Source: Lachnospiraceae bacterium (GTDB lineage Bacteria; Bacillota; Clostridia; Lachnospirales; Lachnospiraceae). Taken from it: DNA of 57,187 nucleotides. Below, piece by piece: positions 1 to 57,187 of this stretch; within the stretch, counting starts at the first letter, position 1; each line of letters begins with the position of its first letter. Location of the stretch: NCBI GenBank assembly GCA_022796475.1, contig JAAWIS010000012.1, forward strand, positions 1 to 57,187. Reading direction: 5' to 3'. Both the position numbers and the translations under genes were made by a program. Under the pieces are notes generated by a model. The model saw nothing but the letters and a program-made list of their open reading frames with translations, was not told the DNA's origin and did no database searches.

Positions 1-1
1 T

Positions 2-601
2 GGCAGCGCAGACCAGATTGGGCTTAGGCTTTCCAAGTGTGTACAGAGTATAATGGGAACCAATCAGGAAGCTAGAATAGAGCATCGAACCGGAAGCCAT
101 GGGGATTATTATGGGGTAGTGCGCGGGGCTACAGCCGTAGGAACTCCTGGATTAATCTTAGAGCATTCCTTCCATACAAACCCACGGGCCACAGCATGGC
201 TACTGGATGATAGCAATTTGGATACATTAGCACAAGCTGAAGCAGATGTTATTGCGGAATATTACGGCCTAAAGAAGGAAAAGAAATCCGGATGGCGCCA
301 TGAGGACGGAGGAGAGCGGTTCTATTTAGGTGATTCAGGCCAATATGTTAAAAACGATTGGTATCAATATGAAGGTAATTGGTATTGGTTTGATGGGGCT
401 GGTCATATGGTAACTGATACCTGGTATCAATACAATGGAGCATGGTACTATTTAGGCCAAGACGGTGCTATGGTAAAAGGATTGCAGTCTGTAGATGGCA
501 ACTGGTATTACTTGGATCAGGCTGGCCGTATGGTTACGGATCCGGTATTGCTTATCCCAGACAAAGATGGAGCATTACAATATCCAGGATTAGTTATGTA
601 A
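2..601 (+). CDS. N-acetylmuramoyl-L-alanine amidase with C-terminal cell-wall-binding repeats (5' partial)
   Basis: The frame is open to the window edge, so only the last 199 residues are present. The first ~75 residues match the end of a zinc amidase (Amidase_3): the stretch ILEHSFHTN holds the conserved glutamate-containing strand that precedes the final helix. After a short Lys-rich linker (KKEKKSG) come about four aromatic cell-wall-binding repeats of the choline-binding type, with recurring units such as WYQYEGNWYWFD and WYQYNGAWYYLG. In this family the enzyme cleaves the muramoyl-alanine bond of peptidoglycan outside the membrane, and the repeats hold it on the wall. The start and any signal peptide lie upstream of the window. 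A methionine at 53 is internal to the amidase domain and should not be taken as the start. Confidence 0.82.
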   Translation, partial: GSADQIGLRLSKCVQSIMGTNQEARIEHRTGSHGDYYGVVRGATAVGTPGLILEHSFHTNPRATAWLLDDSNLDTLAQAEADVIAEYYGLKKEKKSGWRHEDGGERFYLGDSGQYVKNDWYQYEGNWYWFDGAGHMVTDTWYQYNGAWYYLGQDGAMVKGLQSVDGNWYYLDQAGRMVTDPVLLIPDKDGALQYPGLVM

Positions 602-630
602 AAATAATGATACTAAATGTTTAATAGTAG

Positions 631-1010
631 GAGGCATACACGAAAGAGAAGAGTGAAAGTAAGGTCGCAGAAGAGGCGCTAGAGCTGCCTGAAAGGGAAA
701 AGACATATAAAGTTACCTGTGGTACATTGAAAACCCGAAATGAGGCGTTGCAGAGGGTATCAGAGCTGGAAGTCCCGGCTGGAATTCCTTGAAAGTTCAG
801 GTGAAAATCCATGCTTTGTATATTCGCAGAGGGGCAGGAACAAACTATCAGAAGAGGAACTTCACTGGAAAGGGAGTTTTCACTATTGTTGAAGAAGTTG
901 ACGGGCAGATTAACAGCAGCGGGAAGTGGGGGCTTTTGAAGTCCTATCAGAAGTACCGGAATGGTTTGATTTGCCTTTCTTTGGGTAATTCCGTGACCGA
1001 AAAAGTGTGA
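631..1010 (+). pseudogene. Remnant of a lysin tail (SPOR-like plus SH3b domain), frameshifted
   Basis: Two adjacent frames together read like the C-terminus of a clostridial or phage lysozyme/amidase. Frame one (631-792) contains YKVTCGTLKTRNEALQRV, resembling a SPOR-domain strand-helix, and then meets a stop at 790. Frame two (about 789-1010) contains LYIRRGAGTNYQ, FTIVEEVDG and WGLLKSYQK, the hallmarks of a bacterial SH3 domain. The frame changes at about 787. A good GGAGG lies at 630-634, but no ATG follows at a proper distance, so the start also appears lost. Position right after the amidase gene suggests a lysin-type locus that has decayed, perhaps a prophage remnant. A sequencing error could explain the frameshift but not the missing start. 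Confidence 0.6.
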
Positions 1011-1101
1011 TACTAATTTGTTACTAATTGGCACATATTTTTGAGGTTTTGAGCCGCTTTATATTTTAAACTTTTCTGAATTTATCGGTATTTCAGGGGG
1101 T

Positions 1102-1129
1102 TTGATATATTGAAAATTTATGGTATAAT
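1102..1129 (+). promoter_or_regulatory. Sigma-A promoter of the IspD-type gene
   Basis: TTGATA (1102-1107), a 16-bp spacer and a perfect TATAAT (1124-1129). Transcription would start near 1136, so the upstream in-frame TTG at 1110 cannot be the translation start. Confidence 0.7.
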
Positions 1130-1247
1130 TTCAACAGAGATGGTACTGCGCCGAGGGGCAGCGAGTGTGCATTGCAAAAACGCAGTATTATTATTCGTAA
1201 AAATAACTGAAACCAGATATTCACTACACGAAACCGGAGCACCCTAT

Positions 1248-1946
1248 ATGAATATTGCACTTATTTTATCTGGCGGCACAGGAACCAGGCTGCAGTCTGA
1301 CATCCCGAAACAATACATCCAAATAGGGAATCAGCCTGTTATTTCCTACTGCATCAAAACCTTATCCGCTCATGAGATGGTTGACGGGATTCATATTGTA
1401 GCAGAACCAGAATGGCAGGAATCCATCGGAAACTGGCTGAAAGAGGCAGATCCGGAAGGGAAATTGAAGGGTTTTTCTTCCCCTGGAAAAAACCGTCAGC
1501 TTTCAATTCTTAACGGCTTGAAGGATATCAAGTCTTATGCTCAAAAAGACGATTATTTATTGATCCATGACGCCGCAAGGCCGATGCTTTCTGCTAATCA
1601 AATCAGCGCCTGTTTAAGCCAGGTAAAGGGGCATGACGGCCTGATGCCTGTTCTTCCTATGAAAGATACGGTGTATATGAGCAAAGATGGGAAACAAATT
1701 TCCGGACTGCTTAACCGTAGTGAAATCTATGCAGGCCAGGCTCCGGAGGTATTCCAGCTTGGATCCTACTATGAGGCGAATGTCAGGCTGCTTCCAGATC
1801 GGATTTTAACCATCAATGGCTCTGCAGAACCGGCAGTACTTGCTGGCCTGGATATTATTATGATACCAGGAGAAGAAAGCAACTTTAAGATTACCACAAA
1901 AGCAGACCTGGAACGGTTTCAGAATCTGGTTGAAGAATCCAAATAA
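1248..1946 (+). CDS. ispD: IspD/TarI-family cytidylyltransferase (2-C-methyl-D-erythritol 4-phosphate cytidylyltransferase-like)
   Basis: The 232-residue protein starts MNIALILSGGTGTRL, the nucleotide-binding loop of the family (usually AGGxGxRM), followed by PKQYI and, mid-protein, HDAARP, which holds the metal/CTP-binding aspartate. In the non-mevalonate isoprenoid pathway the enzyme makes CDP-methylerythritol from MEP and CTP. The paralogue TarI makes CDP-ribitol for wall teichoic acid. The C-terminal half (AGQAPEVFQ, close to the GQTPQxF of both groups) does not let me separate the two. The start at 1248 follows GGAG at 1235-1238 and fits the family N-terminus. It ends 12 bp before the convergent ybaK gene with no visible terminator between them. 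Confidence 0.75.
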   Translation: MNIALILSGGTGTRLQSDIPKQYIQIGNQPVISYCIKTLSAHEMVDGIHIVAEPEWQESIGNWLKEADPEGKLKGFSSPGKNRQLSILNGLKDIKSYAQKDDYLLIHDAARPMLSANQISACLSQVKGHDGLMPVLPMKDTVYMSKDGKQISGLLNRSEIYAGQAPEVFQLGSYYEANVRLLPDRILTINGSAEPAVLAGLDIIMIPGEESNFKITTKADLERFQNLVEESK

Positions 1947-1958
1947 AGTCTTACACTT

Positions 1959-2426
1959 TTAAATCAGCGGGACAAACTGTCCGTTTACATAGTCATTTAA
2001 ATCCGTTGGCGACAAGGTTACCTGCATCCCGCGCAGGCCAGCGCTTACCGTAATGGCATCGTAGAGCTGGGCTGTTTCTTCGATAAAGGTGGGGAATTTT
2101 TTCTTCATTCCGATAGGGGAACAGCCGCCCCGGATATAGCCTGTAATTGGAAGCATGTCTTTTACGTGGATCATTTCCACTTTTTTCTCACCGGCTGCCT
2201 TGGCAGCCTTTTTTAAATCTAATTCTTCATCAACTGGAATACAGCAGACCAGGTATCCGCCTTTACTGCTGCTGAGAACTAAGGTTTTGTACATGGTATC
2301 GTGATCCACCCCCATCAGATCAGCAGCATGGCTTCCGGAAAGATCGTTTTCATCTACCTCATAGGATCCAGGCTGATAGGGGATTTTGGCGGCATCCAGC
2401 AGCCGCATTACATTTGTTTTTTCCAT
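1959..2426 (-). CDS. ybaK: YbaK/EbsC family Cys-tRNA(Pro)/Cys-tRNA(Cys) deacylase
   Basis: A 155-residue single-domain protein. The family hydrolyses mischarged Cys-tRNA(Pro) in the cytosol and so protects proline codons from cysteine. Seen here: HxxDLMGVDHDTMYKTLV near residue 35-50 with the conserved lysine, KKAAKAAGEKKVEM in the middle, and the GGCSPIGMKKKFP loop typical of YbaK near residue 100. Length is normal for the family (about 155-160). The ATG at 2426 follows AAGGAAG. It is probably transcribed on its own or with the transporter gene upstream on the same strand, 124 bp away. Confidence 0.88.
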   Translation of the reverse strand: MEKTNVMRLLDAAKIPYQPGSYEVDENDLSGSHAADLMGVDHDTMYKTLVLSSSKGGYLVCCIPVDEELDLKKAAKAAGEKKVEMIHVKDMLPITGYIRGGCSPIGMKKKFPTFIEETAQLYDAITVSAGLRGMQVTLSPTDLNDYVNGQFVPLI

Positions 2427-2550
2427 TTGTTTCTTCCTTTCCAGGTTTCTCTCTCTTTATTCCTATATCCCCATGCCTCCATGCCCCGCTTAGGGCACCA
2501 CTATGCCCCCGGCAGCCGCCGCACAACCACACGGAAAGACGAGTACCATT

Positions 2551-3948
2551 TTACAAAGAAATAATCCCCAGCACATTTGCAATAGAACTAACCAATATGA
2601 TTCCAATACAGCCAACTGCCAGATATTTCATGAAAAAGTGATACAGTTTTTTCCGGCGAAAGGCAGAGGAGCGCTGGATTTCCTGATCCAGCTTTTCAAA
2701 CCCTACTACACGGATAATTAAAATACAGGTAGCCAGTGCAGCCAGAGGCATCATAACAGAGTTGGTAAGAAAATCGAAAAAGTCTAAAAACTGCATACCA
2801 GAAATCGTTATAAAATCCCATACACCGTAACCCAGTGAAGAAGCTGTTCCGATTGCGGCCATTACGATTCCCATGATGACGCAGCATTTTGTACGGTTTA
2901 AATGCAGTTCATCTTCTAAAGTGGACACACTTGTTTCCATCAGTGAAATAGCGCTTGTGAGAGCAGCAAAGAAAAACATAAGGAAAAAGGCAATTCCTAT
3001 CAAAGAACCCAGTCCCATACTGGCAAATATTTTTGGAAATGTGATGAAAGTAAGGGATGGCCCTGCTTTCAATGTGCTCATATCTCCGCCGGAGAAGGTA
3101 AAAACAGCCGGGATAACCATTAGGCCAGCTAAAAGGGCAATACCTGTGTCAAATAGTTCAACCTGTGTGGTAGACTTTTCAATATCCATATCTTTTCCTA
3201 TATAGGAACCGTAAGTATAAAGCACCCCCATAGCTATGGACAAAGAATAGAACATTTGTCCCATGGCTGCTACAACCGTCATCCATGTAAAATCTTTAAA
3301 GTTTGGGATCAGGAAATACTTAACGCCTTCCCATGCTCCGGGACGGGTAATGGAGTAGACAGCTACAAAGGCAGCCAGAATTACCAGAAGAGGCATCATG
3401 ATTTTTGATACACGCTCTACCCCATGTTTTACGCCTGCCAGTATAACTCCAAATACCAAAACCGCAAATAGGATAAACCAAAATTCAACATTGCCGGAAG
3501 ATGCGATAAAATTGGAAAAATAGCCGTCCTCAGCAAGTATATTTGCACTTCCCCGCAGATATTCATACAAGTATTTCAGAACCCATCCGCCAATTACACT
3601 GTAATATGGGACAATCAGCATAGGAACCACGGCATTGATCCAGCCGCCCAGGTGAAAGGGAAGACTTTTCCCAAACGTATGAAATGCTCCCACCGGACTT
3701 TTCCTGGTCATACGGCCTAAAGCGGTTTCTGATACAATCAAGGCATAGCCGAAAGTAACCATTAAAAGCAGGTAAACCAGCAGGAACATACCGCCGCCAT
3801 ACTTTGCTGCCAGGTATGGGAAGCGCCAGATATTGCCTAGTCCCACAGCGGAACCGGCAACTGCCAGCACATATCCGATTCGGCCGGAAAAGGTTCCCCG
3901 TTTTCCTGCCCCTTCTTTTGAATGGTTATCTGATGTAAGGGTATTCAT
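2551..3948 (-). CDS. Sodium-dependent transporter, NSS (SLC6) family
   Basis: A 465-residue membrane protein with about 11-12 hydrophobic segments. The first helix has the family signature GSAVGLGNIWRFPY, containing the unwound sodium/substrate site, followed by GGGMFLLVYLL. Bacterial NSS proteins import amino acids (Trp, Leu or other neutral ones) with sodium. The substrate cannot be read from sequence. The start at 3948 is chosen because GGAGGAATTATT precedes it and the N-terminus MNTLTSDN then leads straight into the first helix; the longer frame to 4089 would add 47 unrelated residues. It is transcribed away from the peptide transporter operon, sharing a divergent intergenic region with it. 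Confidence 0.87.
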   Translation of the reverse strand: MNTLTSDNHSKEGAGKRGTFSGRIGYVLAVAGSAVGLGNIWRFPYLAAKYGGGMFLLVYLLLMVTFGYALIVSETALGRMTRKSPVGAFHTFGKSLPFHLGGWINAVVPMLIVPYYSVIGGWVLKYLYEYLRGSANILAEDGYFSNFIASSGNVEFWFILFAVLVFGVILAGVKHGVERVSKIMMPLLVILAAFVAVYSITRPGAWEGVKYFLIPNFKDFTWMTVVAAMGQMFYSLSIAMGVLYTYGSYIGKDMDIEKSTTQVELFDTGIALLAGLMVIPAVFTFSGGDMSTLKAGPSLTFITFPKIFASMGLGSLIGIAFFLMFFFAALTSAISLMETSVSTLEDELHLNRTKCCVIMGIVMAAIGTASSLGYGVWDFITISGMQFLDFFDFLTNSVMMPLAALATCILIIRVVGFEKLDQEIQRSSAFRRKKLYHFFMKYLAVGCIGIILVSSIANVLGIISL

Positions 3949-4128
3949 AATAATTCCTCCAAGCTCTTTTTCGTGGTATTTCTTCGGTATCTCCCTGGCT
4001 GCTGAAGGTATCATGTTCAAGGCAGACAGGAGGAGATTTCTGGTAATATGCATTGTTATAATGGTATAATAGATAGCAGAAAAAATCAATATTAAGATGA
4101 CAGAAGTTCTGCAAATCCAATCATTTTG

Positions 4129-4157
4129 TTGAAATCCTCTTGAAATTATGATAAAAT
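4129..4157 (+). promoter_or_regulatory. Probable promoter of the peptide ABC transporter operon
   Basis: TTGAAA (4129-4134), 17-bp spacer, TAAAAT (4152-4157), about 95 bp ahead of the first gene. Match is moderate (5/6 and 5/6). Confidence 0.45.
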
Positions 4158-4252
4158 TTTTCTAATACACTGTCAGAAACATGGACACGCTCTAAGCCAT
4201 AATATCAGGCTTAGAAGTTTCAAAAGATGATGGTAGGGAATGGAGGAAGAAA

Positions 4253-5209
4253 ATGAAGTGGAAATACGTTTTGAAACGGCTTTTGATCGCAATTCCTACA
4301 TTTTTAGGGATTACGGTGCTGGCGTATTTTATATTAAACCTTGCGCCGGGATCGCCGTTAGATGCACTTTTGGCAGATCCGGGCATTACGCCTGCTGAGT
4401 TGGAGCGGAAACGAGTTGCTTTGGGGCTTGATCAGCCGGTATGGGTTCAGTATATTCATTGGCTGGGGCTTTTGCTGAAAGGTGATATGGGCTTTTCTTA
4501 CAGCACACAGCGTCCGGTTGCAGTGATGATTGGGGAGCGCCTTCCAGCCACATCCTGCCTTGCCGCAGCATCTATTATATTATCATTAATTGTTTCCATT
4601 CCATTAGGGATTTATGCGGCTTCAAAGCCAAATTCCCGTCGGGACTATATTTCCGGAGGGATTTCTCTGCTGATGATGGCTACCCCTAATTTTTTTGTAG
4701 GCTTGGTCTTTATCTACCTTTTTGCAATTGTCTTTCAGATTCTGCCCTCCGGAGGAATGTATGATTCGGCTGGAGTAAAGTCTGGCGCTGCCCTGATCCG
4801 GCATATGATTATGCCCTGTCTGGTGCTTTCCTTCCAGCAGATTGGAGGATGGGTCCGGCATATGCGCAGCAGTATGCTGGAAGTTATGCAGGAAGACTAT
4901 ATTCGGACTGCACGTTCTAAGGGATTGAAAAAATGGGCGGTTATTTACCATCATGGACTGAAAAATGCCTTGATTCCGGTTATCACTGTAGTCGGCATGT
5001 CGATTCCTTCCCTGGTAGGCGGCGCTGTGATAACAGAGCAGGTGTTTGGCTGGCCTGGGGTTGGCACTCTTATGGTGACAGCGATTAACGGCCGGGATTA
5101 TCCGGTGATTATGGGAATTACAGTAATGATTGCGGTAGCTGTGCTTTTAGCAAATATTTTAACAGATGTGGCTTACGGCCTTTTAGACCCGCGGATCAGC
5201 TATAAATAG
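4253..5209 (+). CDS. Di/oligopeptide ABC transporter permease (DppB/OppB type)
   Basis: A 318-residue inner-membrane protein, first gene of a five-gene importer operon. It starts MKWKYVLKRLLIAIPTFLGI, the standard N-terminus of the family, and has six predicted membrane segments. The cytoplasmic EAA loop, which docks on the ATPases, is DYIRTARSKGLKKWAVIYHH (about residues 220-239). The N-terminal periplasmic-side stretch LAPGSPLDALLADPGITPAE is also typical. It pairs with the next gene, 13 bp downstream. GGAGGAAG precedes the ATG by seven bases. Substrate class (di- or oligopeptide, or nickel) cannot be decided from the permease alone. Confidence 0.9.
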   Translation: MKWKYVLKRLLIAIPTFLGITVLAYFILNLAPGSPLDALLADPGITPAELERKRVALGLDQPVWVQYIHWLGLLLKGDMGFSYSTQRPVAVMIGERLPATSCLAAASIILSLIVSIPLGIYAASKPNSRRDYISGGISLLMMATPNFFVGLVFIYLFAIVFQILPSGGMYDSAGVKSGAALIRHMIMPCLVLSFQQIGGWVRHMRSSMLEVMQEDYIRTARSKGLKKWAVIYHHGLKNALIPVITVVGMSIPSLVGGAVITEQVFGWPGVGTLMVTAINGRDYPVIMGITVMIAVAVLLANILTDVAYGLLDPRISYK

Positions 5210-5222
5210 GAGTAGATACAAG

Positions 5223-6086
5223 ATGAAGAAAAAGGAAAATGAAAGCTACATATCAGAAGTAATAAGCAAGCTGACAGAACACAAGATGGCTATGGCCGGT
5301 TTAGTGGTTATAGTTCTGGAAATCCTTTTGGTGGTGATTTTGCCGGTAGTGCTGGATCTGAATCCTTATGATTCAGATTATGCTGCTTTTTTTGCAGCTC
5401 CAAACGCCAGCCATATCCTTGGAACGGACGCTATCGGCCGGGATGTATTTGCCCGGCTGGTTTATGGAGGAAGAACCTCTTTGCTGGTGGGATTTTTTTC
5501 CACAATTATAAGCTGTGCAATCGGCGTTCCGTTAGGTTTGATTGCAGGATACTTCCGGGGAAAAGCAGAAATTGGGATTATGCGGGTGGCCGATGTATTT
5601 ATGTCCTTTCCTTCAATTGTTCTGATTCTGGTGCTGGTAGCAGTAATCGGTCCCTCTATCTGGTCAGTAACCATGGTGATCGGTGTGCTTGGCTGGACCC
5701 AGTTTGCCCGGCTGATCTATGCAAATGTGCTGTCTGTTTCAGAGAAAGAATATGTAGAATCGGCAAAAGCAATTGGTACTTCAAACTTTGAAATTATCAC
5801 CAAATATATCCTGCCCAATTCCTTTGCCCCGATTTTAATTGCCATTACGTTTCAGATGGCCAGTGCGATTTTAATGGAATCTTCCTTAAGCTTTCTGGGT
5901 ATGGGGGTTCAGCCTCCCGGCGCAAGCTGGGGAAATATGCTTTACGATGCCCAGTCAATTACCGTGCTTTCAAAAAGGCTGTGGATTTGGATGCCTCCTG
6001 GTATTGCCCTGCTGGTTACCGTACTTAGCATTAATTTCCTTGGAGATGGGATTCGGGATGCATTGGATCCAAAGATTAAAATATAG
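5223..6086 (+). CDS. Di/oligopeptide ABC transporter permease (DppC/OppC type)
   Basis: A 287-residue partner permease. After a short polar N-terminus comes helix one (MAMAGLVVIVLEILLVVILP), then the family motif HILGTDAIGRDVFARLVYGG at about residues 63-82. The EAA loop is EYVESAKAIGTSNFEIITKY (about 178-197), and it ends NFLGDGIRDALDPK, the normal OppC tail. Together with the preceding gene it forms the membrane channel. It is followed by a 186-bp gap with a weak hairpin before the binding-protein gene. Confidence 0.9.
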   Translation: MKKKENESYISEVISKLTEHKMAMAGLVVIVLEILLVVILPVVLDLNPYDSDYAAFFAAPNASHILGTDAIGRDVFARLVYGGRTSLLVGFFSTIISCAIGVPLGLIAGYFRGKAEIGIMRVADVFMSFPSIVLILVLVAVIGPSIWSVTMVIGVLGWTQFARLIYANVLSVSEKEYVESAKAIGTSNFEIITKYILPNSFAPILIAITFQMASAILMESSLSFLGMGVQPPGASWGNMLYDAQSITVLSKRLWIWMPPGIALLVTVLSINFLGDGIRDALDPKIKI

Positions 6087-6114
6087 AACAATAAAAACAT
6101 GTTCCACACGCAAT

Positions 6115-6145
6115 TGCCTGCTTTTTGGCCGCTGGATTTGCAGGC
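6115..6145 (+). promoter_or_regulatory. Weak hairpin between permease and binding-protein genes
   Basis: TGCCTGC (6115-6121) can pair with GCAGGC(T) (6140-6145). In many ABC operons such a structure ahead of the binding-protein gene helps set its higher expression. That role is an inference; no T-run follows, so it is not a normal terminator. Confidence 0.25.
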
Positions 6146-6272
6146 TGGCAGTAGTCTAATCGATCCATTCGATATCGTATTTTTAAAGAAGATACTGTTT
6201 CCTAACAAAAAGGGCGGACAAAAAAATGCAGTTGAATAGCAGTAAAATGAAGATGGATACAGGAGGGTAAGA

Positions 6273-7967
6273 ATGAAAAAAAGTAAGTTAACAGTAATAA
6301 CAGCCGTTTTTATCGCCGGAGCCATGGCTTTTGGGCTTTCTGGATGCGGCGGCAGCGGAAATTCTTCCAATACCGGAACTCAGGCAGCAGGAAGCGGCAG
6401 CGCCGGTGCAGACGCAGGCCAGTCAGCTCAGGCAGAAGGAGGCGCTAAAGAGGATTCCGGAGCAGCTTCCGGGGAAAAAGTGCTTACAGCGGCGGTTTCT
6501 ACAGCATGGGATACGATGATGCCGTTAAATACCACCAGCAATTATACCCGTATGATTTGTGATCAGATTTACGATCGCTTAACTCAGTGCAAGGCAGACG
6601 GTTCCATTGAAGGACGTCTGGCCAAATCCTGGGAAACAAACGAGGATTCCACAGCAGTTACCTTTAAGCTTCATGAAAATGCAGTTTGGTCTGACGGAGA
6701 ACCGGTAACAGCCGATGATGTGGTATTTAGTTATCAGATGTATTCGGATCCCAAGGTGGAAGCTAAGAGCCGTTACCATTTAGAATATATTGCTGGTGTG
6801 GATGATTCCGGAGCAGAGCTTTCAGAGGATTCCATAGAAGTAACGGCTGATGATGAACATACGGTAACGTTTCAATTAAAGAGCGCCATGTTTGCAGATA
6901 CATTCCTTCAGGACATTGATACTGTATTTATTATTCCAAAACATATCTTTGAAGGGAAGACTGCAGAGGAGATTAACGCTCCTGACTTATGGGCAAAGCC
7001 GGTAGGTTCCGGTCCATTTATCTATGACAGTGAGATTAACGGAGAGCGGATGGAATTTGTGAAAAATCCAAATTACTATCTGGGAGTGCCAAAAATTGAC
7101 CGTCTTGTGATCCGGGTTACCGATTCCGCAAGTATGCTGGCCGGACTGATTAATGGCGATTTGGATTTAATTGGATATGATTCCATTATCATTGATGACT
7201 GGGATATGGCAAAGGAGCAGGAGAACTTAGTTACTGTGTCAGTCCCTACAACTTCTTACTCAACACTGATTTTTAATACAGACAAGCCATATCTTGGCCA
7301 GGAAGTTCGCCAGGCTCTCAGCATGGCTATTAATCGCCAGGTGCTGGTTGACGCCTTGTTCCAGGGGGAAGGGGAAGCCATTATTACGCCGTTCTGCAGC
7401 TTAAGCCCATATTATAATGAAGCTGTGGAAGTGTGGTATGATCCGGATCAGGCAAAGAGCATGTTAGAAGCAGCAGGGTTCCCATTTGATCAAACGCTGG
7501 TTTTCTATATTTCTTCCGGAAGCAGCGTAACAGAGCGTATTGCAGCGCTGATTGTACAAGATCTTCAGAAAGTAGGCGTTAAAGTACAGATTGAACAGGT
7601 GGATTTCCCAACATTAATGAGCAATATGCTGGATGGTAAGCATGATATGGGAATTATTGGTTCTGGCGGGACGATGGATCCAAGTGAAAGCCGTGAGATG
7701 ATTCATCCGGACAGCTCTGTAAACTTCTGCCAACTGAAAGATACGGAGTTAACAGACATTATTGATAAAGGAAATGCAGAATTAAGCTTTGAAGCGAGAA
7801 AGCCCTATTTTGATGAGTACCAGGTAATGATCAGAGAGCGTTCTCCCATGGCATATCTGTATACAAAGAATGTGCTGACTGCCTATAATAAGCGGGTAAG
7901 CGGCGTAGCGGTAGAGAACTTTAATTCTCTCAACTGGTCAAGCTGGAACTGGGATATTGAACAGTAA
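6273..7967 (+). CDS. Peptide ABC transporter substrate-binding lipoprotein (SBP_bac_5 family)
   Basis: A 564-residue extracellular lipoprotein. The signal peptide ends in the lipobox LSGC with Cys25 as lipid anchor. A Gly/Ser/Ala-rich linker (about 26-70) follows, then the family-5 binding fold, with landmarks such as AKSWETNEDSTAVTFKLHEN, VWSDGEPVTADDVVFSYQMY and VGSGPF. The protein captures the ligand outside the membrane and delivers it to the two permeases. The gene lies in the middle of the operon (order B-C-A-D-F). GGAGGG lies eight bases ahead of the ATG. Members of this family bind peptides, but also nickel, sugars or opines. The dehydrogenase at the end of the operon makes a non-peptide ligand worth considering. 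Confidence 0.88.
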   Translation: MKKSKLTVITAVFIAGAMAFGLSGCGGSGNSSNTGTQAAGSGSAGADAGQSAQAEGGAKEDSGAASGEKVLTAAVSTAWDTMMPLNTTSNYTRMICDQIYDRLTQCKADGSIEGRLAKSWETNEDSTAVTFKLHENAVWSDGEPVTADDVVFSYQMYSDPKVEAKSRYHLEYIAGVDDSGAELSEDSIEVTADDEHTVTFQLKSAMFADTFLQDIDTVFIIPKHIFEGKTAEEINAPDLWAKPVGSGPFIYDSEINGERMEFVKNPNYYLGVPKIDRLVIRVTDSASMLAGLINGDLDLIGYDSIIIDDWDMAKEQENLVTVSVPTTSYSTLIFNTDKPYLGQEVRQALSMAINRQVLVDALFQGEGEAIITPFCSLSPYYNEAVEVWYDPDQAKSMLEAAGFPFDQTLVFYISSGSSVTERIAALIVQDLQKVGVKVQIEQVDFPTLMSNMLDGKHDMGIIGSGGTMDPSESREMIHPDSSVNFCQLKDTELTDIIDKGNAELSFEARKPYFDEYQVMIRERSPMAYLYTKNVLTAYNKRVSGVAVENFNSLNWSSWNWDIEQ

Positions 7968-8040
7968 GAGAAGACTTGCATAAAATGTGCATCAGTAGCA
8001 GGCACATAACAGTACTGATAAAGAAAAAGAGGGGTAGGCT

Positions 8041-9027
8041 ATGGATTCATTGCTGAAGGTAGATGGGCTGCAGGTTCAGTTTCAGACGAAAAAGGGAGTA
8101 AACACTTCTGTAGATGGTGTAAGCTTCTCCATAGGAAAGGGAGAAATTCTTGGGATTGTAGGAGAATCCGGCTGCGGGAAAAGTGTAACCAGTTTGTCAA
8201 TTCTGCAGCTTTTAGGTACGAATGCACAGATTTCCCAGGGAAGTATCCAATTGGAAGGAAGGGAGCTTCTGGGGCTGTCAGAAGAGGAGCTGTGCAAAAT
8301 CAGGGGAAATGAGATTGCAATGATTTTCCAGGATCCTATGACAGCATTGAATCCAACTCTGACCATTGGAGAGCAGTTAATTGAGCCATTGGTGATTCAC
8401 CAGGGATATCGGAAGCAGGATGCCTGGAAGGAAGGCATAGAGGTTTTAAAGAAAGTTGGAATTGCAGCGCCTGAAAAGCGTATGAAGGAATATCCTCATC
8501 AGCTTTCCGGCGGTATGCGTCAAAGGGTTATGATTGCCATGGCAGTTTCCTGCGCACCGAAGCTTTTAATTGCCGACGAGCCTACCACTGCTTTGGATGT
8601 GACGATTCAGGCCCAGATTTTGGAATTAATGCTGGAGCTGCGTCAGAAGATGAATACTGCCATCATTTTAATTACCCATGATATGGGAGTGGTGGCAGAA
8701 ACATCTGATAACATTTTAGTGCTGTATGCCGGAAAAGTTGTGGAATACGGGTCAGTGAAAGATATTTTTAATTCTCCGAAGCATCCTTATACCAAGGGGC
8801 TGCTAAGCTCGATTCCGCCTTTGGAAGAAGATCTGGAAGAATTGAGCACAATAGAAGGAACCGTACCGGCTCCCGGACAGATGCCGGCAGGCTGCCGGTT
8901 TGCCCCCAGGTGCCCGGATGCAGCAAAACAGTGCAGAGAAAAACAGCCGGAAATTTATCCGGCAGGCGGTGCGATGGTAAGCTGTTTTAAGTACATGGAG
9001 CAAAAAGGTGGTCAAGATGATGAGTGA
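8041..9027 (+). CDS. Peptide ABC transporter ATPase (DppD/OppD type)
   Basis: A 328-residue cytoplasmic ATPase. Walker A is GESGCGKS (about residues 38-46), the ABC signature is LSGGMRQRV (about 155-163), and Walker B is LLIADEPTTALD (about 178-189), followed by the switch histidine in LITHDMG. The C-terminal extension with CRFAPRCPDAAKQC is the oligopeptide/dipeptide-transporter domain, whose cysteines bind an iron-sulfur cluster in some homologues. It works as a heterodimer with the next gene product, whose start lies inside the end of this gene. Confidence 0.92.
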   Translation: MDSLLKVDGLQVQFQTKKGVNTSVDGVSFSIGKGEILGIVGESGCGKSVTSLSILQLLGTNAQISQGSIQLEGRELLGLSEEELCKIRGNEIAMIFQDPMTALNPTLTIGEQLIEPLVIHQGYRKQDAWKEGIEVLKKVGIAAPEKRMKEYPHQLSGGMRQRVMIAMAVSCAPKLLIADEPTTALDVTIQAQILELMLELRQKMNTAIILITHDMGVVAETSDNILVLYAGKVVEYGSVKDIFNSPKHPYTKGLLSSIPPLEEDLEELSTIEGTVPAPGQMPAGCRFAPRCPDAAKQCREKQPEIYPAGGAMVSCFKYMEQKGGQDDE

Positions 9028-10012
9028 GAATCCAAAAAGCGGGAATCCTGTTTTACTGGAAACTAAGGATTTGCGAAAATATTTTACCGGAAAAAGGGGA
9101 TTATTGAATCGGAATCCTCCCGTAGTAAAGGCTGTAGATGATATCAGCCTTACCATCCGAAAAGGAGAAACTTTGGGACTGGTGGGGGAATCTGGCTGCG
9201 GAAAATCCACTTTGGGAAGGACAATCTTAAAACTGATTCCCATGACCTCCGGCCAGGTACTGTATGAAGGAAATGATATCGCTGCTTATAATAAGAAACA
9301 GATGTGGGAAATGCGCAAAAAAATGCAGATTATTTTCCAGGATCCCTACAGCTCCCTAAATCCGCGGATGACTGTATTTGATTTAGTCAGCGCGCCTCTT
9401 AAAGTTTATGGCATTGGAAGCAGAGAAGAGCAGAAGGAAATGGTAATTTCCATCTTAAATGAGGTAGGGCTTGACAAGCAGTATTTAAACCGTTTCCCTC
9501 ATGAATTTTCCGGCGGTCAGCGCCAGAGAATCGGCATTGCCCGCGCCTTGATTTTAAATCCGGAATTTGTGGTATGTGATGAAGCGGTATCCGCCCTGGA
9601 TGTTTCTGTTCGTGCTCAGGTCTTAAACCTGATGCAGAAAATGCAGAAAAAGAAAAATCTCACCTATCTGTTTATTTCTCACGATTTAAGTGTAGTGCGC
9701 CATGTAAGCGACCGGGTAGCAGTAATGTATCTGGGAAGCATTGTGGAGGTAGGCGGAAAGCAGGAATTGTATTCCGCACCGAAGCATCCGTATACTCAGG
9801 CGCTGCTTTCTGCAATTCCCATACCGGATGCCAATCGGAAGCGGAAGCGGATTATTCTGGAAGGAGATGTGCCAAATGCGTATAATCCTCCTTCTGGCTG
9901 TAAATTTCATACACGATGCCCCTATGCAAAGGAGCAGTGTAAAACAGAAGTTCCGGCCCTTCGGGAGGTGGGAGAGGCAGGCCATTTTGTTGCTTGCCAT
10001 CAGGCAGGTTAA
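9020..10012 (+). CDS. Peptide ABC transporter ATPase (DppF/OppF type)
   Basis: A 330-residue partner ATPase with Walker A GESGCGKST, signature FSGGQRQRIGIARAL, Walker B FVVCDEAVSALD (the usual P after DE is A here) and switch His in FISHDLS. The C-terminal Cys motif is CKFHTRCPYAKEQC. I place the start at ATG 9020 (MSENPKS): AGGTGG at 9006-9011 is eight bases upstream. An ATG at 9017 and a GTG at 9008 are alternatives. The overlap with the upstream gene suggests translational coupling, as is normal for D/F pairs. Confidence 0.92.
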   Translation: MSENPKSGNPVLLETKDLRKYFTGKRGLLNRNPPVVKAVDDISLTIRKGETLGLVGESGCGKSTLGRTILKLIPMTSGQVLYEGNDIAAYNKKQMWEMRKKMQIIFQDPYSSLNPRMTVFDLVSAPLKVYGIGSREEQKEMVISILNEVGLDKQYLNRFPHEFSGGQRQRIGIARALILNPEFVVCDEAVSALDVSVRAQVLNLMQKMQKKKNLTYLFISHDLSVVRHVSDRVAVMYLGSIVEVGGKQELYSAPKHPYTQALLSAIPIPDANRKRKRIILEGDVPNAYNPPSGCKFHTRCPYAKEQCKTEVPALREVGEAGHFVACHQAG

Positions 10013-10033
10013 AAAAGAAAGGATTCTCCAAAA

Positions 10034-11119
10034 ATGAAAGCATTTGTTTTACACGGAATCGGTGATTTCCGGTTCGAAACAGCTCCCATGCCAATTCTAA
10101 AAGAAGATGAGGTATTGGTATCAGTAAAAGCAGCAGGCATCTGCGGTTCCGATATTCCCAGGGTATACCGCACAGGGGCATACGCTTACCCATTAATTCC
10201 TGGCCATGAATTTTCCGGAGTGGTGGCAGAAACGGGTAAAAATACTGACAGCAGGTGGAAGGGGAAACGTGTGGGCATTTTCCCCCTGATTCCATGTGGA
10301 AGCTGTGTTCCCTGCCAAAAGGGTCAGTATGAAATGTGCCGCCATTACAGTTACTTAGGTTCCAGAAGAAACGGGGGATTTGCAGAATACGCGGCAGTTC
10401 CGGCTGCCAACCTGGTTGCTTTACCAGATAACGTAACTTTTGAAGAAGCTGCTATGCTGGAACCGATGGCAGTAGCGGCACATGCCATGCGAAGAATAGC
10501 AGGTTCCCTTCCGTCAAAATCCCAATCAGCAGAAGAGAATGAAAATACAGTAGCAGTTTGGGGGCAGGGAACCATAGGATTGCTGCTGATTGCGTTTCTT
10601 ATGGAAGCCGGATTTTCGAATATATTGGCAATTGGGAATAAGGAGTTTCAGAAAGAGGCTGCTATTCATATGGGGCTTCAGCCAGACCGGTACTGTGACA
10701 GTAAGACCCAAGATGTGTCCAAGTGGATTATGGAGCAGACTAATGGACTTGGCGTGGATTTATTTTTTGAGTGTGTTGGAAAAAATGAAACAGCAGCTCA
10801 GGCGGTAGACAATGCAGCTCCCGGAGGAAAGATTATGCTGGTAGGCAATCCGTATTCAGATATGACGCTGGAAAAAGCGGTATATTGGAAAATTCTGCGA
10901 AACCAGCTAACAATAACAGGAACCTGGAATTCTTCTTATTCTTATCAAAAAGATTTGGCAGAAGATGACTGGGATTTTGTGCTGAAATGGCTTTCTGCAA
11001 GAAAAATTAATCCTCAGGCATTGATTACCCATCGATTTCCATTAAATGAATTAGAGCAGGGATTTCACATTATGCGGGATAAAAAAGAAGATTATGTGAA
11101 AATTATAGGATGCTTATAA
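10034..11119 (+). CDS. Zinc-dependent medium-chain alcohol dehydrogenase, GatD/sorbitol-dehydrogenase-like
   Basis: A 361-residue MDR dehydrogenase. The catalytic zinc site is GICGSD (about residue 36-41) and GHEFSG (about 58-63). The structural zinc site is the Cys cluster CGSCVPCQKGQYEMC (about 89-103), and the NAD-binding Rossmann motif is WGQGTIG (about 176). The stretch GSDIPRVYRTGAYAYPLIPGH resembles galactitol-1-phosphate 5-dehydrogenase more than ethanol dehydrogenases. It follows the ABC transporter by only 21 bp and is probably co-transcribed. That suggests it either acts on a polyol-type ligand brought in by the transporter or is simply attached to the operon. There is no sugar-specific gene nearby to settle the substrate. 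Confidence 0.75.
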   Translation: MKAFVLHGIGDFRFETAPMPILKEDEVLVSVKAAGICGSDIPRVYRTGAYAYPLIPGHEFSGVVAETGKNTDSRWKGKRVGIFPLIPCGSCVPCQKGQYEMCRHYSYLGSRRNGGFAEYAAVPAANLVALPDNVTFEEAAMLEPMAVAAHAMRRIAGSLPSKSQSAEENENTVAVWGQGTIGLLLIAFLMEAGFSNILAIGNKEFQKEAAIHMGLQPDRYCDSKTQDVSKWIMEQTNGLGVDLFFECVGKNETAAQAVDNAAPGGKIMLVGNPYSDMTLEKAVYWKILRNQLTITGTWNSSYSYQKDLAEDDWDFVLKWLSARKINPQALITHRFPLNELEQGFHIMRDKKEDYVKIIGCL

Positions 11120-11153
11120 TTGCTTAAAATAATTTTAACAGAGGCGGTTGTCT

Positions 11154-11574
11154 ATGAAAGAAGAATGCTTGATCTGCAGAGAACCTCTTGTGTATTCAGA
11201 AAACGATGAACGGATGGAGTGCATGATCTGCCATAAAAAGGAAAACAGTAAAACGAAATGTGTAAATGGACACTACGTTTGTAATGAATGTCATACAAAA
11301 GGTATGGATACGATTATTAGCCTTGGCTTGAAAGAATCATCGAAAAATCCAATTGTCTCATTTCATGACTTCTCAATCTTTGGAGAAAATTGGAAGAGTT
11401 GGAGGCCCCCGGTGCTGTAAAAGAAATTCCTTTTTATCCATCTTAACTGCCATAGAGTTTGTGGAGAAAAATTTTGGTGTTTCAATGGAAAGAACGGAAA
11501 TTGTATGTAGCCATGCCTCTGAAAATAATCAATGCATTGGAAAAAGATGTCCGTTTTCGAAAGCAGCTAATTAA
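11154..11574 (+). pseudogene. DUF5714-type protein, internally deleted and frameshifted
   Basis: The first ~75 residues (11154 on) carry paired Cys motifs CLICREPLV, CMICHKKE and CVNGHYVCNECH, the start of the DUF5714 family as I recall it. That frame runs into unrelated residues and stops at 11420. The family's C-terminal Cys-rich end (GGPRCCKRNSFLS ... ERTEIVCSHAS ... CIGKRCPF) resumes in another frame around 11390 and ends at 11574. The middle of the protein is missing, so this is a deletion plus frame change, not a sequencing slip. GAGG precedes ATG 11154, so a truncated 88-residue Cys-rich peptide could still be made. The function of the intact family is not known to me. Confidence 0.65.
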
Positions 11575-11587
11575 TATGATAGCCCCC

Positions 11588-11616
11588 TTGACAATCGTAT
11601 AGAGAAATGATAAATT
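11588..11616 (+). promoter_or_regulatory. Promoter upstream of rubredoxin
   Basis: Perfect TTGACA (11588-11593), 17-bp spacer, TAAATT (11611-11616). It gives a leader of about 115 nt before the rubredoxin start; I see no recognised riboswitch in that leader. Confidence 0.6.
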
Positions 11617-11737
11617 GAATTGAAACCAGAAGCTGATGTATTTTTTAATGATATGCTCTTCATGTCCGCTGGAGGGCAGCAAGGTCAGAATACTTTTTTG
11701 ACCGCAGATTATGATATCAATTTTAAGGAGGAAATCT

Positions 11738-11899
11738 ATGGACAAATATTTATGTGAGCCCTGCGGCTATATTTACGATCCGGAAGCAGGTGATCCAGAT
11801 AACGGCATTGCGCCAGGTACTGCATTTGAGAATATTCCAGATGACTGGGTATGCCCGGTCTGCGGTTTGGGGAAAGATGCTTTCGTAAAAGTATCTTAG
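11738..11899 (+). CDS. Rubredoxin
   Basis: A 53-residue one-iron electron carrier. The four iron-binding cysteines are in CEPCGY (residues 6-9 region) and [11 protein letters not shown] (about 39-42), with the conserved DDWVCPVCG turn. Length is exactly that of classical clostridial rubredoxins. AAGGAGG lies eight bases before the ATG. In anaerobes it passes electrons to peroxide- or oxygen-reducing proteins. None of those is next door. Confidence 0.97.
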
Positions 11900-12055
11900 A
11901 GCCTATTTGAGAAGTCTGCAGGTACAACAGAAACGATATAAAATTTTGTGATTTGGAAACAGGACTTTTGCGATATATTTACAAAAGCCCTGTTTTTGTG
12001 TAGAATAGTAAGAAGTGTAAAAGCACATACGGATACAAGAGAGGAGAATGGTGAG

Positions 12056-13057
12056 GTGGAGGATTTTGGATGGGAACAGCAGCGCCAGGCCAGGCGCATC
12101 GACAGAAAACATTTTTCAAGAATTGCCGTCGGTTTTGTGCTTTATGATATCTTAGGCGCTGGCCTGCAGTTTTTAGCAGTAGTGCTTCTTAGGCAAAGCG
12201 GGTGGGATTACGGGCCTTACCGGATTAGCTTAAGCTGGATCTTGAATTTTTCCTGTATGTATGTGATTGCCATGCCCCTGGCAGCGTTCTATTTTAAGGC
12301 AGTGCCTAAATTCGGCCAGGTACGGAATGAGCGGTGGGAATTTCGAGCCTGGCTGGTGGTGTTTTTCATTGGGCTGTCTATAGGATATTTCGGAAATATC
12401 ATTGGCACAATTGTGACCAACTTTACCAGTTCCGCATCAATCGATTATGAAAATATGATGGATATGATTCTGGAAGGAAATACGTTTTTAATTTTTTTAA
12501 ACGTAGTAGTAGGGGCGCCTGTTGTGGAAGAACTGTTATTCAGGAAGTTTTTAATTGACCGGACCATCGGATATGGGGAGAAACTTTCTGTATTTCTTTC
12601 AGGAACACTGTTTGGAATCATGCATGGGAATTTTCAGCAGTTTTTTTATGCCTTTGGCCTTGGCTGCCTGTTTGCCTATATTTACTGCAAAACTGGAAAA
12701 ATTCAGAATACAATCTTTTTTCATATGTGGATAAACTTCTGCGGGAGCATTTTAGTGCCATTCCTGATGAAAGTTGTGTTTTCTGGTTTGGATTCTGATT
12801 TTTACGATTATGAAATTTTGCAGAATCTGCTAAGTAATCCATTTGCAGTTCTGGCAGTACTCTGTCTGCTGGGTTACGTTGTTTTCCAGCTTTTGTCAGC
12901 CATTGCGGGACTGATTTTGTTTTTTGTATTTAAACATTACATTTGTTTTTATCCGGGAATCCGAACAGCGCCAAGAGGAGAGCTGCTAAGAAGTGTAATT
13001 TTAAATCCCGGCATGGTGATTTTTCTCGGGTTCGGCATTTATCAGTTTTTTCTCTGA
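12056..13057 (+). CDS. CPBP-family intramembrane glutamic protease
   Basis: A 333-residue protein with about eight membrane segments and the three CPBP (Abi/Rce1-like) motifs: EELLFRKFL (EExxxR), FGIMHGNF (FxxxH) and HMWINF (HxxxN), which form the in-membrane active site. Members cleave membrane peptides, modify secreted bacteriocins, or confer immunity; the target here is unknown. The start is the GTG at 12056, in frame with an ideal GAGGAG at 12041-12046. The frame extends upstream to 11948, but that part has no ribosome binding site. The last ~60 residues beyond the motifs form two further hydrophobic segments. Confidence 0.82.
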   Translation: MEDFGWEQQRQARRIDRKHFSRIAVGFVLYDILGAGLQFLAVVLLRQSGWDYGPYRISLSWILNFSCMYVIAMPLAAFYFKAVPKFGQVRNERWEFRAWLVVFFIGLSIGYFGNIIGTIVTNFTSSASIDYENMMDMILEGNTFLIFLNVVVGAPVVEELLFRKFLIDRTIGYGEKLSVFLSGTLFGIMHGNFQQFFYAFGLGCLFAYIYCKTGKIQNTIFFHMWINFCGSILVPFLMKVVFSGLDSDFYDYEILQNLLSNPFAVLAVLCLLGYVVFQLLSAIAGLILFFVFKHYICFYPGIRTAPRGELLRSVILNPGMVIFLGFGIYQFFL

Positions 13058-13060
13058 CAC

Positions 13061-13089
13061 TTGACAGAACCTGATTCTTATGCTAAATT
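13061..13089 (+). promoter_or_regulatory. Promoter of the T-box/leuS unit
   Basis: TTGACA (13061-13066), 17-bp spacer, TAAATT (13084-13089), starting only four bases after the CPBP stop codon and giving transcription into the T-box leader. Confidence 0.7.
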
Positions 13090-13414
13090 AACAGATAGCT
13101 TAAAGATAGCTGAATGCGATGACAAGGAAGAGTAGCATTTACAGCGGCAGAATATGCCGTATACGGAAGAAACAGAGAGCTGCCGGTGGGTGCAAGGCAG
13201 TTTCGGAAGGAATGCGAACTGGCCTTTGAGCAGCGTGCTGAAACGAAATATGAAGTAAGCATAGCCGGTGTTCCGCCGTTATCGGAATTAAGAGCATATG
13301 GAAATGAAAGCAGAAATTAAGAGCAGATGTCATTTTCTATGAATCAGAGTGGTACCGCGTAAGAACAAAACCTTGCGTCTCTGGCCTGACAGCCGGGATG
13401 CAGGGTTTTTTGTT
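13090..13414 (+). promoter_or_regulatory. T-box riboswitch, leucine-specific (leuS leader)
   Basis: A tRNA-sensing leader. Stem I opens near GATGACAAGGAAGAGTAG (13119-13136). The distal part of Stem I carries GAGAGCTGCCGG followed by GGTGCAAGGCAG. The specifier loop reads GAA-CTG-GCCTTTGAGC with a CTG leucine codon at 13219-13221, agreeing with the downstream leuS. The T-box proper is AGAGTGGTACCGCG at 13346-13359. The competing terminator is a long hairpin at 13369-13405 followed by six Ts. By the known mechanism, uncharged tRNA-Leu pairs with CTG and with the T-box bulge and prevents termination, so leuS is made when leucine is scarce. Confidence 0.93.
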
Positions 13415-13630
13415 ACTGTAACAGATCAGGGCCCCGTCGCCAAGCTGTGGGAAAACGGGGTGGCGAAGGGACATCTTCCATGCCCGTTTTCTGCACATCC
13501 CCCGGAGGGTTCACAGGAACCCCTTTCATTCATGGCGGTGCCCTAAGCGATGCATGAAGATTCATAGAAAAATGCATCCCATGAAACAAAAACGCTCTGC
13601 CGGCACAATCAAATATCAGGAGGAATTAAT
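13415..13630 (+). other. Extra leader segment between T-box terminator and leuS
   Basis: Some 216 nt of structured, G+C-rich sequence without a convincing gene. It contains GCCCCGTCGCC and CGGGGTGGCG, and CCCGGAGGG in TGCACATCCCCCGGAGGG, the reverse complement of a motif in the tandem repeat at 16118-16370. It looks like an inserted copy of a dispersed repeat. The leuS ribosome binding site CAGGAGG is at its end. Confidence 0.45.
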
Positions 13631-16045
13631 ATGGCTGTACAGTACAACCACGCTGCCATTGAAAAGAAATGGCGGGAAAATTGGGAGAAGAATCCCATTA
13701 ATGTAAATGATGGAAAGAAGGAAAAGTATTATTGTCTTGATATGTTCCCCTATCCTTCCGGCAGCGGCCTTCATGTAGGCCATTGGAGAGGGTATGTAAT
13801 CTCTGATGTATGGAGCCGTTATCAGCTTTTAAGGGGAAAATATGTGATTCATCCCATGGGCTGGGATGCTTTTGGTCTTCCGGCTGAGAATTATGCAATT
13901 AAAATGGGAACTCATCCTGCAAAATCTACGGCTGAGAACGTAGCAAATATTAAAAAGCAGATCAACCAGATCGCTGCCATTTACGATTGGGATATGGAGG
14001 TAAATACTACGGATCCCGGCTTTTATAAATGGACTCAGTGGATCTTTGTCCAAATGTTTAAAAAGGGACTGGCTTACGAAAAGGAATTTCCTATTAACTG
14101 GTGCCCTTCCTGCAAAACCGGTCTTGCAAATGAAGAGGTTGTAAATGGATGCTGCGAGCGCTGCGGCACGGCTGTAACGAAAAAAAATCTGCGCCAGTGG
14201 ATGTTAAAGATAACAGCATATGCAGAACGTCTGTTAAATGATTTAGATAAGCTGGATTGGCCGGAAAAAGTGAAAAAGATGCAGACTGACTGGATCGGGA
14301 AATCTTACGGCGCTGAAGTAGAATTCCCGGTAGAAGGGAAGGAAGAAACGATTACGGTTTATACTACTAGACCGGATACTCTTTACGGAGCTACTTTTAT
14401 GGTTCTGGCTCCGGAACATAAACTGGCAAAAAGCCTGGCTACAGATGAAACCAGGGAGGAAGTGGAAAAGTACATTTTTGAATCGTCCATGCGTTCCAAT
14501 GTAGACCGTATGCAGGCCAAAGAAAAAACAGGGGTTTTCACTGGCAGTTATGCCATTAATCCTCTGAACAATGCAAAAACCCCGATATGGCTGTCTGACT
14601 ATGTACTGGCTGATTACGGCACAGGAGCGATTATGTGTGTTCCTGCCCATGATGACCGGGATTTTGAATTTGCAAAGAAATTTAACATTCCTATTATTCA
14701 GGTAATTGCAAAAGACGGAAAAGAAATTGAAAATATGACAGAAGCCTATACAGAGGCAAACGGTACTATGATTAATTCCGGGGAGTGGAACGGAATGGAA
14801 TCTGCTGTATTAAAGAAAGAAGCCCCCGCCATGATTGAATCCCGGGGGATTGGCCGGAAGACGGTAAATTATAAGCTTAGGGACTGGGTATTTTCACGTC
14901 AGCGTTATTGGGGAGAACCGATTCCGATTATTCACTGTCCCAAATGCGGCTGTGTCCCCGTTCCAGAGGATCAGCTTCCATTAACCCTTCCAGAAGTAGA
15001 AAGCTACCAGCCTACCGGAACGGGGGAATCTCCGCTGGCAGCCATTGACGAATGGGTAAACTGCACATGTCCCGTATGTGGCGCGCCTTCTAAGCGGGAA
15101 ACGAATACCATGCCTCAGTGGGCCGGCTCCTCCTGGTATTTCCTCCGCTATGTGGACAGCAAGAATGACAGACAGTTGGTTTCCAGGGAGAAAGCAGATC
15201 AGTATCTTCCGGTAGATATGTATATCGGCGGTGTGGAACATGCTGTACTGCATCTACTGTATTCCCGCTTTTACACGAAATTCCTCTGTGATATTGGGGC
15301 GATTGATTTTGACGAGCCTTTTACGAAACTGTTTAATCAGGGCATGATTACAGGAAAGAACGGCATTAAGATGAGCAAATCAAAAGGAAATGTAGTTTCT
15401 CCTGATGATCTGGTAAGGGATTACGGCTGTGATTCCTTACGGCTTTACGAGCTGTTTGTAGGCCCGCCGGAGCTGGACGCCGAGTGGGATGACCGGGGAA
15501 TTGAAGGGGTATCCCGTTTCCTGAACCGGTTCTGGAATCTGGTAATGGACGGCAAAGATAAAAACGTGGCAGAAACAAAAGAGATGGTAAAGCTGCGTCA
15601 TAAACTGGTCTACGATATTGAGCAGCGTTTTAATCAGTTCAGCTTAAATACGGTTATCTCTGGTTTTATGGAATATAATAATAAACTAATTGAGCTTTCT
15701 AAAAAGACAGGCGGAATTGATCACGAAACCTTAAAAACATTTGTGGTGCTGTTTGCACCCTTTGCTCCTCATATTGGGGAAGAATTGTGGCAGCAGTTAG
15801 GCGGACAGGGAAGCGTATTCCATACTTCCTGGCCGGAATTTGACGAGGAAGCGATGAAAGACGATGAGATTGAGATCGCTGTCCAGGTAAACGGAAAGAC
15901 AAAAGCAGTGGTAAGCCTTCCAGCAGAGGTATCAAAGGAAGATGCCATTGCAGCAGGCAAAAAGGCAGTAGCCGATAAGCTGACCGGAACTGTGGTAAAG
16001 GAGATCTACGTTCCAGGAAGAATCATTAACATTGTGCAGAAATAA
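13631..16045 (+). CDS. leuS: Leucyl-tRNA synthetase
   Basis: An 804-residue class I synthetase that charges tRNA-Leu. The HIGH motif is HVGH (residues 48-51) in PYPSGSGLHVGHWRGYV. The CP1 editing domain includes TTRPDTLYGATF (about 244-255) and the metal-free hydrolytic pocket near GTGAIMCVPAHDDRDFEF. The zinc-type hairpin has CPSCKTG and CCERCG. WAGSSWYFLRY precedes the catalytic core return, and KMSKSKGN lies at 580-587. A C-terminal tRNA-binding domain ends AVSLPAEVSKEDA..PGRIINIVQK. Length and order are normal for bacterial LeuRS. AGGAGGAATTAAT precedes the ATG. It is controlled by the T-box upstream and followed by a terminator. Confidence 0.98.
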   Translation: MAVQYNHAAIEKKWRENWEKNPINVNDGKKEKYYCLDMFPYPSGSGLHVGHWRGYVISDVWSRYQLLRGKYVIHPMGWDAFGLPAENYAIKMGTHPAKSTAENVANIKKQINQIAAIYDWDMEVNTTDPGFYKWTQWIFVQMFKKGLAYEKEFPINWCPSCKTGLANEEVVNGCCERCGTAVTKKNLRQWMLKITAYAERLLNDLDKLDWPEKVKKMQTDWIGKSYGAEVEFPVEGKEETITVYTTRPDTLYGATFMVLAPEHKLAKSLATDETREEVEKYIFESSMRSNVDRMQAKEKTGVFTGSYAINPLNNAKTPIWLSDYVLADYGTGAIMCVPAHDDRDFEFAKKFNIPIIQVIAKDGKEIENMTEAYTEANGTMINSGEWNGMESAVLKKEAPAMIESRGIGRKTVNYKLRDWVFSRQRYWGEPIPIIHCPKCGCVPVPEDQLPLTLPEVESYQPTGTGESPLAAIDEWVNCTCPVCGAPSKRETNTMPQWAGSSWYFLRYVDSKNDRQLVSREKADQYLPVDMYIGGVEHAVLHLLYSRFYTKFLCDIGAIDFDEPFTKLFNQGMITGKNGIKMSKSKGNVVSPDDLVRDYGCDSLRLYELFVGPPELDAEWDDRGIEGVSRFLNRFWNLVMDGKDKNVAETKEMVKLRHKLVYDIEQRFNQFSLNTVISGFMEYNNKLIELSKKTGGIDHETLKTFVVLFAPFAPHIGEELWQQLGGQGSVFHTSWPEFDEEAMKDDEIEIAVQVNGKTKAVVSLPAEVSKEDAIAAGKKAVADKLTGTVVKEIYVPGRIINIVQK

Positions 16046-16072
16046 AAATAGTGTTTCGCTTTAAATCAGTGG

Positions 16073-16116
16073 GAAACCGGGGAGGGGGAAGCAATTGTTT
16101 CCATCCCTGGTTTTTT
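16073..16116 (+). terminator. Intrinsic terminator after leuS
   Basis: AAACCGGGGAGGGGGAA and TTTCCATCCCTGGTTT pair across a seven-base loop, followed by a run of six Ts. Confidence 0.75.
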
Positions 16117-16117
16117 G

Positions 16118-16370
16118 CTTTATAGGAAATTGCGTCCTATAAAGCAAAAAACCTCCGGGGGATGAGCACTCCGCGCTTAAGGAAACTGTCTGCTGACGCA
16201 GACGCGCTCCGGCGCGAGAGTCCGGCAAGCCGGACTCTTTTTACTTTATAGGAAATTGCGTCCTATAAAGCAAAAACCCTCCGGGGGGATGAGCACTCCG
16301 CGCTTAAGGAAACTGTCTGCTGACGCAGACGCGCTCCGGCGCGAGAGTCCGGCAAGCCGGACTCTTTTTA
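16118..16370. repeat. Tandem duplication of a ~126-bp multi-hairpin element
   Basis: Two nearly identical units, 16118-16243 and 16244-16370 (the second is 1 bp longer). Each holds, in order: a perfect 10-bp hairpin CTTTATAGGA..TCCTATAAAG; CCTCCGGGGGATGAGCACTCC; GTCTGCTGACGCAGAC; GCGCTCCGGCGC; and the strong hairpin AGAGTCCGGC-AA-GCCGGACTCT followed by five Ts (16217-16242 and 16344-16369). The last hairpin would terminate transcription rightwards. Partial copies occur at 17638-17690 and 32933-32970, so this is a dispersed family. No open frame spans it. Confidence 0.85.
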
Positions 16371-16381
16371 TACATGACTAT

Positions 16382-16663
16382 TTACGTTTGACGTGACAGC
16401 TTTTTAGAAAGCAGGCGAAGGGTATCCAGCTTTTTTCGCTCACTGTCAGGCAGACTCTCTGTAAGGATTTCCGTAATGATTGAAGTTTCCTGATCTGTAA
16501 ACTGTAAGCCTTTACTTTGTGCTTCTACGTTTAAATTTACAAATTCCCCAAGCAACTGTCCCTTCGGAGTTTTAGCCAGACGGTTTGAAAATAAAATCAG
16601 CAGATCCAGTTTCCTGGGATCCATATTCTTTAAGCGGGCGTCGTTTTTCCATGATTGTTCCAT
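16382..16663 (-). CDS. Conserved-type hypothetical protein, 93 aa
   Basis: I do not recognise a domain. The 93 residues are highly charged and predicted mostly helical (RKLDLLILFSNRLAKTP; ERKKLDTLRLLSKKL), with no membrane segment and no cysteine. It is the second gene of a two-gene unit, 23 bp downstream of the 162-residue gene on the same strand. GGAGCT precedes the ATG by eleven bases. The phrase DARLKNMDPRKLDLL faintly resembles QARLDNIQLMMQAM at the end of its neighbour, so the two may be related or interact. Confidence 0.55.
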   Translation of the reverse strand: MEQSWKNDARLKNMDPRKLDLLILFSNRLAKTPKGQLLGEFVNLNVEAQSKGLQFTDQETSIITEILTESLPDSERKKLDTLRLLSKKLSRQT

Positions 16664-16686
16664 ATCCAGTGAGCTCCTTTCTTTGT

Positions 16687-17175
16687 CTATGTAAATGCCT
16701 GCATTGCCTGCATCATAAGCTGGATATTATCCAGCCTGGCCTGCTGCTCTGGAGAGAGGATGCCCCGAAGCTTTTCCAGCATAACAGAAGAAGAGGGCGG
16801 CTCTGGAGAAGAAATTGGCGACGGTGTGGGCACAGGCGCTGTTTCCTGGTAATTTCTTCGGATTTGAAAACCCTGCATAATATTGATAATCACATCCAGT
16901 AAATCCTGTTCCTGGCTGGTTCCGTAAGGCTTCATGGCGTTTAGCATTTCAATGGGCGATGCTTTATCCTGCTCAATGGAGCAGATTCCCATTTCCCCTT
17001 CATGGCCTTCCCGAAACAGTTCCACAGTGCGCATCAGCTCATTTCCTTTTACTAAAAGAGATAAAAAACGCTGTTGAGAAATCTGCATATAAGGAAGGGC
17101 TGCTTTGATCATCTGAAGATGATGATCCCCAATTAGGTAATCAAGGTCTGTAAGCTTGAATTCGTCTTTTTCCAT
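16687..17175 (-). CDS. Hypothetical protein, 162 aa, helical with Pro-rich linker
   Basis: No family recognised. The N-terminal ~110 residues are helical and mixed charge (LDYLIGDHHLQMIKAALPYM). A Pro/Ser-rich linker (PVPTPSPISSPEPPSSS, about 118-134) separates a last short helix ending QQARLDNIQLMMQAMQAF. It has no signal peptide or membrane helix, so it is cytosolic. It begins a two-gene unit with the 93-residue gene. The ribosome binding site is weak (GGGATGAT). A divergent small gene starts 96 bp away, and the shared gap has the palindrome GGTC..GACC around a TATATAT tract (17200-17217). Confidence 0.6.
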   Translation of the reverse strand: MEKDEFKLTDLDYLIGDHHLQMIKAALPYMQISQQRFLSLLVKGNELMRTVELFREGHEGEMGICSIEQDKASPIEMLNAMKPYGTSQEQDLLDVIINIMQGFQIRRNYQETAPVPTPSPISSPEPPSSSVMLEKLRGILSPEQQARLDNIQLMMQAMQAFT

Positions 17176-17240
17176 CTATTATCATCCCAATCTTTCTTTG
17201 GTCTTATATATATGACCCGTGTACAGGATTTATTCCGCTG

Positions 17241-17249
17241 CATAGTATA
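17241..17249 (+). promoter_or_regulatory. Possible sporulation-sigma (E/K-like) -10 element
   Basis: CATAGTATA (17241-17249) fits the CATAnnnTA -10 pattern of mother-cell sigma factors, with an AC dinucleotide 16 bp upstream (17223-17224). Weak evidence on its own. Confidence 0.25.
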
Positions 17250-17270
17250 TTTTAGAAGGAGGTTTTTAAA

Positions 17271-17417
17271 ATGATTTATGGAAAACTTGTAATTGACGGC
17301 AATGCCGTTTATGAAATAGATGAGAATTGTTTGGAAAAGCGAAAGGAGCAGTTGAAATTGCTGGAACAGCAGCAGAAAGGGGCAGGAGGAGAGAAGCGGA
17401 AGAATTCAGGCAAATAA
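17271..17417 (+). CDS. Small hypothetical protein, 48 aa
   Basis: The gene encodes MIYGKLVIDGNAVYEIDENC followed by a charged helix (LEKRKEQLKLLEQQQ) and a Lys/Gly tail. It is supported by a near-perfect AGAAGGAGG eight bases ahead of the ATG and by the compact strand-plus-helix character of the product. The function is unknown. Neighbours are two other unknown genes on the opposite strand. A mother-cell-like -10 upstream hints at sporulation, which is only an inference. Confidence 0.6.
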   Translation: MIYGKLVIDGNAVYEIDENCLEKRKEQLKLLEQQQKGAGGEKRKNSGK

Positions 17418-17430
17418 TAACATGATGCCA

Positions 17431-17483
17431 GGGTCAAAAGATCATGTATGGCATGCTCTTATGGATACATGACTTTTTGACCC
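17431..17483. repeat. 19-bp inverted repeat
   Basis: GGGTCAAAAGATCATGTAT (17431-17449) and ATACATGACTTTTTGACCC (17465-17483) are inverted repeats with two mismatches around a 15-bp loop. No T-run follows, so a regulatory or element-end role is as likely as termination of the small gene. Confidence 0.6.
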
Positions 17484-17593
17484 GCAAAAACATGAAAAGC
17501 AGCTATAGGGAAATCCGGCATGATATTAAAAAACCAATACGCCTGTAAACCGTTTTAAGGCGCTGTCTGTATTATATTCAGGCAGACGCACTT

Positions 17594-17626
17594 GAAAAAG
17601 GCATCCCCAAAGAGGATGCCCTTTCG
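17594..17626 (-). terminator. Terminator facing the Cys-rich gene
   Basis: On the minus strand GGCATCC and GGATGCC (7 bp, arms 17600-17606 and 17614-17620) form a hairpin followed by TTTTT. Confidence 0.55.
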
Positions 17627-17637
17627 AAAAGTTTGAT

Positions 17638-17690
17638 GTCTGCTGGCGCAGACGCACTCCGGCGCGAGAGTCCGGCAAGCCGGACTCTTT
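17638..17690. repeat. Partial copy of the 16118-16370 hairpin element
   Basis: It contains GTCTGCTGGCGCAGAC, then the AGAGTCCGGC-AA-GCCGGACTCT hairpin (17667-17688), as in the tandem repeat, with one or two base changes. Directly after it CTGCACATTCGCCGGAGG matches a motif at 13489-13508. The region 17418-17788 otherwise contains only hairpins, including AAGGCCGG..CCGGCCTT at 17749-17773. Confidence 0.75.
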
Positions 17691-17788
17691 GTTCTTTTCT
17701 GCACATTCGCCGGAGGCTGACAGCAGCATTTGATGTACCTGATAGAGGAAGGCCGGGGTTTTTCTCCGGCCTTACACAAAACCGTTCA

Positions 17789-18040
17789 TTAGCAGAAGAA
17801 TCCGCGTCCGCCGCCGCAGCAGCACAGAAGGATAATAATCCAGCAGAAGTCTCCGCCGAAGCCGAAGCCACATCCGCAGTTATGTTCGAAACATCCGCCG
17901 CTGCATCCACCGCTGCATCCGCCGCCGCTGCCGCCACAGCAGCACAGGATCAGAATCAGGAAAATCAGATTCGAACAACTGCCTCCTCCTGCCTGGCATT
18001 CACATCCACATCCACAGTTTGTTGCTGCTACATCACTCAT
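17789..18040 (-). CDS. Cysteine/glycine-rich small protein (chorion-class high-cysteine HCB type)
   Basis: An 83-residue protein starting MSDVAATNCGCGCEC, with 18 cysteines and about 23 glycines, many in CCC, CGG or GC runs, plus two short hydrophobic stretches (LIFLILIL and WIIILL). Proteins of this look are common in Lachnospiraceae and are usually annotated as chorion-class high-cysteine protein 13; their role is not established. Suggestions include a spore-surface or cross-linked structural protein. The start at 18040 is supported by GGAGGAATTAAC just upstream; an earlier Met (18076) lacks that. It is monocistronic, between repeats and a divergent gene. Confidence 0.75.
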   Translation of the reverse strand: MSDVAATNCGCGCECQAGGGSCSNLIFLILILCCCGGSGGGCSGGCSGGCFEHNCGCGFGFGGDFCWIIILLCCCGGGRGFFC

Positions 18041-18133
18041 GTTAATTCCTCCATATTTTTCTTTACACTCCATCATATGTAAGGCTGCTTGCCAGAGTTT
18101 CCTTGATTTTCGTAAAATTTAAGAAAACTTTAG

Positions 18134-18162
18134 TTGAGCTGCTGATACAGTTTGGATATAAT
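18134..18162 (+). promoter_or_regulatory. Promoter of the AI-2E family gene
   Basis: TTGAGC (18134-18139), 17-bp spacer and perfect TATAAT (18157-18162), about 40 bp before the start codon. Confidence 0.65.
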
Positions 18163-18201
18163 GAAAAGGATACGGAAAAAGAATTGTTTACAAGGAGATG
18201 A

Positions 18202-19377
18202 ATGATTAATATGGAACTGGATCAAAAAACAATAAAAAAACTTAGAGGACTGATTATCTTTACAGTAGCAGTTATCGTGGCGGGGATCAATTACCGAAGC
18301 GTTGCAGCGGCAGCCGGACGGCTGCTTCATTTGCTGTTTCCATTTATTTTAGGCAGTGCCATTGCATTTATTTTGAATGTGCCTATGAATTTAATAGAAA
18401 AACAGATTACCATAAAAAGTGAGGGACTTCGCCGGGTAGTTAGTCTGGTTATTACCATTGCCGGAGTTTTGGGCGTGCTGCTTTTGGTTCTTTTTGTAGT
18501 ATTGCCTCAGTTGTTTGATACATTTCGCATCCTGCACGGAAGTATTCCTGGATTTTTAGAAGAAGCAAAAGTTTGGATAGAACAAACCTTTGCCAACCAG
18601 CCAGAGCTTTTGGCGCTGCTTGACTCCATCCAGATTGACTGGCAGGCAGTTGTTTCTGAAATTGCTGGATTTTTAAAGAATGGCGCCGGCTCTGTCCTTT
18701 CCGGCACCATATCAGCGGCAGTTTCTATCGTTAATGGGGTAACATCTTTTGGAATTGGATTTATTTTTGCCGTTTATATCCTTCTGCAAAAGGAAACTTT
18801 AGGCCGTCAGGCAAAAAAGTTTACCAGGGCTTTTCTTTCCGGAAAGACAGCAGAAAAACTGTTTCATATCGCGGGGCTGGCTTCAAAGATCTTTTCCAGT
18901 TTCCTTGCCGGGCAGTGTGTAGAGGCAGTGATTCTGGGAACCATGTTTTTTGCAGCCCTGTTTCTGCTGCGGCTGCCATATGCCCTTTTAATTGGCGTTT
19001 TGATTGCATTTACTGCATTAATTCCGATTTTTGGCGCATTTATCGGCCTTGCAGTGGGAGTATTTTTAATGCTGATGGAAAATCCTTTGAATGCACTTAT
19101 CTTTACAGTTGTATTTTTTATTTTGCAGCAGATAGAAGGAAATCTGATCTATCCCCATGTGGTAGGCGGATCTGTTGGGCTGCCGTCAATCTGGGTGCTG
19201 GTAGCGGTTACAGTAGGCGGAAGCGCATTTGGAATTGTGGGGATGCTGGTGTTTATTCCGCTGTGTTCCGTTTTGTATGCTCTTTTGCGTGATGAGGTAA
19301 ACCGGAGGCTTTTGCAGAAACCAGGTCCTGTGCCGAAGCAGAAGCGAAAGAATGATTCCGGTTTTGCTCCTCTTTAA
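18202..19377 (+). CDS. AI-2E family (PerM/YtvI-like) membrane transporter
   Basis: A 391-residue polytopic protein with two N-terminal membrane segments (ending FPFILGSAIAFILN), a long soluble loop (about 90-170), and then about five more helices including YALLIGVLIAFTALIPIFGAFIG, matching the family's conserved centre. The IEGNLIYPHVVGGSVGLP motif near 310 is characteristic. Family members export autoinducer-2-like molecules or act as ion antiporters; YtvI relatives are linked to sporulation in Bacillus. ATG 18202 lies four bases after AAGGAG; ATG 18211 is the alternative. The last 125 bp overlap the convergent PHP gene. Confidence 0.85.
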   Translation: MINMELDQKTIKKLRGLIIFTVAVIVAGINYRSVAAAAGRLLHLLFPFILGSAIAFILNVPMNLIEKQITIKSEGLRRVVSLVITIAGVLGVLLLVLFVVLPQLFDTFRILHGSIPGFLEEAKVWIEQTFANQPELLALLDSIQIDWQAVVSEIAGFLKNGAGSVLSGTISAAVSIVNGVTSFGIGFIFAVYILLQKETLGRQAKKFTRAFLSGKTAEKLFHIAGLASKIFSSFLAGQCVEAVILGTMFFAALFLLRLPYALLIGVLIAFTALIPIFGAFIGLAVGVFLMLMENPLNALIFTVVFFILQQIEGNLIYPHVVGGSVGLPSIWVLVAVTVGGSAFGIVGMLVFIPLCSVLYALLRDEVNRRLLQKPGPVPKQKRKNDSGFAPL

Positions 19378-20200
19378 TTTTTTCCAGCAGGCGGTAGGGA
19401 AGGCACAGGCCTCCCCGGCCTGTCCCAATTTGAATATCAGGCTTATTTGCACCATGAAAGTCAGAGCCTCCGGTAGGAAGCAGGCCGTAAATTTCGGCTA
19501 ATTCCAAAAGCCGGGCACTCTGGCTTTGATTGTGGGAGGAGTGGTAAACTTCCAGTCCGGAAAGGCCAAGTTTTTTTAAAAAGGCCAGTAATGCTTCATT
19601 TTCCTTCCAGCTAAATTGATACTGCATGATATGGGCAAGCGAAGAAAACGCGTGATTGTTCGTTAAGATTTCCATGATACGCTCCGGTGTAACCTTTTCT
19701 TTCCGGATACAGTAGCGGCCGCCGTACTGCAGATAGTGTCTAAATGCCTGTTCAAGGGAGGAAGCATATCCCTTTTTCACCAGGGTTCTGGCAAAATGTG
19801 CCCTGGTAATTACAGTATCCCGGTTTCCTTCCTGCAAATCTTCCATTGTGATAGAAAAGTGATCGGCCTGAAAACGGCTCAGCATTTCTTCATTCCGTTT
19901 CTGGCGGATATCACATAGATCCTGGAGCGCCGAGGAAAAATCCTGGTCGTCTTCGTTAATAAAAAGTCCTAAAATATGGATTTCCGTTCCCTGATAAACA
20001 CAGGAAAATTCAATTCCGGGAATCAATTCGATTTCCAGTTGGTTTGCCGTCTTCGCCGCTTCTTTGATTCCAGCCGTGGTGTCATGGTCAGTTAAAGCAA
20101 TTGCGGAAAGATTTTCTCTGGCAGCCAGAGCGACCACTTGTGACGGAGTCAGGGTCCCGTCAGAAGCATTGGAATGACAATGCAGATCAATAAATCCCAT
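19253..20200 (-). CDS. PHP-domain phosphoesterase (RNase AM/TrpH-like)
   Basis: A 315-residue metal-dependent phosphatase or nuclease. The metal motifs of the PHP fold are all present: DLHCHSNASDG (residues 5-15), LTDHDT (about 37-42), a Glu in PGIEFSC, SSLAH in the middle and GGSDFHG near residue 263-269. Relatives remove 3'-phosphoadenosine phosphates or trim RNA 5' ends. The start 20200 follows AGGAGGTTT; ATG 20203 is equally in frame but closer to the site. The last ~40 residues (Lys/His-rich, after LEKIKEEQ) lie antisense to the end of the AI-2E gene and look unlike the family, so the tail may be a run-on. Confidence 0.85.
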   Translation of the reverse strand: MGFIDLHCHSNASDGTLTPSQVVALAARENLSAIALTDHDTTAGIKEAAKTANQLEIELIPGIEFSCVYQGTEIHILGLFINEDDQDFSSALQDLCDIRQKRNEEMLSRFQADHFSITMEDLQEGNRDTVITRAHFARTLVKKGYASSLEQAFRHYLQYGGRYCIRKEKVTPERIMEILTNNHAFSSLAHIMQYQFSWKENEALLAFLKKLGLSGLEVYHSSHNQSQSARLLELAEIYGLLPTGGSDFHGANKPDIQIGTGRGGLCLPYRLLEKIKEEQNRNHSFASASAQDLVSAKASGLPHHAKEHTKRNTAE

Positions 20201-20263
20201 CATAAACCTCCTAAATCTAAGTATGCAATCTTGGAGTTTCTTTGTGCCCAATTGGCATCATAA

Positions 20264-20407
20264 GTTACTGTTCACACCTGATGAATCACCACGCTGATTC
20301 GTCATGAGCCAGTACAGTTATGGCGGCAAAGCATATGCCCCATGACCGCCAGGCGATTTTAAATGGGCATATGCGGTTACGTTCACAGGGTAACTGTGAA
20401 CAGTAAC
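20264..20407. repeat. 144-bp foldback element with 13-bp terminal inverted repeats (MITE-like)
   Basis: GTTACTGTTCACA (20264-20276) and TGTGAACAGTAAC (20395-20407) are perfect inverted repeats. Inside, GCATATGCCC (20331-20340) and GGGCATATGC (20375-20384) form a second stem, and GATGAATCA/CTGATTCGTC a third. There is no coding potential. Size and ends fit a miniature mobile element or a large extragenic palindrome. The remaining 20408-20634 has one terminator-like hairpin and no gene. Confidence 0.65.
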
Positions 20408-20459
20408 CATCATAATCATAACATATTTGAAAAGAAAGATACAGCCCAAAACCAGGAAC

Positions 20460-20505
20460 AGCAGCAAAGCCATGGACCAGACGTGTCCTGGCTAAGCTGC
20501 TTTTT
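20460..20505 (+). terminator. Terminator-like hairpin upstream of the IclR promoter
   Basis: GCAGC (20461-20465) and GCTGC (20496-20500) enclose AGCCA..TGGCT and GGAC..GTCC pairing, followed by five Ts. It would insulate the IclR operon from upstream transcription. Confidence 0.55.
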
Positions 20506-20634
20506 GTTTGCAGGAAAATCCGATCTATTCAACAAAAATCCCTCCGGTGCGTGTATGTTATGTGCATATGGAATATGGCTGCAAAAGGCTTTTTCAATCA
20601 ATGAACATTTTTGATAAAAATCTGAAAAAAAAGC

Positions 20635-20662
20635 TTGCATTTTTGAAATTTTTGACTATAAT
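20635..20662 (+). promoter_or_regulatory. Promoter of the iclR-TRAP-aconitase operon
   Basis: TTGCAT (20635-20640), 16-bp spacer, perfect TATAAT (20657-20662). It is the only clear promoter before the 12-kb operon. Confidence 0.72.
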
Positions 20663-20678
20663 ATCAGTGTGAAACAGG

Positions 20679-20697
20679 TGTCCCATAATATGGGACA
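20679..20697 (+). promoter_or_regulatory. Candidate IclR operator
   Basis: TGTCCCATAATATGGGACA is a perfect 9-bp palindrome around a single central base. It lies about 10-28 bases after the expected transcription start, so a protein bound here would block the polymerase. Position and symmetry suit autoregulation by the IclR protein encoded directly downstream; the binding partner is an inference. Confidence 0.7.
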
Positions 20698-20722
20698 GCA
20701 CAAAAAAGGAGCGTGGAAAATT

Positions 20723-21451
20723 ATGATAGAGAAAGCATTTAAAATCCTTGAGGCGATCACACAGACACGAGGGAATAACAGCCTGAATATTATCTGCGAT
20801 AAAGTGGATATACCAAGAAGCACAGTCCACCGAATTTTAACAACAATGAAGGAATGTGAAATGGTTGATTATGATCAAGACAAAGGATACCTGTTGTCCG
20901 GAAAGCTGATCCGTATGTGTCTGGCGGGTTTAGGAGATCGGGACTTTTTGGATGTAGCGATACCAGTGGCCCAGGAATTAAATTCCCATATAAGGGAAAC
21001 AATTTCCATTAACGTGCTGGTGGGATACGAACGTACCTGTGTATACCGGGTGGAAGGCAACATGGAGATTATCCGCAATGTAAAGATCGGAACCCATAAT
21101 CCGCTGTTTATCGGATCCACAGGAAAGGTACTGGCATCCGGGCTTTCAGGGAAACGGTATCAGGAAGCTCAGGATTACAGCATTGCCCAGGGAACCATTA
21201 GCCCGGAAAATCTGGAGAAAATCAATGCTGTAATTGAAAAATGCAGGGAAAACGGCTATGCCATCAGTGTACAGGAACGATATGGCGGCTGCTGGTCTAT
21301 GGCAGTACCGGTTATGAATCCCATTACCCGGGAGATGCTTGGGACTCTATCGATCAGTTCCGTATTGGAACGCTATACAAAAGAGAACGCAGAATGGTAT
21401 CTGAAACTGCTAAAGGAATCAGCAAGGAAGATTCAGCTTCGCTTATTTTAA
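20723..21451 (+). CDS. IclR-family transcriptional regulator
   Basis: A 242-residue regulator. The N-terminal winged helix-turn-helix (MIEKAFKILEAITQTRG ... IPRSTVHRILTTM) is followed by the IclR effector-binding domain, with landmarks IGSTGKVLASG (about 131-141), RENGYAISVQERYGG and the hydrophobic pocket strand SMAVPVMNP. IclR proteins bind small organic acids and control catabolic operons. It heads the operon it probably controls, with a palindrome in its own leader. ATG 20723 is used; GTG 20669 sits at the expected transcription start and has no ribosome binding site. Confidence 0.9.
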   Translation: MIEKAFKILEAITQTRGNNSLNIICDKVDIPRSTVHRILTTMKECEMVDYDQDKGYLLSGKLIRMCLAGLGDRDFLDVAIPVAQELNSHIRETISINVLVGYERTCVYRVEGNMEIIRNVKIGTHNPLFIGSTGKVLASGLSGKRYQEAQDYSIAQGTISPENLEKINAVIEKCRENGYAISVQERYGGCWSMAVPVMNPITREMLGTLSISSVLERYTKENAEWYLKLLKESARKIQLRLF

Positions 21452-21489
21452 AATAATGCAGAGGCGAAGACAGAGAAAGGAGAAGAAAG

Positions 21490-22560
21490 ATGAAAAAGAG
21501 GAGAAGTATTGCAGCGCTGTTGTTAGCATCCAGTATGATAGTATCAGCATGTTCAGGTGGGGGAACCAGTTCGTCAGGCAAGGCAGATCCTGGACCTGCA
21601 GAGAAAAAGCAGGAGGCAGCATCAGGAGAAACAATTAAAATTAAAATTACAACCACGCAGAACCCAAACCAGCAGATGGGAAAAGGGCTTGCGATGTTGA
21701 TTGAAAATCTGGAAAAGGAATTAGGCAGCCGCGTAGAGGTTTCAGGTTACGATTCTGCCCAGCTTTACACCGGATCGGAAGAGATTACAGCATGTGAACA
21801 CGGTGATATTCAGATGTTTTTCGGAATTGGAGGAACCATGGAAACCGTAAGCAAGTCCGTTATGGCTGTTAAGCTTCCTTATCTGTTCCCGGATTCCGAA
21901 ACCGCTTATAAAGTATTGGAAGATCCGGAAATCAATGAAATGGTTTACGGTAAACTGAAAGAATCCGGTCTTCGCCTGGTTGGTCTGTTTGGCTCCGGCA
22001 GTTCGCTGGTAGCAAATAATAAACATGCTATCACAGGCCCCGGAGATTTTAATGGATTAAAGATGCGGGCTCCCGGAACAATGGAAGCTATGAATCTTGG
22101 ACAGTTAGGCGCCTCTTCCATTACAACCCCGTCTGAAGAAACGTATTCTTCCGTTCAGCAGGGGGTGATTGACGGTATGATTACACCAACCAGCGTATTT
22201 TTGGCACGAAACTTTAATGAAGTACAAGATTATGTAACGGATCCTGGTTTGATGGCCCTTACCATCGGATATCTGGTTTGCAATGAAAAGTGGCTTGCCA
22301 GCCTTCCGCAGGAAGACCAAGATAAAATTTTAAAGGCAATCGATACCACCATCACTCAGATGCGTGAAGACATTCAGAGTGAAACGGAAGAGATATTTGT
22401 AAAATGCGAGGAATTAGGATGCCAGGTTTATACCATGACGCCTGAGGATGTGGCGGCAATGAGAGAAGCGCTGCTTCCGGTTTATGACGAGATGGCAAAG
22501 GAAATTGGTCCTGAAGTAATTGAAGCGATGCAGGCAAAGGTGGAAGAAGTTACAAAATAA
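21490..22560 (+). CDS. dctP: TRAP transporter substrate-binding protein (DctP family)
   Basis: A 356-residue extracellular binding protein anchored as a lipoprotein: signal peptide ending VSAC, Cys21. The mature part has the DctP fold with GLKMRAPGTMEAMNLGQLGA (about 183-202), where the arginine that grips the substrate carboxylate sits, and SSVQQGVIDGM, the conserved helix of the family. TRAP binding proteins capture carboxylic acids such as C4-dicarboxylates, sialic acid or keto acids. Here the ligand is unknown but should be the acid processed by the downstream enzymes. GAAAGGAGAAG precedes the ATG. Confidence 0.9.
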   Translation: MKKRRSIAALLLASSMIVSACSGGGTSSSGKADPGPAEKKQEAASGETIKIKITTTQNPNQQMGKGLAMLIENLEKELGSRVEVSGYDSAQLYTGSEEITACEHGDIQMFFGIGGTMETVSKSVMAVKLPYLFPDSETAYKVLEDPEINEMVYGKLKESGLRLVGLFGSGSSLVANNKHAITGPGDFNGLKMRAPGTMEAMNLGQLGASSITTPSEETYSSVQQGVIDGMITPTSVFLARNFNEVQDYVTDPGLMALTIGYLVCNEKWLASLPQEDQDKILKAIDTTITQMREDIQSETEEIFVKCEELGCQVYTMTPEDVAAMREALLPVYDEMAKEIGPEVIEAMQAKVEEVTK

Positions 22561-22624
22561 CCACCTTACTAATCCGGACGTAAAAGGTTTTTGGAGTACT
22601 CGTTCATGTATTGGAGGGAAATAA

Positions 22625-24484
22625 GTGAAAAATAAAACAACAGCAATTGTGACAAAGGGCCTTAAAGGTCTTGCATGGCTGGAAGACAATATCAGTGCTG
22701 TTTTTCTTGGAAGTTCCATATTACTGCTTTTTTATGAGGTGTTAGCAAGGTATTTTTTTAACACGGCAGTGTATGTATCTACGGAGTGGACCCCGGTTTT
22801 AGTAACCTGGTCTATGCTGATGGGAAACAGTATCCTGATTCGGGAGCGGGGACATATCAACATTTCTCTGTTTGAAGACAGCTTAAAAAAGCCGGAAAAT
22901 AAAAGCTGGCTGAAACTGTATATTTCGGCAATTAATCTGATTTTCTGTTTGATTTTTTTAAATTCATCTATCCGCTTTGTTTCTGGGGCAAAGGCATCTA
23001 TGGTGCTTTCAGAGTCCCTGCTTCATACCCCCATGTGGATTATATTCAGTATGATGGTAATTGCAGGAGTGCTGATGTTAATTAACTCCTTCGTTAAAGT
23101 CTGTGAAGATGCAAAAGAAGTTGGAACGAATCCTAAGTCGTTTAAAACGGCGATGCCTCTGATTCTTCTTGCGATTACCGGTGTGATTCTTGCATTTGTA
23201 ATGTTGAATGGCAGTCCGCTGGTGATTATGGCGGTTATGATGTGCGGCTTTATGCTCCTTGGCGTTCCCATTACCTTTGCTCTTGGCATGGCGACGATTG
23301 TAGCGATTATGCGCTTTGATATTATTGCCACTGCTTCTTTGGCAAGTAAAATGTTTTACAGCATTAATAAATACAGCCTTCTTGCGATTCCATTTTTTGT
23401 GGTCAGTGGAAATATTATGGCGAAGAGCAGTATCGGAAAATACCTTCTTGAGTGGGCTAGCGCCCTGCTGCGCAGCATACAGGGGGGTCTGGCAATGGCC
23501 ATTGTAGGAGCAGCGATTATCTTTGCTGCAGTATCCGGCGCTTCCGCGGCAGCGGCAGCAGCGTTAGGAGTTATGGGCCTTCCTCTTCTGGTTGAAAAAG
23601 GGTATCCGAAATCCTTTGGTGCAGGGCTGATAGCAGCAGGCGGTACGCTGGCGATTATTATCCCGCCCAGTTCCATTATGATTCTTTATGCATGTACAGC
23701 AGAAGTTTCTACTACCGACATGTTTAAGGCCGGGATTGTCCCTGGGATTATTATTGCAATTGTACTGGTAGCTTATATTTATGGGTACTGCAAGAAAAAT
23801 GGATTCGGCAAGGATGATGTGGGAAAGTTTTCCATAAATGAAGTGCTCCATACATCAAAAAAGGCAATATGGGCGCTGCTTATGCCAATTGCCATTCTCG
23901 GTGCAATTTACAGCGGAATCTGTACTGCAACTGAAGCAGCGGCAGTATCTGTTATTTATGCAGGCATCGTGTGTCTGTTTATTTACAAAGATGTAAAAAT
24001 TGGGGAATTTAAAACAATTTTCTATGATTCAGTTCGTACCAGCGCATTTATTTTAGCCATTACTATGACAGCTACCTTGTTTGGCTTTTTGATCACTATG
24101 GAAAAGCTGCCTCAGATGATCTTAAATATTGTGCTGGGGGCGAATATCAACCGGGTAGGCCTGCTGATTGCATTAAACTGTGTCATGTTCTTATTAGGAT
24201 TTTTTATGAGTCCAGGTGCTATTATCCTGATTGTAGTACCCATGATTCTGCCGGTAACAGAGGCTATGGGGATTAATCCGATTCATTTAGGCATTATGCT
24301 TACGGTAAACCTGGAACTGGCGCTTTTAACGCCGCCAGTGGGGACAAACCTTTATGTGCTCAGCAAGATTTCAAAACTGCCGGTGCCGGAGGTTATTAAA
24401 GGGCTGATTCCCTTTATTGTAATCTTGTTCCTTGCGCTGATGTTCCTGACATTTGTACCATCGTTAAGCCTTTGCTTACTATAA
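22625..24484 (+). CDS. TRAP transporter fused membrane subunit (DctQM)
   Basis: A 619-residue polytopic protein that fuses the small and large TRAP membrane subunits. Residues about 15-175 carry four helices with TEWTPVLVTWSMLMG, the DctQ signature. From about 180 the DctM domain begins (GSPLVIMAVMMCGFMLLGVPITFALG), with the two inverted transport repeats, the GxSGASAAAAAALGVMGLP motif and the IIPPSSIMILYA motif. It uses the sodium gradient to import acid delivered by DctP. The start is a GTG preceded by GGAGGGAAATAA. It ends 10 bp before the next gene. Confidence 0.92.
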   Translation: MKNKTTAIVTKGLKGLAWLEDNISAVFLGSSILLLFYEVLARYFFNTAVYVSTEWTPVLVTWSMLMGNSILIRERGHINISLFEDSLKKPENKSWLKLYISAINLIFCLIFLNSSIRFVSGAKASMVLSESLLHTPMWIIFSMMVIAGVLMLINSFVKVCEDAKEVGTNPKSFKTAMPLILLAITGVILAFVMLNGSPLVIMAVMMCGFMLLGVPITFALGMATIVAIMRFDIIATASLASKMFYSINKYSLLAIPFFVVSGNIMAKSSIGKYLLEWASALLRSIQGGLAMAIVGAAIIFAAVSGASAAAAAALGVMGLPLLVEKGYPKSFGAGLIAAGGTLAIIIPPSSIMILYACTAEVSTTDMFKAGIVPGIIIAIVLVAYIYGYCKKNGFGKDDVGKFSINEVLHTSKKAIWALLMPIAILGAIYSGICTATEAAAVSVIYAGIVCLFIYKDVKIGEFKTIFYDSVRTSAFILAITMTATLFGFLITMEKLPQMILNIVLGANINRVGLLIALNCVMFLLGFFMSPGAIILIVVPMILPVTEAMGINPIHLGIMLTVNLELALLTPPVGTNLYVLSKISKLPVPEVIKGLIPFIVILFLALMFLTFVPSLSLCLL

Positions 24485-24494
24485 GGAGGAAAGT

Positions 24495-25667
24495 ATGGCA
24501 GATTTAAGTGTAAATTGCAACGGCCTGAAGCTGAAAAATCCTGTGATTGTGGCCAGCAGCCCGCTGACAGCCAGGTTATCCCTATTACAGGAGGCTGAGG
24601 AACAGGGAGCGGCAGGAGTCGCTGTGAAGCATACAATGATGACTCAGCGGTTTGAGGCCAGGCCAAGATGGCATTACGATAAAAAGATCGGTGTAACAGT
24701 TAGCGGCGACCCAAGGCTGAACCCGGAAGATGCATATGATCTGATCCGGAAGGCCAGAGAAAGCACAGATTTGTGCATCCTTGCTAATATGTCCGGTACT
24801 CCGGGAAAACTGGAAAGCTGGGGAGAACTGGCTAAGAATTTATGGCAGGCCGGCGCTGATGGAATTGAGCTGAACTTTAACTGTCCAAACCTTTTGTCAG
24901 CAGAAATTAAAACGGCTGTGCAGGGGGCGAATTTAGGAGCCGATCCGGAAGCCTGTGAAATTGTTGTAAGAGAAGTAAAAAAAGCAGTAACAGTCCCTGT
25001 AATCGTAAAGCTTTCAACAGAAAGCGGCGTTGCAGTAAAGGTGGCAAAAGCATGCCGCCAGGCAGGAGCAGATATTATTAATATCCATGCAGGTTACCGC
25101 TCTGCACCGGGAATTGATATTTATCATGGAGGCCGTTTCCTCTATCCCGGTTCGGAAAAAGGGAGTTTTGGAGGATGTACCGGCCCTTGGAGCCGCCGTT
25201 TCACACACCGTTTCCTGTCTGATATCCATGCCGCTGTTCCGGATGCAGGACTTATGGGAGGAAGCGGAATCCAGTCCTGGGATCATATTGTGGAAACGAT
25301 TATGTTTGGGGCTCAGAGCGTGCAAATTTGTACTTCGGTTATTCAGCAGGGATTTGGCTTGATAAAGAATTTAGTCCATGGACTGGAACAGTTTATGGAT
25401 GAGCAAAATTATAATTCAATAGAGGATATGAGAGGGCTGGCTCTCCAGTACGTGGTAAAACCGGGGGAAATGATTTATAAAGATGTGACGGCTGAAATTT
25501 CAGCAGATCAGTGCAGCGGATGTGGAAGCTGCAACCGGATCGGACACTGCAGGGCAATCTCTGTGGGAGAAAATGGAAAGAGTGTGGTAAATCCTGACCT
25601 TTGTGTTGGCTGCGGATTCTGTGTGGGCGTATGTCCGAAAACATGTATCCGCATGATTGAAAAATAG
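24495..25667 (+). CDS. PreA-like dihydropyrimidine/dihydroorotate dehydrogenase-type flavoprotein with 2[4Fe-4S] domain
   Basis: A 390-residue protein. Residues 1 to about 300 form an FMN-binding TIM barrel of the class I DHODH/PreA family: NPVIVASSPLT near the start, LNFNCPNL with the catalytic-type Cys130, VIVKLS, and GGSGIQSWDHIVETIMFGA, where the FMN phosphate binds. The C-terminus has two iron-sulfur motifs: CSGCGSCNRIGHC, with unusual last spacing, and the standard CVGCGFCVGVCPK. PreA reduces or oxidises a C=C bond next to a carbonyl using ferredoxin/NADH electrons through a partner. No PreT partner is present here, so ferredoxin may be used directly. Position between a TRAP importer and hydro-lyases suggests a redox step on a carboxylic acid. 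Confidence 0.85.
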   Translation: MADLSVNCNGLKLKNPVIVASSPLTARLSLLQEAEEQGAAGVAVKHTMMTQRFEARPRWHYDKKIGVTVSGDPRLNPEDAYDLIRKARESTDLCILANMSGTPGKLESWGELAKNLWQAGADGIELNFNCPNLLSAEIKTAVQGANLGADPEACEIVVREVKKAVTVPVIVKLSTESGVAVKVAKACRQAGADIINIHAGYRSAPGIDIYHGGRFLYPGSEKGSFGGCTGPWSRRFTHRFLSDIHAAVPDAGLMGGSGIQSWDHIVETIMFGAQSVQICTSVIQQGFGLIKNLVHGLEQFMDEQNYNSIEDMRGLALQYVVKPGEMIYKDVTAEISADQCSGCGSCNRIGHCRAISVGENGKSVVNPDLCVGCGFCVGVCPKTCIRMIEK

Positions 25668-25678
25668 GAGGAATTGGT

Positions 25679-26920
25679 ATGACAATAACAGAAAAAATCC
25701 TGGCAAAAGCAGCCGGGTTAGACCATGTAGAACCGGGGCAAATTATTGAAGTTAATGTAGATGCAGCATTTACAGTTGAAAAGCAAGGGCCTCTGTTTTT
25801 TGATGAATTCCGCAAAATGGGACTTAAAATTTGGGATAAGGAAAAAGCAATTATCCTGGTAGATCACGGTACGCCTCCCAGTAAGATTATGGATGCTAAC
25901 TTGATTACAGATACCATCCAATTTGCAAGGGAATACGATCTGCCGCTGTATAATTCAGAAGGGATCTGTCATCAGATTATGCCGGAAAAAGGACATATCC
26001 TTCCGGGATTTGCTTATGTGGGAACGGATTCCCATACCACCACATACGGCGCTCTGGGAGCATTTTCTACAGGCCTTGGGGCAACTGAAATGGCATGGGT
26101 ATTTAACAAGGGAAGCATTTGGATGAAGGTTCCAAGTTCCATTTTGATTGAAATTGAGGGAGAACTTCCAAAGCATGTATACGGCAAAGATGTGGCTCTT
26201 GCTGTTATGGCTCTGTTAGGGCCTGATGGAGCAAGCTATAAGGCTATTGAGTACAGAGGAAGCAGTATTAGACAGCTTAGTATCGATTCCCGTTTTTCTC
26301 TCTGCAATATGGCAGTGGAAGCAGGGGCAAAGAATGGAATTATCGAAGCAGATGAGAAGGCAATCGCTTATGTTAAGGAAAGAAACAGCCGGGAATTTGA
26401 AGTGGTTCATTCAGATCCAGATGCAGCTTATGATAAGGTATATCACATTGATGGAAGCAAAGTGGCTCCTATGGTGGCAAAACCAGGCGGCTCCCAGTAT
26501 TCTGTTCCGGTAGATGAAGCAGAAGGCATTCCGTTTACAAGGGCTCTTTTAGGTACTTGTACAAACGGAAGAATGGAAGATTTCCGCATTGCACGTGAGA
26601 TTTTGAAAGGCAAGAAAGTTTCTCCCGATGTCAGGTTACAGGTAATCCCCGGTTCCAGAAGGATTTATCAGCAGTGTATTGAAGAGGGAATCGTTCAGGA
26701 TTTCCTGGAAGCAGGTGCAATTTGGTGCAATCCCCAGTGCGGGCCATGTGCCGGCGGTCATTATGGACTGCTTGGAAAAGGGGAAGTATGTTTAAGCACA
26801 TCCAACCGGAATATGGTGGGAAGAATGGGCGATCCAACTTCCGAAGTATATCTTACTTCTCCGGCAGTTGTAGCAGCATCAGTGGTAAGCGGCAGGATTA
26901 CAGATCCTGGAAAGATTTGA
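25679..26920 (+). CDS. Aconitase/3-isopropylmalate dehydratase-type large subunit (cluster-containing)
   Basis: A 413-residue catalytic subunit of the LeuC/homoaconitase group. The three [4Fe-4S] ligands are in place: Cys294 in GTCTNGR, and Cys354 and Cys357 in PQCGPCAGG. Active-site motifs DHGTPP, GTDSHTTTYGALGAF and the final SNRNMVGRMGD are normal. These enzymes move a hydroxyl between neighbouring carbons by dehydration and rehydration; relatives act on isopropylmalate, homocitrate, methylcitrate-like acids or 2,3-dimethylmalate. There are no leucine-synthesis genes nearby, so a catabolic substrate delivered by the TRAP system is more likely. It works with the small subunit encoded 10 bp downstream. 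Confidence 0.9.
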   Translation: MTITEKILAKAAGLDHVEPGQIIEVNVDAAFTVEKQGPLFFDEFRKMGLKIWDKEKAIILVDHGTPPSKIMDANLITDTIQFAREYDLPLYNSEGICHQIMPEKGHILPGFAYVGTDSHTTTYGALGAFSTGLGATEMAWVFNKGSIWMKVPSSILIEIEGELPKHVYGKDVALAVMALLGPDGASYKAIEYRGSSIRQLSIDSRFSLCNMAVEAGAKNGIIEADEKAIAYVKERNSREFEVVHSDPDAAYDKVYHIDGSKVAPMVAKPGGSQYSVPVDEAEGIPFTRALLGTCTNGRMEDFRIAREILKGKKVSPDVRLQVIPGSRRIYQQCIEEGIVQDFLEAGAIWCNPQCGPCAGGHYGLLGKGEVCLSTSNRNMVGRMGDPTSEVYLTSPAVVAASVVSGRITDPGKI

Positions 26921-26930
26921 GGTGGCGGAT

Positions 26931-27476
26931 ATGAAGATACATAACAAAGTATTTGGTGTTTACGGTTCTGATGTGGCTGCAGAGCAGATCGCATCTTCGA
27001 AATACGTTACGGCAGTAACACCGGAAGGATTAGCCCAGGCGTGTATGAAGGACATTGATTTACAGTTTCATGAGAAACTGAATAATGGGAAGATTATGGT
27101 GGCAGCTCAGAACTTCGGATGCAATTCCAGCCGTGAGTGGGCGCCCAGAGCGCTTAAGTTTTCCGGGGTGGAGCTTGTGATTGCAGACAGCTTTGCAAGG
27201 ATTTTTTTCCGGAATGCAATTAATATTGGTTTTCCAATTATCGAATGCCAGGACATTTGCCAGTTCTGTGAAGAGGGAGATGAACTTGACGTGGATCTTT
27301 CCACCGGCGTCATTAAAAACCTGACCAGGAAAACAGAAAAAAAGGGAACCGTACTTCCGGATTTTCTTTTAGATATTATGACAGCAGGAGGCCTTCTTGG
27401 CAAGCTGAAAGCTGAAATGAAGGATGAAGAAAACCGTGCTGCAGACGTTTGTGAACCGGAGGGAAGATCAGAATGA
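26931..27476 (+). CDS. Aconitase/3-isopropylmalate dehydratase-type small subunit
   Basis: A 181-residue swivel-domain subunit. NFGCNSSREWAP carries the catalytic Ser and substrate Arg of the family, followed by SFARIFFRNAINIGFP, the usual dimer and substrate strand. The normal opening GDdIdTDxI is altered to GVYGSDVAAEQI, and the first 30 residues are unlike LeuD. It ends with an unusually charged tail (KAEMKDEENRAADVCEPEGRSE). The ATG at 26931 is preceded by GAGGTGG; GTG 26922 lies inside that site. The stop overlaps the next start by four bases (ATGA), indicating coupled translation. Confidence 0.88.
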   Translation: MKIHNKVFGVYGSDVAAEQIASSKYVTAVTPEGLAQACMKDIDLQFHEKLNNGKIMVAAQNFGCNSSREWAPRALKFSGVELVIADSFARIFFRNAINIGFPIIECQDICQFCEEGDELDVDLSTGVIKNLTRKTEKKGTVLPDFLLDIMTAGGLLGKLKAEMKDEENRAADVCEPEGRSE

Positions 27477-28567
27477 AGATTCAGAAAATAGAACTGCTCA
27501 AGGCCATTACATCTGAATCAGGAGCAGATGGATTTATGGTCTACAGCCCTCAGTGGCATAAGGAAAACTACCGTTTTCTTACAGAGAAAAATTTTATCGG
27601 GCCTTTTGGCGTGATTTTGTACCTGGCAAAAACGGATCAGGTTCATATCATCTATGGTTCCCTGTGGGATCAGTGCAAAAATGAACCTTTGCTGAATGGA
27701 GTGACGCTTCATGGCGAAAATCCATACGGCGTAGTCAGCCAGCTTCTTAAGGATGGGGCAGTTAAAAAATTAGCGCTGTCAGGCGGCAAGTATATCCCCT
27801 GGAGCCTGTCACAGGCCATCCAGGAGGCTGGTGCAGATTGGATTTCAGTGGAAGGAAAGCTGGAAGCTGCCAGAATGCAGAAAACGGATGAGGAAATCGG
27901 TTATCTGAAGCAGGCAGTAAGCCTGGCTGACCAGGCCTGGACCGTATTTATGCAGGGCGTAGCCGATGGATTAAACGAGTATCAGATTGTAGCTGAAGTG
28001 GAGCATTACATAAAACGTCATGGAGCAGAAGACTGCTTTATGCTGTTAGCTACCGGAGGAGATGAAGTGCGGGGCATGACGCCTCCTATGATGCGGGTTG
28101 CCGGGCCGGGCCAGATGGTGCGTACTGAGATTACCCCTCAAGTAAAGGGCTGGTGGGCCCAGATTTGCCGGACTTGTGTAAAAGGAAAGGCCAGTGATAA
28201 TCAGAAACGGGCCTTTGAGATTTTCCTGGAGGCAGAACAGGCAGGATTTGACCGGATTCGCCCCGGAGTGAATATTAAAGATGTGGCAAAGGCAGAAAAT
28301 GACATATTCCGCAAATATGGCTATGGGGAGTACTGTACAGAAAAGTATACCAGAGTGCGGGGCCATGGGCACGGTCTGGATTTGGATGAGATGCCGTTAG
28401 TACTGGAATCTACCGATCTGGTATTAAAAGAGAATATGGTAGTTGTAATTCATCCCAACACTTTTAGCCCGCTGTGCGGATATATGGTTTTTGGAGATCC
28501 GGTATTAATCACAAAAGACGGATATGAGCTGCTTTCCGTAACGGAACGCAAGTTGTTTGAGGTGTAG
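27473..28567 (+). CDS. M24 'pita-bread' family protein, creatinase-like, metal ligands lost
   Basis: A 364-residue protein with a creatinase N-terminal domain (about 1-130) and a C-terminal M24 fold. In metallo-aminopeptidases five residues (D, D, H, E, E) hold two metals. Here the first pair is E219 and Q230 with the correct 11-residue spacing, the histidine is kept (H298 in GHGHGLDLDE), the usual second histidine is D305, and the two glutamates become H327 (VVVIHPNTF) and G341. Creatinase of Pseudomonas likewise has this fold without metals and hydrolyses a C-N bond. A C-N hydrolase or lyase acting on a carboxylate substrate is therefore plausible, but not proven. It starts inside the previous stop (ATGA). 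Confidence 0.8.
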   Translation: MKIQKIELLKAITSESGADGFMVYSPQWHKENYRFLTEKNFIGPFGVILYLAKTDQVHIIYGSLWDQCKNEPLLNGVTLHGENPYGVVSQLLKDGAVKKLALSGGKYIPWSLSQAIQEAGADWISVEGKLEAARMQKTDEEIGYLKQAVSLADQAWTVFMQGVADGLNEYQIVAEVEHYIKRHGAEDCFMLLATGGDEVRGMTPPMMRVAGPGQMVRTEITPQVKGWWAQICRTCVKGKASDNQKRAFEIFLEAEQAGFDRIRPGVNIKDVAKAENDIFRKYGYGEYCTEKYTRVRGHGHGLDLDEMPLVLESTDLVLKENMVVVIHPNTFSPLCGYMVFGDPVLITKDGYELLSVTERKLFEV

Positions 28568-28580
28568 AAGGAGGATAAGT

Positions 28581-29591
28581 ATGAAGCGTGGATATATGGA
28601 TTGGGATAAGAATCTGCTGCCTCTGTCTGCCCTGGAACAGAGAAGACAGCTTCTTCTTGAGGAAGCAGGGAAAAATGGGATTCTGGCAGTTGTAGTCTAT
28701 GGCGATGTATATTCAGCAGATGAATTGTCATATTATGTAAATTATGCGCCTTACTGGTGCAACAGCGCGGCTGTAATAACCAAAGATGAACTTTATATGG
28801 TTACCGGACATAACAACAGGGTAAATCCCTGGATCCATACGCTTACCGGCATTGAACAGGATAAGCTGTTAGCTTCCGGTTTTAAGGTGCCGGATCGGAC
28901 GGCACTTTCCCTTAAGGAACGGTTTCCGGAGGGCGGAAAAATCGGAGTGATTGGAAAATATGTAATGGATGCCCTTGCAAAAGCTCTGCAAGAACAAGGT
29001 TTTGAACCGGTTATGATGGGAGAAGCAGCCAGGCTTTTCGAAAAATCCGATGAATCTTACAGAAAAATCGGGGCGAAAGCAGCTCAAATTCTTAAGAATG
29101 CATTTGCCTGGGGCAGAAAGCAATATGACCAGGGAGAAAATTCCCGTATCGTTACAGCAGAAATTGAGTACGATGCAAGAAAAAATGGCGCTATGGATAT
29201 TGTTCTGTATGTATCAGATAAGGGCAAAGCCTTTGGGCTTCCAGAAGTCAGGAAAGACGGAAAGGGAAAATGGACGGTTTGCGCCCTTATGCAGTATCTG
29301 GGTGTTTGGGTAAGTTTTACAGAAACATTCGGTGCAGATTTAACGGAAACGAAAAATCAGCTTCAGCAGGCAGCGAAAGCGCTGGTTCCCGGAGAAATTG
29401 CAATTGCTCCAAAAGAGGGCATAGAAACCGCTGTTTGCCAGGTACTGTCAGATTCAATTTCAGACTTGAACAGCAAAATAGAAATGGCTTCCCTGGGCCA
29501 GGTGATTTCTGTAGAAGTATGGGACAGGAACAGGGATATTTTCTGCAGTGATATGTACTGCATTACTGAGAAGGGAGCAGTTGTTTTATGA
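28581..29591 (+). CDS. Divergent M24/creatinase-like protein, apparently non-metal and truncated
   Basis: A 336-residue relative of the preceding protein. The N-terminal domain is recognisable (LEQRRQLLLEEAGKNGILAVVVYG), and the middle KWTVCALMQYLGVWVSFTETF lines up with the segment that holds E219/Q230 upstream. The later part lacks any GHG motif, the HE pair and the final Glu region. No residue of the two-metal site remains. It may be a non-catalytic partner for the upstream M24 protein or a new activity. A clear GGAGG and the continued operon structure (overlap ATGA with the next gene) argue that it is expressed, not a pseudogene. The start is ATG 28581. Confidence 0.65.
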   Translation: MKRGYMDWDKNLLPLSALEQRRQLLLEEAGKNGILAVVVYGDVYSADELSYYVNYAPYWCNSAAVITKDELYMVTGHNNRVNPWIHTLTGIEQDKLLASGFKVPDRTALSLKERFPEGGKIGVIGKYVMDALAKALQEQGFEPVMMGEAARLFEKSDESYRKIGAKAAQILKNAFAWGRKQYDQGENSRIVTAEIEYDARKNGAMDIVLYVSDKGKAFGLPEVRKDGKGKWTVCALMQYLGVWVSFTETFGADLTETKNQLQQAAKALVPGEIAIAPKEGIETAVCQVLSDSISDLNSKIEMASLGQVISVEVWDRNRDIFCSDMYCITEKGAVVL

Positions 29592-30850
29592 ACATGATAG
29601 AAAAAATTCTGGCAAAAGCCAGCGGTAAAAAGGAAGTAAAGCCGGGTGATGTGGTAGTAGCTAATGTAGATACTTTGCTGCTTCACGATTTAAGCGGTTA
29701 TATTACTGCTAATGTATTTGAAAATGAAGTGAAAAAAGATATGCGCTATCCAGAGCGTGTGGCAATGGTATTTGACCATCATTTCTCGCCGCCTACCCAG
29801 CAGAGGGCAGAAGTTCTGGAACGAAACAGGGAATTTGCCAGAAAGTACAATGTAAACTTGTTTGACTGCGGTTCCGGCAATATCCATAATGTAGGAGTAC
29901 GGAAAGGCTTTGTGCGCCCGGGAACGATAGTGGCAGGTTCTGACAGCCATACTCCGGTTCACGGCACTATGGGCTGTTTTGCAACGGGACTTGGAAATAA
30001 TTCCAATGCAGCAACCGTAATGGCTTACGGAAAAGCATGGTTTATGGTTCCGAAAACCATTAAGATTGAGTTAACAGGCCGCACAAAACCAGGCGTAACC
30101 CCAAGAGATGTGGCGTTGTGGCTTACGGGTCAGATCGGTGAGGGCGGAGCGGTATACCGCGCTATTCATTTTACCGGCTCATTTATGAAAGAATTAGATG
30201 TATGGGACAGATGGCTGTTCCCGCTGATTACCATTGATGTAGGCGGAAAGTGCGGCTTTATTGATCCGGATGAAAAAACCATTGAATTTATAAAACAATA
30301 TACAGACCAGCCTTTTGAAGTGTTTACTTCCGATCCGGACTGTGAGTATGAAAAAGTACTGCACTTTGATATCAGTAATTTAGAGCCTCAGGTTGCAGCA
30401 TCCCCCACTCTTGGAAATGTAAAGCCCGCTGCTGGATTTGCAGGAAATCCGATCCAGTGGGCAGAATTAGGCGGACACGGCGGCGGAAGGCTGGAAGATT
30501 TCAGGCAGGCGGCACAGATCTTAAAAGGCCACAAGCTGGCTCCTGGCGTTAAGTTTAATGCAGTGCCAAGCAGCAGAGAAACCTTTGACATGTGTCTTAA
30601 GGAAGGGATTGTAGAGATCTTCCATCAGGCAGGCGCCTCCTGGTTCCCGGCCAGTACCGGTTCTAACCAGGCAATTAACATGGGAGCCATGTCAAAGAAT
30701 GAAGCCATGATTTCCACTCATGCCCGAAACTTCCCTGGAAGAAACGGAAGTCCGGAAGCAATTATGTATCTGAGTTCAGCTTATACGGCAGCAGCTTCTG
30801 CTGTAAAGGGATGTGTGGCAGATCCGAGAGAATTTTTGGAGGTATTATAG
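29588..30850 (+). CDS. Aconitase-fold large subunit lacking the [4Fe-4S] cysteines
   Basis: A 420-residue homologue of LeuC/aconitase over its full length: ILAKASGKKEVKPGD at the start, FDHHFSPPTQQ, GSDSHTPVHGTMGCFATGLG, HFDISNLEPQVAASPT and HARNFPGRNGSPEA. At the three cluster positions there is no cysteine: the GTCTNGR site reads GGHGGGR (residues 295-301) and the CGPC site reads ASTGSN (about 354-359). The cysteines that do occur are elsewhere. The frame is long and intact, tightly packed in the operon and followed by two matching small subunits, so this is not decay in progress. It cannot bind a cluster in the normal way. A different metal, a [2Fe-2S] cluster on other residues (as in AcnX relatives), or cluster-free chemistry would be needed. 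Confidence 0.85.
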   Translation: MNMIEKILAKASGKKEVKPGDVVVANVDTLLLHDLSGYITANVFENEVKKDMRYPERVAMVFDHHFSPPTQQRAEVLERNREFARKYNVNLFDCGSGNIHNVGVRKGFVRPGTIVAGSDSHTPVHGTMGCFATGLGNNSNAATVMAYGKAWFMVPKTIKIELTGRTKPGVTPRDVALWLTGQIGEGGAVYRAIHFTGSFMKELDVWDRWLFPLITIDVGGKCGFIDPDEKTIEFIKQYTDQPFEVFTSDPDCEYEKVLHFDISNLEPQVAASPTLGNVKPAAGFAGNPIQWAELGGHGGGRLEDFRQAAQILKGHKLAPGVKFNAVPSSRETFDMCLKEGIVEIFHQAGASWFPASTGSNQAINMGAMSKNEAMISTHARNFPGRNGSPEAIMYLSSAYTAAASAVKGCVADPREFLEVL

Positions 30851-31339
30851 ATGGAAGCAAAGGGTCGCTGCTGGAAATTCGGAGATAACATTCCAACGGA
30901 TCAGATTGTAAAAGCAGATCGGGTGCTTTTAAGCATTGATGAGATGGCGAAGCATGTGCTGGAAAACTTAAATCCGGACTTTCCAAAGAATGTAAAAAAA
31001 GGAGATATTCTGGTAGCAGGAAAACATTTTGGCCAGTCTTCCGGAAGAGCAGTAGCGCCGAAGGCGATTAAGGCTACAGGAGTAGGGGCGGTAATTGTGG
31101 AATATGCTTCCCGGTTATTTTACCGGAATGCTTACGAAATCGGGCTCCCACTTCTGGAATGTGAGGGGATCACAAAAGGAGTTAATGACGGTGATATTCT
31201 CTATGTTAACATGGAGGAGGGTCTTGTTAAGAATGAAACCACAGGTCAGGAATTCCATGCCAGGCCAATTGATCCATTTTTGATGAGGATGCTGGAAGCA
31301 GGAGGCTTGATTGCCTTCGGACCTGAAATTGATGAATAG
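30851..31339 (+). CDS. Aconitase/IPMI-type small subunit, copy A
   Basis: A 162-residue LeuD-like swivel domain. It opens with FGDNIPTDQIVKADRVL, the family's GDdIdTDqI motif, then VAGKHFGQSSGRAVAPKAI, where the normal SSRE reads SGRA: the catalytic Ser and Arg positions are kept, but the second Ser and the Glu are replaced. EYASRLFYRNAYEIGLPL follows. It starts directly after the stop of the cluster-less large subunit (TAG ATG), so both are probably made together. It is very similar to copy B just downstream (roughly three quarters identical by eye) and much less similar to the small subunit at 26931. Confidence 0.88.
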   Translation: MEAKGRCWKFGDNIPTDQIVKADRVLLSIDEMAKHVLENLNPDFPKNVKKGDILVAGKHFGQSSGRAVAPKAIKATGVGAVIVEYASRLFYRNAYEIGLPLLECEGITKGVNDGDILYVNMEEGLVKNETTGQEFHARPIDPFLMRMLEAGGLIAFGPEIDE

Positions 31340-31361
31340 ACAAAGAGATGGCGGTGATAGA

Positions 31362-31862
31362 GTGAGTAAGAAAACAGGAAGAGTGTGGAAGTTCGGAGAT
31401 AATATCCCTACAGACCAGATTGTAAGAGTCGATCGGGCTTTGGGATCCATGGAAGAAATGGCGAAACACGTATTGGAAAATTATAATTCGGAATTTCCGA
31501 AAAAAGTTCAGAAGGGCGACATTCTGGTAGCAGGAAAGCACTTTGGCCAGTCTTCCGGAAGAGCGGTAGCGCCGAAGGCCATAAAAGCCACAGGGGTAGG
31601 CGCGGTGGTAGTAGAATACGCTTCCCGTCTGTTTTACCGGAATGCTTTTGAAGTAGGGCTTCCTCTGATGGAATGCCCGGGCATTACAGAACATGTATCA
31701 GATGGGGATCAAATGTCTGTGGATATGGCTGCAGGAGAGATCAAAAATGAAACAACAGGAGAAGTACTGAAAGCCAGGCCGGTGGATCCTTTTTTGATGG
31801 AGATGCTGGAGGCAGGAGGCTTGATTGAATTCGGCCCGCGTATCGATGAGTGGAAGGCTTAA
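31362..31862 (+). CDS. Aconitase/IPMI-type small subunit, copy B
   Basis: A 166-residue tandem paralogue of copy A, with FGDNIPTDQIVRVDRAL, the identical GKHFGQSSGRAVAPKAIKAT block and EYASRLFYRNAFEVGLPL. The main differences lie in the specificity-loop region after DQIV (KADRVLLSIDEM versus RVDRALGSMEEM) and near the C-terminus. I chose the GTG at 31362 because GGCGGTGAT five bases upstream matches the 16S tail; ATG 31332 inside the previous gene is an alternative. Keeping two intact copies suggests two substrate specificities for one large subunit, or a heteromeric complex. Confidence 0.85.
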   Translation: MSKKTGRVWKFGDNIPTDQIVRVDRALGSMEEMAKHVLENYNSEFPKKVQKGDILVAGKHFGQSSGRAVAPKAIKATGVGAVVVEYASRLFYRNAFEVGLPLMECPGITEHVSDGDQMSVDMAAGEIKNETTGEVLKARPVDPFLMEMLEAGGLIEFGPRIDEWKA

Positions 31863-31865
31863 AAC

Positions 31866-32882
31866 ATGGCAGGAATGATTCACTTTATATTGTTCTGGGG
31901 GTTCAGTTATCTTGGATATCAGGCAGGCAGGCGTCTTAAAGTGCCTGCTCCTGCTATTCTTGGCCCGATTATTTGTTTTATGCTCCTGGCGCTATTGGGG
32001 ATCAAGCTGTCTGTTCCATCCTGGCAAAAGCCTGTATTGTCAGTAGTCACAGGGATTCTTTTAGGAATCCGCACTAACCACAGTTTAAAAGGCGTATATT
32101 GGCAGATTATTGTGTATGGAGTTTGGCTTGTGGCATTGACTCTGGCTGGTGTTTTTGTTTTGACCAAGGCGGGAATCGATAAGGAAACCGCTTTTTTTGC
32201 GGCTACGCCAGGCGGTATGGCAGAGATTACCTTAATGTCTTTGAATTATCATTCCGATCCTTTTGTAACGGTACTGCTTCAGTCTTCCAGAATGTTAATT
32301 TCCATGGCAGTATTTTCTTTCTTGGCGTCCAAATATCAAAAACCAGTTAATGAGGCTAACGTCCAGAAACAGCCGGAAAACGCCGGAAAAACAATTTCGA
32401 TCCCTATGTGGGGAATCCTGTGTATCCTTTCCCTGATTGCGGCAGTTGCTTTGAAACAGATTCATGTGCCGGTTCCCTATCTATTAGGGCCCATGGCGGT
32501 GATTGGTGCAGCGGTCCGAATGGGCGGATTTTCCAGCAGGATAGACAAGCGTATCCAGAACCTGGTACAGCTTGGAATTGGCGGATTAACTGGGGCATCT
32601 ATTACAAGGGAAAGTATGATTGGCCTGCCCCGGTATATCATACCGGTGATTCTTTTAAATGTGCTGGTTATTGGAAGCGGTCTTTTGATGTCGCGGATTT
32701 TTATGAAAATTACAAATTGGGATAAGGCCACATGCATCTTAAGCTGCTGCCCGGCGGGCCTTTCACCTACTATTATGGTAGCTATGGAATATGGGGCCAA
32801 TGCCAATATTGTTACCATATTTCAGGTTTTGCGTATGGTAACAGTGCTGATTGCCACTCCATTTTTAGTTGAATGGATATAA
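31866..32882 (+). CDS. AbrB-family integral membrane protein (PF05145 type), putative transporter
   Basis: A 338-residue polytopic protein made of two similar halves of about five helices each: GYQAGRRLKVPAPAILGPI in the first and LKQIHVPVPYLLGPMAVIGA in the second, plus ATPGGMAEITLMSL and CPAGLSPTIMVAMEYGAN, the paired family signatures. Despite the name it is unrelated to the AbrB DNA-binding protein; the family is suspected to transport or regulate, but its substrate is unknown. It is the last gene of the operon, 3 bp after copy B, and is followed by a terminator. An exporter for a product or second importer would fit. Confidence 0.85.
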   Translation: MAGMIHFILFWGFSYLGYQAGRRLKVPAPAILGPIICFMLLALLGIKLSVPSWQKPVLSVVTGILLGIRTNHSLKGVYWQIIVYGVWLVALTLAGVFVLTKAGIDKETAFFAATPGGMAEITLMSLNYHSDPFVTVLLQSSRMLISMAVFSFLASKYQKPVNEANVQKQPENAGKTISIPMWGILCILSLIAAVALKQIHVPVPYLLGPMAVIGAAVRMGGFSSRIDKRIQNLVQLGIGGLTGASITRESMIGLPRYIIPVILLNVLVIGSGLLMSRIFMKITNWDKATCILSCCPAGLSPTIMVAMEYGANANIVTIFQVLRMVTVLIATPFLVEWI

Positions 32883-32904
32883 TTGAAAATAGGAATCATT
32901 AAAA

Positions 32905-32935
32905 AGTCACCAGAGTTCTTCTGGCGGCTTTTTTT
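32905..32935 (+). terminator. Terminator of the TRAP-aconitase operon
   Basis: AGTCACCAGA and TCTGGCGGCT form a 10-bp stem with one mismatch and a five-base loop, followed by seven Ts. Confidence 0.85.
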
Positions 32936-32970
32936 ATAGGAACTTGCGTCCTATAAAACAAAAACCCTCC
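32933..32970. repeat. Partial copy of the dispersed hairpin element
   Basis: TTTATAGGA-ACTTGCG-TCCTATAAA (arms 32933-32941 and 32949-32957) and the following CAAAAACCCTCC match the first part of the units at 16118-16370 with single-base changes. The copy abuts the stop codon of the minus-strand regulator. Confidence 0.75.
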
Positions 32971-34463
32971 TATAGAAAATTTCCGGCATTTTCCATTTCC
33001 ATCTCGCGGATTTTTCCTTTCAGCACATCCAAGGTTTCTTCACGGCTGGCGGTAGATCCACTGGATACAATGCCAGTGTTGAGATAGTCGCAGAAGGCAT
33101 CTACGATACTCTTTTCTGTTACCTCGATGATAGAGGAAATATTGCGCAGCTTCCGGCGGGAGTTTTCAACTACCAGGGTATTATCATTCAGGACGAATAC
33201 GGCAAAGTTGCCGTTGCAGCGGTTAGGGACATCATCATAGATCAGGTGACAACTGAAATGAGGATGGGCTTCGATGATTGCCACATAGCGCTTTAAAAAC
33301 TGAATGATTTCGTCTTTCTCCAAAGGTGTGGTGTAGTCGGAGAAAAAGGTGTAGAGCTGTCCGGTTTCCAGGAACTTTTTCAGTCCGGAGGCGGTGAAGA
33401 AGTCCTTTCGCGCCACATGGGTAGGGGCGTAGAGGATATCCTCCTTCGCCTGGTGGTATTCCTGGAAGGTGGTGCTTAAGCTGATTGTATCTTTGTCATA
33501 GTGCATGGATTGGGAGGAATAGAATTCCATTCCCAGTCCTAAGGAAGCGGATGGATGAGGTTTGAAGACGTATTCCCGGTAAGGATTTTTCCGGCACTGT
33601 TCGGTCAGATTTAACGATTGCTGATCGGAGAGTACAAAAGGAAAGGTATTTTTTTCAATTTCCTTGAAATTCTTCTGGTAGATGGCGGAAACACCCTGAT
33701 CAATGTAGAGGATTCCATTTCCATAGTGAAAAGACATGGTAATGGTGCACCAGGGGGTGATCAGGATATTGGGAAAAATATCCATGGCCCGCTCGTCTAC
33801 TGCGGCCTGATTATTGTAATAATAATTAGCATAATAGCTGCTGTCCGTATAGTAGATGCAGTAATACAAAAGAGGGAGCAGCTGGGAAAAGATCTGCAGG
33901 TTGTAGGAACCGATGTGGCTGGTGGTTTTACTCTGGAACCGAAGGATATGACGGATATTGGTCTTCTGGGTGCAGATCTTTTCCTTCAGGAGCTGGAAGA
34001 GGCTGCCATAGACAAAATCCCGGTCTGGCTGGAGATTAATCCAGATATCCGTGGTTCTGGGATCCATGATGATCCGGTGCAGGGCAGAGTAGATGGTATC
34101 TCTGTCAGTTAAGGGGATGATGGACCGGCCGTCCAGGTCAAAGGCAGAGGGGCTGGTGGCTTCCGCCGGTCTGGTCTGGCTGAAAAGCCTGTCAAGAATC
34201 TTCGCCACAATCTTTCGGTTCTGGTAGACGGTTTCCCCGAGCTTTGTGATTTCATAGGCGTCGCAGAGCTCCTTATATTCGTAGGGAGTCAGATACAGCT
34301 CATTTTGCAGGTGCTGGATAAAGGCGGTATCTTCTGGAAAGCTTTGATCATTCAGATAGCGGTAGAGCAGAGCGCGGTCAATATTCAGGGACTGGGCTAC
34401 CAGGCGCTTGTCCACAGATTTGATAGAAAAAAGTTCTTTTAATTTATTGGAAAATATGCTCAT
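32970..34463 (-). CDS. Large HTH-type regulator of unknown family, 497 aa
   Basis: The first ~65 residues read as a helix-turn-helix domain (DKRLVAQSLNIDRALLYRYLNDQSFP), with the shape of an XRE-like domain. The remaining ~430 residues match no family I recognise. They are rich in aromatic and Tyr-Tyr stretches (LLYYCIYYTDSSYYANYYYNN near 205-225) and end in a charged helix (REETLDVLKGKIREMEMEN). There is no membrane helix. The long C-terminal part probably senses a ligand or mediates multimerisation. The gene is divergent from the aldolase/Tct operon, with a 209-bp shared region carrying three TGTTCA repeats, so it is the likely regulator of that operon. GAGGAG lies ahead of the ATG. Confidence 0.7.
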   Translation of the reverse strand: MSIFSNKLKELFSIKSVDKRLVAQSLNIDRALLYRYLNDQSFPEDTAFIQHLQNELYLTPYEYKELCDAYEITKLGETVYQNRKIVAKILDRLFSQTRPAEATSPSAFDLDGRSIIPLTDRDTIYSALHRIIMDPRTTDIWINLQPDRDFVYGSLFQLLKEKICTQKTNIRHILRFQSKTTSHIGSYNLQIFSQLLPLLYYCIYYTDSSYYANYYYNNQAAVDERAMDIFPNILITPWCTITMSFHYGNGILYIDQGVSAIYQKNFKEIEKNTFPFVLSDQQSLNLTEQCRKNPYREYVFKPHPSASLGLGMEFYSSQSMHYDKDTISLSTTFQEYHQAKEDILYAPTHVARKDFFTASGLKKFLETGQLYTFFSDYTTPLEKDEIIQFLKRYVAIIEAHPHFSCHLIYDDVPNRCNGNFAVFVLNDNTLVVENSRRKLRNISSIIEVTEKSIVDAFCDYLNTGIVSSGSTASREETLDVLKGKIREMEMENAGNFL

Positions 34464-34495
34464 AGGTTTCTCTCCTCACCGAGTAATGTGTTTTC

Positions 34496-34644
34496 TGTTC
34501 ACAGTTTATCATTAATTGGTTCCATTTGCAATCATAAACGAAAATTTTATAAATAGTGTTCAAAATACATTATAAAATATAAAGTAAAAAAATATAAAAA
34601 ATAATTGACAAAATATGATCGGAAATTGTATAATATGTTCACAG
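34496..34644 (+). promoter_or_regulatory. Direct repeats TGTTCAcAg in the divergent region
   Basis: TGTTCACAG at 34496-34504 and 34636-34644, and TGTTCAAAA at 34557-34565. The third copy sits immediately after the -10 box of the aldolase operon. These could be binding sites for the divergently encoded HTH regulator; that link is an inference. Confidence 0.4.
34605..34634 (+). promoter_or_regulatory. Promoter of the aldolase-Tct operon
   Basis: Perfect TTGACA (34605-34610) and perfect TATAAT (34629-34634) with an 18-bp spacer in a very A+T-rich stretch. Confidence 0.82.
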
Positions 34645-34672
34645 ATAAAGATAGGAGGAGGAAAGAATTGGT

Positions 34673-35464
34673 ATGAATCTACAAAAAGATCTGCGTTCCA
34701 GGATACGGGAAGGGGAGGTAATTATCCATGCTATGCTGCGTCTTGCAGAGCCGGCGATTGCAGAAATTATTGCGCTGAGTGGGGTGGATTACATTACTAT
34801 CGATAATGAGCACTTTGCCTTTAGCGATGAGTCCATACAAAATATTATCCGCGCAGCCCGGGTTCATGGTATGCCATGTATGGTACGGCCATCTGGTTTA
34901 AATCCAGGATATATTGCGAAAATAATGGATATGGGAGCCATTGGCATTCTGGCGCCCCAGGTGGACAGTTATGAGGAAGCGCTGCAGGTGGTCAAGGCAG
35001 TGAAGTATGCACCGGAAGGGAAGAGAGGATTTTGCCCCATTTCCAATGGGGCTTCCTATGGAATCGGTATTGATCCGGTACAGTATGCAAAGGACCGGAA
35101 CCGGGAAACAATCGTGGGTCTGATGATCGAGTCTAAGGAAGGCATCGAGGATTTAGATCGGATTCTTACCATCGATGAGGTAGATCTGATTGCTGTGGGG
35201 CCGTCGGATGTGTCAAACTCCTATGGCTACCCAGGACAGATTGATCATCCGGTGGTGAAGGAGGCCATATCTCAGGCCAGGAAAAAGGTGCTGGCTTCCG
35301 GGAAGTCCCTTTGCGGCATAGCGGGAACTCCGGAGAAAGCTGCCAGGGAATATCAGGAAGGCAGCCGGGGATTACTGATTGGATCGGATGTACAGATTCT
35401 GACCGGAGGGTTCCGGCAGATAGTAGCAGAGGCCCGGAAGGCAGCAGGAAGGGATCCGCAGTAG
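34673..35464 (+). CDS. HpcH/HpaI-family class II aldolase (4-hydroxy-2-oxo acid type)
   Basis: A 263-residue metal-dependent aldolase. VDYITIDNEHFAF (about 37-49) holds the acidic/His pair that positions the enolate. IESKEGIEDLD (about 153-163) gives the metal-binding Glu, and AVGPSDVSNSYG (about 179-190) the metal-binding Asp. It ends with GSRGLLIGSDVQIL, as in the family. Such enzymes split or form 4-hydroxy-2-oxo acids, giving pyruvate and an aldehyde, and are promiscuous for the aldehyde. With a tricarboxylate-type importer and a 2-hydroxyacid dehydrogenase in the same operon, a hydroxylated or keto carboxylic acid is the likely substrate. AGGAGGAGG lies 12 bases upstream. Confidence 0.85.
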   Translation: MNLQKDLRSRIREGEVIIHAMLRLAEPAIAEIIALSGVDYITIDNEHFAFSDESIQNIIRAARVHGMPCMVRPSGLNPGYIAKIMDMGAIGILAPQVDSYEEALQVVKAVKYAPEGKRGFCPISNGASYGIGIDPVQYAKDRNRETIVGLMIESKEGIEDLDRILTIDEVDLIAVGPSDVSNSYGYPGQIDHPVVKEAISQARKKVLASGKSLCGIAGTPEKAAREYQEGSRGLLIGSDVQILTGGFRQIVAEARKAAGRDPQ

Positions 35465-35480
35465 TGTTGTTGATAGTATA

Positions 35481-35645
35481 CTAGTGTTCTGACACATTTA
35501 CCTTCAGCTAAATGACGCAGAATGAATGTTCCGTCTGCAAGGCGGCGGAGGGAGGCGATGCGGTGGCATCGCTGACTGACAACAACGCAGCAGATGGAAA
35601 TTCAGGCAAGTCATTTGGCGAAATGGAAACGTGTCGGAACACTAG
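35481..35645. repeat. 165-bp foldback element with 15-bp terminal inverted repeats
   Basis: CTAGTGTTCTGACAC (35481-35495) and GTGTCGGAACACTAG (35631-35645) pair with one mismatch. Inside, TAAATGAC/GTCATTTG and GCGATGCGGTGGCATCGC form further stems. It is non-coding and MITE-like, and different in sequence from the 20264-20407 element. It separates the aldolase gene from tctC; the rest of the 306-bp gap (35646-35770) shows nothing clear. Confidence 0.65.
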
Positions 35646-35770
35646 TGTTCTGCACCGAATCAGAACAGGATATCCCAGATGAAGAACAGCCAGAAACCAA
35701 AACAGAGTGGCCCGGAGGATAGCAGGTGCAGGCACTGGAAAGATTTCGTTTTAGAAGGGAGAAAAGAAGA

Positions 35771-36862
35771 ATGAGAAAGAGAATGAGATTTGCAGCAGCA
35801 GGGCTGGCAGCAATGATGCTGTTAGCAGGATGTGGCGGACAGGGAAATAAGGCTCAGAGTCCGTCCAGCCAGCCGGCAGCTTCTTTGGAGGCCGGGAAAG
35901 AGGAAGAAACAGACAAGACGGAGCAGGCAGAAAAAGAAGATGCAGGAACACAGACTGCCAATACATCCGGTTATCCGGAAAAGCCGATTCAGATGCTGAT
36001 TCCAGCGAAGCCAGGCGGAGATATTGATATGAATGCCAGGCTGCTTTCCAAGGATTTGGAGGCCTACATCGGCCAGACCGTGGTTCCGGTTACCATGGAC
36101 GGCGGACGGGGAAATGAAGCACTGCAAACCATTGCCCAGGGAGAAGCGGACGGATATCAGTTTGTATACTTTAATTCCGTTCTGCTTACCAGTGGAGTGG
36201 TAGAGAAAATGAATTATCTTTATACGGATTTTAGGCCAGTGGCTGTGACAAGCGTTTCCCAGGCAAATGTCTGCGTGGTGGCAGGGGATTCCAAGTACAA
36301 TACTCTGGAAGAGCTGATTGCCGATGCAAAGGCAAACCCTGGCACAGTACGTTTCCCGGTAACGTTGGGGGCGAATTCCCATTTCCAGTCTGTGGCTTTT
36401 GAAAAGGAAACTGGCGTAGAGCTGAAAAAACTGGACGCATCTTCCGGCGGGGATAAGGCCATCGGCATTATCAGCGGGCAGATGGATACCTACTTTACCA
36501 CCTATTCCCCGGTAAAGGATTATGTGGAATCCGGAAAGATGAAGATCCTGGGAGTGATTGGGGATGAGCGTTCTCCCCTTCTGCCAGATGTACCTACCTT
36601 TAAGGAGTGCGGAGTCGATATGGGCGATGAGTTTAATCAGGCTTACTGCATCTATGTGCATAAGGACACACCGGACGAGATTGTGAAGGTGATGCAGGAT
36701 GCGGTGACTGCGGCTATGGCAGATGAACAGACTATCCAGGATTACGAGAGAGCTTCTTTCATTCCTAAGGTGATGGTAGGAGAAGAACTGGATGCCTATT
36801 TAAAAGAAAATTGGGACTTCTACAGTACCTTCAAAGAAGATGTAATGAGCGATTCATTCTAA
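35771..36862 (+). CDS. tctC: Tripartite tricarboxylate transporter substrate-binding lipoprotein (TctC/Bug family)
   Basis: A 363-residue extracellular binding protein. The lipobox is LAGC (Cys21), followed by a long Glu/Lys/Ala linker (about 25-75). The Bug fold then begins with YPEKPIQMLIPAKPGGDIDMNAR, the family's carboxylate-binding loop, and includes GLNAxx-like GANSHFQSVAFEKETG and LPDVPTFKECGVDM. Bug proteins bind citrate, tartrate, terephthalate or aromatic and amino acids for the TctAB channel. The ATG at 35771 gives a clean signal peptide and follows GGGAG; the frame also runs upstream to 35726. Confidence 0.9.
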   Translation: MRKRMRFAAAGLAAMMLLAGCGGQGNKAQSPSSQPAASLEAGKEEETDKTEQAEKEDAGTQTANTSGYPEKPIQMLIPAKPGGDIDMNARLLSKDLEAYIGQTVVPVTMDGGRGNEALQTIAQGEADGYQFVYFNSVLLTSGVVEKMNYLYTDFRPVAVTSVSQANVCVVAGDSKYNTLEELIADAKANPGTVRFPVTLGANSHFQSVAFEKETGVELKKLDASSGGDKAIGIISGQMDTYFTTYSPVKDYVESGKMKILGVIGDERSPLLPDVPTFKECGVDMGDEFNQAYCIYVHKDTPDEIVKVMQDAVTAAMADEQTIQDYERASFIPKVMVGEELDAYLKENWDFYSTFKEDVMSDSF

Positions 36863-36875
36863 AAAGGAGAAATCT

Positions 36876-37403
36876 ATGAAACATTCAGGAATAATTGCGG
36901 CAGGGCTTATCTGCTTGTTTGGAGCCTATCTTCTGGCTTCCTCCTTTTCCCTTTTCTCAGAGGCAGGCGCTGCCCTGGGACCGGCATTTATGCCAAGAAT
37001 GCTTGGCATTATCCTGCTGGTGCTGGGGGCAGCCAACCTTGTGGAAGAGATAGGACAGGAGAGAGGCAGGAGAAGAGGGGAAGCCGCGGCTGCTGACCAG
37101 CCGGCTGCAGAAGGGGATATTGCGGAAATGTCTGCCGGTCCGTTAAAGGGACGGGAATGGATTGCCGCTCATGTGGATGTGCTGAGCATTCCTCTGCTGC
37201 TGGCCTATGCTTACAGCATGAAGCCAGTGGGATTTTTGCTTTCCTCCATGGTTTATCTGTTTTTACACATGCTGCTTCTGACGGTGAATAAGAAGAGGAA
37301 TTATCTGCTGCTGGCAGTGCTGGCAATTACCGTGCCCTGCATCATTTATTTCTGCTTTGTGAAGCTGTTTTATCTGATGCTGCCGGTTGGTATTTTGGGA
37401 TAG
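36876..37403 (+). CDS. tctB: Tripartite tricarboxylate transporter small membrane subunit (TctB)
   Basis: A 175-residue protein with four predicted membrane helices: one near the N-terminus (IIAAGLICLFGAYLLASS), one at about 40-55, and two in the C-terminal third (LLLTVNKKRNYLLLAVLAIT..IIYFCFVKLFYLMLPVG). The LGPAFMPRMLGIILLVLG segment is a typical TctB feature. A charged loop (about 60-95) is cytoplasmic or external. It pairs with TctA encoded 11 bp downstream. Identification rests on topology and gene order more than on sequence motifs, as TctB is poorly conserved. Confidence 0.85.
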   Translation: MKHSGIIAAGLICLFGAYLLASSFSLFSEAGAALGPAFMPRMLGIILLVLGAANLVEEIGQERGRRRGEAAAADQPAAEGDIAEMSAGPLKGREWIAAHVDVLSIPLLLAYAYSMKPVGFLLSSMVYLFLHMLLLTVNKKRNYLLLAVLAITVPCIIYFCFVKLFYLMLPVGILG

Positions 37404-37414
37404 GGGGGATGGAT

Positions 37415-38917
37415 ATGTTCGAGATGATAGGAGCCGGATTTGCATCCGTATTTGGGCTTCAGACGTTGCTGCTGATCGCAGCGGGGGTGGTGCTGGGCAT
37501 TGTGTTTGGGTCGATTCCCGGCCTGAACACGGCCATGGCGGTGGCGCTGTGCCTTCCCATCACCTATACCCTCAGTGCGGTGGATGGTATTGCCATGATT
37601 ATGGGCCTGTTTATCGGCGGAGCCTCAGGAGGGCTGATTTCCGCCATTCTGCTGAATATTCCTGGGACAGCGGCTTCCATTGCCACTACTTTTGACGGCC
37701 ATCCCATGATGCGCAAAGGGCAGGCCGGAAAGGCGCTGGGAATTGGCATCGTGTTCTCCTTTATCGGAGGTTTCTTAAGTATGCTGGCGCTGATTTTCGT
37801 GGCACCGGTGCTGTCCGATCTGGCCATTAAGTTCACTCCGGTAGAGTATTTTGCGGTGGCCTTCTTTTCTCTGACCCTGATGGCAACCTTGTCAGGCAAG
37901 TCCATGGTGAAGGGTCTGATCAGCGGTTTTATGGGAATGGCTATCGCCATGGTGGGGATGTCGCCTATTGATTTAACAGAACGGTACACCTTTGGAAGGA
38001 TCGAACTGATGTCCGGCTTCAGCATGATTGCTGTGCTCACTGGCGCCTTTGCCATCTCCGAGGTATTAAAAAGCGCTAAGGAGAGTATGGGATCCGGCAT
38101 TCAGAAGGAGCAGATCAGCGGATTTACCATTAAGGGCTTCGGCTTTTCCCTGAAGGAATTTGTTTCCCAGATAGGAAACTGCATCAAGTCTGCGGTGGTG
38201 GGGATTCTCATTGGAATTCTTCCGGGGATTGGCGCGGGAACAGCAAATATCGTGGCCTACACCACTGTGAAAAATACATCCAAGTATCCGGAGAAATTTG
38301 GAACCGGGATTATCGATGGAGTGGTGGCCTCAGAAACGGCTAACAATGCCAGTGTAGGCGGCGCCCTGATTCCTCTCCTGACCCTGGGGATCCCCGGAGA
38401 TGTGGCCAGCGCCCTTTTAATCGGCGGACTGATGATCCATGGAATTAATCCGGGGCCCATGCTCTTTGTTACCAATGCTCCTTTAGTTTACACCATCTTT
38501 GCGGCACTATTTGTGGCAAATATCTGTATGCTGGTTTTAGAGTATTTCGGTATGCGTCTTTTCGTGAAAGTGCTGGCAGTGAAAAAATATGCCCTTCTTC
38601 CTATTATCGTTATTCTCTGCAGTGTGGGGGCATTTGGTTCCGGCAACCGGGTATTTGACTGTATCTGTCTGATGTTTTTTGGAATCTACGGCTATTTTAT
38701 GTGGTGTTTGCGCTATCCTCTGGGGCCGATGATTATTGGCTTTATTCTGGGGCCCATGGCAGAAACTAACTTAAGGCGGGCAATTATGGCCGTTGACGGG
38801 AATGTGTGGGCATTTTTCCAAAGGCCAATCGCCGTGTTCTTTTTCCTGGCGGCAATCCTTTCCGTAGTCGTTACGATTCTCCAAAATCGAAGAGGAAAGG
38901 ACAGGGAAAAAGAATGA
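37415..38917 (+). CDS. tctA: Tripartite tricarboxylate transporter large membrane subunit (TctA)
   Basis: A 500-residue polytopic permease with about 12 helices. Conserved TctA blocks are visible: GIVFGSIPGLNTAMAVALCL near residue 30-49, GGASGGLISAILLNIPGT, and GILPGIGAGTANIVAYTTVK near 270-290 in the second repeat. VASETANNASVGGALIPLLTLGIPGD follows. It forms the sodium- or proton-driven channel fed by TctC. ATG 37415 lies six bases after a run of six G; ATG 37409 directly abuts that run and is less likely. The stop overlaps the next start (ATGA at 38914-38917). Confidence 0.93.
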   Translation: MFEMIGAGFASVFGLQTLLLIAAGVVLGIVFGSIPGLNTAMAVALCLPITYTLSAVDGIAMIMGLFIGGASGGLISAILLNIPGTAASIATTFDGHPMMRKGQAGKALGIGIVFSFIGGFLSMLALIFVAPVLSDLAIKFTPVEYFAVAFFSLTLMATLSGKSMVKGLISGFMGMAIAMVGMSPIDLTERYTFGRIELMSGFSMIAVLTGAFAISEVLKSAKESMGSGIQKEQISGFTIKGFGFSLKEFVSQIGNCIKSAVVGILIGILPGIGAGTANIVAYTTVKNTSKYPEKFGTGIIDGVVASETANNASVGGALIPLLTLGIPGDVASALLIGGLMIHGINPGPMLFVTNAPLVYTIFAALFVANICMLVLEYFGMRLFVKVLAVKKYALLPIIVILCSVGAFGSGNRVFDCICLMFFGIYGYFMWCLRYPLGPMIIGFILGPMAETNLRRAIMAVDGNVWAFFQRPIAVFFFLAAILSVVVTILQNRRGKDREKE

Positions 38918-39903
38918 AAAATGAATTTGCTACGCCGATGCGTTCAAAAAGTGATCCGGAAAATAAGGTTCAGGGAGAGGAACTGTTTACCAGCGGCGGA
39001 TTTACCTACCGCCTTCGCCTGGACTTTGCCAAATGGCCGGAAGAATTCAAAGGGTATCAAGTCTGCGGCTCCTGCTATGACGGAAGCTATTTTTACGTAA
39101 GTACCCGTTGCCCGAAGTGTCCTATTGCTGTATTTGACCGGGAAGGAAGGTTTATCAAGGCCTTGGGAGCAGACTTGCCCAGGGGAAGAATGCATGGAAT
39201 CTGGAAAGACCGCCGGGGCAGGCTTCTGGTGGCGGACGACGGGTGCCATGTGGTACGGTGCCTGGATAAGGACGGCAGGATTCTGGATACAGTGGGACAG
39301 TTTAACTGTCCTTCAGACACAGGATTTGATTCATCAGTAAAGGGGCACCTGGCCTATCTTACAGTAACCCATCGGGGAGAGCCATTTAACAAGCCCACCA
39401 GGATGGTGGAGGGGGCGGACGGCTGCTACTATGCATCAGATGGGTATGGAAATGCAGCGGTACATAAATTTGACGCCGATTTCCGTCTGCTGAAATCCTG
39501 GGGAAGGCCAGGAACGGGACCGGGAGAGTTTTCCATTGTGCACAGTATCCGGACCGATTCCCGTGGACGTGTGCTGGTGTCCGACCGGGATAATGATCGG
39601 GTTCAGATCTTTGATGGGGAGGGAAACTATCTGGACAGTTTAGAAGGTCTTCTCTATCCCTGTGACCTGGATACAGACGGAACGTATATCTATGTGGCGG
39701 AAAACGATGGGCGCATCTCCATCTTCTCTATGAACCTGGAGCTTTTAGCCCAGTTTGGGCACTCCGGATCCCAGTGGAGGGGGCACTCGATTACAGTAGA
39801 TGAAACAGGAAATATTTATCTGGGAATTCTTCACGGCAATGACAATTTTGTGAAGTTTGAAAAAGTTGCTACCGCAATCCCACTGGCTTTAGACAATGGG
39901 TAG
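38914..39903 (+). CDS. Cytosolic NHL-type beta-propeller protein
   Basis: A 329-residue protein without signal peptide. It has at least five repeated blades with the NHL pattern, for example GIWKDRRGRLLVADDGCHVVRC, SIRTDSRGRVLVSDRDNDRVQ, DTDGTYIYVAENDGRISIF and ITVDETGNIYLGILH. Relatives include the lyase domain of peptidylglycine amidating enzyme and SMP-30-like lactonases, so a lyase or lactonase role is possible, but no catalytic set is clear to me. Two cysteine pairs near residue 52-68 (CGSC and CPKC) are notable. It is translationally coupled to TctA (ATGA overlap), which ties it to the transported acid. Confidence 0.75.
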   Translation: MKNEFATPMRSKSDPENKVQGEELFTSGGFTYRLRLDFAKWPEEFKGYQVCGSCYDGSYFYVSTRCPKCPIAVFDREGRFIKALGADLPRGRMHGIWKDRRGRLLVADDGCHVVRCLDKDGRILDTVGQFNCPSDTGFDSSVKGHLAYLTVTHRGEPFNKPTRMVEGADGCYYASDGYGNAAVHKFDADFRLLKSWGRPGTGPGEFSIVHSIRTDSRGRVLVSDRDNDRVQIFDGEGNYLDSLEGLLYPCDLDTDGTYIYVAENDGRISIFSMNLELLAQFGHSGSQWRGHSITVDETGNIYLGILHGNDNFVKFEKVATAIPLALDNG

Positions 39904-40049
39904 TTCACAAGGTAGTATGATGACAAGATGAACCGATAAGAAGCGGTGAGAAATAGGATTGGAACAGAAGGAAAGCAATTTTCAGACACACTCTAAAATC
40001 AGCAGGAAGCAGTACCAGAATCAGAGCAAGACAGTGGAGGAGGAAGAAG

Positions 40050-41108
40050 ATGTCCGGTTTTCAGAGAAAGGTAGCAGTAGTGGGATGTGGAAATGTAGGC
40101 TCCATGGCGGCCTGCCAGATGGTGATGGCAGGAATCTGCGATGAGCTGGTGCTCATTGATCGAAATTCAGATCTGGCCTGGGCCCAGGCAGAGGATCTTG
40201 GCCATGCCCTGGCGGTTACCGGCAGCCATGTGAAGGTGAGTCAGGGAGAATATGAGGCCTGCAGGGATGCGGCAGTGGTGGTGCTTACTGCCTCTGCACC
40301 TCAGATGCCGGGGAGCAGCCGTCTGGATCAGATCCATAAGACGAAGGCAGTGATGGATCACATAATTCCTCCGATTATGAACAGCGGGTTTTCCGGAATA
40401 TTCCTGGTGGTGAGCAATCCGGTGGACATTATGGCAGATTATGTGCAGCATTTATCCGGCCTTCCCGCTGCCCGGGTGATCGGGGCAGGAACGATCCTGG
40501 ACTCCGCCAGGCTGCGCTTTTACCTGGCCAGGCAGATGAAGCTGGACCCTCACAGCGTCCAGGCGGTATGCATAGGAGAGCATGGAAACTCCCAGGTAGC
40601 GCTCTGGAGTGTGGCTTCCGCCGGAGGAAAAGCGATTGCAGATATTTTAAAGGATAACCAGAATCGTCTGGATGAGGATATGCTGCAGGAAACGGCCAGA
40701 AAGGCCAGGGAATCTGGCAATCAGATTATGGAGAAAAAAGGCTCTACCAGCTTTGGGATTGCCGCAGTCATTGCCCAGATTGTGAAGGCAATTCTTATGG
40801 ATGAGAATAAGATCCTTCCGGTTTCTGCACGGCTGGCGGGAAACTATGCCCAACTGGCAGGGAAGGCTGCAGGTTCCTGTCTTGATGAAGCTTTGGGAAG
40901 AGAAGGCCGGGATGGATTAAGAGCAGCATTACAGAGAGAGGCTCAGAGGGAAGGAGAAAAGGAGATTTACGCAGGAATTCCGGCAGTGATTAACCGGGAG
41001 GGGATCCAGGAATTAGTGGAGTATCATCTCAACTGTGATGAAGCAGAGGCATTTGCGCGCTCCGTGGAGGTATTAAAGCAGGTAAAGAAAAAATTAGAGG
41101 AAGAGTAA
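40050..41108 (+). CDS. L-2-hydroxyacid dehydrogenase of the lactate/malate dehydrogenase family (HicDH-like)
   Basis: A 352-residue NAD-dependent dehydrogenase. The Rossmann motif is GCGNVGSMAA (residues 12-21). The catalytic histidine is in GEHGNSQ and the Asp/Arg pair in ILDSARLR. The mobile substrate loop reads APQMPGSSR: the position that is Arg in malate and Gln in lactate dehydrogenases is Met86 here, five residues before the conserved Arg91. A Met there favours bulky 2-oxo acids, as in L-2-hydroxyisocaproate dehydrogenase. The protein is about 35 residues longer than typical, with an extended charged segment at about 285-310. GGAGGAGGAAG precedes the ATG. Last gene of the operon. Confidence 0.82.
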   Translation: MSGFQRKVAVVGCGNVGSMAACQMVMAGICDELVLIDRNSDLAWAQAEDLGHALAVTGSHVKVSQGEYEACRDAAVVVLTASAPQMPGSSRLDQIHKTKAVMDHIIPPIMNSGFSGIFLVVSNPVDIMADYVQHLSGLPAARVIGAGTILDSARLRFYLARQMKLDPHSVQAVCIGEHGNSQVALWSVASAGGKAIADILKDNQNRLDEDMLQETARKARESGNQIMEKKGSTSFGIAAVIAQIVKAILMDENKILPVSARLAGNYAQLAGKAAGSCLDEALGREGRDGLRAALQREAQREGEKEIYAGIPAVINREGIQELVEYHLNCDEAEAFARSVEVLKQVKKKLEEE

Positions 41109-41118
41109 TACTTCAATA

Positions 41119-41164
41119 GGGTTACAGCTTGCCAGTTTGTTTTGGTGAGCAGTAACCCTTTTTG
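41119..41164 (+). terminator. Terminator of the aldolase-Tct operon
   Basis: GGGTTAC (41119-41125) pairs with GTAACCC (41152-41158), followed by five Ts. The loop can form further pairs. Confidence 0.7.
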
Positions 41165-41394
41165 CTTTTTGTTCCTGTCAGGAAATTTAGAAAAAGACCG
41201 AAAGATTTCAGATTTAACATTTATGCAAAAAAAGTTAATAATTTAGTAATTCCTTTTTTTAAAAAGTGTGTTATACTTAATCCGGTAAAACTGAATTATG
41301 TTATGCGAAAATTTGATAAATGTTTCATTTTAGATAAAACTGAATATAGAAAAATTGCAAATTTATGATATAGAATGATGGGTGGATATGGATT

Positions 41395-43269
41395 ATGAGT
41401 GAGTTTGACAGAAACCGGCGTTTAACAGGGCAAAGCCGTGCAAGAACCGGCGCAAAGAATACGAAAAGCAGAAATTCTTCTTCCAGAACAGGAAGTTCAT
41501 CACATAGAAGCAGCAGTACAGCCAGGAGAAGCACACATTCTTCTCACTCGCCGGGCAGACAGGCCCATGGGCACGGAGGATCCCATAATAAGCGAAAAAA
41601 TCCATATGGATACAGAGGTTCTTCCGGAAACTGGTGGATGATTCTGGTGTTTTTGGTAGCGGCAGTCGCTGCAGTATCCATTATAGCTGGCATAAAAGGA
41701 AAGAATGGAGCAAAAGAACCGGAAAGCTCGATAGAGGAAACTACAGTTCCACCTACTGAACTGAAAAAAGAGGTTAAGGTAGATGGAATTAATATTACAG
41801 GAATGAGCCTGGATGCAGCAAAAGGAGAAATTTTAAAAGCTTATCCATGGGCTATGAAAGTTACTTATGAAAACGAAACTTACGAAATTGCAAATTTAAT
41901 GGAACATAAAATCGATTTGCTGTTAAGTGAGATTTATTCCGGCAGTGAGCCAAAGGAATCTTATAAATTAAATACAGAAGGACTTGAGGAACTGGTAAGC
42001 GTCCAGGCGGCTGCCGTTGCAAAGAAATGGGATAAAGAACCGAAAAATGGTTCTATTTCCGATTTTGACAAATCAGCAAATCAATTTACTTTCAGCGGAG
42101 CAGAAAACGGGCTTCAGGTGGATCAGGAAAAGCTGATAGCGGATATTAATAGTGCCCTTAAGAAAAAGCAGTTTGATTCTGTGATCCAGGCATCGGTACT
42201 TGAAGTCGAACCAGAGTTTAATGAAGCAACAGCAAGAGAGAAATACACAACTATTTCTACCTTTACTACCAATACTACAGCTAACAGCAAGCGAAATACC
42301 AATGTAAGGCTTTCTTGTGAAGCGATAAATGGAACCGTACTGAAACCGGGAGAAGAATTTTCCTTTAACGAAGTGGTAGGCGAGCGTACAGAGGAAAAGG
42401 GGTATCAGGCTGCGGCTGCTTACAGCAACGGCGAAGTGGTGCAGGAAATCGGCGGCGGCGTATGCCAGGTTTCCACAACTCTTTATAATGCAGTGATTCG
42501 TTCCGGCTTAAAAACAACTGTCCGCCGATCCCATACGTATGAACCTTCTTACGTAACGCCCGGACAAGACGCTACGGTAAGCTATGGAGGCCCGGACTAT
42601 AAATTTGTGAATAATTCCAACACAGCGATTGGAATTCGTGCAAGTTATTCCGACCAGGTATGTACCGTTTCTATTTATGGGATTCCTATTTTGGAAGAAG
42701 GGGTAAAGTATTCCTTAAAATCAACTAAGATTAAGGATACAGATATTCCGGCTCCTACCTATGAAGAGGATCCTACTCTTCAACTGGAAGAGCAGAGGGA
42801 AAAGAGCAAAGGAAGCCAGGGCAGCTATTGGGAAACAAGACTGATTATTACAAAGGACGGGGAAGTGGTTAGTGATGAAGTGGATCATAATACCACCTAT
42901 AAAGGACATGCTCCTGTTATTTTGAGGAATACTTCTGGTGTGGTAATACCGCCGGAAGAAACGTCAGTTCCGGAATCTACAGTAGTTCCTTCCGAAGGTG
43001 CGGCAGACGGTTTAGTTCCTACTGAAGGATCTGGAACCACCACTCCGGGTCAGGGGGAAAGCAGGCCGTCAGAAGGGAACAGACCTCAGGAAACAACGGC
43101 GCCCACAGCAGCAGAAACTACACAAGCGCCGAATCCTAATGGTCCAGGATATCAAACGCCAGGCAGCGCTGAATCGGTATCCGGCCCAGGAACGCCTCAG
43201 GATTCCGGTCAGCTTCCAGATGCTCCAGTGGTTGTTCCCAGTCCGCTTACTGGGGTAAATGGGCCGTAA
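41395..43269 (+). CDS. VanW-domain membrane-anchored protein
   Basis: A 624-residue surface protein. A basic, Ser/Arg/His-rich cytoplasmic N-terminus (1-78) precedes one membrane helix (about 80-100). Then come a helical region similar to the peptidoglycan-binding part of VanW/YkuD-type proteins (about 110-280) and the VanW domain (about 285-415), with NTTANSKRNTNVRLS, PGEEFSFNEVVG and GGGVCQVSTTLYNAV, the last being the family signature. A G5-like segment (WETRLIITKDGEVVSDEV) follows, then a Pro/Thr/Gly-rich tail of ~110 residues. The location is the cell wall. VanW was named from vancomycin-resistance clusters, but its role is unknown; this copy has no resistance genes beside it. Confidence 0.85.
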   Translation: MSEFDRNRRLTGQSRARTGAKNTKSRNSSSRTGSSSHRSSSTARRSTHSSHSPGRQAHGHGGSHNKRKNPYGYRGSSGNWWMILVFLVAAVAAVSIIAGIKGKNGAKEPESSIEETTVPPTELKKEVKVDGINITGMSLDAAKGEILKAYPWAMKVTYENETYEIANLMEHKIDLLLSEIYSGSEPKESYKLNTEGLEELVSVQAAAVAKKWDKEPKNGSISDFDKSANQFTFSGAENGLQVDQEKLIADINSALKKKQFDSVIQASVLEVEPEFNEATAREKYTTISTFTTNTTANSKRNTNVRLSCEAINGTVLKPGEEFSFNEVVGERTEEKGYQAAAAYSNGEVVQEIGGGVCQVSTTLYNAVIRSGLKTTVRRSHTYEPSYVTPGQDATVSYGGPDYKFVNNSNTAIGIRASYSDQVCTVSIYGIPILEEGVKYSLKSTKIKDTDIPAPTYEEDPTLQLEEQREKSKGSQGSYWETRLIITKDGEVVSDEVDHNTTYKGHAPVILRNTSGVVIPPEETSVPESTVVPSEGAADGLVPTEGSGTTTPGQGESRPSEGNRPQETTAPTAAETTQAPNPNGPGYQTPGSAESVSGPGTPQDSGQLPDAPVVVPSPLTGVNGP

Positions 43270-43362
43270 TCTGTGTACTGCGGATGGAAACATATGATTT
43301 GCCCCAACATCTATGCATAAATTTATGTACAAATTCAGCAAAAGGGAGTTGGTTTGGTATAT

Positions 43363-43426
43363 AAGCTATTTTAGCCTTTCATGAAGGGAGATTCTCTCTT
43401 TTCAGAAGGCTGAGATAGCTTTTTTA
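43363..43426 (+). terminator. Terminator after the VanW gene
   Basis: AAGCTATTTTAGCCTTTC pairs with GAAGGCTGAGATAGCTT around an inner AAGGGAGA..TCTCTCTT hairpin, followed by six Ts. The rest of 43270-43570 contains no gene. Confidence 0.75.
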
Positions 43427-43570
43427 TATAATCAGGAAAGCGCTTCAGTAATATAAAAAAACTTCGCTTAAGGTATCATTGGAGCGGAGAGGCTTAAAGT
43501 GGCTTTGAGAAAATTTTGTAAATGAATGAATATGATAATGATAATGGAGAAGCAGGTGGGGAAATTCGCT

Positions 43571-45796
43571 ATGGACAGTGGTTTCGATAGGAAAAAAATA
43601 GATGAGAAGAAAAAGAGAGGCATTTGGTTCACATTGGCAGCAGGCAGTTTTCTTATGGTAGTCATGCTTTCTTCCTGGTGGCTGCAGAAACGTTCAAAGG
43701 ATACAACGGAGGAAGCTGTTTATGGAGTAAGCAAATTATATCTGGAAGAACTGACCAGGCAGAAAGCGAATCAGTTTACTGATATTGCAGACAGCCAGAT
43801 CCAGCAGCTTACTGTGACCATCCGGGCCATTAAGAAATCGGATATGATCAGCACAAAAGCCATGCAGAACTTTATTGGTCAGATGAAGAAAAATAACGAA
43901 TTTGATTTTTTGGCAATGATCGATGAAGAGGGAAGGGTTTATACGGAAGAATCCTCCTATTTGGCAGCTTCGAAACTCAGTATCCTTGATGTGGAAGTTT
44001 TGGAATCAGAGATGTCCTTTCATCAGAATATTGATGGCCGCAGCCTGATATTAATTACGATTCCCGTAGAGAATTGTTTTTTGGAAAATCGAAGAATAAT
44101 TGCGGCTGCAGTGGGAATGGATGCGGCTGCCATTGCGGATCATTTATTTTTAAATGAACATACCGGACGTTCTTTCAACAATGTGATTATGCCTGATGGC
44201 CGCTATGTAATCCGGACGGCTCATATTCATATTGAAGAAGACGATAATCTGTTTTCTGCATTAGAACAGGATGCCCATTTTGAAAACGGAACTTCCATTG
44301 CCCGCTGGAAGGAGGAATTAAAGGCCGGACAGCAGGGAATAGCAGTTTATGAGCTTCAGGGTTTGCTGCATTATACTTATTATATGCCCATACGCGATAC
44401 AGGCTGGTTTATCACCACCACGCTTCATTACGATTTAATCAGCAAGAATGTAGATATTATCCGGAAAACGCTTACCCAAAACGGCATGATCCAATTGGCT
44501 CTGATTTTATTCGTTTTATTTGTGCTGTTTATCATTTATCTGGCCATGCAGAAGAGAAATGAATATCTGCGGTTTGAAAAACTGCAGGCAGAAAAGGTCA
44601 GCCAGGCAAAGAGTATATTTTTATCAAATATGTCCCATGATATCCGTACACCCATGAATGCGATTATCGGATTTACAAATCTGGCAGTTAAAAATGCAGA
44701 GGATGCAGATAAGACCCGGGATTATCTGGAGAAAATTTTAGCTTCCAGCAATCATCTTCTGGCATTGATTAATGATGTACTGGAAATGAGCCGGATCGAA
44801 AGCGGGAAAATCCATCTTGAAGAAACGGAATGCAACATTTCTGATATACTAAAGGGATTGGACAGTATGATTCGTGGTCAGGCTCAGAGTAAACAACTGA
44901 ATTTGCACATGGATGCTTCCGGCGTGGGGGATCAGGATGTATACTGTGATAAACTGCGGATAAACCAGGTGCTGCTAAATCTGCTGAGCAATGCAGTTAA
45001 ATTTACCCCGGCAGGAGGAGAGATATTTGTTACTGTCCGCCAGTTGACAAATGGGCCGGATATACAAAAAGGCTGCGGCACCTATGAAATCCGGGTGAAA
45101 GATACGGGAATCGGCATGTCCAGGGAATTTGCCTTAAAAGTGTTTCATCCATTTGAGAGGGAGAAAAGTTCTACTGTCAGCGGAATTCAGGGAACTGGTC
45201 TTGGAATGTCTATTGCAAAGAGTATCATTGAACTGATGGAAGGCACGATAGAAGTAGTAACGGCGCCAGGCAAAGGAACAGAATTTATTGTAACGGTAAA
45301 TTTAAGAATTCAGGAAAAACAGGAAAATGTAGCTGAAACAGCTCTTCCTCACAAAATACACGAAAAGGCGGAAGAAGATAAGTTTAATTTTAGCGGCAGG
45401 CGTATATTACTGGTAGAAGATAATGAGCTGAACAGTGAAATTGCAACTGAGATTTTAACGGAAGCCGGATTTGAGATAGAAGAGGCAAAAGATGGGGCAG
45501 TTGCCGTTGAAATGGTTTCCCGTTCTGCACCCGGATATTATGACCTGATCCTGATGGATATTCAGATGCCCTGCATGAATGGGTACGAAGCAACAAAAGC
45601 AATCCGCGCTCTGGAGAACAGGGATGTGGCCGGGATTCCGATTATTGCTATGACGGCAAATGCTTTTGAAGAAGACAGGCAGGCAGCTTTTCAGGCGGGG
45701 ATGGACGGCCATCTGGCAAAACCGATGGATACAGAAAAATTATTTGCTGCCTTAGCGAAAGTGTTTCAGAGTATTTCGTTTCAAAAAATAGAATGA
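43571..45796 (+). CDS. Hybrid sensor histidine kinase with receiver domain
   Basis: A 741-residue membrane kinase. Membrane helix one (about 19-38) and helix two (about 315-340) flank a ~275-residue extracellular sensor of Cache type. The kinase core follows: H-box FLSNMSHDIRTPMNAIIGF (His near 372), N-box VLLNLLSNAVKFTP, and G-boxes KDTGIGMS and GTGLGMSIAK. A C-terminal receiver domain has ILLVEDNELN (acidic pocket), LILMDIQMPCMNG (phospho-Asp) and AMTANAF. No histidine phosphotransfer or output domain is attached and no response regulator gene is adjacent, so the downstream partner is elsewhere. The start at 43571 follows GGTGGGG; an in-frame ATG at 43526 lacks a ribosome binding site. Confidence 0.88.
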   Translation: MDSGFDRKKIDEKKKRGIWFTLAAGSFLMVVMLSSWWLQKRSKDTTEEAVYGVSKLYLEELTRQKANQFTDIADSQIQQLTVTIRAIKKSDMISTKAMQNFIGQMKKNNEFDFLAMIDEEGRVYTEESSYLAASKLSILDVEVLESEMSFHQNIDGRSLILITIPVENCFLENRRIIAAAVGMDAAAIADHLFLNEHTGRSFNNVIMPDGRYVIRTAHIHIEEDDNLFSALEQDAHFENGTSIARWKEELKAGQQGIAVYELQGLLHYTYYMPIRDTGWFITTTLHYDLISKNVDIIRKTLTQNGMIQLALILFVLFVLFIIYLAMQKRNEYLRFEKLQAEKVSQAKSIFLSNMSHDIRTPMNAIIGFTNLAVKNAEDADKTRDYLEKILASSNHLLALINDVLEMSRIESGKIHLEETECNISDILKGLDSMIRGQAQSKQLNLHMDASGVGDQDVYCDKLRINQVLLNLLSNAVKFTPAGGEIFVTVRQLTNGPDIQKGCGTYEIRVKDTGIGMSREFALKVFHPFEREKSSTVSGIQGTGLGMSIAKSIIELMEGTIEVVTAPGKGTEFIVTVNLRIQEKQENVAETALPHKIHEKAEEDKFNFSGRRILLVEDNELNSEIATEILTEAGFEIEEAKDGAVAVEMVSRSAPGYYDLILMDIQMPCMNGYEATKAIRALENRDVAGIPIIAMTANAFEEDRQAAFQAGMDGHLAKPMDTEKLFAALAKVFQSISFQKIE

Positions 45797-45838
45797 GCAG
45801 AAAGAATGAAAAAAACTTGTATTTTTTAACGTAATTAT

Positions 45839-45866
45839 TTGCAATTTTTTGAATTATTGTTATAAT
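45839..45866 (+). promoter_or_regulatory. Promoter of the PFOR gene
   Basis: TTGCAA (45839-45844), 16-bp spacer, perfect TATAAT (45861-45866) in an A+T-rich tract. Confidence 0.68.
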
Positions 45867-45942
45867 AATATACAGGGCAGTGTTCCTGAACTATTTCATC
45901 AGGAATATGATACTATTTACATTTTATTAGGAGGAAAGTAAA

Positions 45943-48900
45943 ATGGCAAGAAAAATGAAAACCATGGATGGCAACCAGGCTGCTTCTCATGCATCATATG
46001 CATACACAGACGTAGCTGCCATCTTCCCGATCACCCCATCTTCTGTTATGGCTGAGCATACGGATGAGTGGGCTACTGATGGGAGAACCAACATTTTCGG
46101 ACGTACCGTACAGGTGACCGAAATGCAGTCCGAGGCAGGTGCGGCAGGCGCCGTACACGGATCCCTCTCCGCTGGTGCGTTAACCACCACCTACACCGCA
46201 TCCCAGGGTCTGCTTTTGATGATTCCAAACCTTTATAAAATTGCCGGTGAGCAGTTACCAGGTGTGGTAAATGTTTCTGCACGTGCAATTGCTTCTCATG
46301 CATTATCGATTTTTGGCGATCATTCCGATGTATATGCCTGCCGTCAGACTGGCTGCGCTATGTTATGCGAATCCAGCGTGCAGGAAGTTATGGATTTAAC
46401 TCCAGTTGCCCACTGCGCGGCAATTAAGGGAAAAGTTCCATTCATTAATTTCTTTGACGGTTTCCGTACCTCCCACGAGATCCAGAAGATTGAAACCTGG
46501 GATTATGAAGATTTAAAAGATATGGTAGATATGGATGCAATTGATGCATTCCGTGCAAACGCATTAAATCCAAATCATCCATGCCAGAGAGGTTCTGCAC
46601 AGAACCCGGATATTTTCTTCCAGGCACGTGAAGCCTGCAATCCTTACTATGATGCGCTTCCGGCTATTGTTCAGGAATATATGGACAAAGTGAATGCAAA
46701 GATTGGTACAGATTATAAACTGTTCAACTACTACGGAGCTGACGATGCTGAGCAGGTAATCGTGGCTATGGGTTCTGCAAATGATACCATTGAAGAAACC
46801 ATCGATTATATGATTAAGACCAGCGGCGCTAAGGTAGGCGTAGTTAAGGTTCGTCTGTATCGTCCTTTCAGCGCAGCAGCTTTGATTAATGCAATTCCGG
46901 ATACCGTTAAGAAGATTACAGTATTAGACCGTACCAAAGAGCCAGGTGCTTTAGGCGAACCTTTATATCTGGATGTAGTGGCAGCTTTAAAGGGATCCAA
47001 GTTTGATGCAGTTCCTGTTTTCAGCGGACGCTACGGATTAGGATCAAAGGATACAACACCGGCACAGATCGTTGCTGTATACGAGAATACCGATAAGAAG
47101 CAGTTTACCTTAGGTATCGAAGACGATGTAACCAACCTGTCCTTAAAGTTAGGCGCTCCTTTAGTAACTACTCCTGAGGGAACCACAAACTGTAAGTTCT
47201 GGGGTCTTGGTGCAGACGGTACAGTAGGTGCAAATAAGAACTCCATTAAGATCATTGGTGACAACACCGACATGTATGCTCAGGCATATTTTGACTATGA
47301 TTCCAAAAAGTCCGGCGGCGTTACCATGTCTCACTTAAGATTCGGACATACTCCGATTAAGTCCACTTACCTGATCAAGAAGGCTAACTTCGTGGCATGT
47401 CATAACCCGGCATATATCCGGAAATACAACATGGTTCAGGAACTGGTAGACGGCGGAACTTTCCTGTTAAACTGCCCATGGTCTGACGAAGAGTTAGAGC
47501 AGCATTTACCAGGACAAGTTAAGAAATTCATTGCTGACCATAATATTAAGTTCTATACCATTGATGGCGTTAAGATTGGTATTGAAACCGGCATGGGCCC
47601 AACACGTATCAATACCATTTTACAGTCTGCATTCTTTGAGTTAACCGGAATTATCCCGGCAGAGAAGGCAAACCAGTTGATGAAGGATGCAGCTCAGAAG
47701 ACCTATGGACGTAAAGGACAGGACGTAGTAGAGAAGAACTGGGCAGCAATCGATGCAGGTGCTAAGAATGTTCACCCGGTAAATGTTCCGGAATCCTGGA
47801 AGAATGCTGCAGATGAAGGATTAGATTATCAGGTAGTAACAGACGGAAGAAAAGATGTTGTTGATTTCGTTAATAACGTTCAGACCAAGGTTTCTGCTCA
47901 GGAAGGAAACAGCCTGCCTGTATCTGCATTCAGCGCTTATGTAGATGGCACTACGCCATCCGGTTCCTCCGCATATGAGAAGCGCGGCATTGCAGTAAAT
48001 GTTCCGGTTTGGAATCCGGATAACTGTATCCAGTGTAATTTCTGTTCTTACGTTTGTCCTCATGCTGTAATTCGTCCGGTTGCTATGACTGCCGATGAGG
48101 CAGCTAAGGCTCCTGCAGAGATGAAGACCAAAGATATGACCGGTATGCCAGGTTATAAGTTCAGCATGACCATTTCTGCTCTTGACTGTACGGGATGTGG
48201 TTCCTGTGCAAATGTATGTCCGGGAATGAAGGGCAACAAGGCTCTGACCATGGAGAAACTGGCTGATAACTTAGATCAGCAGCCAATCTTTGATTTTGGA
48301 CAGACCTTACCGATTAAGGAAGAAGTTATTGCTAAGTTTAAACCAAATACGGTTAAAGGTTCCCAGTTTAAGCAGCCGCTCTTAGAGTTCTCAGGCGCTT
48401 GTGCAGGCTGTGGCGAAACACCTTATGCAAAGTTAATCACCCAGTTGTTTGGTGACAGAATGTATATCGCCAATGCTACCGGATGTTCCTCCATCTGGGG
48501 CAACTCCTCACCATCTACTCCATACACTGTAAATGCAAAGGGACAAGGCCCGGCATGGTGTAATTCCTTATTTGAGGATAATGCAGAGTTTGGTTACGGC
48601 ATGCTTCTGGCACAGAACGCTATCCGTGAAGGCTTACAGGCTAAGGTTGAAGCGGTAGCAGCTTCTGACGAGGCTTCTGATGAAGTAAAGGCAGCCTGCA
48701 AGGAATGGCTGGATACCTACAATGTAGGCGCAACCAACGGTGATGCAACGGACAAGTTAGTAGCAGCATTAGAGGGAATTGACTGCCCGGTTTGCAAAGA
48801 AATCGTAAAGAACAAAGATTTCCTGTCCAAGAAGTCCCAGTGGGTATTCGGTGGTGACGGATGGGCTTATGATATCGGCTTTGGCGGTGTTGACCATGTG

Positions 48901-49479
48901 CTTGCTTCCGGCAAGGATATCAATGTTATGGTATTCGATACCGAGGTTTATTCCAATACTGGCGGACAGTCCTCAAAGGCAACTCCTACCGGCGCTGTTG
49001 CCCAGTTTGCAGCAGGCGGCAAGGATGTGAAGAAGAAAGATATGGCATCTATTGCCATGAGCTACGGCTACGTATACGTAGCACAGATCTCTATGGGTGC
49101 TGACTATGCACAGACCGTTAAGGCTCTTGCAGAAGCAGAAGCTTATCCGGGACCATCCTTGATTATCGCATACGCTCCATGTATCAACCATGGTATTAAG
49201 AAGGGTATGTCCAAGGCACAGACCGAAGAGAAGCTGGCTGTAGAGTGCGGTTACTGGCATCTGTTCCGCTTCAATCCTGCTGCTGAGAATAAGTTCTCCT
49301 TAGACAGCAAAGAGCCGAAGATGGAAGGCTATCAGGATTACTTAAAGGGAGAAGTTCGCTACTTGTCCTTAGCAATGAAGAATCCTGAGAGAGCTTCTAA
49401 GCTGTTCGCTAAGAACGAAGCAGAGTCCAAGGAAAGATATGAGTATCTGAAGAAGCTGGTAGACGTATATAAGGCTTAA
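45943..49479 (+). CDS. nifJ: Pyruvate:ferredoxin (flavodoxin) oxidoreductase
   Basis: A 1178-residue single-chain enzyme turning pyruvate and CoA into acetyl-CoA, CO2 and reduced ferredoxin, the central energy step of clostridial fermentation. Domains run in the usual order: the pyrimidine-binding domain (MDGNQAASHASYAYTDVAAIFPITPSS), domain II, the gamma domain (GQDVVEKNWAAID region), two [4Fe-4S] motifs (CIQCNFCSYVCPHA near 695 and CTGCGSCANVCPG near 749), the third cluster region (CAGCGETPYAKL), and the TPP-magnesium motif GDGWAYDIGFGG at 971-982 with NTGGQSSKATPTG. Its codon use (many TTA, GTT, GCA, AAG) looks tuned for high expression. Strong AGGAGG precedes the ATG. Monocistronic, flanked by a promoter and a double hairpin. 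Confidence 0.98.
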   Translation: MARKMKTMDGNQAASHASYAYTDVAAIFPITPSSVMAEHTDEWATDGRTNIFGRTVQVTEMQSEAGAAGAVHGSLSAGALTTTYTASQGLLLMIPNLYKIAGEQLPGVVNVSARAIASHALSIFGDHSDVYACRQTGCAMLCESSVQEVMDLTPVAHCAAIKGKVPFINFFDGFRTSHEIQKIETWDYEDLKDMVDMDAIDAFRANALNPNHPCQRGSAQNPDIFFQAREACNPYYDALPAIVQEYMDKVNAKIGTDYKLFNYYGADDAEQVIVAMGSANDTIEETIDYMIKTSGAKVGVVKVRLYRPFSAAALINAIPDTVKKITVLDRTKEPGALGEPLYLDVVAALKGSKFDAVPVFSGRYGLGSKDTTPAQIVAVYENTDKKQFTLGIEDDVTNLSLKLGAPLVTTPEGTTNCKFWGLGADGTVGANKNSIKIIGDNTDMYAQAYFDYDSKKSGGVTMSHLRFGHTPIKSTYLIKKANFVACHNPAYIRKYNMVQELVDGGTFLLNCPWSDEELEQHLPGQVKKFIADHNIKFYTIDGVKIGIETGMGPTRINTILQSAFFELTGIIPAEKANQLMKDAAQKTYGRKGQDVVEKNWAAIDAGAKNVHPVNVPESWKNAADEGLDYQVVTDGRKDVVDFVNNVQTKVSAQEGNSLPVSAFSAYVDGTTPSGSSAYEKRGIAVNVPVWNPDNCIQCNFCSYVCPHAVIRPVAMTADEAAKAPAEMKTKDMTGMPGYKFSMTISALDCTGCGSCANVCPGMKGNKALTMEKLADNLDQQPIFDFGQTLPIKEEVIAKFKPNTVKGSQFKQPLLEFSGACAGCGETPYAKLITQLFGDRMYIANATGCSSIWGNSSPSTPYTVNAKGQGPAWCNSLFEDNAEFGYGMLLAQNAIREGLQAKVEAVAASDEASDEVKAACKEWLDTYNVGATNGDATDKLVAALEGIDCPVCKEIVKNKDFLSKKSQWVFGGDGWAYDIGFGGVDHVLASGKDINVMVFDTEVYSNTGGQSSKATPTGAVAQFAAGGKDVKKKDMASIAMSYGYVYVAQISMGADYAQTVKALAEAEAYPGPSLIIAYAPCINHGIKKGMSKAQTEEKLAVECGYWHLFRFNPAAENKFSLDSKEPKMEGYQDYLKGEVRYLSLAMKNPERASKLFAKNEAESKERYEYLKKLVDVYKA

Positions 49480-49518
49480 TTGGATATTAAATTCAGAATG
49501 TTTAACAGGCATTTTAAA

Positions 49519-49595
49519 TGCCGGGGTTAACGTTTGTTAATTACCGGCACATCTGTATGGGGCAGAGATAGGAAGTTTTATCTCTGCCCTTCTTT
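49519..49595 (+). terminator. Double hairpin after nifJ
   Basis: First TGCCGG..CCGGCA (49519-49549) with GTTAAC/GTTAAT pairing. Then a perfect 11-bp stem GGGCAGAGATA..TATCTCTGCCC (49560-49589), followed by TTCTTTG. Confidence 0.72.
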
Positions 49596-49636
49596 GTGCT
49601 TTTAAGAGGAAAATAAAAGGGAAAGAGGAAAAATTT

Positions 49637-50992
49637 GTGAAATTGGAGAATAACCTGGATACCGATGAAATCGGGGGTTTAGTGCGGAATTTAGCTATTC
49701 CGTCTATGCTGGCGCAGTTTGTCAGTGTTTTCTATAGTATTGTCGATCGGATGTATATTGGAAACATACCAGAAATCGGAGAACTTGCTCTGGCAGGAGT
49801 AGGTGTCTGCGGCCCTATTGTTACTATGATTTCGTCTGTTTCTTTCTGGGTAGGGGTGGGAGGAGCGCCTCTTTTAAGCATACGCCTTGGTCAAAAAAAT
49901 CAAAAAGGGGCCAGGCAGGTTTTGGCAAATTGTTTTCTTATGCTTTTGGTTATGGCTCTGCTGATTACTGTTATTGCCCTGATTTTGAAACGCAGGCTGT
50001 TGTGGTGGTTTGGAGCCAGTGAAGTGTTGTTCCCCTATGCAGATGAGTACATTACCTGGATTTTTTTGGGAACCGTGTTTGCACTTTTGTCGGCTGGGAT
50101 GAATCAGTTCATTATCTGCCAGGGATTTTCCAAAGTAGGAATGAAGTCTGTACTCTTAGGAGCTGTGTTAAATCTGATTCTGGATCCGATCTGCATCTTT
50201 TTTCTGGATCTTGGTGTGAAAGGAGCAGCCATAGCAACGGTGATATCCCAGGCTGCCTCTTGTGCCTATGTTCTTCGTTTTTTATTTAGCAGTCAGCCAG
50301 AGATACCGATTACCTTTGGAGGCTACCAGTGGAAAGTGATGAAAAAGGTGCTTCTGATTGGACTGACTCCTTTTGTGATCATAGCATTGGACAATGTAAT
50401 GATTATTTCCTTAAATGCTCAAATCCAGCGTTTCGGCGGGCCGCAGCGGGGAGATATGCTGCTGACCTGCAATACCATCCTCCAGAGTTTTATGCTGGTA
50501 GTTACCATGCCTCTTGGGGGGATTACCGGCAGCACCCAGACCATCCTGGGTTTTAATTATGGGGCCAAACGGGCTGACCGGATCCGGAAGGCAGAGAAAC
50601 ATATCCTGGCCTTATGTCTGGGATTTACCGGAATCATGTTCTTTGTATCCAGGCTGTTTTCCCGGTACTTTGTAATGCTGTTTACCCGGGATCCCGAATA
50701 TATCCGCCTTACTCTGGAAGCCATCCGTATTTATACGCTAATGATTATTCCCTTGGGGATTCAGTATATGATCGTGGACGGTGCTACCGGCATGGGGCTT
50801 TCGAAAATTGCTATCAGCTTATCTATGTTTCGAAAAGTTATTTATTTTTTATGCATTTTCCTGATTCCAAATATCTGGGACATTGGGCAGATTTTTTATT
50901 CAGAACCTGTTTCTGACCTGATCAGCCCAATTCTTTCCGCTGCTGTATTTTTTCTGGTGATCAGCCCGGTTATAGACAAGGGGGCAGAATGA
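49637..50992 (+). CDS. MATE family multidrug/toxin exporter
   Basis: A 451-residue protein with twelve predicted helices in two halves. Typical MATE blocks: IPSMLAQFVSVFYSIVDRMYIG at the first helix, GVGGAPLLSIRLGQKN after it, the glycine-rich turn between halves, and GGITGSTQTILGFNYGAKRADR in the second half. These proteins exchange sodium or protons for cationic drugs or metabolites. The substrate is unknown. The start is a GTG with AGAGGAA seven bases upstream; an alternative TTG at 49635 is out of frame. Single gene; its 3' hairpin overlaps the next promoter. Confidence 0.9.
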   Translation: MKLENNLDTDEIGGLVRNLAIPSMLAQFVSVFYSIVDRMYIGNIPEIGELALAGVGVCGPIVTMISSVSFWVGVGGAPLLSIRLGQKNQKGARQVLANCFLMLLVMALLITVIALILKRRLLWWFGASEVLFPYADEYITWIFLGTVFALLSAGMNQFIICQGFSKVGMKSVLLGAVLNLILDPICIFFLDLGVKGAAIATVISQAASCAYVLRFLFSSQPEIPITFGGYQWKVMKKVLLIGLTPFVIIALDNVMIISLNAQIQRFGGPQRGDMLLTCNTILQSFMLVVTMPLGGITGSTQTILGFNYGAKRADRIRKAEKHILALCLGFTGIMFFVSRLFSRYFVMLFTRDPEYIRLTLEAIRIYTLMIIPLGIQYMIVDGATGMGLSKIAISLSMFRKVIYFLCIFLIPNIWDIGQIFYSEPVSDLISPILSAAVFFLVISPVIDKGAE

Positions 50993-51088
50993 TATAGAAG
51001 AAGGGAGCAGATTGATATAAAAGAATGGGAGAAACGGAAAATAAGGGGATTGATAATCAGAAAATTCAAAATAAGAAAATTATAAGAC

Positions 51089-51115
51089 AACAGCTTCTTG
51101 ACAAAGCTGTTTTCT
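51089..51115 (+). terminator. Terminator-like hairpin overlapping the GntR promoter
   Basis: AACAGCTT (51089-51096) and AAGCTGTT (51104-51111) form a stem followed by TTTC. The loop contains the TTGACA of the next promoter. Confidence 0.5.
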
Positions 51116-51126
51116 TTTGCTAATAT
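51098..51126 (+). promoter_or_regulatory. Promoter of the GntR-ABC operon
   Basis: Perfect TTGACA (51098-51103), 17-bp spacer, TAATAT (51121-51126). Confidence 0.75.
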
Positions 51127-51127
51127 A

Positions 51128-51171
51128 ACTGTATCAACACTGTTAATACAGTTAAGTCAATTAATACAGTT
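51128..51171 (+). promoter_or_regulatory. Candidate GntR (YtrA-type) operator
   Basis: AACTGTAT (51128-51135) and ATACAGTT (51146-51153) are a perfect inverted repeat, with a second ATACAGTT half-site at 51164-51171. They directly follow the -10 box, the expected place for repression by the GntR protein encoded 60 bp downstream. Confidence 0.7.
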
Positions 51172-51230
51172 GCTATTTCCAGAGGATACATTGGTTTTTT
51201 GAAATAGGAACGGCAGAAAGGAGTAAACGA

Positions 51231-51650
51231 GTGATAGTACTAGACTATAAGGATCGAAGGCCTTTGTATGAACAAATCACAGAACGGTTTCAGATGCTGA
51301 TTGTAAGAGGCGTTCTGCCAAAGGATATGCAGATGCCCTCTGTCCGTAGCCAGGCCATGCAGCTATCAATTAATCCCAATACCATACAGCGGGCGTACAG
51401 TGAATTAGAACGGCAGGGCTATATTTACACCATTAAAGGAAGAGGAAGCTTTGTGGCAGATATCGGAGGAATATTGAATGTGAGAAAAGAAGAATGGAAA
51501 GAACGACTGGTAAAGCTGGCTGAGGAGGGGTATTCTCTGGGGATTGGCAGCAATGAGATGGCAGAGATTATCCGGAATGCTATGCCAGGAGATATGAGAG
51601 AAGAAGAAAATAAAACAATACCGGAAAAGGGGGGAATCGGTTGTGATTAA
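51231..51650 (+). CDS. GntR-family transcriptional regulator, YtrA subfamily
   Basis: A 139-residue regulator. It starts VIVLDYKDRRPLYEQITERF and has the GntR winged helix: LPKDMQMPSVRSQAMQLSINPNTIQRAYSELERQGYI, where the recognition helix is NPNTIQRAYSEL. Only a short C-terminal helix follows, as in the YtrA subfamily, which controls adjacent ABC transporters, often in response to cell-wall antibiotics. The start is GTG 51231 with GGAG upstream. The stop overlaps the ATPase start by 8 bp. Confidence 0.9.
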   Translation: MIVLDYKDRRPLYEQITERFQMLIVRGVLPKDMQMPSVRSQAMQLSINPNTIQRAYSELERQGYIYTIKGRGSFVADIGGILNVRKEEWKERLVKLAEEGYSLGIGSNEMAEIIRNAMPGDMREEENKTIPEKGGIGCD

Positions 51651-52542
51651 AGCGGAGAATTTGACGAAGCGCTTTGAGGATATTACAGCAGTTGATCATA
51701 TTTCAGCCGAGATTAAAGAAGGCTGTGTATTTGGCCTGATTGGAACCAATGGATCCGGAAAAAGTACGTTCCTGCGTATGGCCAGCGGAATTTTAAAGCC
51801 AGACGAAGGAAGCATTACTATAGACGGAGAAAGGGTGTGGGAGAATCCGGCCATTAAGTCGAAGTATTTTTATATATCAGATGATCAGTATTTTTTCTCA
51901 AATGGGACACCCAAGGAATTAATGCAGTTTTACCGCTGTATGTATCCGGCTTTTGATGAGGCCCGGTTTTACCATCTTTTAGAAAGCTTTGGACTGAAAA
52001 AAGACAGGAAGATCAATACCTTTTCCAAAGGGATGAAGAAACAGGTTTCTGTAATCTGCGGCATCTGCGCCGGAACCGAGTATATTTTTTGTGATGAAAC
52101 CTTTGACGGTTTGGATCCGGTGATGCGCCAGACTGTAAAAAGCCTGTTTGCAAATGATATGGCGGAGAGGAACTTAACACCTATTATTGCTTCTCACAAC
52201 CTTCGGGAGCTGGAGGATATCTGTGATCACATAGGCCTTCTCCATCGCGGCGGCATCCTGCTTTCAAGAGAGCTGGATGATATGAAGCTAAACCTTCATA
52301 AGGTACAGTGTGTTTTGCAGCCAGAGATGAAGCCAGAACATTTAACAGCGTTAGATATTGCAAAAACGGAACAAACGGGAAGCATTTATACGATAACAGT
52401 GAGAGGAAACCAGGATACGATTATGGCACAGATGGAGTCTTACGAGCCGATTTTTTATGAATTGATCCCATTATCCCTGGAGGAAATCTTTATCAGTGAA
52501 ACGGAGGTGGCAGGATATGACATCAAAAACCTTATTCTTTAA
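51643..52542 (+). CDS. ABC transporter ATPase (YtrB-like)
   Basis: A 299-residue ATPase. Walker A is GTNGSGKST (about 37-45), Walker B is YIFCDETFDGLDP (about 147-159), and the switch His is in IIASHNLRELEDICDH. The signature is degenerate, FSKGMKKQ in place of LSGGQ, which is usual in this subfamily. The C-terminal ~80 residues resemble the regulatory tail of YtrB/EcsA-type ATPases. It pairs with the permease whose start lies 26 bp inside its 3' end. The start is GTG 51643. Confidence 0.9.
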   Translation: MIKAENLTKRFEDITAVDHISAEIKEGCVFGLIGTNGSGKSTFLRMASGILKPDEGSITIDGERVWENPAIKSKYFYISDDQYFFSNGTPKELMQFYRCMYPAFDEARFYHLLESFGLKKDRKINTFSKGMKKQVSVICGICAGTEYIFCDETFDGLDPVMRQTVKSLFANDMAERNLTPIIASHNLRELEDICDHIGLLHRGGILLSRELDDMKLNLHKVQCVLQPEMKPEHLTALDIAKTEQTGSIYTITVRGNQDTIMAQMESYEPIFYELIPLSLEEIFISETEVAGYDIKNLIL

Positions 52543-54724
52543 ATTGCTTTGGGAGGATATTAAACGGAAGCTGTGGGCGGCAGCGCTGCTTAGCCTTAGC
52601 CTGTTTTTTGCACTTCCTGTTGCCATGGCTATGATTCTGCCCAGCTATCGTCCGAATCAACAGGTAACCCTTGAACAAGTGCTGCTCCGCAGAACCAATA
52701 ATGTGTCAGCCATGCTGGATTTCGGAAGTAACTATCCTTTTATAATGATGATTTTCTTTATTTCAGCGCTGGTTATGGGAATTTCTACTTTTGCCTATCT
52801 GCATAATAAAAAACAGGTTGATTTTTATCACAGCCTTCCAGTAAAGCGAAATCTTTGGTTTGCCGTACACATAAGTACAGGTATTTTGATTCCTGCCGGG
52901 ATTTACCTGGCTGCAGCAGCCGTTTCTCTGGTGGTGGCAGGAGTAAACGGTGTCCGGCTGTCGGCAGTATTTCCAGATGCAGTACACGGCTTTTTATGCC
53001 ATATGCTTTATTATTGTCTGATCTATATTACGGTAGTTTTGGCTGTGATTATGACAGGAACCAAGCTGGCGGCCATTTTGGGAACAGCAGTTTTTTTCAT
53101 TTATTTTCCAACGGTAAGCGGGCTGATAGAAGCGTTTTATTCTACTTTTTTTGAAACGTACTACTATGGGCAGCCAAGCATATGGAAGGCTGCAGTGATG
53201 AAACTTTCTCCCATTTATGAACTGATGGCGGCTGTATCAGACGGGGTAACCACAGGCCACGTGGCTGCAACTGTGGGAGCTGTCCTGCTTTTAGGACTGT
53301 TAAGCTTTTTCCTTTATCAAAAACGGCCATCGGAAGCAGCAGGAAAAACTATGGCGTTTTCCTGGTCCATGGGAACGATCAAAGTTTTGCTGGTGATTGT
53401 ATCTGGAATGATGGGAAGTTTGTTTTTCTATTCCATTCGGGATACTCTGGCCTGGATGATATTCGGGGTAATTGTGGGAGTGGTAATTTCCCACTGTGTG
53501 ATAGAGGTAATTTATCATTCTGATTTAAAAAAGCTGTTCTGTCATGAGAAGACCATGGCTGCCTGTATGGCTGCCAGCCTGTTCATAGCCTTATCTTTTT
53601 ACTTTGATTTCTTCCGCTATGATGAATACGTGCCTTCTGAGAGCCAGGTGGCGTATTCCTCTATTGATTTCGGAACGGATGGATGGGTCAGCTATAACGG
53701 CGGATATTATGATAGTTCAGAGGAAAGCCAGGATGTGCTGACCAGGAGCCGCATTACGAATACGGAAGCTGTTTTTGGCCTTGCCAGGGAAGGGATCCGG
53801 CAGTTAGGAAAGGCTGCATCTTCTGATTATGAGCAATGGAGTAATGTGACGCTTTGCTATACGATGAAAAGCGGCCGCAAAGTGTACCGGCGTTATTATA
53901 TGTATTTGGATCCGGTGATGGATCTTGCCGATGAAATTTATCTGGATTCGGATTATAAAAGAGCTTTGTATCCTGGCTTGGATCTGGATCTGTCAGAAGT
54001 GGTAAATAATATGGTATATCGGGATATTACCACAGAGGATGTCTTTTCATTATCTGAGGATACAGAAAAGAAAAGGGCTGTGGCAGAAGCTTACCGGCAG
54101 GAGTATTTCGAGTTATCTATGACCACCCGGGAAACCGAGTGTGTCATCGGGGAACTTTTAATGATTTCAGATAAAGATGATCAAAAAATCAGAAACAGGG
54201 TCAAAGAAGAAGGGGGACCAACTGTCCATTATCGGAACAATTATTGGTATGACGGATACTTTTATCCGATTTACCCTTCGTTTACGAAGACCATTGAAGC
54301 GCTGGCTGACTGTGGGATTCAGGTAGGGGAACCCTTAGCGCCGGAAAATTTTAAGGAGCTGCAGCTTGTGTTTGAGGGCTCCTTTGAGGATGAAACAGCA
54401 GGGAGCGAATATGAAACAGACGAATATGAAAAGAGTACCAGTTATGAGCAGGAACCTTACATCATCACCTATACAGAACCAGAAAAGATCCGTGAAATTA
54501 TGAAGGCTTTCAGCCCCAGGAATTGTACGAAAAACAATATGATTTTATTTTCCGGATACGATGTGTATCTGGCCCCCAAGGAACTGAAGATATCATCCGG
54601 TTCCAATTGGGATCGGTATGAGGACAAAGCGTTTATAAGGGGATTCTTAATCAAAAACAAAGTGCCGGATTTTGTCGAAAAAGATTTTAGAGAGCTGGCG
54701 GCACAAAGAAAAAATAAACAGTGA
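52517..54724 (+). CDS. ABC-2 type permease with large extracellular domain
   Basis: A 735-residue membrane protein. About eight helices occupy residues 10-370, with the motif KKQVDFYHSLPVKRNLWF near 95-112, which I associate with permeases of GntR/YtrB-type modules. A hydrophilic Tyr/Asp/Glu-rich region of ~360 residues follows the last helix and is probably outside the cell. Such systems respond to cell-envelope stress or export lipid-like molecules; the actual cargo is unknown. ATG 52517 follows GGAGGTGG; a GTG at 52496 is in frame but lacks a site. A bidirectional terminator follows. Confidence 0.82.
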   Translation: MTSKTLFFKLLWEDIKRKLWAAALLSLSLFFALPVAMAMILPSYRPNQQVTLEQVLLRRTNNVSAMLDFGSNYPFIMMIFFISALVMGISTFAYLHNKKQVDFYHSLPVKRNLWFAVHISTGILIPAGIYLAAAAVSLVVAGVNGVRLSAVFPDAVHGFLCHMLYYCLIYITVVLAVIMTGTKLAAILGTAVFFIYFPTVSGLIEAFYSTFFETYYYGQPSIWKAAVMKLSPIYELMAAVSDGVTTGHVAATVGAVLLLGLLSFFLYQKRPSEAAGKTMAFSWSMGTIKVLLVIVSGMMGSLFFYSIRDTLAWMIFGVIVGVVISHCVIEVIYHSDLKKLFCHEKTMAACMAASLFIALSFYFDFFRYDEYVPSESQVAYSSIDFGTDGWVSYNGGYYDSSEESQDVLTRSRITNTEAVFGLAREGIRQLGKAASSDYEQWSNVTLCYTMKSGRKVYRRYYMYLDPVMDLADEIYLDSDYKRALYPGLDLDLSEVVNNMVYRDITTEDVFSLSEDTEKKRAVAEAYRQEYFELSMTTRETECVIGELLMISDKDDQKIRNRVKEEGGPTVHYRNNYWYDGYFYPIYPSFTKTIEALADCGIQVGEPLAPENFKELQLVFEGSFEDETAGSEYETDEYEKSTSYEQEPYIITYTEPEKIREIMKAFSPRNCTKNNMILFSGYDVYLAPKELKISSGSNWDRYEDKAFIRGFLIKNKVPDFVEKDFRELAAQRKNKQ

Positions 54725-54765
54725 ATTGCTTGAAAATTGTCTGACTGCAGAGAGTTTGAATAGTA

Positions 54766-54812
54766 AAAAAGGCCTGGCAAAAGGAAATTCCATTCCTTCT
54801 GCCAGACCTTTT
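54766..54812. terminator. Bidirectional terminator between convergent genes
   Basis: AAAAAGGCCTGGCA..TGCCAGACCTTTTT with inner AAGGAA/TTCCTT pairing. It has T-runs on both strands and serves the ABC permease and the convergent membrane protein. Confidence 0.85.
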
Positions 54813-54823
54813 TGTCTTCCGGC

Positions 54824-55333
54824 TCATCCAAAAAGCGCTCCCAGCAGTCCATAGGACAAGAGGGACATAATTACCGTTGCAATTGCAATCCCTACTAAGA
54901 TAGCAGGGAAGGATTTCCGTATGTTCATATGAAGAAGGGAAGCAACCAGCGCCCCGGTCCAGGCCCCTGTTCCGGGAAGAGGGATCCCTACAAATATTAC
55001 CAGGCCCCAAAATCCGTATTTTTCTACCTGACCTTTGTTTTTTTCAGCTTTACTCCGAATCCACAGAGCTATTTTTTTAAGCCCTGGCACTCGTTCCATA
55101 AAATTCAGCACTTTTTCAATTAAGAGCAAAATAAAAGGGATGGGAAGGATGTTTCCGATGATACAGATAGGGATTGCACGCAAAATAGGCACATTTAACA
55201 GCGCCGGTGAAGCTGCCAGCAAACCTCCCCTAAGCTCCAGGATTGGAACCATGGATATTAGAAAAATAATGATTTCGCCGGATACTTTACCGCCTAAGAC
55301 GGCAGCCAGCCATTGTACAAATGAATCAGTCAT
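54824..55333 (-). CDS. Small multidrug-export family membrane protein (COG2426 type)
   Basis: A 169-residue protein with four to five membrane helices. It has the family patterns IFLISMVPILELRGGLLAA near residue 27-46, IGNILPIPFILLLIEKVLNFME and IPLPGTGAWTGALVASLL near 120-137. The family is named for a suspected small multidrug-export role that has not been well shown. It starts at ATG 55333 behind GAGGAG; the frame extends nine codons further upstream without a site. Single gene. Confidence 0.82.
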   Translation of the reverse strand: MTDSFVQWLAAVLGGKVSGEIIIFLISMVPILELRGGLLAASPALLNVPILRAIPICIIGNILPIPFILLLIEKVLNFMERVPGLKKIALWIRSKAEKNKGQVEKYGFWGLVIFVGIPLPGTGAWTGALVASLLHMNIRKSFPAILVGIAIATVIMSLLSYGLLGALFG

Positions 55334-55576
55334 GTTGAACTCCTCAATTCTTTTTAGCATTGTATGAGTGATTGCACCTTCATTTAACCCGACCGTCTGC
55401 TGATTTGCAAATGCTAAAATTTGTTTGGAATCGTTTGGCCTTGATCGGCTGAAGGGAAAGACTACATTTGTTTGTTATACCATAAGGAATAAAGAAACTC
55501 AAGGGAAAAAAGAAACTCCGGGAAAAATCTTCTTAATTTTTGAACTGGTTTTCGGATGCAATATCCTGCAGAGGAT

Positions 55577-55604
55577 TTGACTTGCAGAAATTTTTATTTA
55601 TAAT
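55577..55604 (+). promoter_or_regulatory. Promoter of the IlvD-family gene
   Basis: TTGACT (55577-55582), 16-bp spacer, perfect TATAAT (55599-55604), about 60 bp before the start codon. The gap 55334-55576 contains no gene that I can see. Confidence 0.72.
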
Positions 55605-55667
55605 AGAGAGTAGCGGGAAGATACATTTGGTTTAAGTGAGAAACCAGGGAGAAAGGAGAACAGAGAA

Positions 55668-57187
55668 ATGGAATTAACCAGTCAGAAGATGCGCAAACTG
55701 GCGCCGGAGATGGATCCACTGCGTTTAGGCAGCGGCTGGAAGAAGGAGGATTTAAGTAAGCCGCAGATTATCATAGAAAGTACCTTTGGCGACAGTCATC
55801 CAGGCAGCAGTCACCTGAATCAGCTAGTTGAGGCTGTGAAAAAGGGGATTCACGATGCCGGAGGGCATGGGGCCCGGTATTTCTGCACCGATATCTGTGA
55901 TGGAGAAAGCCAGGGAACAGATGGAATTAATTTCAGCCTGGCAAGCCGCGAAATGATCGCCAACATGATTGAGATCCATGCAAATGCTACGCCTTTTGAC
56001 GGCGGAGTTTACATCGCAAGCTGTGATAAAGGGATGCCGGGAAACCTGATGGGAATGGCCAGAGTGGGAATACCGGGAATTGTGGTTACTGGAGGGACGA
56101 TGAGCGCCGGGCCAAATTTGCTTACATTAGAACAGCTCGGTATGTACAGTGCTAAGTATGAGCGTGGAGAAATCGATGAGGAAACACTAAATTGGGCAAA
56201 AGAGAACGCCTGCCCAAGCTGCGGCGCCTGCAGTTTTATTGGAACAGCTTCCACTATGCAGATTATGGCGGAGGCTTTGGGATTAGCCCTTCCTGGCAGT
56301 GCGCTGCTTCCGGCGACAAGCCCGGATCTCTTAAACTATGCATATGAAGCAGGAAAGCAGGCGGTAATGCTGGCAACAAAAGGAGTCTGTCCAAAGGATA
56401 TGATAACGATGGACAGCCTTGAAAATGCTATCCTGGTTCATGGGGCTATTTCCGGCAGCACCAACTGCCTGCTGCATCTTCCGGCGATTGCCCATGAGTA
56501 TGGAATAGAAATTGACGGAGATACCTTTGACCGGCTGCATCGGAATGCACATTATCTTCTGGATGTCAGACCGGCAGGAAGATGGCCAGCAGAGTTTTTC
56601 TATTATGCAGGAGGCGTGCCGGCGATTATGGAAGAGATAAAAGGGATGCTTCATTTAGATGCGATGACTGTTACCGGAAAGACCGTTGGAGAAAACTTAG
56701 ATGAACGAAAACAAAACGGATTTTACGAAGGGTGCCAGAAGTGGCTGGATGCAGCAAATAAAAAATATGGGATTGCAGTTACGAAAGAGGAGATTATACG
56801 TCCTTTTGATCAGGCCATGGGGACAGACGGAAGTATTGCTGTTTTAAAAGGCAATTTGGCTCCTTTGGGGGCTGTGATTAAGCATACCGCATGTCCTAAG
56901 GAAATGTTCCAGGCTTTGCTGTATGCACGTCCATTTGACAGCGAGGAGGAGTGCTTAGATGCGGTGCTTCATCATAAAGTACAAAAAGGCGACGCTGTTT
57001 TCATTCGGTATGAAGGGCCAAAAGCCAGCGGAATGCCGGAGATGTTTTATACAAGTGAGGCCATCAGCAGTGATCAGGAATTGGGACGCTCCATTGCATT
57101 AATAACTGATGGCCGTTTTTCCGGCGCATCAACAGGCCCGGTAATTGGCCATTGCAGCCCGGAGGCTCAGGCAGGAGGGCCGATTGC
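55668..57187 (+). CDS. IlvD/Edd-family dehydratase (dihydroxyacid or sugar-acid), 3' partial
   Basis: The first 506 codons of a dehydratase; the frame is still open at the window end. Iron-sulfur ligand regions are visible: FCTDICDGESQGTDG near 65-80, SCDKGMPGN near 120-128 and CPSCGACSFIGTASTMQ near 183-199 (family CPGACGGMYTANTM). DGRFSGASTGPVIGHCSPEA near the end resembles the active-site serine loop. Family members dehydrate dihydroxyacids in branched-chain amino acid synthesis, or phosphogluconate and sugar acids. CDKGMPGN and CPSCGAC depart from classical IlvD, so a sugar-acid dehydratase is possible. AAAGGAG precedes the ATG by nine bases. Confidence 0.85.
   Translation, partial: MELTSQKMRKLAPEMDPLRLGSGWKKEDLSKPQIIIESTFGDSHPGSSHLNQLVEAVKKGIHDAGGHGARYFCTDICDGESQGTDGINFSLASREMIANMIEIHANATPFDGGVYIASCDKGMPGNLMGMARVGIPGIVVTGGTMSAGPNLLTLEQLGMYSAKYERGEIDEETLNWAKENACPSCGACSFIGTASTMQIMAEALGLALPGSALLPATSPDLLNYAYEAGKQAVMLATKGVCPKDMITMDSLENAILVHGAISGSTNCLLHLPAIAHEYGIEIDGDTFDRLHRNAHYLLDVRPAGRWPAEFFYYAGGVPAIMEEIKGMLHLDAMTVTGKTVGENLDERKQNGFYEGCQKWLDAANKKYGIAVTKEEIIRPFDQAMGTDGSIAVLKGNLAPLGAVIKHTACPKEMFQALLYARPFDSEEECLDAVLHHKVQKGDAVFIRYEGPKASGMPEMFYTSEAISSDQELGRSIALITDGRFSGASTGPVIGHCSPEAQAGGPI

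Follow-up and report, generated by a model that had tools for sequence, protein, structure and literature searches.

As usually taught, aconitase chemistry requires the open iron in a [4Fe-4S] cluster. In aconitase, Fe4 faces Asp165, His167 and His147 (PMC8184944). The same source gives Aconitase X as the superfamily precedent for an altered cluster site, in which non-standard cysteines hold a [2Fe-2S] or [3Fe-4S] cluster and cysteines are kept near Cys421/Cys424, and it reports the proposal that the superfamily ancestor was without a cluster. Aconitase X enzymes (cis-3-hydroxyproline dehydratase and mevalonate 5-phosphate dehydratase) retain an Fe-S cluster along with three cysteines.

The window analyzed here, a stretch of 57,187 nucleotides from a gut bacterium of the Lachnospiraceae, encodes a 420 amino acid, aconitase-fold large subunit without these cysteines (29588..30850, forward strand; identified by ORF, Pfam, NCBIfam and alignment), which we refer to as Lneg. 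Residues 1-415 align with the isopropylmalate/citramalate isomerase large subunit of Methanocaldococcus jannaschii (PDB 4kp1, 4nqy) with an E value of 3.5e-96. HMM scores place Lneg on the HacA/LeuC side of the superfamily rather than with Aconitase X. The two-subunit architecture of the HacA/LeuC subfamily is shared by Lneg and its small subunit, Sneg, but Lneg lacks the cluster cysteines, Asn258 and Asn446 of that subfamily and falls below the cut-offs of both the LeuC equivalog TIGR02083 (330.7 vs. 610.65 bits) and the methanogen HacA equivalog NF040615 (312.2 vs. 550 bits). In common with mitochondrial aconitase, Lneg-Sneg has the substrate-site Asp, His and Arg positions and the small-subunit Ser642 and Arg644 positions, although it lacks the cluster ligands and has Asp in place of Glu262.

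Based on the patterns of sequence conservation described below, we consider it probable (roughly 60%) that Lneg-Sneg forms a branch of the aconitase/isopropylmalate isomerase superfamily that is competent in catalysis yet free of a [4Fe-4S] cluster. The clade makes the cluster-independence of aconitase or related chemistry directly testable, and bears on the cluster-free ancestor proposed in PMC8184944. There is also a practical consequence in the form of an annotation trap: the NCBIfam model named "aconitase/3-isopropylmalate dehydratase large subunit family protein" accepts both Lneg from the window and its Alicyclobacillus orthologue at its cut-off.

Ligand columns and substrate-site residues of Lneg and Sneg

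Membership of Lneg in the superfamily is clear from its match to Pfam Aconitase (PF00330) at 228.1 bits (gathering cut-off 28.7) and from NCBIfam, where it scores 396.1 bits against NF001614 (cut-off 385) and also exceeds the cut-off of TIGR01343. A reading made from the sequence alone had described a full-length aconitase-family protein without any of the three cluster cysteines, and the ORF, its length and the alignment agree with this description. As that reading also stated, GGHGGGR occupies the columns where the paralogue at 25679-26920 has GTCTNGR, and the SDSHT and FDHH motifs are retained along with the full length. Its pairing of CGPC with STGS, however, was one column off; by column pairing, CGPC corresponds to TGSN. 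Thus, the counterparts of the cluster ligands Cys358, Cys421 and Cys424 in Lneg are His297 (codon 30476-30478), Thr357 (30656-30658) and Asn360 (30665-30667).

To evaluate the ligand columns, we aligned 41 full-length orthologues with 27 cassette partners and a further 22 members of the family. Cut or over-long ORFs had been omitted beforehand (5 of the 46 orthologues, 8 of the 35 partners and 2 of the 24 others). All 49 non-orthologues have cysteine in the three columns. None of the 41 full-length clade members has the three-cysteine ligand set of a [4Fe-4S] cluster; instead, the columns contain His (41), Thr, Ala or Ser (35, 4 and 2, respectively) and Asn (41). Residues are given in pig aconitase numbering, taken from an alignment where it extends and otherwise, as for Asp100/His101 and the small-subunit residues, assigned via family motif.

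The equivalents of Asp100, His101, His147, Asp165, Ser166, His167, Arg447 and Arg452 are retained in 41 of 41 sequences (Asp63, His64, His100, Asp119, Ser120, His121, Arg380 and Arg385 in Lneg). An inactive pseudo-aconitase is defined by loss of substrate-binding and acid-base residues, and the clade shows the opposite pattern, with these residues kept throughout. Changes are seen at the Asn258 column (Leu in 36, Met in 3 and His in 2 of the 41), at the Asn446 column (Ala in 34, Ser in 6, Val in 1) and at Glu262, which is Asp in every clade member. The clade therefore retains the substrate- and Fe4-facing residues and replaces those that hold the cluster. The sequence-only reading had suggested either another kind of metal site or the absence of metal, and this is the best fit to the data, since the Fe4-facing residues are kept and the cluster-facing ones have been replaced by fixed residues.

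Lneg might alternatively hold an Fe-S cluster, either Aconitase X-like or mixed, through C94, C222 and His297. C94 and C222 are the sole cysteines invariant in the clade (41 of 41) and are rare elsewhere; C94 sits six residues ahead of the His147 equivalent. Together they could, in principle, hold another cluster, and the clusters at non-standard cysteines in Aconitase X set a precedent. However, neither residue is at a ligand column, and a search of the clade alignment for three other conserved cysteines found just these two invariant ones, so that a third is absent. Neither occupies an Aconitase X position, and the cysteines of the Cys421/Cys424 region, kept in Aconitase X according to PMC8184944, are both gone. 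We regard a retained cluster as quite unlikely.

Lneg is followed in the window by Sneg1 (30851..31339, forward strand), identified as its small subunit by Pfam, NCBIfam and motif alignment, and by a second small subunit with the same motif, Sneg2 (31362..31862, forward strand; the listed ORF, 31311-31862, begins at an upstream TTG). The motif FGQSSGRA is present in 46 of 46 Sneg sequences, whereas other small subunits read CGSSRE, CNSSRE or CGSARE. In the ungapped motif alignment, the Ser642 and Arg644 positions are kept in all 46 and the Ser643 position is Gly. A usable Sneg row was available for 41 loci, and Sneg is duplicated in 5 of them.

Distribution, descent and selection

To identify orthologues, the pattern GGHGGGR-x-ED was back-translated and scanned against a collection containing one genome per species. 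The scan returned 49 stretches, 46 of which contain an Lneg orthologue (L072, L073 and L115 do not). By record title, the orthologues are from Actinomycetota (21), "Deltaproteobacteria" (9, of which 6 are labelled Myxococcota and 3 are unlabelled), Bacillota (7), Pseudomonadota (5), Spirochaetota (3) and Chloroflexota (1). Lneg represents a clade that spans at least six phyla; besides the gut bacterium of the window, 46 further bacterial species carry a member.

Invariance of GGHGGGR-ED among the 46 hits is by construction, as it was fixed by the search pattern. Motif-free protein searches covered 148 genomes of a Deltaproteobacterium class, 150 of a Pseudonocardiaceae-type family, 200 of the order Burkholderiales and 145 of a spirochaete family, and yielded 9, 2, 1 and 2 matches, respectively. 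Thirteen of the 14 were already pattern hits. The sole new match (L141) reads GGHAGGR and has ASTGSNQ in another frame of a broken contig. In this small sample, therefore, the presence of His297 does not come from the choice of pattern alone.

The cassette is patchy, which counts against the main reading. When 397 genomes from the family of the source organism and 391 from its class were searched with the protein (E <= 1e-88), only the window's own copy was recovered (1/397 and 1/391). One orthologue, 89-90% identical to Lneg, was found among ten congeners, in a Lachnospiraceae MAG. When the pattern was used without its ED extension on 299 genomes of the phylum, it proved too unspecific: 52 matched, a number similar to that of the reversed control, although one true orthologue (G266) was among them. 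A tblastn search against plasmids returned 380 records, all with <60% identity, and the four examined carry all three cysteines. Peptide patterns from Lneg alone, searched against genome contigs, gave 15 stretches and zero relatives because the patterns fell on variable regions of the protein.

In the phylogenetic tree, all cysteine-less proteins fall on one side of a branch with support of 100/100; the stem measures 1.88 changes per column. A first tree, with 41 cysteine-less rows, gave the same split with support of 100; the second omitted five long-branched rows and thirteen loci. Comparison with the congener orthologue gave dN of 0.064 and dS of 1.75, a ratio of about 0.04 that is rough because dS is near saturation.

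A few orthologues (L122, L139 and L141) are truncated or frame-shifted in their assemblies. Such broken copies are what a decaying duplicate or sequencing artefact would lead one to expect, but the 46 orthologues in six phyla, the fixed replacement residues and the low dN/dS make chance or decay a poor explanation. Simple decay is ruled against by the conservation of the clade together with this ratio, and we give the decay or artefact reading hardly any weight.

Genuine decay is seen elsewhere in the genus. From 61 related genomes we recovered 72 distinct aconitase-family genes, after merging two exact duplicates and two partial copies. Three cysteines are present in 67 of them; they are absent from the window protein and its congener orthologue, two genes are decayed and one is incomplete. 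By residue comparison, the two decayed genes encode cluster-less, large subunit-like proteins (L060, 7009-8484; L061, 6824-8047) that have also lost the His147, Asp165, Ser166, Asn446, Arg447 and Arg452 positions. Within the stretch read, no small subunit belonging to the decayed protein was found. The two proteins are an unrelated second cluster-less kind, a case of real decay that is unlike Lneg. Each gene lies beside one for a fused small and large, cysteine-bearing aconitase-type protein (L060, 5203-6996; L061, 5016-6809). By translation, genes nearby encode isocitrate/isopropylmalate-dehydrogenase-like, phosphate-acetyl/butyryltransferase-like and kinase-like proteins.

Cassette architecture and partner exchange

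Lneg marks an undescribed catabolic cassette; a limited literature search turned up no paper that deals with the cassette or with a family of aconitases lacking the cysteines. In the window, the genes listed here are all on the forward strand. Upstream are an IclR-family regulator (20669..21451; Pfam), which recurs in 4 loci, and a probable TRAP substrate-binding lipoprotein (21490..22560; by translation), which recurs in 5. These are followed by a TRAP-type transporter membrane protein (22625..24484), assigned from its translation and conserved place, and a PreA/dihydroorotate-dehydrogenase-like oxidoreductase with a C-terminal two-[4Fe-4S] domain (24495..25667; Pfam, NCBIfam). The cysteine-bearing large subunit, Lpos (25679..26920; GTCTNGR and CGPC, Pfam 312.8 bits), and its small subunit, Spos (26922..27476; motif CNSSRE, Pfam and NCBIfam), precede two M24-related genes, M24a (27473..28567; M24/creatinase-like, by Pfam M24 and motif comparison) and M24b (28581..29591; a degenerate M24-like paralogue that starts at the ATG of MKRGY). 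After Lneg and the Sneg genes, an AbrB-type membrane protein (31866..32882; Pfam, NCBIfam) closes the cassette. This is the type A order: TRAP, PreA-like, Lpos-Spos, M24a, M24b, Lneg, Sneg, often a second Sneg, and AbrB. The order in type B is M24a, M24b, OCD, Spos-Lpos, Lneg, Sneg.

Among the 22 long loci, an oxidoreductase is present in all (PreA-like in 5, OCD/mu-crystallin in 17), the cysteine-bearing pair in 21 (the exception, L129, meets a contig end) and M24a with M24b in 19. The three without the M24 genes are from Deltaproteobacteria (L127, L130 and L131). The nearest PDB relatives of the OCD protein are pyrroline-2-carboxylate reductase and alanine dehydrogenase.

The canonical metal ligands of M24 enzymes are Asp, Asp, His, Glu and Glu. 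M24a has Glu, Gln, His, His and Gly at these positions in 24 of 24 aligned relatives; four are changed, and thus the five-ligand set of the family is not present. In comparison with creatinase, ectoine hydrolase and prolidase, the Alicyclobacillus copy of M24a matches prolidases best (8.9e-30; creatinase, 3e-17). M24b has no recognizable catalytic domain when compared with M24 enzymes: the window copy has no Pfam match and the Alicyclobacillus copy matches Creatinase_N only. The tandem is likely a metal-independent, creatinase-like pair that is conserved with the cassette.

The sequence-only reading had offered a scaffold or regulatory subunit as one option. In this form, Lneg-Sneg would be a non-catalytic partner that assembles with Lpos-Spos and stabilizes or regulates it, as in the active/degenerate paralogue pairs of other heteromeric enzymes. 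A cysteine-bearing pair is found in 39 of 47 loci over the stretches covered, and also in L077 and L095 (the stretches for L076, L085, L087, L118 and L129 end too early to score), and it is directly adjacent to Lneg in type B. Moreover, Lneg and Lpos have diverged in step (type B, Mantel r 0.92, n 18, p 0.0001; type A, r 0.74, n 6), and a mixed complex would produce the same pattern. However, all substrate-site residues examined are kept in the 41 sequences, 45 of 47 loci also encode a small subunit that belongs to Lneg, and this subunit has the Ser642 and Arg644 positions in 46 of 46 cases, so a scaffold or regulatory role finds no support in the residues. One locus, L089 (1594-4283), encodes Lneg, Sneg and OCD without a cysteine-bearing pair.

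Partner identity also bears on this point. Within cassette types, Lneg and the cysteine-bearing partner are both 69-76% identical. Between types A and B, Lneg is 68% identical on average, whereas the partner, drawn from two clades, is only 40% identical. Other cysteine-bearing families lie between the two partner clades in the tree, with moderate supports (92-93/79-85). We conclude from the identities and the tree that another paralogue has taken the place of the partner, whereas Lneg has been retained. This favors two enzymes with linked steps over one fixed mixed complex. A fixed Lneg-Lpos complex as first choice is set back by the exchange; it is retained as a rival, and a non-catalytic Lneg-Sneg is in our view unlikely. 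The comparisons indicate that the cassette moves as one unit. In L089 the start of the Spos gene is fused to a TctC gene, through a deletion or an assembly fault.

Predicted chemistry and cassette variants

We predict that Lneg-Sneg performs its own proton-transfer step on a small carboxylate, either an allylic shift of a double bond or the hydration or dehydration of an activated alkene. Proton-transfer chemistry is the likeliest option because the cluster is gone, but Ser642 and Arg644 remain, as do the Asp-His pairs and the arginines that bind carboxylate. The small-subunit serine would act as the base, with the emptied cluster pocket filled by His297 and Asn360. This pocket may be metal-free or may bind one metal ion via His297 together with His100, Asp119 and His121. 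The leaving group or double bond of the substrate would need no strong Lewis acid.

Lneg-Sneg would act beside, not inside, the normal aconitase-type pair that has the cysteines. Their pathway may also involve M24-type (creatinase-like) chemistry and an oxidoreductase that reduces an imine or a ring. It is probably for breakdown of a small, nitrogen-containing carboxylic acid, as suggested by the creatinase-like M24a, OCD and PreA-like neighbors. The fuller picture, of an active cluster-free aconitase-fold family (with a single metal held by His297 and the Fe4-facing residues, or metal-free) in an undescribed cassette with an altered M24 pair, is put forward tentatively, and we rate it at somewhat under even odds. 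If it holds, the family would serve today as a model of the cluster-free ancestor proposed for the superfamily, having arrived there by secondary loss.

The neighboring genes were also considered as a guide to the substrate, but TRAP, TctC, NMT1, hydantoinase A/B, UbiD and MmgE/PrpD vary among loci and fix no substrate. Near the cassettes without M24 genes are hydantoinase B (L130), UbiD (L127 and L130) and further OCD genes (L131). These genes, or the NMT1/TctC transporters that also lie nearby, may take the place of the M24 pair. In two spirochaete loci, L122 and L123, an extra gene between M24b and Lneg (9686-11302 in L122) encodes a 538 amino acid, lipoprotein-like product with a weak match to Peptidase_S9.
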